The translations under genes were made by a program, and so were the position numbers. 64,000 nucleotides of DNA. It comes from Bolinopsis microptera (Eukaryota > Ctenophora > Tentaculata > Lobata > Bolinopsidae). Where the stretch lies: contig NC_087076.1 of NCBI RefSeq assembly GCF_026151205.1, forward strand, positions 15,398,419 through 15,462,418. The letters are read 5' to 3'. Position 1 is the first letter of the stretch. Each line of letters starts with the position of its first letter. Under the pieces are notes generated by a model that was not told the DNA's origin, made no database searches, and was given only the letters and a program-made list of their open reading frames with translations. Positions 1-64,000 of the stretch are shown one piece after another.

Positions 1-1
1 G

Positions 2-351
2 CTGTTGACCTCATTGACAGCATGTCGACTTGTACCCCTGGATAAAAAGCCTGGAGTCAGGGTTGTAGGCATAGGTGAAGTCTTACGAAGGATAATAGGG
101 AAGACAGTAATGACCCTCCTACAGAAAGATCTGGTTGGAGCCACTGCTCCTATTCAAGTTTGTGATACTATTCAGGGAGGAGTGGAAGCAGCAGTCCACG
201 CTGCAAGGGACTGCTTTGAAGACCCTGAAACTAAAGCCATCATCTTAGTGGATGCAGAGAATGCATTCAACTTGCTGAACCGATAGGCAGCTCTTAACAA
301 CATGTACATTGTATGTCCAGAAGTTGCTACTTACATTGCTACACATGGTTT
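2..351 (+). pseudogene. Reverse transcriptase fragment, internal (unclassified LINE-like family), broken
   Basis: The open frame runs in from before the window and reads LTACRLVPLDKKPGVRVVG, then VLRRIIGKTVM, then ILVDAENAFNLLNR. The last stretch looks like RT motif A, with the catalytic Asp in VDAENAF. An in-frame TAG at 284-286 follows NLLNR, and the same frame continues as AALNNMYIVCPEVATYIATHG up to about 345. The stop therefore appears to be a nonsense change inside the family sequence, where related proteins carry Gln (CAG to TAG is one step). Nothing of motifs B or C follows, so the copy is truncated at its 3' side. From memory of the family, related proteins are common in cnidarian genomes and have a C-terminal part like the one at 60293-61511. 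Family membership is recognised from motifs only. Confidence 0.7.
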
Positions 352-743
352 ATTGTTCCATTGACAACTTTTTGTTTCATTGATGGAATGTTTGACAAAA
401 GGTGTTGGCAATAAAATTGAAATTTACAGTCTTTGTTCCAATGTATGAGACTTCTGAACCTTTTTTCATGCTCTAAGTGACAGGCATGCCTATAAATCTC
501 AGCCAAATCTGTTTTGAATGTATTGGGAAGAACATTGTTTGATACCAATAATACATCATAAGAGATTGTGGCCATCAGCTATGTACAGTAGTACAGTCCT
601 AACATGTGTTAAATAGCTATTAAAATTCAGTCATTTATGTAAAGTAATATTAAAGTTCAGTTATTTATGTAAAGACCAGATTGAAACACTGTGTTTCCAG
701 ACTCTTGCTATGTTTTCAATTAATGCAAGTTTGAAAGTGATTT
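352..743. other. No gene seen; flank of LINE insertion
   Basis: AT-rich sequence between the RT fragment and the LINE. It has a short direct repeat (a TTATGTAAAG-containing unit near 632 and 666). No convincing ORF, splice structure or RNA gene was seen. It ends in the 13-bp sequence that was duplicated when the LINE inserted. Confidence 0.5.
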
Positions 744-1110
744 TTCTAGATTATCTCTCTCTCTCTCTGTTCTGGTCAACGGTTTCTGGCCTCTTACGAT
801 AAAGATGGAGGCCTTCTCGCCGTGCCCACAGAGTGCAACTCCTGCTAGCTGCATTCCAGGACTCCCAAAGTATATACGAAATCATAAAATAATAAATATC
901 AATGCAACAGACCTCTGGAGTCTTGAAGCTGTCACTACCTGTCTCAGAGCAAACCCACTTCGGTTGTGGTACTTCGGTGGGCAGACAAGGGACTTCCGAG
1001 CCAGGTCATCTCCTGGAATTTGTGCTATTATTAGTTTTCCTGGGAGTGGGTTATTTCCTGATGTTGTTTTCCTGAAATTGTGTTATTTCCTGGTGTTAAT
1101 TCCTAGTAGT

Positions 1111-4100
1111 TTACCCAAAGAGATCTTCCTTGTCTAGTCTTTTTGACTGTTCCACAAACTTTATGATGTGGTTGAGTTTACTGTTGATAATTTCCTCCAT
1201 TGTGAGTAGAGGTTTACCAAATATCCTCAGTCTGATAGTCATCAGCTGTACACATTCGCAGAGGAAATGTTGTGATGTTTCTGCTTCCCCTGGGCAGTGT
1301 TCGCAGTCTTGTGTCTCAAAGTTGACGTTGTTGGCCCTAGTCTGAAAGTAAGCTAGTGGGCTGTGCCCTGAAAGTAGCCATGTTAGCCATCTGAGGTGAG
1401 TTCCTGTGATATTAATATTCCTGTATTTGTATTTGTTAAGGAATAGTCCAAGAGGGATTTTCCCTTTATCACTGAGGTCGACCTGTCGGTATGCGTTGAG
1501 GTGTAGTTTGAATAGGTACTCATCGATTGCGTTGTTGATGATTCCTTCAGGTAGTGGGAGGAATGGTTCAGGTCCTATGGGGATACTGCTGGATCCCTCT
1601 CTTGCGAGTTCGTCGGCAAGTTCGTTACCGTGTACTCCTTCGTGTCCTGGGACCCACCTAAGTTCTACTCGGTGGGAGGTACCTAATGTATTAAGTTGGT
1701 CTACGATGTCCAGTACTATTCTGGAGCTAATGCTAGTGCTGGTAAGCGCTTTAAGCGAGGCCTGGGAATCTGAGAAAAAGTTAATGGTAGCTGGTAACCC
1801 TATGTTATCATTGATCCAGATACTTGCCATGTGGATCGCAAAGAGCTCGCATTGGTAGACTGTTGCCAGCGTGCCAAGTTGATAGCTGACTCTGTGGTAC
1901 TCTTGTGCTGCTTTGATGACACAGAATCCCGCTCCTGTAATTCCACTTGCTTTCGAGCCGTCTGTAAAGATCTGCCAGATGTAGGGAGGAAGATTATCGA
2001 TGTAGTTGATGGCAGCTTTCCTTTCTTGTATAATTACCTTGAAACGTCTGTCCAGCATGGTAACCTTGGGGATATTGTCCTGAAGTGTGCATCCTGTGTA
2101 AGTTATGTTAGTTATCATTTTCTCGACGTTGTAAGCGTGTGATTTACAGTGTCCTCGCTGGTTGTAATGGTACTGTTTATTCCATGTTCCTTGTAATTTA
2201 AGTCTCATTGCCGACTTAATTGCTAGAGATTTAAGTTTAAGGCTGATGGGACGGATTCTAGCTAGGATCTCCAGGTTAGGAGTGGGAGTACTTTTCAGTC
2301 CTCTAGTGATCATGAGACCTGCTTGGCGTTGAACTGTTTCCAGTCTGACAGAGATGTAGTGTCTGTCTGTTGAGTGTTGCCAAACTATCGCTGCATAACC
2401 TAGTGAGGGGAGAATGACTTGGTTATAGATCCATCTCACACCCGCCGGTGAGATGCCCCAGATTGTTCCTACAGCTGGTTTACAAGCGTGAAGTTGTCCT
2501 ATGGCCTTATCACATTTTTTAAGTATGTGAGTACCCCAATTAAGTTTCTGGTCGAAAGTAACCCCTAGGTAGACTGTACTATTAACTGTGGGAACTGTAG
2601 TTCCGTCAACTGTTAGCGGGGAGTCTAGATTATTGTCCTGTTTGGTGGTGAATAGGATTGCTGTACTCTTGACTCCACTGAGTTTTAATCCTTTGCTCGT
2701 GCACCAGTTGCTGATGTTCTGTAGCTGTTGCTGGGCTATGTCTCTGATCGTGACTTTACAGATGCCTCGTACGAGGATTACCAAGTCGTCTGCGAATGCC
2801 TGTATAAAGTTATTGTGGATCCCTAGGCTGCTAAGGAAGGTGTTAAGAGTTAGATTCCATAATAGTGGTGACAATACTCCTCCTTGAGGGCTACCTTTAG
2901 TAGCTTTTTTAGTGATACTGAACTCGCAATACGTGAGAGTAATGTGCCTGTTACTTATCATGAAGTAGATCCATTCTGAAATGGTTGGAGGGATGTTGGC
3001 TTCCAGCAGAGCTCCTTTGATCGCTGTGAAGCTGACTGCGTCAAAAGCCTGTTCAATGTCTAGGAACACTCCTAAAGCGTAGTTCCCTGTTGCCATCGCA
3101 TCTTCGATCCTGCGGGTTAACAGGTGGATCGCTGATTCCGTAGATTTACCTTTCCTAAAACCGTGTTGGTTTTTAGTGAGTTTAGCTGGAATTTTAAGGT
3201 CTAACTCAAGGTGCCAGAGTATGAGCCTTTCTAATAATTTTTGGAAACTGGATGTTAGTGAGATTATCCTGAATGCCCTAGGGTTACTGTAGTCCGGTTT
3301 GAGGGGTTTTGGTATAATACAACCTGTGGTATGATGCCAGGATTCTGGAGTAATTCCTAGTGCCAGTGAGTTGTGAAAGATCATACGGACTGGATCTTTA
3401 ATGTGGTCCCAAGCTTTGAGTATCATTTCGTTCCTTATATCATCCGGTCCTGCAGCTTTGTTGAGCTGAAGTTCGCGAACTGCCCTGTCAACTCTGTTTG
3501 GAGCTGTGATTTGGATTATGGTTTCTGGATCTCCTCCTTCGTATGGCGTCCGGATTGTCCCTGTACCATCGCTCGGGATGAGTATGTCGCTCAAGAGTGT
3601 TAGTGTTTCCTGAGGCGTGTCAGTTAATGTTCCGTCCGGTTTCCTGAGGCTGTTAAGGTTTCCCTGAGATGGTTTGTTAAAGCTGAGGATTTTATGTACC
3701 CTAGCTAGGGTTGAAGTACCTTTAAGATTATCGCAAAATTGTTTCCAGTTTGTACGTTTTGCCTTGGTTAAAAGTTTTTTGTATGTCCTGCTGGCATCCC
3801 TGGAGAGTTCCCAGTTTTGGTTATTCCTGGTCCGGTTAGCTTTACGTCTCAGGGCTCGAGCTGTCTGCTTTGCTGTAGTAAGTTCCGCTGTCCACCATGG
3901 TACTGTAGATCGAATGTTACCATGAGTAATAGGGCAGGCAGCATTGAAGCTTCTCCGCAAGATGTCAGAGATGAAAAGCTGTCGAGCATTGAGATCCGAC
4001 GCTGCAGTGACTGGTGAGAACCAGTACGGATGTCTCTCCAACTCAGATGCTATCAGCTCCTTATATAGCTTCCAGTCGCACTTAGAAGATGAACGTGATG

Positions 4101-4809
4101 CAAAGCTAACCCGGTCCCCTAGTCCTAGAGTAAAAGTAATGGCCTCGTGATCAGACAGGGATTTACCTTTATCCACTTTCCAATTTCTGATAAGGTTAAG
4201 GCCTAGTTGGTTACAAAGTGTGAGGTCAATAACAGAATGTCCTAATTTTCCTACAAATGTGGGTGTATTACCTGTATTACAGATCGCTAGGTTGTTGGAG
4301 CTGATAGCCTGTAGTAGTGATCTTCCCCTGGTGTTCGTACTGGTATGTCCCCATGCAGTGTGATGGGCGTTGGAGTCCACTGATGCTATCAGCGGGAGTT
4401 TCTCTCTTTCCGCATAACTGGATATCCTTGTGATTAAGTCGCTAGGGATGTCCTTTGTTATATCCATGTATATTGAAGTCAATATAATCGATAAATCCTT
4501 GTTTATGTTACTCCTTAGAGTGATACTGTCACCAGAGCTGAGTCCTGCCAGCACCATAGTCTTTTTTCCTAAGTCCTTCGGTAGCAGGGCTGCTACTCTG
4601 GGTTTATCCTGGGTGAAGGGCACAAACTGCTTGTGACTCTTCGGCACGTTACCTACCACTCCTTTCCTCACGACCGGTTCCTGGATCAAGCAAATTTGAT
4701 TAGTTTTTAGTTCCTTGTGCAGCGTGGAAGCTGCTGTAAAACGTTTGCCTAGATTAATTTGAATCACTGATGTTGAGAGATCTAGTTTACGAGGTTTAGT
4801 GGAACTCAT
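1111..4809 (-). CDS. LINE ORF2: endonuclease, reverse transcriptase, RNase H
   Basis: 1232 residues, intact. It would nick target DNA and copy the element RNA by target-primed reverse transcription. The N-terminal APE-type endonuclease has Asn19, Glu44 (QEP), Asp145/Asn147 (DSNAHHTAWG), Asp195 (SVIDL) and the SDH motif at 219-221. In the RT domain, HGFRKGKST is near 549, motif A FLDIEQAFD is at 582-590 (Asp584), motif B SPQGGVLSP is near 640 and motif C FADD is at 672-675. RNase H has Asp950 (FTDGS), Glu988 (QCELFAI), Asp1014 (FFSDS) and Asp1066 (GNELADELA). A cysteine/histidine cluster, CEHCPGEAETSQHFLCEC, lies near the C-terminus. The start is the first ATG after the 56-bp gap from ORF1. 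RNase H is what separates this from Jockey and CR1 elements. Confidence 0.95.
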   Translation of the reverse strand: MSSTKPRKLDLSTSVIQINLGKRFTAASTLHKELKTNQICLIQEPVVRKGVVGNVPKSHKQFVPFTQDKPRVAALLPKDLGKKTMVLAGLSSGDSITLRSNINKDLSIILTSIYMDITKDIPSDLITRISSYAEREKLPLIASVDSNAHHTAWGHTSTNTRGRSLLQAISSNNLAICNTGNTPTFVGKLGHSVIDLTLCNQLGLNLIRNWKVDKGKSLSDHEAITFTLGLGDRVSFASRSSSKCDWKLYKELIASELERHPYWFSPVTAASDLNARQLFISDILRRSFNAACPITHGNIRSTVPWWTAELTTAKQTARALRRKANRTRNNQNWELSRDASRTYKKLLTKAKRTNWKQFCDNLKGTSTLARVHKILSFNKPSQGNLNSLRKPDGTLTDTPQETLTLLSDILIPSDGTGTIRTPYEGGDPETIIQITAPNRVDRAVRELQLNKAAGPDDIRNEMILKAWDHIKDPVRMIFHNSLALGITPESWHHTTGCIIPKPLKPDYSNPRAFRIISLTSSFQKLLERLILWHLELDLKIPAKLTKNQHGFRKGKSTESAIHLLTRRIEDAMATGNYALGVFLDIEQAFDAVSFTAIKGALLEANIPPTISEWIYFMISNRHITLTYCEFSITKKATKGSPQGGVLSPLLWNLTLNTFLSSLGIHNNFIQAFADDLVILVRGICKVTIRDIAQQQLQNISNWCTSKGLKLSGVKSTAILFTTKQDNNLDSPLTVDGTTVPTVNSTVYLGVTFDQKLNWGTHILKKCDKAIGQLHACKPAVGTIWGISPAGVRWIYNQVILPSLGYAAIVWQHSTDRHYISVRLETVQRQAGLMITRGLKSTPTPNLEILARIRPISLKLKSLAIKSAMRLKLQGTWNKQYHYNQRGHCKSHAYNVEKMITNITYTGCTLQDNIPKVTMLDRRFKVIIQERKAAINYIDNLPPYIWQIFTDGSKASGITGAGFCVIKAAQEYHRVSYQLGTLATVYQCELFAIHMASIWINDNIGLPATINFFSDSQASLKALTSTSISSRIVLDIVDQLNTLGTSHRVELRWVPGHEGVHGNELADELAREGSSSIPIGPEPFLPLPEGIINNAIDEYLFKLHLNAYRQVDLSDKGKIPLGLFLNKYKYRNINITGTHLRWLTWLLSGHSPLAYFQTRANNVNFETQDCEHCPGEAETSQHFLCECVQLMTIRLRIFGKPLLTMEEIINSKLNHIIKFVEQSKRLDKEDLFG

Positions 4810-4865
4810 TGATAACAGAAAGGGAAAGAAATCCTAAAAATACCTAAGATATACCTGTACTATAC

Positions 4866-6353
4866 CTAATCCACGTCGCTCAGACCCTCGCTCACTGAGA
4901 GTTTCCTCCTGATCTTCCCTTCCTGTGAGTCCGGCGAGCTGCTGCTGTCTCTGTCCGACCTCTTGCTACCTGCTGATAACTTGCGTAACCTGTTGGGAGT
5001 ACTGGTGTTTTCTGCCTGGGTTTCAAGAAGTTCCTCTTCCATTTTGTCCGTGAGGACTTCCTTGTATGGCTCGAGTTCCATGTCCAGGAGAACGTCGTCC
5101 TCGTCTTTGTTATCCTGCTTCTTCTTTTCGTTACCTCCTGTTATGTGTCTGATCCTGGGGCTCTCCTCGTCCACCGGCAACTGGATGTTGTTTAGGTCCG
5201 GGATATCCTGAGGGTTAACCTGTGGGAAAGAAGGTGTTTCCCGAATTGGGCTAGCCTGGGTTATTGTCTGGTCCTGTTCTTCTGTTGCTGTACTAGCTTC
5301 ATCCTCCTGTCTTAATGTAGCTTTTAGAACCTTGATGTTAGCGTCCGGGGCTATAAATCCTGTGATTCCTGTTACCTTTGGGTGTCCCCACATTGGGACG
5401 TACAAACCTATTGGTGACAGCCAGTTTTTGGTCTTGAGCCACTGGACAGCCTCCTCGTCTATTTCTAGGTAGACATGCCAACTTGTCTCCTTGTCTCCTT
5501 CCATCCTCCATGCTTTCCTAGAAATACGTACCTGTTTTGTTGTTAATGACCCGAAGGTCCCTGCTACGAAATGCTCGTCAAGTTTAGACAACAATGGTGT
5601 TGCCATTCCTGGGAGAGTGGTGTAAATCTCCGTACCTGGCGGGCGTTCTCCTGGAAGGTAAGCTTCATACCCTGCAATCCTAGTTATTGCCTCTTTGTAG
5701 AAGCTACCTGCTGCTTGTCTACAGAAAATAATCAACTCCCTGTGGTTTAACTTGGTTCCTCCGTGAGCTAAGTGCTCCCCTGTCTGACCTGATTTAGATG
5801 CCTGTACCATGTGTTCTGAGACACCGAACTGTATCTTCCATTGGTCCTCACGCGTCATAGCCGCCTTATCTGTCCTCACCACTCTGATCTCGTACTTATC
5901 CTGGTCCGCTCCTGCAATTCTGGAGTACAGTGCTTTTACCTGGTGTTTTTGTTCCTGAATGTTGTTGTTTGAGGGGTTACTCGGTTTGGAGGCTGGCTCC
6001 TTACCTTTCGGCCCCTTTCCTTGGGTTAACCTTGCTGTTTGATGATAGGGAACCCTTACCAAGTTCCCGCCTGAGCCTCTGATCACATTAACGTGACCAG
6101 CGGTAACCCTATTGGCCCTAATTGCCTTCCTATCCTTGCTGGAACCTGCAGCTGATAACCTTCCCTTTGACTTCCCTGAATCCTTGGCTGCCTGGTGTTT
6201 CCCGCTTTTGCCTGCCTCAATCCAGTCCGATTCTCGAGTCGTGCGGGGTGATCTGCTGCGACGAGATGACTTGTGTGAGGAGGAGCGGGTTCTTCTGGTT
6301 TTGGATCTAGATCTGGATCTATGTCTGGATCTGGATCGAGATCGTGAATGCAT
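4866..6353 (-). CDS. LINE ORF1 protein with SR-rich N-terminus
   Basis: 495 residues, expected to bind the element RNA as a nucleoprotein. Residues 1-45 are an unusual run of Ser-Arg dipeptides (MHSRSRSRSRHRSRSRSK and on), like the RS domain of splicing factors. A basic, Lys/Gly-rich stretch follows to about 130, then a globular part of about 200 residues (ITREDQWKIQFG-like start, WLKTKNWLSPIGLYVPMWG near its end) and an acidic, Ser-rich tail. No CCHC zinc knuckle was seen, although I-type ORF1 proteins often carry them. The globular part may be related to the ORF1 domain annotated as DUF4780 in arthropod elements, but that is a guess. It is read first on the element RNA, and the stop is 56 bp before the ORF2 ATG. 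Confidence 0.85.
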   Translation of the reverse strand: MHSRSRSRSRHRSRSRSKTRRTRSSSHKSSRRSRSPRTTRESDWIEAGKSGKHQAAKDSGKSKGRLSAAGSSKDRKAIRANRVTAGHVNVIRGSGGNLVRVPYHQTARLTQGKGPKGKEPASKPSNPSNNNIQEQKHQVKALYSRIAGADQDKYEIRVVRTDKAAMTREDQWKIQFGVSEHMVQASKSGQTGEHLAHGGTKLNHRELIIFCRQAAGSFYKEAITRIAGYEAYLPGERPPGTEIYTTLPGMATPLLSKLDEHFVAGTFGSLTTKQVRISRKAWRMEGDKETSWHVYLEIDEEAVQWLKTKNWLSPIGLYVPMWGHPKVTGITGFIAPDANIKVLKATLRQEDEASTATEEQDQTITQASPIRETPSFPQVNPQDIPDLNNIQLPVDEESPRIRHITGGNEKKKQDNKDEDDVLLDMELEPYKEVLTDKMEEELLETQAENTSTPNRLRKLSAGSKRSDRDSSSSPDSQEGKIRRKLSVSEGLSDVD

Positions 6354-7020
6354 GATTGCTAAATTGAGGAGACGTTAGTAAAATATCTCAATCCTGAGTT
6401 TGCCTGTTGTTATCCTGTTTGTGCTGAATTTCAATCAATCAAGGAGGGTAGAGAGAGGGTTAGACGGCCAAAACAGTGACACAAAGGTGGAGAACTAAAG
6501 GGAAAAGAATGAAAACCGATCTTCTGCTGTACGATGAGTTCCTGTTGCGTAGTTAAGCTTGTCAAGCTTGTGCAGGGTCCTGCTAGTTGGAAGGGTAGCC
6601 TGATCCAGGGAAACTGGCGCCGTGAGGTCTGGACTAAACGTGCGCGCTAGCTTATTTAGCGGAAAAGTGGTGGCAGTCAGATCTTTAAACCTTTCGCGTC
6701 CTTCGCGCCTTCCAGAGGATCGGAAGGTTTGTGGTACTGAGTTGCCCGAGAGCGTTCCTTTGTTATCATTATCAGGGAGCTGGCGTGTACTTTAATTCTG
6801 CGTTATTCCTGTAATTCTTGCGTTGTACTGGCAGCTTTCTTGTATCCTGTTACCTGGGGGAAAGTTTCCTGGTGCTTGGTAGCTGTTAGTGTTAGTTTGA
6901 TGAGTCCTGCGAACTTTGAGCTGGCTAAACTCGACCTTCATACTCAGTAAGTGAGTACACCACCCGTTAGTGCCAACCAGGCCACACCACGTGGAGGTTC
7001 GGAGTGGATAATAATGACCC
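6354..7020 (-). promoter_or_regulatory. LINE 5' leader, presumed internal promoter
   Basis: 667 bp between the TSD and the ORF1 start, richer in GC than the flanks. Non-LTR elements usually carry their promoter within the transcribed 5' UTR, so the promoter of this copy probably lies here. That is inference; no specific element was identified. It abuts the AP1G1 start region (7242) in divergent orientation. Confidence 0.5.
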
Positions 7021-7241
7021 TTCTAGATTATCTATTATTCCCATTATTTTTCTGTATTATCAATTCTGTATAATTATGTATTGTTTGAAAAGATTTAGAT
7101 TATTTATATCAATTTACTCTTTCATAATTTGACAACTTGAAATTATTGTAACCAGACATACCCCCACATTATTATGTAGGTCATACATTGAATAACTGCT
7201 AACAGAATTGTTAAATGTAACTCATTTAAGGGTAGGTCAGC

Positions 7242-10200
7242 ATGGTTGTATCGCTTCTACCTTCAACTGTGAAACTCAGAGATCTGATCAGGCAGATCAG
7301 GTCTGCTAGGACTGCTGCAGAAGAGAGAGGCATTATAACCAAAGGTTTGTGAAATTATAGCTTTTAGGTTTTATCAAATTTTTCTCATCAGAGGCACTAA
7401 ATGTGGATACAATACATTATCATTTACTGAGATAACAATGTGCACAGCATGAAATATACCACGCATTATACTCTCTATCACCTTAAACATTCACTGCTCC
7501 TAAACTATAAATAATAACTACACTGATTTACTTTGTTTTCTTGAAATTGTTGTTTTCTTGACTTATTCTGTATCACAGAGTGTGCAGCGATAAGAGATAG
7601 CTTCAGAGAGGAGGATAATGATAACAGGTGCAGGAATGTTGCTAAACTTCTTTACATCCACATGTTGGGATTCCCTGCTCACTTCGGACAACTGGAGTGT
7701 CTTAAACTCATTTCTTCTCCGAGATTTGTTGATAAACGAATTGTGAGTAATTATGTGATGCTTTAAAAAATATCGTTTTGAAATACAGATAGAATTCTTG
7801 GTCGCTGTCACATTTCGGCGTCATTTTAACGGAACTGGTAGCATGAGTGTTAGCCCTTATCAACTTTGTGCCAGCTGCCAGGGCTAATCAGGAATATCAC
7901 AGAGTCCGGCTGTGTGAGTTAGAAATATTTAATAACGGAGTGACTCAAGCTCACTGCAGCAACATAAAATTGTGTTTTATGTTAAATTAATGAAATGTTA
8001 ACGATGAAATTATGTTATTAATGAAATGTATTATCTTATTAATGAAATGTATTATCTTATTAATGAAATGTATTATCTGATCACGTGTCCAACAACAGGG
8101 CTATCTGGGAGTAATGTTGTTGCTTGATGAACGCCAGGATGTACACTTACTGGTTACCAACTGTCTGAAGAACGATTTGGGACACAGCACGCAGTTTGTG
8201 TCGGGGCTTGCGCTCGCAGCGCTTGGTAACGTGTGTAGCGCTGAGATGGGCAGAGATCTTGCACCTGAGGTAAATAGTTGGATTCTCGCATTCCATAACT
8301 GGTATATTGTTTCAATCCCTAACTGTTTGTGATAAAAGTGATAAAATGACATAGGTTATTCCCAGAATGTAAGAATGTTTAGTTTATGTAATGGAATAAA
8401 CTATTTCGTAGGTTGAAAAGTTATTAAAATCGTCGAACGCATTTTTGAGGAAGAAAGCAGCTTTGTGCGCTGTCCGGATTATAAAGAAAGTTCCAGATCT
8501 TATCGAGGTAATGTTTATCTAAATTAAACTATAAAATTGTGAACGTTTTTCAACAGCTAGCAATAGATTGTTGCAAGTTACTCCATTTATGATTCGATTT
8601 TAAACTACTAAAAATAGTGCAGAAGTAAAGATTGATAAGTAAACAATTTTACCGTTTTTGAGATCAAGCAATAGTTGATTGTTGCCTAGTAATTACAGCA
8701 GTAATTCGTGTACTTGGTTTCTTATATCAGACTTTTTAACAAAGTAGAACGTATATAAAACGTGTTAGGCTTCTAGAACTAAGTTATCTGTGTAATCGGT
8801 ATTAGTTTAGAAGCGTACGATTTGAAACTACTCAAAGTTAAAATCTAATCAAAACATAATGATAAATAAGATCATCAAAAATGTTCATAAAAATATCTTA
8901 AATCAAGAATCAAGATATAGTTTAGATTGATAGTAATAAAGCAAATATTCAGGTTTTCATCCCGCTAACAAAAGCTCTGATAAACGAACGAAACCACGGA
9001 GTACTTCTGACAAGTGTTATACTGATCAGAGAAATGTGCGACATAAACCCTGACTGTATTATCCACTTCAAGAAGTGTATCTTTAACTTGTTACGAGTGC
9101 TCAAGAATCTGATAATGGCCGGATATTCACCAGAACACGACGTGGCTGGATGTTCGGACCCTTTCTTACAGGTTGGGCTTTATAAGTATTTGTTACTGTG
9201 TACATACCTTTCTTACAGGTTGATGTTTATAAGTATTTGTTACTGTGTATACCTTTCTTACAGGTTGGGGTTTATAAGTATTTGTTACTGTGTATACCTT
9301 TCTTACAGGTTGATGTTTATAAGTATTTGTTACTGTGTATACCTTTCTTAGAGGTTCATGTTTATAAGTATTTGTTACTGTGTTTACCTTTCTTACAGGT
9401 TTTATAAACGTAATTTATTGTGTAATGATAGACTTGTAATGTTGCAGTTGGATTGTTTTAATCTTATTGTTTCTTGAGAGTTCTGTGTTTTACCACCGTA
9501 TAAGATTATATATTTGTGTCCTGCCATCTCTACTTAACAGTTTGATCGTTATCAGATTGTGATTTGTGTGTCTAATTAGTACACAACTAATTACTCCTGC
9601 TTTACCCCAGGTACAATTATTGAGGTTGCTCGCGGTCCTTGGTAAAAGTGACGCCGATGCAAGTGAGCAGATGAACGATATTCTAGCACAAGTAGCAACC
9701 AACACCGAAACCAGCAAGAATGTCGGAAATGCCATTCTGTACCAGACAGTGTTAACTATCATGGATATAGATGCAGAAAGTGGGCTCAGGGTTCTTGCTA
9801 TCAATATTCTTGGACGATTTCTGCTTAATTCTGATAAAAACATAAGGTAAGTGTCTTTCTTGGTGTGCTAGAACTGTTACAACTTCAGAGATGTACCTTA
9901 TTTGCGTATTAATTGATTCATAGCTATTTTCATCGTACCATTTGGAGCAATGTGCACATCAAATTGCCACTAATCCAACATATTGAACAGCGATTTAAGT
10001 ATTATATGGAACACGCGGTGGGAAAATTAAGGCAGTCCCATTGTATTTACAGGGCTGACAATGTAGTATTTTTGCGCGCGACCGTAACGAGCCGAGCGCG
10101 CATCGCATCGTGTGTGACTAAATTATACGATTACAAAGATCACAAGTTTACCAAAATTGATACGTTGATTATCTGTTCCCTTGCTGACTATCGGCTGTAA

Positions 10201-13200
10201 TTATTGGCTTTACTATATGTATCCATTCTCATACGCTCTATTGAAATGCAACGTAATAGTCATCTTCTTATCTAAAGTAGAACACATTCAGAACGCATTG
10301 CCCACGTGGCACCGGCTGACTCAATAAATCCCTTTCTCACTCCTAACAGTAACGTGACTTTATCCAAGAATCGACATGACTACCTAACAACTACAGATTC
10401 AATCTCAGATACGTAGCGTTGAACACTCTGCTGAGAACGGTTCACATCGACAAGGCCGCAGTACAGCGACACCGAAACACAATTATAGAATGTCTGGCAG
10501 ACGTTGATATCTCGATCAAGAAGAGAGCAATGGAGCTCCTCTTCGCCCTAGTTAACGAAACCAACGTCAGATCCGTGATAGGAGAGTTGGTTAGCTTCCT
10601 GAGCACTTCAGCACCAGCCGAGCTGAAAGCGCAGCTTACCTCTACTATTATCCTTCTGTCTGATAAATTCGCTCCAACTAAACGGTGGTAAGTTGAGCGA
10701 ACTAGTCGTGTTATTATCATTGGTAGTTAATTTATATCAATGAGAAAGAGGGTGAATCTATCGGTTATGATGGCTCTCATCCAGCTAGTACAGTAAATGA
10801 ATATTCGTGAAACAGAAGGTGATATATCCTGAAGTTTAACGGTTTATGCCTAAATCATTACTTGTGCTACAAACTGTGGTGACAGATTGTAGCACAAGTA
10901 ATGCTTTTATGAACCTTAAAAAGTTGAAACTCATGATAATTCACACAGGTACATGGACACAGTGCTGAAAGTTCTGATATACGGTGGACACTACGTGAGG
11001 GACGATGTTGTCAACAGTGTTACTCAATCTATCTCTGAATCCCCTGAGATGTATGCTTTTATAGGTAAGAATAAACTCTTACTGGTTACAAGCGAGTCGA
11101 CCCACTTAATTTGATTTAAGAAACATTCACTGCTCATTAAGTGCCCACATAGGCGTGACCTATTGTAACGGGATTGTAACTATACCTCGATATTTTCATA
11201 CACTGAGACCGTCATTTTCTTTCAAAACCATTCCAGTCCTGTAAATGAACTATGTGGTCAGGCTATGACGTGAGATGGTGTTATAATTACTTCCAGAATG
11301 AAGAAATTCTGCTGTAACATGATCCTTTTAATACCAACATCATTTAAACTGTGGACCATAAAACTGCGTGAAGTTTAATTTATTTCCTGCACAGTTCAGA
11401 AGCTGTTCCTGGCCCTCCGGGAGGACATTTCTCAACAACCTCTGGTACAAGTGGCAACCTGGGCGATAGGGGAATACGGCGAGCTTTTGGTGGCCGGTAA
11501 GTGACCTTTGAAGAACTGGATATTAAAATAAATGGCATATTAAGCAATTTGTAACTTAATAATGTCAATCAATTGACTTGCTTCTCGGGTAAGGGCTACA
11601 TTGACATGTTGACATGCTGAGACTCATCCACATAGTGGGTCTGTCAGCCACAGTATATTTGTGGCAGACCAGTTATAACATAACATGTACTTAGCGGTTA
11701 AACTGATTTCAAGATTTTTCGTAATGTTTGTTTAAAACATGGGTTTTGGATACTTTTTCAATATAATGAAGAAATTTAAACAAAATTTTGATTCGCTTCA
11801 TCTGACTATACTCAAACACAACGATTTATTTTCTACAGAATATATGGTCCCAGTCTTCGCACTTACAAGCATACTTACCTGATGTCGAGGTTAAAACCGA
11901 TCTTCAAGGGTTTTCCTCCGGGCGGAGTCTTTCCATTGCACAACGGTTAGATGAAATCTGCAGTTAGGACAAATCGTCCTACTCTGGGCATATAATTTGT
12001 GGTAGCGGGTGCTGCGGAAACGCGCACCCTTCTAACTGAACAATACCAAAAGATAGGAGGAGCAATACTCTGGGACCTGTAATGGAGAAGATGCGACATA
12101 ATATGGCTGAGCTCTTGATCATTTATCGGAAGATTATTGCGGTTATTTGGGGTTTTACTGTACACAGTGTTAGGCTACAGCTCGAATCGAGTATATTGGA
12201 AACCTGAGCCTAGTCATTAAACGAATTTTATAATGAGTCTATACATCAGTTGGATATACATTATACATCATTTCGGTGTGTACACACTAGTAACTAATCT
12301 ATAAATGATGTTGGATAATATTTAGGTTGTTTTTATGACGTACTCAGAACGTGCAGTCTCAGAAAGGCTCCGTCTCGTTAAAAAGATTACGTGCCGTCTA
12401 GTTGGGCTCTTTAGTATGGGGAAGCAAAGTTTTGTAACCAGACAAAATTGCTAAACGTCTTACAAAAGCATTAAACAAGCTAACAACTTGCGTAAAATCA
12501 TAAAAGACAAGCTCAGCCTTATCATAGCTTCTCCAATCTCCATTGTAGATCCATTGTTCCTACTGTCTTCCAATTTTGTTTAGTTAGAAGGGTGCCGCGT
12601 TTCCGCAGCACCCGCTACCACAAATTATATGCCCAGAGTAGGACGATTTGTCCTAACTGCAGATTTCATCTAACCGTTGTGCAATGGAAAGACTCCGCCC
12701 GGAGGAAAACCCTTGAAGATCGGTTTTAACCTCGACATCAGGTAAGTATGCTTGTAAAAGCGAAGACTGGGACCATATATTCTGTAGAAAATAAATCGTT
12801 GTGTTTGAGTATAGTCAGATGAAGCGAATCAAAATTTTGTTTTAAGTTCTTCATTATATTGAAAAAGTATCCAAAACCCATGTTTTAAACACTTATTACG
12901 AAAAATCTTGAAATCAGTTTAACCGCTAAGTACATCCAAAGATTGATTATACTTATTATCCTCATTGATCACATTAATTCAGTTACTTATTACCGCAACG
13001 TCCAAATATTTTATAACTTGTCTGCCACAAATATATTGTGGCTGACAGACCCACTAAGTTGATGAGTCATAGCACGTCAACATGTCAATGTAGCCCTTAC
13101 CTGGGAAATCATCCAGAACATGTAAACATAGTTTGTGACATGGTCTGACACCCTAACAATGACGTACTACTACAGGACCATGCGATATTGGAGAGCCGGT

Positions 13201-15219
13201 GGAGGTGTCCGAGTTGGAAGTTGTGGACACTTTAGAGCACATAGTTACTGGATCAGTGTGCTCTAAGGTTTCTAAATACTACACTCTAAATGCTCTGATG
13301 AAGCTTAGCACGCGGTTCAAGACAGAAGCGGATCGTATTCAGAAGGTGAGGCACTTCATAATCACTATTAGTACCTGATCTACATAATCACTAAAGTTAC
13401 TGTTTTTATCGTTAAATATAAATTTCTATTGATTTCTCTTGTAGCCAATTTAATCTAGTTGTATCGCTGGAATCTGTTCTACATACCATACTTTTTTGTA
13501 TCTCTATTTCTGCCTGCTTCTTACTCGCATCAAATCTCAACTACCGGAAATCAGACTATTAATGAGATCGGATTAAAATCATTGGTTTAATCCCCGATTA
13601 GTCGTCCGGAAATCAATTTTGAGTTAATTGGTTCGTTCCGCTTAGATTTCTATCAAAATCGTTTATAAGATTGGCCAAATTTCTCCTTCGCATTAGAACG
13701 ACCGTCTTTTTATCTTCGCAATTAATTGACGATGATCAGTCATCACATACAATAAACAAGATTTATTTACATAACAAAATAAATATGTTGATTGTTTGCT
13801 CTCGCCGTTCTATTAAATTTACTTATAAAATTGCGGAAAATTACAAGTAATTTACCGTCATTTCGAAAATTTCTCATCGACATACATTTTTATGAATTCG
13901 TAGAAGTTCGTAAAATACATATGTTACACCAAGGTCGTTAAAATCTTAAACAATATTTTTGCATACTGGAGAACTGTGGAGAACATTCGGCGGTCTACTT
14001 CAAATAAAAAACTCTCAGCTCAACTGGTTGCAATTTCAGATAATCGGTTACTTTACGATAAGTACAAATGTGGAACTGCAGCAGAGGAGCGTGGAGTACC
14101 GTACCATATTCAAGCAGTATGATGGTATGAGAACGGCCTTGTTGGAGAGGATGCCCGTCACAGTTGCTGCGGATAAACAACAACCCGAGAAAACTGAAGC
14201 TCTCCTTGATGTTAGTCTACTAATACAAATAAAATATACCTAAGGGGTCGTTCACATATTACGTAATCACTTTTTAGACAATTTTTCCAAAAACATAGCT
14301 ATTGTGTCAAATTACACTAGCGTAATCATTTGGAAACCCCCCTCCCCCTCGGCTGATTACGACTACGTAATAATCAGCCTTTTCGTAACTATATTTATTC
14401 AGGACGTTACAGAAGGAATTAATTTAATGTAGTTTGAGGAGTCCTCACTCTCCTCACGTCCATAAAAATGGCGTTTCTCTTTTCGCTAATAGTAATATAA
14501 ACGACCCCTAATGGCAAATATTTTACCAGTCCTTTGATAGACTTTTTACTTACTTTCAGTCACTCAAATAAGATTTGCAGCTTCGCAGAAAATCTTGCAC
14601 AAATTTTGCGACGTAAATTGAATTTGCGTTACAAAGTTTGTGCAAGATTTTCTACAATAACTGTAAGTGACATGATTCCCCTCAGAGTGCTCCAGCAGCA
14701 GAACCAATAGTACAAGAGAAGCAGGAAACCGAGCAAGACTCCTTACTGAACCTGATAGGAGGTCTGGTTGGAGACGCTCCGGCGCCTCAACCACCCGCCC
14801 CCTCCTCCACCGCTGCCAACAACGACCTCCTCATGGATCTGCTCGGTCTGGACTCAGGACCCGAACCAACCCCGACCATCCCTCCCCTCACTGCTGTGAA
14901 CAAACAGGGTCTCCTGGTAACCTTTAACTTCTCGCGTGACGGGGACAAGTTGAAGATAGTGGCGGAGAGCAGGAACAACACAACCACGCCAATCTCCAAC
15001 TACGTGTTCCAGGCAGCAGTTCCGCGGAGTATCCAGATCGCTCTGAGTGCTGCCAGCTCCTCAACCATCTCTCCAAACGGTACCGTTCACCAGGAGATGC
15101 TGATCAATAACCCCACTCAAGCTACCCTGAAAATGAGAGTTAAGATCGCGTACAGCTCGGGAGGAGCTCCTGCTCCTGAGATTCAGGAGACAGTGGGTTC
15201 TTTTCCGGTATCTTTCTGA
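7242..15219 (+). CDS. AP1G1: AP-1 complex subunit gamma (gamma-adaptin), 12 coding exons
   Basis: Large subunit of the AP-1 clathrin adaptor, which sorts cargo between the trans-Golgi network and endosomes. Exons: 7242-7344, 7579-7742, 8099-8269, 8412-8507, 8953-9171, 9611-9846, 10409-10687, 10949-11064, 11395-11496, 13176-13345, 14040-14210, 14686-15219. All junctions are GT/AG and the sum (2361 nt) is in frame, giving 786 residues against about 820 in vertebrates. Conserved blocks include [85 protein letters not shown] and [14 protein letters not shown]. The adaptin trunk covers about residues 1-600. The hinge has clathrin-box-like LLNLI (629-633) and LLMDLLGLD (657-665). The ear domain runs from about 678 to the end. 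The start ATG follows an AG dinucleotide, so an upstream 5' UTR exon or trans-spliced leader is possible. Confidence 0.96.
8018..8080 (+). repeat. 21-bp tandem repeat in AP1G1 intron 2
   Basis: Three copies of a unit containing TTAATGAAATGTATTATC, just before the acceptor of exon 3. Simple local duplication. Confidence 0.8.
9161..9400 (+). repeat. 45-bp tandem repeat containing the exon 5 splice junction
   Basis: The end of exon 5 plus its donor (CCTTTCTTACAG then GTT) is repeated. CAG|GT junctions fall at 9171 (the real donor), 9218, 9263, 9308 and 9398, and a variant GAG|GT at 9353. Spacing is 47 and then 45 bp. Each unit reads TATAAGTATTTGTTACTGTG plus the junction motif. Because the motif is a pyrimidine run plus CAG directly followed by GTT, each unit looks like an acceptor and a donor at once. 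Confidence 0.93.
10856..10903 (+). repeat. Perfect 17-bp inverted repeat in AP1G1 intron 7
   Basis: Arms CATTACTTGTGCTACAA (10856-10872) and its exact complement (10887-10903) around a 14-nt loop. RNA from this intron would form a stable stem-loop. It is shorter than a usual pre-miRNA. Confidence 0.85.
11871..12029 (+). ncRNA. U1 spliceosomal snRNA gene, copy 1
   Basis: U1 snRNA pairs with 5' splice sites in pre-mRNA. The 5' end is ATACTTACCTG, identical to the canonical U1 5' end. A stem-loop II core, CTTTCCATTGCAC, keeps the U1A-binding loop. A compact stem-loop III (TAGGAC/GTCCTA) is followed by CATATAATTTGTGGTAG, which holds the Sm site ATAATTTGTGG exactly as in other animals. A terminal GCGGGTGC stem closes the RNA. 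It is 159 nt, the normal size. A 3'-box-like ACCAAAAGATAGG follows at about 20 nt. In copy 1 the terminal stem lacks one G relative to copy 2 (ACGCGCACCC versus ACGCGGCACCC). The loop I core differs from the usual ATCACGAAG. It lies in sense orientation within AP1G1 intron 9. Confidence 0.93.
12590..12749 (-). ncRNA. U1 spliceosomal snRNA gene, copy 2 (antisense to AP1G1)
   Basis: Reverse-strand partner of copy 1, 160 nt, with the 5' end at 12749 and the same ATACTTACCTG start, U1A loop and Sm site. Its terminal stem (GCGGGTGC with GCACCCGC) pairs better than copy 1, so this is the more canonical gene. The 150 bp upstream match copy 1 almost exactly, so both carry the same presumed snRNA promoter. 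The two genes face each other, with about 560 bp between their 3' ends. On the AP1G1 strand its 5' end reads CAGGTAAGTAT, an ideal 5' splice site. Confidence 0.93.
14244..14508. mobile_element. Harbinger-like MITE in AP1G1 intron 11
   Basis: 265 bp bounded by terminal inverted repeats, GGGGTCGTTCACATATTAC at the left and the complement of GGGGTCGTTTATATTAC at the right. It is flanked by TAA on both sides (14241-14243 and 14509-14511). A 3-bp TWA duplication and a G-run terminus fit PIF/Harbinger MITEs. It has no coding capacity. Confidence 0.8.
14587..14653 (+). repeat. Long near-perfect hairpin in AP1G1 intron 11
   Basis: An arm starting AGAAAATCTTGCACAAA at 14587 is followed within a few bases by its complement, ending at 14653. 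Pairing is about 33 bp with a few mismatches and almost no loop. It lies just before the branch-point region of exon 12. It could be a MITE remnant or a small-RNA precursor. Confidence 0.8.
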
Positions 15220-17745
15220 GCTGGCTCCTTCATTTAGTTCCTACAAGCTGGTACTTGCTTAGGATTTACGAACACGTCTCGTAGACTCTTAAAATCATGT
15301 TGTAATTATGCGATATAATACATCACTTTGAGGTTTTACTTTAAAGTTGAAATTAAATTAAACTTTTTGACCGTAAAGTTTTACTTCCGTAATGTTTAGA
15401 GTTGAGTTAAAAGATTAAGGAATGAAAATGCTATGCTAGTATATAAAATTACTTCTCCTTTTTGTGGGTATGTTAGAAATTTGATATTGTTAGTAGAACA
15501 TCACGCGGTGTTCTTATTTCACAACATCCTGATAATTTCATCAGTTTGGACATTTTCAGAAATGCAGAATCGATCACTTCAAAGGCATTTTGCACGTTAA
15601 AACAGTATCCCTGGCATTGAAATATTATAATTTTAACGATAGCTATCACTGCACTATTTCTTCTGTAAGAGTATCCAGTATATTTTCCTGCTAATTTTTA
15701 TTCTCTTGTTAATATGAATATATTATAGAATGTCAAAGTAGAGTGTTTGGGCCAGTGTGTCTGTATGGTGGGTTTTTAGTAGTGTGCGCCCCCTGAATTA
15801 GAATATGGATATGATTTAATTTTGTAAAGTTTTTAGATAGCGCCATTAATCTAGTAAATGTTAAATTTTGAAATTAGAATACTGTCGGCCGATTAAATTA
15901 AAGTGGCCGTTGACTTGAAAAGTGTTAATTTAATTCGGGCATCTGTTTTTCTCTACTGTTGAATCGTCCGTCTCTCTTACCACTGGAATGTGAAAACTGT
16001 GATATCTTTCCTTTATCTTCCTAATAGTAATATAATTAAATATAATGTGCCAGGTTAACCCGTGTAATTGTGCGATACGTGCTAATGTGAATATTATGAT
16101 TATATTAAATGAATGTTTTGTGATTTCACGGAAATAAACTTGTCGTTATTACTTAGAATTCGTCTTCCCGAATTCACCTAAAGAAGAATTACAATAAATT
16201 TCACATACGAAGTACGCGGTTAGGTTTCAATGGATCGGGGGCTGTTGCATGTTTTAACTGTCCAAGCCGAAGTAAGCATGGAGGCAGTCGCATGTTTTAA
16301 GTCAAGGAGTCTAGTAGTTTCCTCGCGGTCAGGTGGGAGGGAGAGGAGAACGCCGCACCAGAGTAGATGAAGGAAAAGACAAAGTTTTACAAAATGTTAA
16401 AAATAATTTCTTTAACACAAGGTATAATTATGTCAAGATCTTTCTTCTCTCTCTCACGGCCAGCATCATATGTAGTTCGCATCTTGTACACATAACACGG
16501 ACATAAAGACGGATCAGCCAGGGCTTTACATCCGGAAAATATTCCAGATTACACACCCGAAAAGAGATAGTTTACATACATGGCAAAACTCATTGTGACA
16601 GAAAATACAATATAACCCAATAATATAACTCTGTGCGATTAAACCGGCCGACTTAACGCCTAGACAGACTTAACAGTCGTGGTCAATCTACGATTGGCGG
16701 AATTGAAATTGATCACTATGATACGATCTGCTTCGCCATTACACCACGGAAATCGAGGTGAGCCTGTCTAGGCGCTAAGTTTCTAACTTGGATCAGCGCA
16801 GGGAGCCATTCATAATCACTCAAATCACATGCCGTATATTTCTTGTCGGTGTGATAATAAACCGAAATCTCGATGTTTAAGTATCGAAATTTACTTGTCC
16901 TAGCTTTTGCTTAAGGGTTTCTTATAATATATAATCACAATCGAATCGGTTTGGGAATCTTGATCATGTACTCGAAGCTCCAGCATGCTAGTTCAATTTG
17001 GTTTCCATTTGATTTAAACCCCGACGCAAAATTGCGGTATCCATTGCTGTGAACTTTCTACAAATCAAGATTTCCAATCTTTTCAAATCCAGCATCAAAA
17101 TCAGTCTTAAATATTATGTAAGTTATTTTTCTTCATAAAAAACAGTTAATAAATCATTCCATTAAACTATATGCATAGATCTGCACATATTCTGTAAATT
17201 ATATTTTGAAACCTAACGATCAATCAATCGTATCATAGCTCTCAAGTATCATCATGCTAAGAATAGCAGTTTAACAATAGAATGAATTAATCTATATAAA
17301 CACATTTAAACGAGACATCAAGAATTGAAGAGGGCCTTGCCCCGATAAATTTGCACATCACTGTACACCCAAATTATATTCTAGTACCATACAGTTTACC
17401 AAACGTTTCGGGGCAAATAATTTAATCCTTCACCAGCATCTGTATAATCAATAAAAACATTAAAGTTTTGTAAACGTTTATCAGGGAGGATGTTTTAAAA
17501 ATTCGAACATTTGTTGATCACCTTCGCTCATCAAGAGTGTGCTTGTTGTCTTGCAACGAGTACAATCATGTGTAAGTGTGAATATCACGGGGACAATATG
17601 TAATGTGTGATGAATGATAATTCTTTTCTTTCTCTCTTTCTCCCGACTCCAAAAAATAAAGCCTGCTTCTTCACATTATCATTCTGCATCGCGGAACGAG
17701 CACGTATTCTATAGCCTGTCCCTGTCCAGGCTTACTGCGACGCCG
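15220..17745. other. 3' UTRs between convergent AP1G1 and MEF2; no other gene seen
   Basis: AP1G1 3' UTR sequence begins at 15220. An AATAAA at 16133-16138 is a plausible polyadenylation signal, about 915 nt after the stop. The rest, toward the MEF2 stop at 17746, must hold the MEF2 3' UTR on the other strand. No ORF with family features was seen, and the MEF2 polyadenylation site could not be fixed. Confidence 0.55.
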
Positions 17746-37506
<19,761 letters not shown>

Positions 37507-39340
37507 GACTGAAGACTTAACTATCACTAAGAAATTCAGAGTAAAGAAAGATAATAATAATTCCATAAATAGTAAGATGCAGGGATTGCAAAGCAAATTA
37601 TATTAGCTGCGGCTTGAACAGTGAGTCACACGATGCAATTTTTGTTCAAAATTTAGGCAAAAGACAATTTTTACATATAGAGCTTACTTAAACTTAGATT
37701 GTCTAAATATGAATTCTGGAAATTGAGTCGACTCTTGGAGTAAAACATAGTACTGGTGTCAACTGATCAAATTCAGTGTTTTCAGTTTTGACATATATTT
37801 TGTGCTGAACCAACAGTGTATTCATCCAATATCAACCCAAAATGAATCCTATAGAAATTATTCAGTTCAGATTAAGTACCATAAAGTGACAATATAAAAA
37901 CAACAGAGGGAAAGGGGCGATTACCAGGTTTTTACTAACATTCTACATGTAACATACATCCAAAGCTAAAGGAACAATCTTGTGTAATCACAACTACAAG
38001 AGACAGCTTTGATTGAAAATCTTTTAACAAGCAAGATTATACCAAAAAATATTATACAAAATATATTGATGTTTAAAATCCTCAGAAAGGAGTATTAATC
38101 TTTTAATAAAAGAAAATTTATATAAAAGAAAATTGTTTTATGTAATTACCATTTTCAGCTTGAACTATTTGAATAAATCCATAAATAAATTGTCTAAGAA
38201 TCTCTTTTACATGAATATGATATGCTTGGAGTTTTGTGACACTTCTAATGAATTTTCCTAAGGTATATCTTAAGGTATGTTCTCTAAGGTATGTCCCAGG
38301 CAGCAAGTAAAACAAAGATTTTTAAAAGTAAAAAGCAAACTTTCATCACACAAGCCCTGTGACCTTTCCTTTGTGGCATAAAAATACTTACTTTTTGGGC
38401 TTCTCTTAGGCAATATTGTAAAAGTGAATGTTTTGTGCACCTTAAAAGTTACCAAGAGCATCCTTATTGCAATGTGTTGTTGGTTTGTCGTGTAACATGA
38501 AATAATTGCCTGTAAATTATGAAAAAAGTATCTAGTGCTCAGGTATATGGGCACTATCTAAAACTTGTCTTGAACATAGGTACTAAGTGTATTTAACGCC
38601 AAAAGACCAGCAAATGTCTCATTTTAGGACTCATTAAGCTGCACTTCCATTTCTCACTTACAATTTGACATTATTTGTTGAGGGTAAATGGAAACCAAAT
38701 TAGTTCAAAAATATGTCCAAGTGACTGTGCATGATTTTTTTTGGTACCTTGGCCTTTAGGGAATTTAGGCATTTTCCAGGATGGCACTGTAAGTGTTATT
38801 CCTGTAAATTTGTTTTGGGAGATAGAGCTTAAAATTCAAAACAAAACCAGTCTCTTAATTACACCACTGAATGTAAGACCAAAATAGACCTCAAAAGACA
38901 ATTAAAAGAATCAAATAAACGGACATGAATTGTATTAGACAAGGAAAAGGCAACCTTCACCCCGGCTGTATTTCTCACATTTGGAGGTATGTCGAAACAG
39001 TGTAAGCAATTTGTCAACAGATTAGCAGATTAAGTAAAATACAATTTTAAGTAAAATACAATTTTTATTTTCCACAGAAGAATCAATACATATTGAATTA
39101 TAAATATCCGATAATTCCATTAATAATCATTAAAAGTTGCTTTGTCATTTGTAAAATCAAAAACGAAAAGCCGTACGCTGAACTGTGAACGCGCGCGGCA
39201 TTTTTTCTGCAGCTGCCTAGCTTCAAGCTTGTAGCCGCTAACATCAAAGCCGCTGCGCGCCCAGTGCTGGGGTGCATTCTCATTAACAATTAAACTTGGT
39301 CAAAGATAGTTATATACAATTCCTAAATTAAATCAATAAT
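37507..39340. other. Upstream of the MEF2 start; no gene recognised
   Basis: An acceptor-like TTAAGTCTTCAG ends 2 nt before the MEF2 ATG on the - strand, so a 5' non-coding exon is likely somewhere upstream, but I could not place it. The remainder is AT-rich, with a GC-rich patch at about 39170-39260. Short open frames at 38118-38554 show no family features. Confidence 0.5.
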
Positions 39341-39361
39341 CATGTTAATATGAGTATTCAA

Positions 39362-39535
39362 CACTACTCGACAACAACTTTTATAGCCAGAAAGAGGAAG
39401 GAGAGGTACTGTGATGTAGTAAGGCATGTAAGAACGAGGATAAGATTTGCTTTGCTAAGAACAACTCTAATCGCTCTTCGTGGTTACTATTCAATTTGTA
39501 GTGATAATTTAAATTATACCCAAACGGCCTAGTTC
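39362..39535 (+). pseudogene. C-terminal fragment of the LINE-like RT family seen at 60293
   Basis: The frame reads RYCDVVRHVRTRIRFALLRT then TLIALRG. It aligns with RYSEVMTFIRKRIRFDLLRT plus TIIALRG at the end of the protein at 60293-61511. Only the last 50 or so residues remain, followed by a stop. A short 3' relic of the same family, diverged from the other copy. Confidence 0.8.
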
Positions 39536-39659
39536 AGGTTAATAAACTTTTTCTTTGCTACATATGGATGAAAACACAGATAATCATTATGTTTACTTTT
39601 ATTCTCCATATAGTTATCTCCTTCAATTCTACTTACCACCTCATCAGACACTTTCCAAT

Positions 39660-40190
39660 GATAATGATCACAATAAATTTCTTTTTTTATACAGTCCTTT
39701 TAAAAATATTCTAGATTTATCTTAAAATTATTTACACTATATAAGAATTCTTAACATCCACTGGTAGGCCATTCCAATTTATGGTATTTATACCTTATTG
39801 GAATGCCCTACCGTACCAGTGGATGTTAAGAACTCTCTCAGATAGAAAAGCTTTACGAAGATTTCTTAATTTAGAGCTTTTGATATTGCACATGTACATT
39901 ATCTTTGAAACAATATTCGTACCTTAATATAATCTATTAATATTGAAAATATCCAAACCATATTCTACTAAACCACTAAACCAGCTGCTGTATGGCAGTG
40001 TGCCATTACCCTCAATTAACCAGGTGAACCGGCGTTGGACAGCTTCCAACTCAAGGATGATTCGCCAACTATCATGAGCAGCAGATGGATTCCACAACTG
40101 TATTCATGACAGTATTCAAGATGTGGTCTTATCAAAGATTTATAATCCTGACTATATAGATATAGATGCTTTTTTCTGCTCATCCCATTT
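39660..40190 (-). pseudogene. Decayed LINE RT C-terminal region
   Basis: Reading the - strand from about 40190 gives LIRPHLEYC, then (after a frameshift) QLWNPSAAHDSWRIILELEA and VQRRFTWLIEGNGTLPYSSW. After more decay, TINWNGLPVDVKNSYIVNNF appears near 39790. These are the usual C-terminal landmarks of CR1/Jockey-type RTs (RPxLEY..xxW, LExVQRRxTxxI, WNxLPxxV). Multiple frameshifts and stops are present. Confidence 0.8.
39748..39832. repeat. Inverted repeat of LINE 3' sequence
   Basis: TTCTTAACATCCACTGG plus 14 more bases (39748-39778) pairs with 39797-39832 across an 18-bp loop, with small mismatches. Both arms encode the same WNxLP-VDVKNS stretch, in opposite directions. Confidence 0.85.
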
Positions 40191-40199
40191 CAATGACTT

Positions 40200-40936
40200 T
40201 ACTTTACTTTACTTTATCAATATGCATTACTTTATGCTTTACATTTAGATGGGTTAAATCTAAGTAACCAAATACTTTCCCAGATTTCTAGTTCATGTTG
40301 TTTGAATGACCTTTCCTATTAGACAATTTTTACGAAGAGTGCCCACAGAAAGTGTACAGGGGACGGGGGATATTGAGTTAAATTATTTGCTATTTAGATT
40401 TAATAATAATAATACAGCAATACATCAACCCAGCATTAAAATTGCAACAGTATTTTGTCCCTCAAAAACGGCTACTCTCATCTATAACAAAAATTACTTA
40501 AAAATTTTGTTTTACTTAACAGACCCTAATTATACCGTCGACAATTCATATATGACAAATTTTACACTGCAATCATAGTTGACGATAACTAAGTATCTTC
40601 TAATTCTTTTAAATCTGAGGCATATGTTGTTGTGAAACCAGTATTTCTGGTACCCATAGGGGATTTGAAATCAACTTATAAATCAAATGTCAGCAAAAAC
40701 ATCATTCCTCAAAGTATCATAATCAAACCCCGGGCGAGTCCAAAATTAGAAACCTGAGTATTGATTCATATGAAATATGAATATCTCTTCAACGATAAAA
40801 TTTCCTGAACCAGATCTGACTCGCTATGTCTGTTCAGACATGTTTGTCTGCCAGATCGTGGTACCTGAGTCCCTTCATTGCCGTGCATTGAAATCACACA
40901 ATAACACACAAAGCTAGAATCACGGCAAATCGACAT
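40200..40936. other. No gene recognised
   Basis: AT-rich. A 90-codon open frame at 40306-40578 (+) has no recognisable motif. If the ORF1 gene at 40937-42124 had an ORF2, its start should lie here on the - strand, but no endonuclease landmark was found. Confidence 0.45.
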
Positions 40937-42124
40937 TCATCGCTTTTTCATCGGAGTACTAATGGACAGTGTTCCTGGAATCCATGGTCCCTGCGTAAAA
41001 GATTTGTTGAGGCCAGCAGCACGATTACTCGAAGTGGAGAATCCTGAATGTTGCGGAATCGAGAATCCTGAGTGTTGTGGAATCGTCTTCTTTTCCGTGC
41101 TGTGTTGCGGGGTCACTTTTCTTTCAGTGGTGCAGATCTCTCCTCCTCGTATGAAGTGATACTTTTCTGGCTCTTTCTCCATCTTTGCTTTTAAAGATTC
41201 AACAAGTTTTCTCCGTATCAGCCTCTCCTCAGGAGATCGATCAGGACTCAGAAATGTTTTATTGAACTGTGACGACTGCTTCAAGTTCTTAGCATTACTG
41301 AGCACAACAGACACTGAGTCTGATCGGCTGAAGCAAACTCTGACTGGACGATGTTGGCCAGGCTTCACAGTTCCCAGACGGTAACATTCCCTCACGAAGG
41401 GTTTTTCTGCTCCAGCAATTTCACTAAGCATACCTCCCACAACTGTATCAAGATTGGTTTTAGGATCCTCCCTGAGTCCGTATACCATCACACAGCGACT
41501 GCGATTATCATTGTCAACTGCTGATTTCACAGCCGCTTGCAAAGTTTTGCCTGGGATCTGTGGACTGTTCTGCTTCACTATGTCGCTAAACGATTTAACT
41601 TCTGTTTTGACGACCTCCTGAACTTTCTGAACATGATTGTCCTTCTTCTGAATAATTTCGTCCTTAAGCTCCAACATAAGTTTCTGATTTACAATCTGAT
41701 CAGATTTCAAAGTGTCAATATTTGATGACGCAGATTTAAGAATGTCTGTGCTGCAGTTTACAATCTTAACAAATTCCATGACAAATCCAGCAAGTGAGTC
41801 TTTGCTGACATTGTTCCCTTTCATAAGAACATGCTTCGTAACTTCAGTGATGTTTTTACACTTAGCTGCTCCAGTCAACGAATCGAAAGTTCCCCGAATG
41901 TCCTTCTCCAATCGATGCAGGGATTCCATTGTATAGCTCATTATGTACAAGTAGCGATGTACACGTTGTACTCGATTTAAGCAAGGCTGTGCGATGCTGA
42001 TAACAAGAGCAATTAACAAACGTACATGAATTTGATAAGACAGCAATATATAATTAATGTATCGAAAGGATATTCCCTTTTTTACCACCTTACCATTCTG
42101 ATTGATTTTGCACATGACTGACAT
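40937..42124 (-). CDS. LINE ORF1-type RNA-binding protein, stand-alone
   Basis: 395 codons open. The likely real start is Met62 (41941, MSYTMESLHRLEKDI) or Met66, since the first 60 residues have no family look. A helical region of about 110 residues is followed by RSRCVMVYGLRE (start of an RRM-like fold), ECYRLG, RPVRVCF, NAKNLKQSSQFNKTFLSPDR, then SPEERLIRRKLVESLKAKME and FIRGGEI. That is the RRM plus C-terminal domain layout of L1/CR1-type ORF1 proteins, which coat element RNA. The tail holds a short repeat, IPQHSGFS twice with related TPQHS. No ORF2 follows within 700 bp. Either an internally deleted LINE or a separate gene derived from one. Confidence 0.82.
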   Translation of the reverse strand: MSVMCKINQNGKVVKKGISFRYINYILLSYQIHVRLLIALVISIAQPCLNRVQRVHRYLYIMSYTMESLHRLEKDIRGTFDSLTGAAKCKNITEVTKHVLMKGNNVSKDSLAGFVMEFVKIVNCSTDILKSASSNIDTLKSDQIVNQKLMLELKDEIIQKKDNHVQKVQEVVKTEVKSFSDIVKQNSPQIPGKTLQAAVKSAVDNDNRSRCVMVYGLREDPKTNLDTVVGGMLSEIAGAEKPFVRECYRLGTVKPGQHRPVRVCFSRSDSVSVVLSNAKNLKQSSQFNKTFLSPDRSPEERLIRRKLVESLKAKMEKEPEKYHFIRGGEICTTERKVTPQHSTEKKTIPQHSGFSIPQHSGFSTSSNRAAGLNKSFTQGPWIPGTLSISTPMKKR

Positions 42125-42144
42125 GTTTTAACTGGAGAAGGGGT

Positions 42145-42930
42145 TCGCACAGTGGTAGTTTTATAAACCACGTTTAATTTATTGACCTACTATTATACCT
42201 AGTGGTAGTTTTATAGACCACATTTAATTTATTAACTTATTATACTTAGTATATATTTTTGGTGACTGTATCACCCAGTTTTAACATTTGATAATTGTAC
42301 AGTTTATTGACGACACATTGACTGAATGTTATTTTATATTCTAATTTATATTCTAGATATTTTATTTATTTTTCAACAGACGACAACTTCCTGTTTTTTT
42401 TTCTTCTATATCAGTTACTCATATCTCTTGTACAGACTGCTTTACAAGGACATTGACAGATGATACTAACATTAGGCATTCATTATTGCATCTAAATTAT
42501 TTCACTTGCATTAGGTTTAGAAATTTATTCTCTGGTTAACAGATTTCAAATGTTCAATTAATTTGTAGTATGACAGTAAGGTATATAAGAAGTTATTTAA
42601 TTTTGCTTGGGCTATTATATTGACTATTGAGGTTTAATGATGATATGGAATTTGAATTTTATATAAATGTACACTATGTGGTTGGGGCATTTTGCATAAT
42701 AAATATGGTTACTACTCCTATATATCACATTATTTGATTGGTATTCGATTTCTGATTATTTCCCTAGGAATATGATTATTATATCTCAATTTGGCTTTAG
42801 ATAGGGTGCCCCGCTAAAAGAACTGGATTCTTCCAGGAAGCATCCCGTGCACAGAGCTTGGTCTACATATATATTAAATTATTAACCATTCATTCTGTAT
42901 GTGCACGGAAATTTATTTCAATCAATCAAA
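42145..42930. other. Two-copy direct repeat and possible LINE 3' end
   Basis: GGTAGTTTTATAAACCAC then TTTAATTTATT occurs at 42150 and again at 42204. The stretch to about 42930 ends in GGAAATTTATTTCAATCAAT followed by CAA, which resembles the tails of some invertebrate LINEs. No coding part accompanies it. Confidence 0.35.
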
Positions 42931-43240
42931 CGGCCACAGTTATTTTCAAAATGGGCCATTATAGAATAATTAAATATCTTTTTAGATTCTGAAATAACTA
43001 AGACAGCCCTTATAATTTAGAACGAAAATATAAAACTAGTCAATTTACATAGAATAATTTATTTAAAATAAGCAACAGGTAAACCGGGTTTTTATAGTAT
43101 AAATAATCTGATCACGAAATGAGAGATGATTAAAACATACTAGACAGTACAATATACAATCACTTAACGACACCTAAGCTTGTATATAGGTGGAAGTGTT
43201 CATCAGATTCAAGCCCAAGTGAATCTACAATTAAATCACA

Positions 43241-43275
43241 AGGATACAAGGATACAAGGATACAAAGATACAAAA
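43241..43275. repeat. 8-bp tandem repeat (ACAAGGAT)n
   Basis: About four copies, the last ones as ACAAAGAT. The flanks from 42931 to 44003 are AT-rich with a GC-rich patch near 43880-43975. No gene seen. Confidence 0.8.
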
Positions 43276-44003
43276 GTGATAATTATTTTATTGAGTTCAC
43301 AATATTTATAATTATGAAATAATTTAACGTCGCACAATTCTAGTTATTTACAAATGTGTAGGGATAAAATAGAAATGTTTTATAATACTATTTTTCTTTG
43401 AATAGATCGAATTTGTAGAGTTTGATCTTATTTTGAGGTCCTGTAGCATTATGCACTGAGGTATTTGAGTGGAAATCTCAGTATTTGAGTGGAAATCTGT
43501 GCTCTTATAATAGGCTCACATATCACATGTCACATGTTGTTGCATGTGGCAAATTTTGAGTGTTTCAGACTTTAATTTTCTCTAATCCTCAGCTTTAGGG
43601 GCAATCCTCCACCGAAAACACACTCCCCAAATTGCACGCACAGCAATAACTTCCGTTAAACTTCATAAATCGAGGTCAAATTTTCTCCGTAAAAAGCACA
43701 ATACCTTGAATGGTTTTTGTCAAGGTGCCTCAAAAAATATTATAAACAATAATCCGTTCAATTTTAATCGATACACATCAACTTAGTGCAGAATCAAGCA
43801 TGGTATAAAAATATTTTATATATATCAAACTGGGTGTGCTTTTATTGCTACACTGTACACGTTGTATTGTGTATATTTCTCGCGCACGCGAAGCGTGCAT
43901 GCCGGCCGGCCGTGTGTCAATGCTTTCGGCGCACGGTGGACACACTAGATTGTAGATATAGCGCGCGCCTCTTTAAAATATGTTTGATGTTTGATGTTGA
44001 GTT

Positions 44004-44735
44004 TTACTGGGCCGCGCTCAGCCTGTCATTCCGCCAAATCTATGTTAATGAACATAATAGCCTGGGGTCCTCAGGTAAGTTGAGTTCAAATAAAAATGAA
44101 ATGTTACATTTTTGTTAATTCACATATTTGAAACTGCAAACGTTTCAACCCAGCAATTTGTTCGCATTACATTTAAAACATGACTAATTTTATTTTTATG
44201 ATTATTCTGTGATCAGTGTTGTAGGTTTTATTTACAATCTACTAAGACGCGCGCCGAGTTGGACACGTCGACGCGGACGGTCTTGAAAAAAATATTTTAC
44301 GAGTACCACCCGTTAATGATCAGTGATGGACTTATTTGTTATTTTACCTGAGGACCCCAGGCTATTATGTTCATTAACATATAGATTTGGCGGAATGACA
44401 GGCTGAGCGCGGCCCAGTAATTTGTTATTGTGTTATGTTATAAATTGGTAAATCAGAAAGACCATTGTAATGCAGCAAACGATTACAACAAGAACAAAGA
44501 AAACATTATTTAGACTTTCCTCAATGAATGTGCTATGAAATTTTTTATTTAAGCAATGAGCTAAACAAATAATAAAATGTGTCATGTATGATAATATTAA
44601 ACATTTGTGCTGAGCGAGCTTAAAAATCGCAGGAAAATGGACAATTAAGTGCAATTGATATAAACGGGTGATACTCGTAAAATATCTGTTCCATATATAG
44701 GACCGTCGACGAGTCCAACTCGGTGCGCGTCCTGG
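44004..44735. repeat. Nested inverted repeats (foldback structure)
   Basis: The outer pair is 44004-44078 and 44344-44420. They are exact complements over about 75 bp except for a 2-bp insertion, starting TTACTGGGCCGCGCTCAGCC. A second pair is 44247-44281 (GCGCGCCGAGTTGGACACG) and 44701-44733 (GTCGACGAGTCCAACTCGGT). It is accompanied by ATATTTTACGAGTACCACCC at about 44293 against its complement near 44665. A third copy of the GACGAGTCCAACTCGGTGCG block occurs at about 60092. Confidence 0.88.
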
Positions 44736-47373
44736 TAGGTTGTAAAACTACAAAATTGATATTAATATTTCCAAATTGAAGGCACAATCTTTGTAGCGCG
44801 ATGCACTACTGGGTCGCGCGCGCATCAAATAATGCTTCTCGCAACCACAGTAGTGTGCAAACCAACATTCGAACCACCAGCAGCTGGTGGTCAATTTCCT
44901 ACGAACGCGACTTAATTTTGGTTCAGACTGGAGTCGAGCGCTACGTTATAGCTGTATATATAGCTCGTTTCACGACGAAATCTTCATTTATTGAGTTTGT
45001 CTGTCGATTATGTTGGAGTTTGTACTTTTAATTTTGTACTCGAATACTGTTAATTTATTTTTATTAAATAGTTGTTTTTCGTAACAGCACACTAGTACGT
45101 GATTCCTTTTGTTATTCTTACATAATTAGGAAGATTTTAAACTTCAATACTATAAATAATCAAATATTTACGAACACCGATCATCGGTATGTACCCATTA
45201 TGCATTATTGGTATCGAAGTCTTATGTTGAGCTGGATATCGAAAAATTTCAAAATGTAAGGCTGTAATTTTGTACTTGTTTAGGTGTAGAACTAGGATTA
45301 ACAACTTGATTGCTAGGAGCTAGGAAGAGATTTTAGTAATGATGACCCTTTAAACTTAAACTATATCTCTAGTGCACTTCGATCGGTTTTCTTTTCAATT
45401 TTGATAAAACCTAGTCGTGATCTTTGTTTCAGAACTTCACTAATTTATTAAGTTTTGTAGTTTATATAGACGGAACATGAGCAGATACCATTTGATTAAT
45501 TATAATATATCCGATTTGAAATATTATTCTGTCGGAGTTTGAGTTCTACATGGACACATTTATTAACATCCCGCATGAATTTGTGTCGTCTTTACAATTT
45601 TTTGCGCTGAATTTGTATGCTTATTAATACTGCCGCATGATATCAGTAGCTGCTATAAAACTAGAGTGTATAGCATGTGTATTATACGATGTTTCCCACG
45701 TAAAAATCGCAGGTTGTTTTGGTGCGGCTGGGCACTCTACTGGTGATTGACACCAGAGACTGAGAAAAACTTTGACATAATTTTCAAGTTTGATATGACC
45801 TAATAACTACCACATTTACAGGAAGTATGGTAATACATTCTTGTCAGCTGTCTGGGCAAATCTTCTCTCGCAGAATTGGATTAAAATTTAATGTATTTTA
45901 TTTCTCACTTCCAACGATGTCGCAATTATTAGGTAAAATTTGAAGTTATTTTGAGATTCAATTAATAAATTTTAGATTGCAGCTTGATATCACTTAGTAT
46001 GTACATTGTACTCGGTTGCAAGGGTAGAACTTATGAGAATACTATCATAGTATTATTGCACTATACTATTATGGGTTCATCAAAGTTCGTATCATGATTT
46101 GTCACAATTAAACCATCGAGTCACTTGAGGAAACCCGTTAAAGCTCGCAATTGGCGACGAGATAAAGTTTGTGGTACCTCTAGATGTTAAGTTAACTCTT
46201 AGGCTCCAATCTTCCTTACTATACCTACCACTCCTTCTTCCTTGATAAGAAGTAGATCCATCTGGAACAGTGAGCTGCTTCTTCCCTTCTATCCCGTACT
46301 AGCCTACTCAGCTCTCTCCAAACCGTGAACAACTACTCCCGGTGCTAGAACTTTAACCGCATAATTATAACAGCACAATTCTTTCGCTTGAATCTCAGTC
46401 TGCTGTAAGACTGCTGTACCGGTAGAGTTTTTACTTGTATGATTCAGCAATCTGCTCTTTAGATGGTACCGTTACCTCCCGCCATAAGACTGTGCCGTCT
46501 TGGTGACCTTGAGAATATCATAAGGTCCGATATATAAAAGCACTATCCAATATCGAGACCCACTCAGGATCCCAAACCACGACTCCTTTCGGTCGTCTGT
46601 ACTTGCTTTTTTCCTCCCAGCATGGACTAAGTCAATGATACTGTCTTACATCGCTGGCCTTGTTCTTATAAGTGTTCACTCGGCGCTCACAAGATAACAT
46701 GTTCAGAGATCTGTTGCAGAACCTTGTCGTGCCGTCATTTATATACTCCTTGACTAAGAGCTACTTTACACCTACAGCAAAAATGTGCTAAATGATACCC
46801 ATCCTCTCCTCACATTACTGTACTTGCACTTACCATCCTCATCTTCGCCATAGAGGTGGTTAAGAGGGTGACGTACACAGCATCTAGCACGAATCCAATA
46901 AGTGAGTCTACAGTGCGTGTCGAAATACATTGCATGTACCCTTATATATTAATTGAGACAGAATTTTAATAGATCAACAAATTCTTAAAATTTAAAAAGG
47001 TAGAATTTAATTCTATGGCATTTATTGAAACCTGCTTTTTTAAAGTTGAGAATTGGTTTCAATTTCTAGAATATCACGATAATGTTGACTCAAAACTGTT
47101 TCAGGCAGCTATCAAGTCTCAAGATATGACATAATTTGATAGAATGTTAGTACCAACGCTATCAGTGCATTGAAGTCGAGTTCTCGATACAGGTATTATA
47201 ATTAGGTTCTATCGACCGTTTTTGTAGTCTTAACTCATTTTTATTTGTTATTATACGACCAATTAAAACCTAGCAAACCAGACTTCTTTATGTGCTAAAT
47301 GTTACTTTAACCTTAATAATAGCAGCATTGTGGCAGATATCCAGTTACATTTTTTCCAGCCGTATATTATAAA
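44736..47373. other. No gene recognised
   Basis: AT-rich DNA. 46200-46780 is richer in GC, and on the - strand gives broken frames such as GPYDILKVTKTAQSYGG, faintly like an integrase C-terminus of an LTR element. This is too decayed to call. No tRNA or splice structure found. Confidence 0.4.
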
Positions 47374-47375
47374 TA

Positions 47376-47400
47376 TACAGGGTGGGCCAAAAGTCAGTGT
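47376..47400 (+). repeat. Solo mariner-type terminal repeat
   Basis: TACAGGGTGGGCCAAAAGT after a TA dinucleotide is the typical end of mariner-like elements. No matching end or transposase was found nearby, so this is a remnant. Confidence 0.55.
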
Positions 47401-47650
47401 GCAAACGTTGGCATTAATAGCTCAGTCACTGAGTGCCCAATTGAAATAATTGGTTCTGGTATGACTTACTACCACCACTGGTTCGAGAAATTTGTCAAAT
47501 CGAAACATATTTGTGTTCATTGTTTTCAAAAGAAGGTTCATTTTCGCATTTATTTGATAGTTTGGATAATCGGATCGAGCCAAATTTTATTGAATTGTGT
47601 TTAGCCATTTAAATTACGTTTGCTCTAAAAAAATGAGAGTATATATCAGT

Positions 47651-50600
47651 GGGGGGGGGTGTCACGTCCGTCTATGTCCGCTTGTCTCATAGAATCCAAA
47701 AAGGACAGGACATAGGCGGACATTGGCGGACATAGGCGGACATAGGCGGACATAGACGGACATAGGCGGACATAGACGGACATAGGCGGACATTGGCGGA
47801 CATAGACGGACATTAGCGGACATTAATGGACACCTAAATTGCTAAATAAAATGTTCAATTTTTGCTGTTATAGGGGGGATCATGTTTTTTGTCCGTTTGG
47901 TACCCTATATTTTCAAAACGGACAAAAAATAGAGCGGACAAAAACGGACAAAAACGGACAAAAATGGACGAAAACGGACAAAAATGGAAATAACATTTAG
48001 ATGCTTCCTCCTCCTACTCTTCCTCCTCCTCCTCCTGGGTCTTCCTGATCTTCCTCAGTCCTCTTCCTCCTCCCCTCCTCAGTCCTCCTCCTACTCCTCC
48101 TCCTCGTCCTCAGTCCTCCTCATCAGTCCTCGCCAGTCCTCCTCCTCCTCTTCATCCTCCTCCTCTTCCTCCTCAGTCCTCAGTCCTCCTCAGTCCTCCT
48201 CCTCATCCTTCTCCTCAGTCCTCCATCCTCCTCCTGAGTCCTCCTCCTGGGTCCTCTTCCTGGGTCCTCCTCCTCCTCTTCATCCTCCTCCTCTTCCTCC
48301 TCAGTCCTCAGTCCTTCTCAGTCCTCCTCCTCATCCTTCTCCTCAGTCCTCCATCCTCCTCCTCAGTCCTCCCCCAGTCCCCCTCCTCCTCCTATTCAGT
48401 CCTCCTCCACCTCAGTCCTCCTCCTTCTCAGTCCTCCTCAGTCCTCCTCCTCCTCCTCCTGAGTCCTCCTCCTCCTCCTCCTCCTCTTCCCTCTCAGTCA
48501 TCCTCCTGGGTCCTCCTCCTCCTGGGTCCTCCTCCTCCTCTTCATCCTCCTCCTCTTCCTCCTCGGTCCTCAGTCCTCCTCCTCATCCTTCTCATCAGTC
48601 CTCCTACTCCTCAGTCCTTTCCCAGTCCCCCTCCTTCTCCTCCTCCTATTCAGTCCTCCTCCTCCTCCTCAGTTCTCCTCAGTCCTCCTTCTCATTTCTC
48701 CTAAGTTCTCCTCCTGAGTCCTCTTCCTCCTGAGTCCTCCTCCTGAGTCCTCCTCCTCCCTCTCAGTCATCCTCCTCAGTCATCCTCTTCAGCCATCCTC
48801 CTCAGCCATCCTCCTCAGTACTCCTCAGTCCTCCTCCTTCTCAGTCATCGTCAGTCCTCCTCCTCATCCTTCTCCTCAGTCCTCCATCCTCCTATTCAGT
48901 CCTCCTCCACCTCAGTCCTCCTCCTTCTCAGTCCTCCTCAGTCCTCCTCCTCCTCCTCCTGAGTCCTCCTCCTCCTCTTCCCTCTCAGTCATCCTCCTCA
49001 GTCATCCTCCTCAGTCCTCCTCCTCCTGGGTCCTCCTCCTCCTCTTCATCCTCCTCCTCTTCCTCCTCGGTCCTCAGTCCTCCTCCTCATCCTTCTCATC
49101 AGTCCTCCTACTCCTCAGTCCTTTCCCAGTCCCCCTCCTTCTCCTCCTCCTCAGTCCTTTCCCAGTCCCCCTCCTTCTCCTCCTCCTATTCAGTCCTCCT
49201 CCTCCTCCTCCTCAGTCCTCCTTCTCATTTCTCCTAAGTTCTCCTCCTGAGTCCTCTTCCTCCTGAGTCCTCCTCCTGAGTCCTCCTCCTCCCTCTCAGT
49301 CATCCTCCTCAGTCATCCTCCTCAGCCATCCTCCTCAGCCATCCTCCTCAGTACTCCTCAGTCCTCCTCCTTCTCAGTCATCGTCAGTCCTCCTCCTGAG
49401 TCCTCCTCAGTCCTCCTCCTCCTCCTCCTGAGTCCTCTTCCTCCTCCTCCTGGGTCCTCCTCCTGAGTCCTGGGTCTACGTCTTCCTGATCCTCCCACTC
49501 CTCTTCCTCCTCCCCTCCTCAGTCCTCCTCCTACTCCTCCTCCTCGTCCTCAGTTCTCCTCATCAGTCCTCAACAGTCCTCCTCCTCCCCAGTCCTCCTC
49601 CTCCTCCTGGGGCCTTTTCCTGGGTCCTCTTCCTGGGTCCTCCTCCTCCTGGGTCCTCCTCCTCCTGGGTCCTCCTTCTCCTCCTCAGTCCTTCTCCTCC
49701 TCCTCCTCCTCAGTCCTCTTCCTCCTCTTCCTCCTCCTCCTCCCTCTCAGTCATCCTCCTCAGCCATCCTCCTCAGTCCTCCTCCTTCTCAGTCCTCCTG
49801 AGTCCTCCTCCTGAGTCCTCCTCCTCCTGAGTCATCCTCAGTTCTCCTCCTCCTTCTGGGTCCTCCTCCTCCTCCTCCTGGGTCTTCCTGATCCTCCTCC
49901 TCCCTCTCAGTCATCCTCCTCAGTCATCTTCCTCAGTCATCCTCCTCAGCCATCCTCCTCAGCCATCCTCCTCAGCCATCCTCCTCAGCCATCCTCCTCA
50001 GTACTCTTCAGTACTCTTCAGTCCTCCTCCTTCTCAGTCCTCCTCAATCCTCCTCCTGAGTCCTCCTCCTCCTGAGTCATCCACCGCAGTCCTCCTCCTC
50101 CTCCTCCTGGGTCCTCCTCCTGGGTCCTCCTCCTGGGTATTCCTGATCCTCCCCAGTTCTCTTCCTCCTCCCCTCCTACTCTTCGTCCTCAGTCCTCCTC
50201 CTGAGTCCTCCTCCTCCTGAGTCATCCTCCTGAGTCCTCCTCCTCCTCCTCCTGGGTCCTCCTCCTGGGTCTTCCTGATCCTCCCCAGTTCTCTTCCTCC
50301 TCCCCTCCTCAGTCCTCCTTCTACTCCTCGTCCTCAGTCCTCCTCATCAGTCCTCAACAGTCCTCCTCCTCCCCAGTCCTCCTCCTCCTCCTCCTCCTGG
50401 GCCTTTTCCTGGGTCCCTATATAATTTGATTTAATAAGTTAAAGCTATTAATAGCTTTAGTGTGATTAATAAGTCGTTTGTTTTGTACAAGATTATAGTA
50501 CAAGTTGCGAAAAATTCTCAAAATGTTTGTCTGCTTATGTCCACCAATGTCCGCTAATGTCCACTAATGTCCGTCCGAGTCCGCCTATGTCCGTCCGGGT

Positions 50601-50752
50601 CCGCCTATGTCCGTCCGAGTCCGTCAATGTCCGTCCGAGTCCGCCAATGTCCGTCCGTGTCCGCCCATGTCCCAAAAAACACGTCCGTTGTCTCATAGAA
50701 TCCAAAAAGGACAGGACATAGGCGGACATAGACGGACATGACACCCCCCCCC
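47651..50752 (+). mobile_element. Non-autonomous DNA element copy A, G-run termini, 6-bp TSD
   Basis: 3102 bp flanked by ATCAGT on both sides (47645-47650 and 50753-50758). It begins with nine G then TGTCACGTCCGTCTATGTCC. It ends with the complement, GGACATAGACGGACATGACA then nine C. Inside each end are 10-bp subterminal repeats (GGACATAGGC and variants) at 47703-47832 and 50528-50680. A block of GGACAAAAAC repeats follows at 47936-47990. The core, 48000-50415, is almost pure CCT/TCC with CAG or GAG punctuation. Both ends also share TTGTCTCATAGAATCCAAAA. No transposase. Open frames of poly-Ser/Pro in the core are artefacts. The superfamily is undetermined. Confidence 0.9.
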
Positions 50753-50889
50753 ATCAGTTCAGTTCAGTAATAGCACATTCACATTTGCTGCTGATTTGTT
50801 GCTCTCTTATCGCAAGGCTTATCTCTACTGTTATCACGACACCGCTCAGCCTGTCGCTCGTCTTGTATTGTGTAACTTTAACTGTAATC

Positions 50890-51750
50890 ATGGAAAAGAT
50901 GGACTTGGAAAGTATTAACTACAGGTGGGATGAGATTTATTCTTGGAGCAAAGAGCAGTTGCGGAACTTTGGCAAACCGTACGGAAAGATGACGGACATA
51001 GCAGATCCGAAGTTTGCGAAATCAGTGAATAAGCCAGAACTTGTTGGCATTTGTAGTCGGTCTTATGAGTACATTGGCTATTTAATGGAAACTGTGGAGT
51101 CGTACCGAAATTGCTGCACAACTCTTCAGGCAAAGTTGATTCAGAACCAGGAAACTCTCATCAGCGTTCAGCAGGAGCTCTCTCAGTGTCAGTCCGAGAA
51201 ACTGGAATCTATGAAGAAAATCGTGGAAACCTCAGTCGCTGATTCAGTTAAAGAGGAGATTAAGACTTACAGCGCAATTGTCAGCAATTCACAGACGGTA
51301 ACTGCCCCAGTTATCTGCCCAGAAGCCCTAAAAAATGTTGTGAAGACCGTAGTCGCAGAAGAGGACCGTAGTCGAAATCTTCTTGTTTTCGGTTTGCCGG
51401 AGGAGGAGCAGGAAGAGTTAGAGGTAAGAATCGGCGAGGTTTTAGAGGAAATAGGGCAGAAACCGAAGGTGGAAGTAGTGCGACTCGGCAAGAAGAAAAC
51501 TTCTACCTGTACTCGCCCAGTGAAAGTCTGCCTGACCAGCTCCTTGATCGTACATCAAATCTTAGCAAACGCTCGGAAATTGCGACAATCAGCCAAGTTT
51601 AAGACTGTGTTTTTGAGCCCTGACAGATCACTGGAGCAGCGGGAAGCCCGAAAGGAGCTGATTGCCAGCATGAGAGCTAAAGCTTTAGCGGAGCCGGACA
51701 AAAAGTTTTACATTAAGGAGGGACAGATATTCAGCTGTAGTCGCAATTGA
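50890..51750 (+). CDS. LINE ORF1-type RNA-binding protein, stand-alone (second family)
   Basis: The frame is open from 50785, but the first 35 residues are hydrophobic filler. MEKMDLESINYRWDEI at 50890 is the likely start, giving 286 residues. A helical region with SVQQELSQCQSEKLESMKK (probable coiled coil) is followed by EEDRSRNLLVFGLPE, the start of an RRM-like domain, then VRLGKKKTST, RPVKVCL, ILANARKLRQSAKFKTVFLS, PDRSLEQREARKEL and FYIKEGQIFSC. It shares layout and many residues with the protein at 40937-42124 but is clearly a different family. It begins about 30 bp after the TSD of element A. No ORF2 follows on this strand, and the nearby endonuclease relics are on the opposite strand. 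Confidence 0.82.
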   Translation: MEKMDLESINYRWDEIYSWSKEQLRNFGKPYGKMTDIADPKFAKSVNKPELVGICSRSYEYIGYLMETVESYRNCCTTLQAKLIQNQETLISVQQELSQCQSEKLESMKKIVETSVADSVKEEIKTYSAIVSNSQTVTAPVICPEALKNVVKTVVAEEDRSRNLLVFGLPEEEQEELEVRIGEVLEEIGQKPKVEVVRLGKKKTSTCTRPVKVCLTSSLIVHQILANARKLRQSAKFKTVFLSPDRSLEQREARKELIASMRAKALAEPDKKFYIKEGQIFSCSRN

Positions 51751-52052
51751 GTGTATTTATCAGTACATGTGTGATAATGCTTGTTTTTCAGTGTGAGTGA
51801 AGTTTTAGTTAGTGCTAAGCGGGTGCCTACTAGGCTTTTAACTTTCTATACAGGACTGGATAGTCTTCAGACTGTTTTAAAGCTTATTTTTAGTGCAAGA
51901 GTTGGTTGCTAGGCATTGCATTTATCTAAGCAGCGCCTGTATTCAATAATTAATGAAATCTTATTAGCGGATTTAGGTATATAATTATTGTATATATTAT
52001 TGTATGTATAAATTCTTGAGTAAACATTAACCAGTAAACAAAGCTGGTTCCC
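51751..52052. other. No gene recognised
   Basis: AT-rich DNA between the ORF1-type gene and the direct repeat. Where a LINE ORF2 would start there is none. Confidence 0.45.
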
Positions 52053-52947
52053 AAATTTGTGTGTAATTCGGAGATAAATTAAACAAGTTGTTATCGGCCA
52101 CCATGTGTAAACGGAATGTTCTAGCAGACTGTATAATACTATAACATACATTTTCTTACACACACATAATCTAATCTCTGGAATGTTGCTATGATATCAA
52201 TGGCAATGTTTTGATACTGTGTATTATCATGATTATGCCTTACAGGCCGATCTTCCGATGGAGTTTCGGTTGCCATGGCAACACATCAATATGATAAAGA
52301 ATTTGTAAACGCAGTCACAACTCTGTCGTGTACACTGTACGGTGCGAGCGGTTATTTTATGATAGGTAACATCTACTTTTTCAGCATTTGCGGGATGACC
52401 AGTTCACACGTATATTTTCGCAGACACAACTTCGCATAAAATTATATCCAATTATTCTATAACCAATTATCTACACGGACTTCTGTCTAAATATGAATGA
52501 AATCGAGAAAACCAAATATTATATGTTTCATCCTGAAGTGCTGAGTTCTCAGGCAGTAAAATCATGATCCTGATAGATATCGAAGTCTCCTTAAATGATT
52601 GTCTCTGCTGCTTAATATATCTGGATTGTCGTTGGGAGGCGATGCAGATTTGTTTACTTTTAAGGGGGAGGTTCTGCTCAGCAGGAGAAAGAGGTGAATG
52701 GTGATGCACATTTTGTATTTGTCTGACATGTAGGACTTGAGCCACGTTTCCGTAAGTGCAATAAACGGTAACGAGTGGTTTTTGGATTTCTCCTGAATAA
52801 GAGCTGAGATTTTTGGCACTTCCCATATACTCGCACTTGATGCACTAGGATTCATGGACTGGACATTTAAGACGAGGCATGAGGAATAACGGGCACGTGC
52901 AGTGTATCCTCTGAGGCGGTAGGAACTGCTGGTAGTGGTATAGTGGG
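52053..52947. repeat. Direct repeat copy 1 (895 bp)
   Basis: Matches 53304-54192 almost base for base (1-nt and 7-nt indels and very few substitutions), offset 1251 bp. It contains a LINE endonuclease relic on the - strand and a GTTGCCATGGCAAC palindrome at 52269-52282. Confidence 0.93.
52700..52897 (-). pseudogene. LINE endonuclease N-terminal relic, copy 1
   Basis: The - strand reads ARYSSCLVLNVQSMNPS, then IWEVPKISALIQEKSKNHSL and PFIALTETWLKSYMSD. The NVQSM and ALTETWL landmarks are those of the APE-type endonuclease start in CR1/Jockey LINE ORF2. The frame is lost right after MSD. Duplicated at 53955-54142. Confidence 0.75.
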
Positions 52948-52970
52948 TAGTATATATATATTACTCATGC

Positions 52971-53012
52971 AACTAAGATAAATTGAGTATAAATACTCAA
53001 TTTATCTTAGTT
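52971..53012. repeat. Perfect 20-bp palindrome in the spacer
   Basis: AACTAAGATAAATTGAGTAT at 52971 pairs with 52993-53012 across two bases. The spacer between the two direct-repeat copies (52948-53303) shows nothing else. Confidence 0.9.
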
Positions 53013-53303
53013 TAAGTTGCAAGTTATATAACTCATTTTCTAAAGGTCTCGTAAACTTTAATCAATTACAGAGAGTGTGGCCTCTTTTTCACTGAAAAGA
53101 CGCCATCAGATTTCATTGCATTCTGGGACCAATTTTGGTGTGATTTAAAGTATCCTACAAATTGGTGTTTACTGTTTCGACTTTTGTAAAATCACTGTAA
53201 CAATATAATCTGTATTCTTATAGTTTCAACCATAATAGTGAAATAGAGGGGCTGGCCAATAGCCACACCCTCTGTAATTGATTTAAGTCTACGAAACTTT
53301 CAG

Positions 53304-54192
53304 AAATTTGTGTGTAATTCGGAGATAAATTAAACAAGTTGTTATCGGCCACCATGTGTAAACGGAATGTTCTAGCAGACTGTATAATACTATAAACATA
53401 CATTTTCTTACACACACATAATCTAATCTCTGGAATGTTGCTATGATATCAATGGCAATGTTTTGATACTGTGTATTATCATGATTATGCCTTACAGGCC
53501 GATCTTCCGATGGAGTTTCGGTTGCCATGGCAACACATCAATATGATAAAGAATTTGTAAACGCAGTCACAACTCTGTCGTGTACACTGTACGGTGCGAG
53601 CGGTTATTTTATGATAGGTAACATCTACTTTTTCAGCATTTGCGGGATGACCAGTTCACACGTATATTTTCGCAGACACAACTTCGCATAAAATTATATC
53701 CAATTATTCTATAACCAATTATCTACACGGACTTCTGTCTAAATATGAATGAAATCGAGAAAACCAAATATTATATGTTTCATCCTGAAGTGCTGAGTTC
53801 TCAGGCAGTAAAATCATGATCCTGATAGATATCGAAGTCTCCTTAAATGATTGTCTCTGCTGCTTAATATATCTGGATTGTCGTTGGGAGGCGATGCAGA
53901 TTTGTTTACTTTTAAGGGGGAGGTTCTGCTCAGCAGGAGAAAGAGGTGATGCACATTTTGTATTTGTCTGACATGTAGGACTTGAGTCACGTTTCCGTAA
54001 GTGCAATAAACGGTAACGAGTGGTTTTTGGATTTCTCCTGAATAAGAGCTGAGATTTTTGGCACTTCCCATATACTCGCACTTGATGCACTAGGATTCAT
54101 GGACTGGACATTTAAGACGAGGCATGAGGAATAACGGGCACGTGCAGTGTATCCTCTGAGGCGGTAGGAACTGCTGGTAGTGGTATAGTGGG
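53304..54192. repeat. Direct repeat copy 2 (889 bp)
   Basis: Second copy of 52053-52947. It lacks 7 bp (GAATGGT-type deletion near 53949) and has an extra A near 53394. The sequence continues past 54192 into further LINE-like - strand sequence, so this copy looks like the parent and copy 1 the derivative. Confidence 0.93.
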
Positions 54193-54330
54193 AGCGCTGT
54201 TCCTGGCTGAAGAGGTGGATGTGGTCTGGGGTAGTGGTAGGGCATTTGAGTTTGAGGGAGGCTGGACCGGTGGTCGACTATTTCTGATAGGAGTCCGATC
54301 CTGGTTTGCATCGTTTCCAACAGTCTCCGT
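53955..54330 (-). pseudogene. LINE endonuclease N-terminal relic, copy 2, with upstream part
   Basis: Same landmarks as copy 1 (LNVQSM, FIALT, WLKSYMSD), with one extra base change near the ETW position. Upstream, to about 54320, an open stretch METMQTRIGLLSEIVDHRSS and following Pro-rich residues may be the ORF2 leader of the same element. Broken. Confidence 0.65.
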
Positions 54331-55420
54331 AACTATAACAATCCTGTGATCTGGTATTGGTTACTTAAACTTATTTAATTGAACATGGTGTTTGACGTTG
54401 GAGCTTATCACTTTACAGTTTACATCACCTTACCTGAATAATTGAATAGGATGAATACTGAATAGCATTTATTAATGCTTTCTTTACCCGGAGAACTCTG
54501 TTTTACTTGTCCCTCGGTAACACAAGACCGTGAGCCGTGACACTTAGTCACAATAATTAAGTCATAAGTCAGAAAGAAGTCCATAATTCGTACACCCATG
54601 ATTATGTTAAATATAGATTGACTCCAGTCTCCATTGTTCAATGACTTCGTCAAAATGTTTTAGGAAAATGTTCACAGATTTGTTAATTTTGGACTCAAAT
54701 TAACGTTGAGAAAAACTGAATTTATTTTGGAAAAATCCCGGCTAAAACCAAAATCCCGGCCGGTACCGGTACAAAATCGCCAAATACCAGCCGGTATTCC
54801 GGCTGCGCCGGTTATATCCCGGTCGAGTTCTGTCTGAGACCTAATTTTCTCTATTTCTCGTGCAATTTTAGATCAGACACAGTCATCTAAATTATTTAAT
54901 AAGAAGGTTTAAATTATAAGCAATTAAAAACAGTTGGGACTATCATTGTTTGTGAGTACATATTATACGAATATAAGGTGGTTAATATAATTATAACACA
55001 TTTAATATAAAACATTTAAGACACATTTTTTTATTCCTGCATTGTACTCATTAATTTAACTAGTAATATTATATAAAAACCACATTTCTATTTGTACAGG
55101 GAGCTGCTGGTAAACTACCGTCGCTATACATCGACTATGACTACAATCCTACTTTTAAAAACAAACTACATACATATCTCACATTTGCGAGGACTACTTC
55201 ATCACAAGCAAAAAATCGACATTGGTAAATAAAGGTAGGTTCTTTTCACTGACTTCGTTAAATGAGTTACATATTTTCACACAAATTACGTGCGTGATCA
55301 TTAAAGGGTTGCTTGTGTGCAGTTACTTCTGGGCCAGCGCCACCCTGTTGGGAGTTTTCACATAAGTAAATTTGCCGATAATACAATTTTACTCATTCTG
55401 GACATGTTACCTATATTATC
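54331..55420. other. No gene recognised
   Basis: AT-rich with a cluster of short CCGGTACCGG-like words at about 54740-54830 (CCCGGC, CGGTACCGGT, CCGGTATTCCGG). Nothing coding was recognised. Confidence 0.4.
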
Positions 55421-56883
55421 ATTATAGGGGGGGGTGTCATGTCCGTCTATGTCCGCCTATGTCCTGTCCTTTTTGGATTCTATGAGACAACGGACGTGTT
55501 TTTTGGGACATTGGCGGACACGGACGGACATTGGCGGACACGGACGGACATTGGCGGACTCGGACGGACATTGGCGGACTCGGACGGACATTGGCGGACC
55601 CGGACGGACATTGGCGGACTTGGATGGACATTGGTGGACATTAGCGGACATTGGTGGACATTAACGGACAAACATTTTGAGGACTGAAGAGTACTGAAGA
55701 GTACTGAAGAGTACTGAAGAGTACTGAGGAGGATGGCTGAGAAGGATGGCTGAGGAGGATGGCTGAGGAGGATGACTGAGGAGGATGACTGAGGAGGATG
55801 ACTGAGAGGGAGGAGAAGGATCAGGAAGACCCAGGAGGAGGAGGAGGAGGAGGACCCAGAAGGAGGACCTAGGAGGAGGAGGAGGAGAACTGAGGAGGAT
55901 GAATGAGGAGGAGGAGGACTCAGGAGGAGGACTAAGGAGGACTGAGAAGGAGAAGGACTGAGGAGGATGGCTGAGGAGGATGGCTGAGGAGGATGACTGA
56001 GAGGGAGGAGGAGGAGGAAGAGGAGGAAGAGGACTGAGGAGGAGGAGGAGAAGGACTGAGGAGGAGAAGGAGGACCCAGGAGGAGGAGGACCCAGGAGGA
56101 GGAGGACCCAGGAAAAGGCCCCAGGAGGAGGAGGAGGACTGGGGAGGAGGAGAACTGTTGAGGACTGATGAGGAGGACTGAGGACGAGGAGGAGGAGTAG
56201 GAGGAGGACTGAGGAGGGGAGGAGGAAGAGGACTGGGGAGGATCAGGAAGACCCAGGAGGACCCAGGAGGAGGAGGAGGAGGAGGACCCAGGAGGAGGAG
56301 GAGGACTGAGGAGGAGGACTGACGATGACTGAGAAGGAGGAGGACTGAGGAGTACTGCGGAGAATGGCTGAGGAGGATGGCTGGGGAGGATGGCTGAGGA
56401 GGATGACTGAGGAGGATGACTGAGAGGGAGGAGGAGGAGGACTCAGGAGGAGGACTCAGAAGGAAGAGGAGGAGGACTCAGGAGGAGGACTTAGGAGAAA
56501 TGAGAAGGAGGACTGAGGAGAACTGAGGAGGAGGAGGAGGAGGACTGAATAGGAGGAGGAGAAGGAGGGGGACTGGGAGAGGACTGGGGAAGAGGAGAAC
56601 TGATGAGAAGGATGAGGAGGAGGACCCAGGAGGAGGAGGACTGAGGACCGAGGAGGAAGAGGATGAGGATGAAGAGGAGGAGGACCCAGGAGGAGGAGGA
56701 CTGAGGAGGACTGAGGAGGACTGAGGAGGACTGAGGAGGACTAAGGAGGATGGCTGAGGAGGATGACTGAGAGGGAAGAGGAGGAGGAGGACTGAGGAGG
56801 ACTGAGAAGGAGGAGGAGGACTGAGGAGGACTGAGAAGGAGGAGGAGGAGGACTGAATAGGAGGAGGAGGGGGACTGGGGGAG

Positions 56884-57513
56884 GGTACCGCGACAATTGA
56901 CCCCCCGACAATTGACCCCCCGACAATTGACTCCTATGTAATTACACTGGGGTCAATTGTCGCGAAATCTAGGCTTGAGTACGACAATTGACCCCCCGAC
57001 AATTGACCCCCCGACAATTAACCCCCCGACAATTTACCCCCCGACAATTGACCCCCTATGTAAATACACTGGGGTCAATTGTCGCGAAATCTAGGGCTCA
57101 GTACGACAATTGACCCCCCGACAATTGACCCCCCGACAATTGACCCCCCATGTAATTACAATGGGGTCAATTGATCGGGTTAGGGTCAGGGTCCTGGGTC
57201 AGGATCCTGGTTCAGGGTCCTGGGTCAGGGTTAGCGTTAGGGTTAGGGTTAGCGTTAGGGTTAGGGTTAGGGTTAGGGTTAGGGTTAGGGTTAGGGTTAG
57301 GGTTAGGGTTAGGGTCCTGGGTCAGGGTCATGGTTAGGGTTAGGATTAGGGTTAGGGTCCTGGGTCAGGGTTAGGGTTAGGGTTAGGGTTAGGGTCCTGG
57401 GTCAGGGTTAGGGTTAGGGTCAAGGTCAGGGTCAGGGTTAATTGTATTAAATCATATTGTCGGGGGGTCAATTGTCGGGGGGTCAATTGTCGGGGGGTCA
57501 ATTGTCGCCCACC
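56884..57513. mobile_element. Nested foldback element, 630 bp, 9-bp TSD
   Basis: Flanked by CTGGGGGAG at 56875-56883 and 57514-57522. The uninterrupted form of this host sequence is present in copy A (complement near 48366-48385), which proves the insertion. The ends are GGTACCGCGACAATTGACC and the complement of GGTGGGCGACAATTGACC. A 16-bp unit, CGACAATTGACCCCCC, is tandemly repeated inside both ends and in two internal blocks joined by ATGTAATTACACTGGGGTCA and CGCGAAATCTAGG. The centre is TTAGGG-like. A 9-bp TSD suggests a Mutator-like origin; no transposase is present. Confidence 0.88.
57174..57440 (+). repeat. TTAGGG-type repeat inside the nested element
   Basis: Runs of GGGTTA with interspersed GGGTCCTG and GCGTTA variants. 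The longest pure part is about 57255-57315. It lies inside a transposable element, so it is not a chromosome end. Confidence 0.93.
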
Positions 57514-58122
57514 CTGGGGGAGGACTGAGGAGGAGGATGGAGGACTGAGGAGAAGGATGAGGAGGAGGACTGAGGAGGACTGAGGACTGAGGAGGAAGAG
57601 GAGGAGGATGAAGAGGAGGAGAAGGACCCAGGAGGAGGACCCAGGAGGAGGACTCAGGAGGAGGAGGAGGACTGGGGAGGAGGACTGAGGACGAGGAGGA
57701 GGAGTAGGAGGAGGACTGAGGATTTGAGGAGGAGAGGAGGGAGAGGACTGAGGAAGATCAGGAAGACCCAGGGGGAGGAGGAGGAAGAGTAGGAGGAGGA
57801 AGCATCTAAATGTTATTTCCATTTTTGTCCGTTTTTGTCCATTTTTGTCCGTTTTTGTCCGCTCTATTTTTTGTCCGTTTTGAAAATATAGCGGACAAAA
57901 AACATGATCCCCCTATAACAGCAAAAATTGAACATTTTATTTAGCAATTTAGGTGTCCATTAATGTCCGCCTATGTCCGCCTATGTCCGTCTATGTCCGC
58001 CTATGTCCGTCTATGTCCGCCTATGTCCGCCTATGTCCGCCTATGTCCGCCTATGTCCTGTCCTTTTTGGATTCTATGAGACAAGCGGACATAGACGGAC
58101 GTGACACCCCCCCCCCATTATA

Positions 58123-60277
58123 CTAGTATTTCTTCAGGTCTGTCTTCTATAACCACGATGAAAAGAAAAGCTGGGCGAAAACATTTGAGACTGCAGATTG
58201 CAGAACTGGAACACTCTATTTGAAGACAGTGGCTGCTGAGTGCTGAGCTGCATCAAATCTATCAGCATCATGTAACTTCGATCAGGAACAGACTCCATTT
58301 CATTTCCGACAACTAGCACCTGTTTTCCCTAGACTTACCAAGTATTAAGTAACTGCATTAGTATTAGGTTAAATTAAAGGCCCTACATCGAACAAGTCTA
58401 ACAATTAAAACTTAAATGCAAGAGTGCACAATTTATCACTAAATATCTTCCTCTTTTAATTCTAATCAACACACGGTTTCGTCTTTGTTTCACCCAATCG
58501 TGCTGATAATCAGTAATCATGCACTCTGCACTCTAACTTCGAGATGTTTCAAAAGGGCTCCCGACGAGTTGAATTAGATCAATATTTTCTTTTGATACAT
58601 AGATACTGATTGGGAGGTTCATCATACTATTCTTGTCACATGGTAACGATTAACGATTAGCTGATCAGCTTCCAGCATCGACAGGCCGAAATCCATAAAT
58701 ATAATCAGTTGTAATTTAATATTTATCATCGTCCGGATCATCATAATATTTTAATTTAAAGTTACAATTGAACGGTGTTAAGAAAGATAATTTAAGAGAA
58801 ATGTTTTGAAAGTGCCTGATTTCGAGTATAAGATCTGTACTGATACATTAATTTTCAGATTGTTATTATAGTTTATTTGTATTTTTTATATTATCTTATC
58901 CGCACAAGTTCGGAAGCCATCTGAACGCTATTGCCAGACACAGGCATATATTTATTTTGGGGTATCATGCTCTCAGAAATTTCAACTCAGTCCGATATTA
59001 TAGTTATACTAACCTGCATTGCACAAGGTTAATTGTCTCGCAGTCTAGTGCATAAACCTTTTATTTTGTATAAACCCTTTATTTTGATTGGGAAAACTTT
59101 AGTTTAATGTGGTTACCGTCTCTAAAGTTGGCATGATAGTTAATAAACTCTTATCTATTATGTCACTGAAGATGACGCCTTGCAACATGTTTGACGATAG
59201 CCTGTAGATTGATAGTTTGATCTAAGTATTTACAACAATTCATCTAGTTTGATTGATTCAAAGGGAAACAAATTCCTCTCTTATCTATTATGACTATATT
59301 TAAATTCAATCCTGTAAAGTGATACTCCTTTTTTAGTAATTTAAACATGTGTTTTCTCCTTCTGATTTTTAAACTATTACCGGTCACGCTGAATAATAAT
59401 GACATCAGTGAATTTAAAGCTATCGTTAACATCACTCAGAAAATGCGCGTCTTTAGCGCGTGTCTTGTTGTTATGCATCAATCCTTCGGTAGATCGGCGA
59501 GATGCACCACTGTGCCTCACCGAGCTGCGAAGGATTGACATCGTGAATCAAGCACAATCTCTAAAACAATTGTTGGCATTCCCAGCAAACCTAACCTGCT
59601 GAATGTGTTAATAATGCAGATAATTGCGTCTTTTCACGTTACAGCGTTTTTGTATTTGCGCGAGCTTAAGTTCACATTAGAGGACGTCGCGTTGTCGATT
59701 TGCGCACATTATCATGCTTGCTTCGTAATTAAGCATCAATTTGGAAAAGTTGGCATTATTCAGCCAATTAGAGGGCAGGAATTTGCAAAGTTAAAGTTTC
59801 TTATTGTAGCGCGATGCGTTACAGTGACACTGGCTAGATCGGCGAGATATGCGCTACTGTGCCGCGCCGAGCTGCCATGAATTGACATCTGCATCGTCAA
59901 TTAAAGTTTCTTACTTTTATTTGGCTCAAAATAAAACTTTTTGAAATAAATCAAAATCTACAATTTTTCTCTTGGGGAGCAAATTGCTAAAGATTTTTTT
60001 ACGAACAGCTGAGGTTGATATACATTATATTTTTGAAGATAGACCCTCATCAGTACGGTTTCCACTTTTGTTCAAACAAATTTTTAACGGGTGATAATCG
60101 TCGACGAGTCCAACTCGGTGCGCGTCCTGGTCACAGGGGGCGCTGAAACCAGGTTTTCGATCAAACGCTGCCATTATTTTTTTTAATTTAAAAAAAATAG
60201 AGGCTGGGCCTGGTTGGCTCACGAAAGGATAGCATATGTCCTGTGGGATGATGCCATTGGAATCGAGATGTGTAATC
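58123..60277. other. No gene recognised; GC-rich repeat pieces
   Basis: AT-rich, apart from two related GC-rich pieces at about 59485-59545 and 59805-59880. They share TAGATCGGCGAGAT and then CTGTGCC followed by CCGAGCTGC. A copy of the GACGAGTCCAACTCGGTGCG block lies at about 60092. No coding landmark or tRNA found. Confidence 0.45.
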
Positions 60278-60292
60278 AAGGATGATGGTAAG

Positions 60293-61654
60293 GGAACCTC
60301 AGGCAGCTTATTCTGCATTCAACTATGGGTTATCTAAAAGATGGAATTATGTATGCCGAACAACACCTGGCATCAGTCAATACCTTAAAAGACTAGAATA
60401 CAAAATTCAAGAATCCTTTATACCAGCAATATTGGATAGATCTTTTGGAACCGACGAAACAAGCAGAAAACTCTTTGCATTACCAGTCAAAGAAGGAGGT
60501 CTCGGTATATATGACCTAAGTTTGATGTCTGACCTAGAGTACAAGTACTCATGCCAAGTAACATCAGATCTGACAGAAGCAATATACAAACAAAACCCAG
60601 ATTTTTATGACGATCAGGAAAAACTTGTCGAGATCAAGACCCAAATCCGAAAATCAAGAATAGAGTTTTTCAAGGAGAGAAAAGAAGAGGTTACAAAAGA
60701 CCTGAATGAAACCCAAAAATTGCAATTAGATCTTACATCAGAGAAAGGGGCAAGTTCCTGGCTGTCATCACTCCCACTCAAATCATTTGGATTCTGTCTC
60801 AACAAACAAGAATTCAATGACGCCCTAGCCCTTAGGTACAACTTTGGAATAAAAGATGCTGCAAGAAAATGTGTATGTGGAAGTGACAACTCTATAAACC
60901 ACTCATTGATATGCAAAAGGGGTGGGTATGTATCTCTCCGCCACAATTCATTGAGAGATGTGATAGCAGAGCTCTTAGAAACTGCTGGATGTAAAGATGT
61001 TACCACCGAACCTCTCCTTATCCCTGTCAATGGGAGAGAACTTCCTGCAGGGGCCAACAAAGCAGATGGAGCTAGGTTAGATGTTAGTGCTAGGAGTGTA
61101 TGGAACCCATTGGAAAGGGCATTCTTAGATGTAAGAGTATTTCATGCTCAAGCTCCTTCCAATAAGGCTCTTGGATCTCCAATGAGTATGTACACTAGCC
61201 ATGAGAGACAGAAGAAAAACATGTACAACAAAAGGATTGTCGAGGTGGAACATGGAACATTTACACCAATAGTCCTATCAACAACAGGTGGAATGGGAAG
61301 AGAAGCAAATACGTTCTTCAAAAAGTTAGCTGATAGAATGTCTAGAAAATCAGGCCAAAGATACAGTGAAGTAATGACTTTTATCAGGAAAAGAATAAGA
61401 TTTGACTTATTAAGAACGACAATAATTGCTCTTAGAGGAGAAAGAGGGATAAAAAGCGGTAGTAAAGTTAAGATATCAGATTTAGATATTAATTTAGAGC
61501 CAACAAATTGAATTGGCTACTTTTACTACTACAACAACTTAGGGTTTTTATGAAATTTTCTAAGATTTTTTATTGAATTTCTATATAGAAATTTTATATA
61601 GGGTTATTGTTATATTATGTGTATATTGTTTTAACTTCAAGATCATACTTTATA
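60293..61654 (+). mobile_element. 5'-truncated retrocopy of the LINE-like RT family, 15-bp TSD
   Basis: 1362 bp flanked by AAGGATGATGGTAAG at 60278-60292 and 61655-61669. It starts inside the RT protein and runs through the stop codon into about 140 bp of 3' UTR. 5' truncation with a long TSD is the mark of target-primed reverse transcription. The target was the 3' region of the - strand LINE relic now split around it. Confidence 0.9.
60294..61511 (+). CDS. RT C-terminal part: thumb plus zinc-finger and nuclease-like domain
   Basis: The frame opens at 60282, but its first ATG codons belong to the duplicated target site; the element's own protein begins at EPQAAYSAF. About 405 residues, no stops. 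An RT thumb region with ALPVKEGGLGIYDLS is followed by LTSEKGASSWLSSLPL and ALALRYNFGI. A Cys-His cluster has Cys197, Cys199, His207 and Cys211 (CVCGSDNSINHSLIC). Then come RHNSLRD, Glu243 (TEP), ADGARLDVSARSVW (Asp267) and FLDVRVF (Asp283). The order, a CCHC finger then a D...DxR/K core at the C-terminus, is like the restriction-like endonuclease of R2/NeSL-type LINEs; that domain call is inference. The same family is at 2-351 and 39362-39535. Confidence 0.8.
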   Translation, partial: EPQAAYSAFNYGLSKRWNYVCRTTPGISQYLKRLEYKIQESFIPAILDRSFGTDETSRKLFALPVKEGGLGIYDLSLMSDLEYKYSCQVTSDLTEAIYKQNPDFYDDQEKLVEIKTQIRKSRIEFFKERKEEVTKDLNETQKLQLDLTSEKGASSWLSSLPLKSFGFCLNKQEFNDALALRYNFGIKDAARKCVCGSDNSINHSLICKRGGYVSLRHNSLRDVIAELLETAGCKDVTTEPLLIPVNGRELPAGANKADGARLDVSARSVWNPLERAFLDVRVFHAQAPSNKALGSPMSMYTSHERQKKNMYNKRIVEVEHGTFTPIVLSTTGGMGREANTFFKKLADRMSRKSGQRYSEVMTFIRKRIRFDLLRTTIIALRGERGIKSGSKVKISDLDINLEPTN

Positions 61655-61793
61655 AAGGATGATGGTAAGTGTTGTGGGGTGTGTCATAGATGAACGCTTA
61701 AGTGGTGGTTGAGTGTGGAAGAGAGAGGCGAAACAAGACAGCATTAAAGTAGTCGCTATGTTACACCTGTCTGGTCCAACTCCTCTGGCACCA

Positions 61794-62022
61794 TTAAGCG
61801 TTTAGTGTGGTTTGCAAATGGTGGACGGAGATGTGTTGGTTGTCGAATATGTCATTGACAGAGAGGTAGTAGTCCCGGAAATATTGACCTCTTATTTGGG
61901 CAATAGCCGGGCACTGACCGAGAAAGTGTGAGAAAGTGTCCTCTTCGTCGCCGCATTTAGGACAAGCACTTGTGTCTGATTTGCGAATGGTGTGTAGGTG
62001 TTTGTTGAGGCCACAATTGAAG
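61794..62022 (-). pseudogene. LINE ORF2 C-terminal zinc-finger relic
   Basis: The - strand reads CGLNKHLHTIRKSDTSACPK then CGDEEDTFSHFLGQCP. This is the C-x2-C-x8-H-x4-C finger seen after RNase H in I/Jockey-type ORF2, and it ends at a stop at 61794. Its upstream part is cut off by the + strand LINE that starts near 62023. The sequence 61670-61793 is its 3' UTR and continues at 60277 beyond the retrocopy. Confidence 0.8.
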
Positions 62023-63843
62023 ATGCAAATTGCTAATGGATTCAATGCTTGGTTTGTCTCTATTGCACCAAAGCTTAATGAGACACTGAATAATCTATCT
62101 AATGGCCTGCATATATTACCCATGAAAACTTTCTATGACTTCCTGAACCCAAGAAATGAAAAAAATATTAGGCTAGAAGATTGCTCCTCGAACGAAATAT
62201 TGAAAATCATAAGCGAGTTCGAAAATGGTAAAGCCAGTGACATTCCAATAAGTGTAGTAAAAAAGTCATCTCATGTAATTGCACATGTATTGTCGAATTA
62301 CTTCAATATCCTTATGACCCAAGGTATATTTCCTGATGTCCTGAAAACTGGTAAAATAACACCTGTATATAAGAAAGGTAACCCAGAAGAAATCAAGAAC
62401 TACCGTCCTATCTCCACACTGTCCGTCTTCGGTAAGATCTTTGAAAAGCTCATATATTCTAGAATATACGGATTTGTTAGCTCCCAGGGAGTTATATCGA
62501 AGACACAGTTTGGATTTAGGAAATCTCACTCTACATCTCATGCAGTTAATTACTCTGTAGATTTAATTACAAAATCTCTTAAACTTAAGAATCATGTTTT
62601 AGGAATATTCATTGACCTAAGCAAAGCTTTTGACACCATCGATCATTCAACACTTCTTATAAAATTAGAGGGATGTGGAGTGAGAGGAGTTGCAAATAAC
62701 CTCATTAAAAGCTACTTGACAAACAGGCAACAATACACCGAAGTTGTAGGAGAAAAATCAGATACCCTATCTATTCAATTTGATGTCCCGCAGGGTTCAA
62801 TTCTTGGACCTCTCCTATTTCTTCTTTATATGAACGACATCACAAACAGTTCTAAACTAGGATCATTTGTTACCTTTGCTGATGATACCAATATATTTGT
62901 TGTCGGCAAAACAAAACGTGAGGCATATGAACGAGGAAATGAGCTTCTGTCATCATTACAGTCTTATATGAGAGCGAATAAGTTACATATAAACATGTCC
63001 AAGTGCTGCTACATACACTTCAAACCCACCATGGCAGGTTCTAAATCAGAGGTTTTATCACACCCTGAAGTTGTACTAACTATAGACAACTTTCCAATCA
63101 AAAAGGTTTCATCCGCAAAATTTCTGGGTGTTATAATTGACGAGAACCTATCATGGGAAGATCACATCAAAGCTCTTAAGCGAACTCTAAATCATTCCAC
63201 ATCCACTTTATGTAGACTCCGCTGCTCCCTTCCAGAATTTCTACACCAACAATTATATTATACCCTGTTCGAATCACATCTTTCCTACTGTATATCTGTA
63301 TGGGGTGGGGCAGCGAAGCAACGTATAAGCTCATTATTTACTGCTCAGAAGTACTGTCTCAGAGTACTATTTGGTGATAGACTGGCGTACCTTGATAAGT
63401 TTAAGACTTGTGCACGTACTAGGCCTATAGGACACCAGAAACTAGACCAAAAATTCTTCATAAAAGAGCACACCAAACCGATATTCAAGCATAATAACAT
63501 TCTAGCTATACAAAATCTATATACATACCACAGTTACCTGGAGCTGTACAAGATAATGAAATTCCGTGCTCCAATATCCTTACATGAGGGTTACACATGT
63601 TCATCAAGGAAACCCTGCCTTCTAATCTGTCAGGCAGACCCACCTGACAATCACAACACTAGATCAACCAAAATTTTTAACATTTTAACCCCAAAGTTCA
63701 GAATGACTGATTTTACTACTAGTGTAATGTGCTTGCGAGGAAAGCTAAAACGTGCGCTACTAGCTAATCAACATAACCACGCCCTGCTTGATTGGACCGT
63801 AAAAGACTTTGACTGCACAAATATTATTTTCCAAACATTATAA
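62023..63843 (+). CDS. CR1/Jockey-type reverse transcriptase, 5'-truncated LINE
   Basis: The open frame begins at 61936, but residues before Met30 (62023, MQIANGFNAWFVSIAPKLNE) come from the disrupted older LINE. The RT is intact: KGNPEEIKNYRPIS, SKTQFGFRKSHSTSHA, motif A GIFIDLSKAFDTID (Asp227 in the open frame), motif B VPQGSILGPLLF near 284 and motif C FADD at 314-317. After it come KFLGVIIDENLSW and SHLSYCISVWG, the usual tail. The endonuclease is missing because the copy is 5'-truncated. The open frame suggests recent insertion. The 3' UTR follows to at least 63990, with AATAAAA near 63935; the 3' boundary and TSD lie at or past the window edge. Confidence 0.9.
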   Translation: MQIANGFNAWFVSIAPKLNETLNNLSNGLHILPMKTFYDFLNPRNEKNIRLEDCSSNEILKIISEFENGKASDIPISVVKKSSHVIAHVLSNYFNILMTQGIFPDVLKTGKITPVYKKGNPEEIKNYRPISTLSVFGKIFEKLIYSRIYGFVSSQGVISKTQFGFRKSHSTSHAVNYSVDLITKSLKLKNHVLGIFIDLSKAFDTIDHSTLLIKLEGCGVRGVANNLIKSYLTNRQQYTEVVGEKSDTLSIQFDVPQGSILGPLLFLLYMNDITNSSKLGSFVTFADDTNIFVVGKTKREAYERGNELLSSLQSYMRANKLHINMSKCCYIHFKPTMAGSKSEVLSHPEVVLTIDNFPIKKVSSAKFLGVIIDENLSWEDHIKALKRTLNHSTSTLCRLRCSLPEFLHQQLYYTLFESHLSYCISVWGGAAKQRISSLFTAQKYCLRVLFGDRLAYLDKFKTCARTRPIGHQKLDQKFFIKEHTKPIFKHNNILAIQNLYTYHSYLELYKIMKFRAPISLHEGYTCSSRKPCLLICQADPPDNHNTRSTKIFNILTPKFRMTDFTTSVMCLRGKLKRALLANQHNHALLDWTVKDFDCTNIIFQTL

Positions 63844-64000
63844 CTGGCTGGTCACACACATCTAAATTAAATTACCCTAGGCTACTGTTTTCCAAGTCTT
63901 GTACTGTGAGTAAAGTATGTGTGAGAAAGTTTTAATAAAATGAATGTATATTTTTGAATTTTTAAATTTTAATTTGAGAATGGAGTATAAAGAAATTTTT

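Follow-up and report, generated by a model that had tools for sequence, protein, structure and literature searches.

Intron 9 of a gene for gamma-1 adaptin (AP1G1) holds two convergent U1 snRNA genes on opposite strands, each with its own promoter element, and the copy that is antisense to AP1G1 offers the host transcript a perfect 5′ splice site and the signals of a complete pseudo-exon. In the predicted fold of the intron this splice site is paired with the 5′ end of the sense copy. On balance, we consider it probable that these are two genuine U1 genes produced by a local inverted duplication, and that the pseudo-exon of the minus-strand copy is masked by its sense twin.

Results

Two U1 genes in one AP1G1 intron

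The window, the whole 64-kb stretch of DNA that was analysed, spans C5:15398419-15462418 of a genome assembly of 264.65 Mb in 232 contigs. A splice-site exon model with an open frame up to the stop places the AP1G1 coding region at 7242-15220 on the plus strand, with 12 exons and 786 residues. Its top match in the PDB is 1w63_A, an AP-1 gamma-1 subunit (E 1.6e-258, residues 6-601). Intron 9 (11497-13175, plus strand), between exon 9 (11395-11496) and exon 10 (13176-13345), is the longest in the gene at 1679 nt, the remaining 10 introns measuring 142-694 nt.

Other features of the gene were seen in passing. T stands at position +3 in three of the 11 AP1G1 donors (GTTTGT, GTTGGG and GTTAGT; window 7345-14215), and animal genes are expected to carry fewer such donors than this. 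The end of exon 5 with its donor (CCTTTCTTACAG/GTT, the slash marking the junction) recurs, by eye, as about six tandem copies in intron 5 (9159-9405), each of which could act as acceptor or donor. An intronic hairpin at 14573-14666 gives a weak, sub-threshold match to a microRNA model (30.3 bits, cut-off 70), and an intronic inverted repeat at 10852-10907 has 26-nt arms with 4 nt between them.

At its gathering score of 69.5 bits, the Rfam U1 model RF00003 matches the 64-kb window in two places only, both times over its full length (1-166). The plus-strand copy at 11871-12030 is sense to AP1G1 (82.9 bits, E 5.3e-19), and the minus-strand copy at 12589-12749 is antisense (87.6 bits, E 2.3e-20). 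Their 3′ ends face each other at a distance of 558 nt, and their starts are 878 nt apart. Both copies carry the U1 5′ end ATACTTACCTG (RNA AUACUUACCUG), which pairs with 5′ splice sites, the ATTGCAC loop of stem-loop 2 (SL2, AUUGCAC), which is the U1A site, and the Sm site ATAATTTGTGG (RNA AAUUUGUG). The SL1 loop for U1-70K is GAUCAYGAAG; it reads GAUCUUCAAG in both window copies and GAUCUUCUUG at several other U1 loci, and the CUUCAAGG loop is the pair's own signature among the U1 copies. Stem-loop 4 folds in both, with 10 unbroken base pairs in the minus copy and 9 in the plus copy, where a 1-nt deletion leaves one bulged U.

A first-pass annotation of this DNA had described two U1 genes on opposite strands between AP1G1 exons 9 and 10, each with the exact U1 5′ end, the ATTGCAC loop and the Sm site, and the covariance search bears this out. 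Its gene coordinates (11871-12029 and 12590-12749) have the right location and are one base off at each 3′ end. It had named as its refuting condition that the U1 model would score both copies as pseudogenes and that neither would give RNA; on the sequence side the claim stands, as the model scores both above the cut-off.

Upstream alignment and a matrix identify a proximal sequence element (PSE), CAAACACAACGATTTATTTT, for each gene. That of the plus copy lies at 11813-11832 (plus strand) and begins 58 nt upstream of the gene; that of the minus copy, at 12788-12807 (minus strand), is identical. The element scores 24.3, within the leave-one-out range of 8.4-31.8 for 28 other U1, U2, U4 and U5 genes (a matrix using eight of the 10 U2 loci, and in which the U5 gene L068 has only a poor match, at -101). 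Two of 127,960 window positions reach this score, and they are the two copies themselves. Relative to the U1 consensus the element differs at 3 of 20 positions, alike in both copies. A PSE near -60 is common to the aligned U1 loci (10 of 11, the degraded locus at C12:4477053 being omitted) and also precedes U2, U4 and U5 genes. Words resembling AAARNNAGA, which we take to be the 3′ box consensus, are seen by eye downstream of the genes. Since both copies carry the promoter element of the genome's other snRNA genes and score above the U1 cut-off, both are probably genuine U1 genes, and both are probably transcribed.

The inverted duplication

The arm alignment confirms the inverted duplication that had been proposed for the pair. 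The left arm lies at 11582-12114 (plus strand) and the right arm at 12509-13107 (minus strand), with approximate edges in both cases, and a 69-nt stretch of the right arm (12938-13006 in the alignment) is missing from the left. Identity is highest on the genes and their promoters: the U1 bodies match at 160 of 160 positions, apart from the 1-nt deletion in the plus copy, the first 70 nt upstream at 68 of 70 and the next 116 nt at 111 of 116. The near-identical upstream sequence is therefore real, but reaches about 186 bases rather than the 150 bp first described. The outer part matches at 91 of 103 positions besides the 69-nt indel and the 3′ flank at 27 of 36, so that 100% identity in U1 stands against 75-88% in these two segments. 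This pattern would fit conservation of the genes, local gene conversion, or both. The central spacer, at 116 of 249 (47%), is unrelated.

Two other origins for the arrangement were considered and rejected. A fold-back assembly artefact is unlikely because the arms diverge unevenly (identity 47-100% by segment, spacer included), differ by the 69-nt indel and enclose an unrelated spacer. A mobile-element origin was rejected after a genome DNA search with 11582-13107 found no dispersed element that carries the flanks; all 10 candidates were scored, and outside intron 9 the matches take in only U1 itself, roughly 60 nt before it and no more than about 20 nt after it.

A predicted pseudo-exon in a predicted foldback

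Reverse-complemented, the U1 5′ end reads CAGGTAAGTAT, a perfect 5′ splice site. In the AP1G1 sense, the minus copy presents it as CAG/GTAAGTAT at 12739-12749 (plus strand), and all 11 positions of this donor can pair with the U1 5′ end. With approximate donor and acceptor matrices, not trained on this species, the donor at 12741/12742 scores 12.7, the best in intron 9, compared with 3.0-12.0 for the 11 real AP1G1 donors. Across both strands of the window, three of 7436 GTs reach 12.7, this donor included. Splice-site scoring predicts a pseudo-exon of 158 nt at 12584-12741 (plus strand), consisting of the reversed U1 gene, whose acceptor, at 5.5, outscores the real acceptor of intron 9, at 2.3. 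An alternative acceptor AG at 12547-12548 (plus strand, score 7.6) would begin a 193-nt exon at 12549. The acceptor-like AGs sit in the reversed 3′ flank of the minus U1 gene. A score of 5.5 is not rare, as it is reached by 521 of 8258 window AGs, and three of the 11 real AP1G1 acceptors score higher.

Read in frame, the pseudo-exon reaches a stop at codon 544 with 12 nt still to run, and three exons follow downstream. By the approximate matrices, it has the sequence features of a poison exon that leads to nonsense-mediated decay: a strong donor, a usable acceptor, an in-frame stop and downstream junctions. The perfect 5′ splice site of the antisense copy, with the complete pseudo-exon that it closes, is the most specific link between the pair and splicing, and it is the link that the first-pass annotation missed. 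That annotation had correctly anticipated that the host intron RNA could form one long foldback. The minimum free energy (MFE) fold of intron 9 reaches -970.2 kcal/mol with 367 arm pairs, compared with -399 to -410 kcal/mol in three of three folds with the left arm shuffled.

The donor is fully buried in this fold. Its mean unpaired probability is 0.00 and its probability of pairing with the sense U1 5′ end is 1.00, compared with an unpaired probability of 0.40-0.50 in all three left-arm shuffles. The acceptor is only partly covered (mean unpaired 0.29, versus 0.41-0.46 in the shuffles). Pairing this strong is expected from any close, recent inverted repeat, and selection is not required to produce it.

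U1 loci and their hosts across the genome

An Rfam search (42 of 3149 candidates scored) and a DNA search (11 of 11) together gave 11 U1-like places. By identity to the minus copy in the DNA search, eight of them, including the window pair, stand at 97-100% and the others at 81, 73 and 72%. The U1 bodies of the window are 97-99% identical to six other loci, on four contigs.

Host genes were sought for the 10 full-body loci, leaving aside the degraded one at C12:4477053 (81%). Hosts were picked by eye from open frames, followed by Pfam on selected frames, so that unrecognised hosts would be missed. Host exons were recognised next to all 10. Nesting, which had been presented as unusual for the window pair, is thus the rule for the U1 genes of this genome. 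Host exons lie on both sides at eight loci (two in AP1G1, two in an epsin-like gene, one in a tectonin-like gene, one in the ketoacyl synthase gene at C3:16766 and two in an OPA1-like gene) and on one side at the other two (a TPR gene on C11 and the ketoacyl synthase gene at C3:16850). The host names epsin, OPA1 and SPAG1/TECPR1 are putative.

The epsin-like gene, with ENTH exons at C5:3478764-3480317 and its next exon near C5:3490629, encloses the U1 loci at C5:3485879 and C5:3489170. The Dynamin_N exons of the OPA1-like gene fall within C3:6417472-6419327 and its Dynamin_M exon lies at C3:6399807-6400037; the gene would enclose the U1 loci at C3:6400227 and C3:6406404 if it is one gene. Pfam support is weak for the last epsin exon (E 0.091), the Dynamin_M exon (19.5 bits, cut-off 28.5), the upper tectonin exon (18.4 bits, cut-off 21) and the C11 TPR match (22.5 bits, cut-off 27.8). 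Pfam gave no supporting match for three further frames that by eye had looked like exons of OPA1, tectonin and TPR genes. Near C3:6406 a frame on the plus strand, the opposite one, looked by eye like a sushi domain, but its only Pfam match was unconvincing (E 0.22, to another family).

Nine of the 10 U1 loci are sense to their host, and the sole antisense locus is the minus copy of the window. Without the window pair the count is eight of eight sense, two of them resembling one segmental duplication. Read in reverse, all eight standard U1 loci, the window pair included, give CAG/GTAAGT, and two variants give CAG/GTTAGT. Because the perfect donor appears in reverse at every standard locus, any antisense intronic U1 gene should carry a pseudo-exon risk.

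The two variants, L012 (C3:16850284) and L013 (C3:16766214), are 72-73% identical to the minus copy, carry a PSE, and lie in the sense orientation in or beside introns of ketoacyl-synthase genes. Their 5′ end is ATACTAACCTG, with U changed to A at position 6, and would pair with GTTAGT donors. The idea that they serve donors with U at +3 is not supported, as AGGTTAGT is not enriched in 200,689 bases (6 versus 11 in the reversed control), in a test that was underpowered, AGGTAAGT itself reaching only 13 versus 9. Planarian U1 variants with an altered 5′ motif, changed at another base, have been described (PMC6312358). Among the remaining loci, L008 (C11:12470859) has an altered Sm region, AGAATTTATGCTA in place of ATAATTTGTGGTA, and a good PSE match. 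The surroundings of the degraded locus, L011 (C12:4477053, 81%), by eye look like the C12:4653318 region copied with many errors and with single-base runs, and it is perhaps an assembly duplicate.

Other snRNA genes of the genome

Where a neighbouring gene was recognised beside a U2, U4 or U5 gene, the two mostly share their orientation too; one case is on the opposite strand. Three of nine U5 loci have a clear neighbour (FKBP, TIG and ribophorin I) and a fourth a weak one (an SRP19 match), all on the same strand. Four of 10 U2 loci have one (adaptin, FGE-sulfatase, LRR and reprolysin), on the same strand for the locus where an exon was seen. For U4, two of three loci are on the same strand as their neighbour (TBC and amine oxidase) and one is on the opposite strand (a 7tm receptor). 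The sense bias is therefore not specific to U1, and it need not reflect the 5′ splice site.

Inverted copies are found for U5 and U2 as well. The U5 genes L063-L065, at C9:13452265 (plus), C9:13452783 (minus) and C9:13454260 (minus), have identical PSEs. The first two form a convergent inverted pair whose 3′ ends are separated by about 408 nt, and the third is also inverted relative to the first. The inverted flanks are 92% identical over 437 nt and 94% identical over 419 nt. The U2 genes L035 and L043, at C2:12346151 (plus) and C2:12350689 (minus), form a convergent inverted duplication of about 1.2 kb at 96-97% (96% over one stretch of 697 nt and 97% over another of 546 nt); its minus locus contains 70 N. 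Beside this pair lies a minus-strand exon of reprolysin type, and the U2 plus copy would be antisense if the pair shares the reprolysin host. All three inverted cases, the window U1 pair, U2 and U5, are convergent. Together they make inverted duplication a repeated route to snRNA copies in this genome, of which the window pair is one case.

Discussion

In the model we favour, a segment within AP1G1 intron 9 was duplicated locally in inverted orientation, which would have given two U1 genes, each with its own PSE and an intact body. The plus copy would follow the genome's pattern, intronic and sense, and the minus copy would be the exception that the duplication made. To the AP1G1 transcript, the minus copy would contribute a complete pseudo-exon whose inclusion would bring a premature stop. 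The sense copy lies upstream and would be transcribed first; by pairing with the antisense copy it would bury the perfect donor in a duplex, and this masking would let AP1G1 splicing tolerate the insertion. We infer masking in the cell, and masking as the reason why this antisense copy persists, from the predicted pairing. In the same way, the foldback may protect AP1G1 splicing or be selected.

Ordinary gene birth alone is the alternative that we take most seriously, doubtful as we find it. The two genes would be redundant, the pseudo-exon would never be recognised, owing to a weak acceptor or missing enhancers, and the foldback would have no role. Since U2 and U5 genes have also undergone convergent inverted duplication, the arrangement calls for no particular explanation, and an acceptor as strong as that of the pseudo-exon is not rare in the window (521 of 8258 AGs). 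What gene birth leaves unexplained is why this is the sole antisense copy among 10 U1 loci, although a single exception is also expected as a by-product of inversion. It is unlikely that either copy, or both, is a pseudogene whose similarity is maintained by gene conversion from active U1 genes. The plus copy does lack one base in stem-loop 4, and both PSEs show three departures from the 20-position U1 consensus. However, both copies score above the U1 cut-off with core motifs intact, their PSE falls within the range of other snRNA genes, and the deletion merely bulges one U in a stem-loop that still folds.

Other alternatives give the pair a regulatory role. The antisense copy might sometimes be spliced in as a U1-responsive poison exon, its stop lowering AP1G1 when U1 is abundant or when helicases or ADAR editing open the duplex. 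The donor, which pairs with the U1 5′ end at all 11 positions, and the in-frame stop, placed 12 nt before the exon end with three exons downstream and so predicting nonsense-mediated decay, speak for such a role; the same donor is predicted to be fully buried, and we think the role very unlikely. If it were true, a housekeeping transport gene would read out spliceosome supply. An extension of this idea is to us equally much a long shot: antisense intronic U1 genes would be self-made exon traps that are selected against, and the AP1G1 trap would have been kept as a poison exon sensitive to U1 dosage, with the sense twin as its lid. We give slightly less credence again to control by collision or double-stranded RNA, in which convergent U1 transcription and the long foldback would regulate AP1G1 through interference, small RNAs or editing. 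Transcription of snRNA genes covers only a short unit and stops a little past the gene, and with 3′ ends 558 nt apart the two units need not run into each other. Still, the convergent starts lie 878 nt apart in a transcribed intron, the MFE fold has 367 arm pairs, and inverted Alu pairs in human pre-mRNA are edited (PMC526178). Locally, our preferred reading, duplication with a masked pseudo-exon, replaces this general idea with a specific splice junction, 12741/12742.

The window genes resemble the dispersed U1 genes of other metazoans in their full-length U1, 5′ recognition sequence, SL2 loop, Sm site and upstream PSE, and differ in forming a convergent inverted pair in one intron, with one member antisense to the host. 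Moths have about 10 scattered U1 copies (mean near 10 by qPCR, with ten representatives; PMC8190105), and this genome too has about ten. The U2 (C2:12346151/12350689) and U5 (C9:13452265/13452783/13454260) duplications share with the window pair the convergent inverted copies and duplicated flanks, and differ in having putative hosts only.

Alu elements offer the nearest parallel for the pseudo-exon. Alu elements lying antisense in introns supply cryptic splice sites, through which they can turn into disruptive exons (PMC3629564). There, as here, a short non-coding gene-like unit lies antisense in an intron and offers cryptic splice sites. The danger in Alu comes from the reversed poly(A), and here it would come from the reversed U1 5′ end, in a pseudo-exon predicted from sequence alone. 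Inverted Alu pairs in one pre-mRNA also pair with each other, and editing of the duplex can alter splice sites (PMC526178); the opposite copies in intron 9 are likewise able to pair, the repeat in this case being an intact-looking U1 gene. Human nested genes can force exonization or intron retention on their host, but those described are tandem nested genes with effects upstream of them, in an account that nowhere uses the word snRNA (PMC3192792). Of the L1s nested in human genes, those in tandem are the rarer (PMC3192792), unlike the sense bias seen here, and orientation rules thus differ between kinds of insert. Among the leading titles of a literature search that covered few subscription journals, none dealt with antisense U1 genes as exons or with convergent snRNA pairs.

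In this genome, then, nesting of U1 genes is ordinary and inverted pairs occur repeatedly; what is exceptional is the antisense orientation, which yields a concrete predicted pseudo-exon. Should antisense U1 genes behave as exons ready for use, a simple placement rule would follow, by which U1 genes lie sense in introns or else between genes. It would also give a gene a new way to sense the supply of U1.
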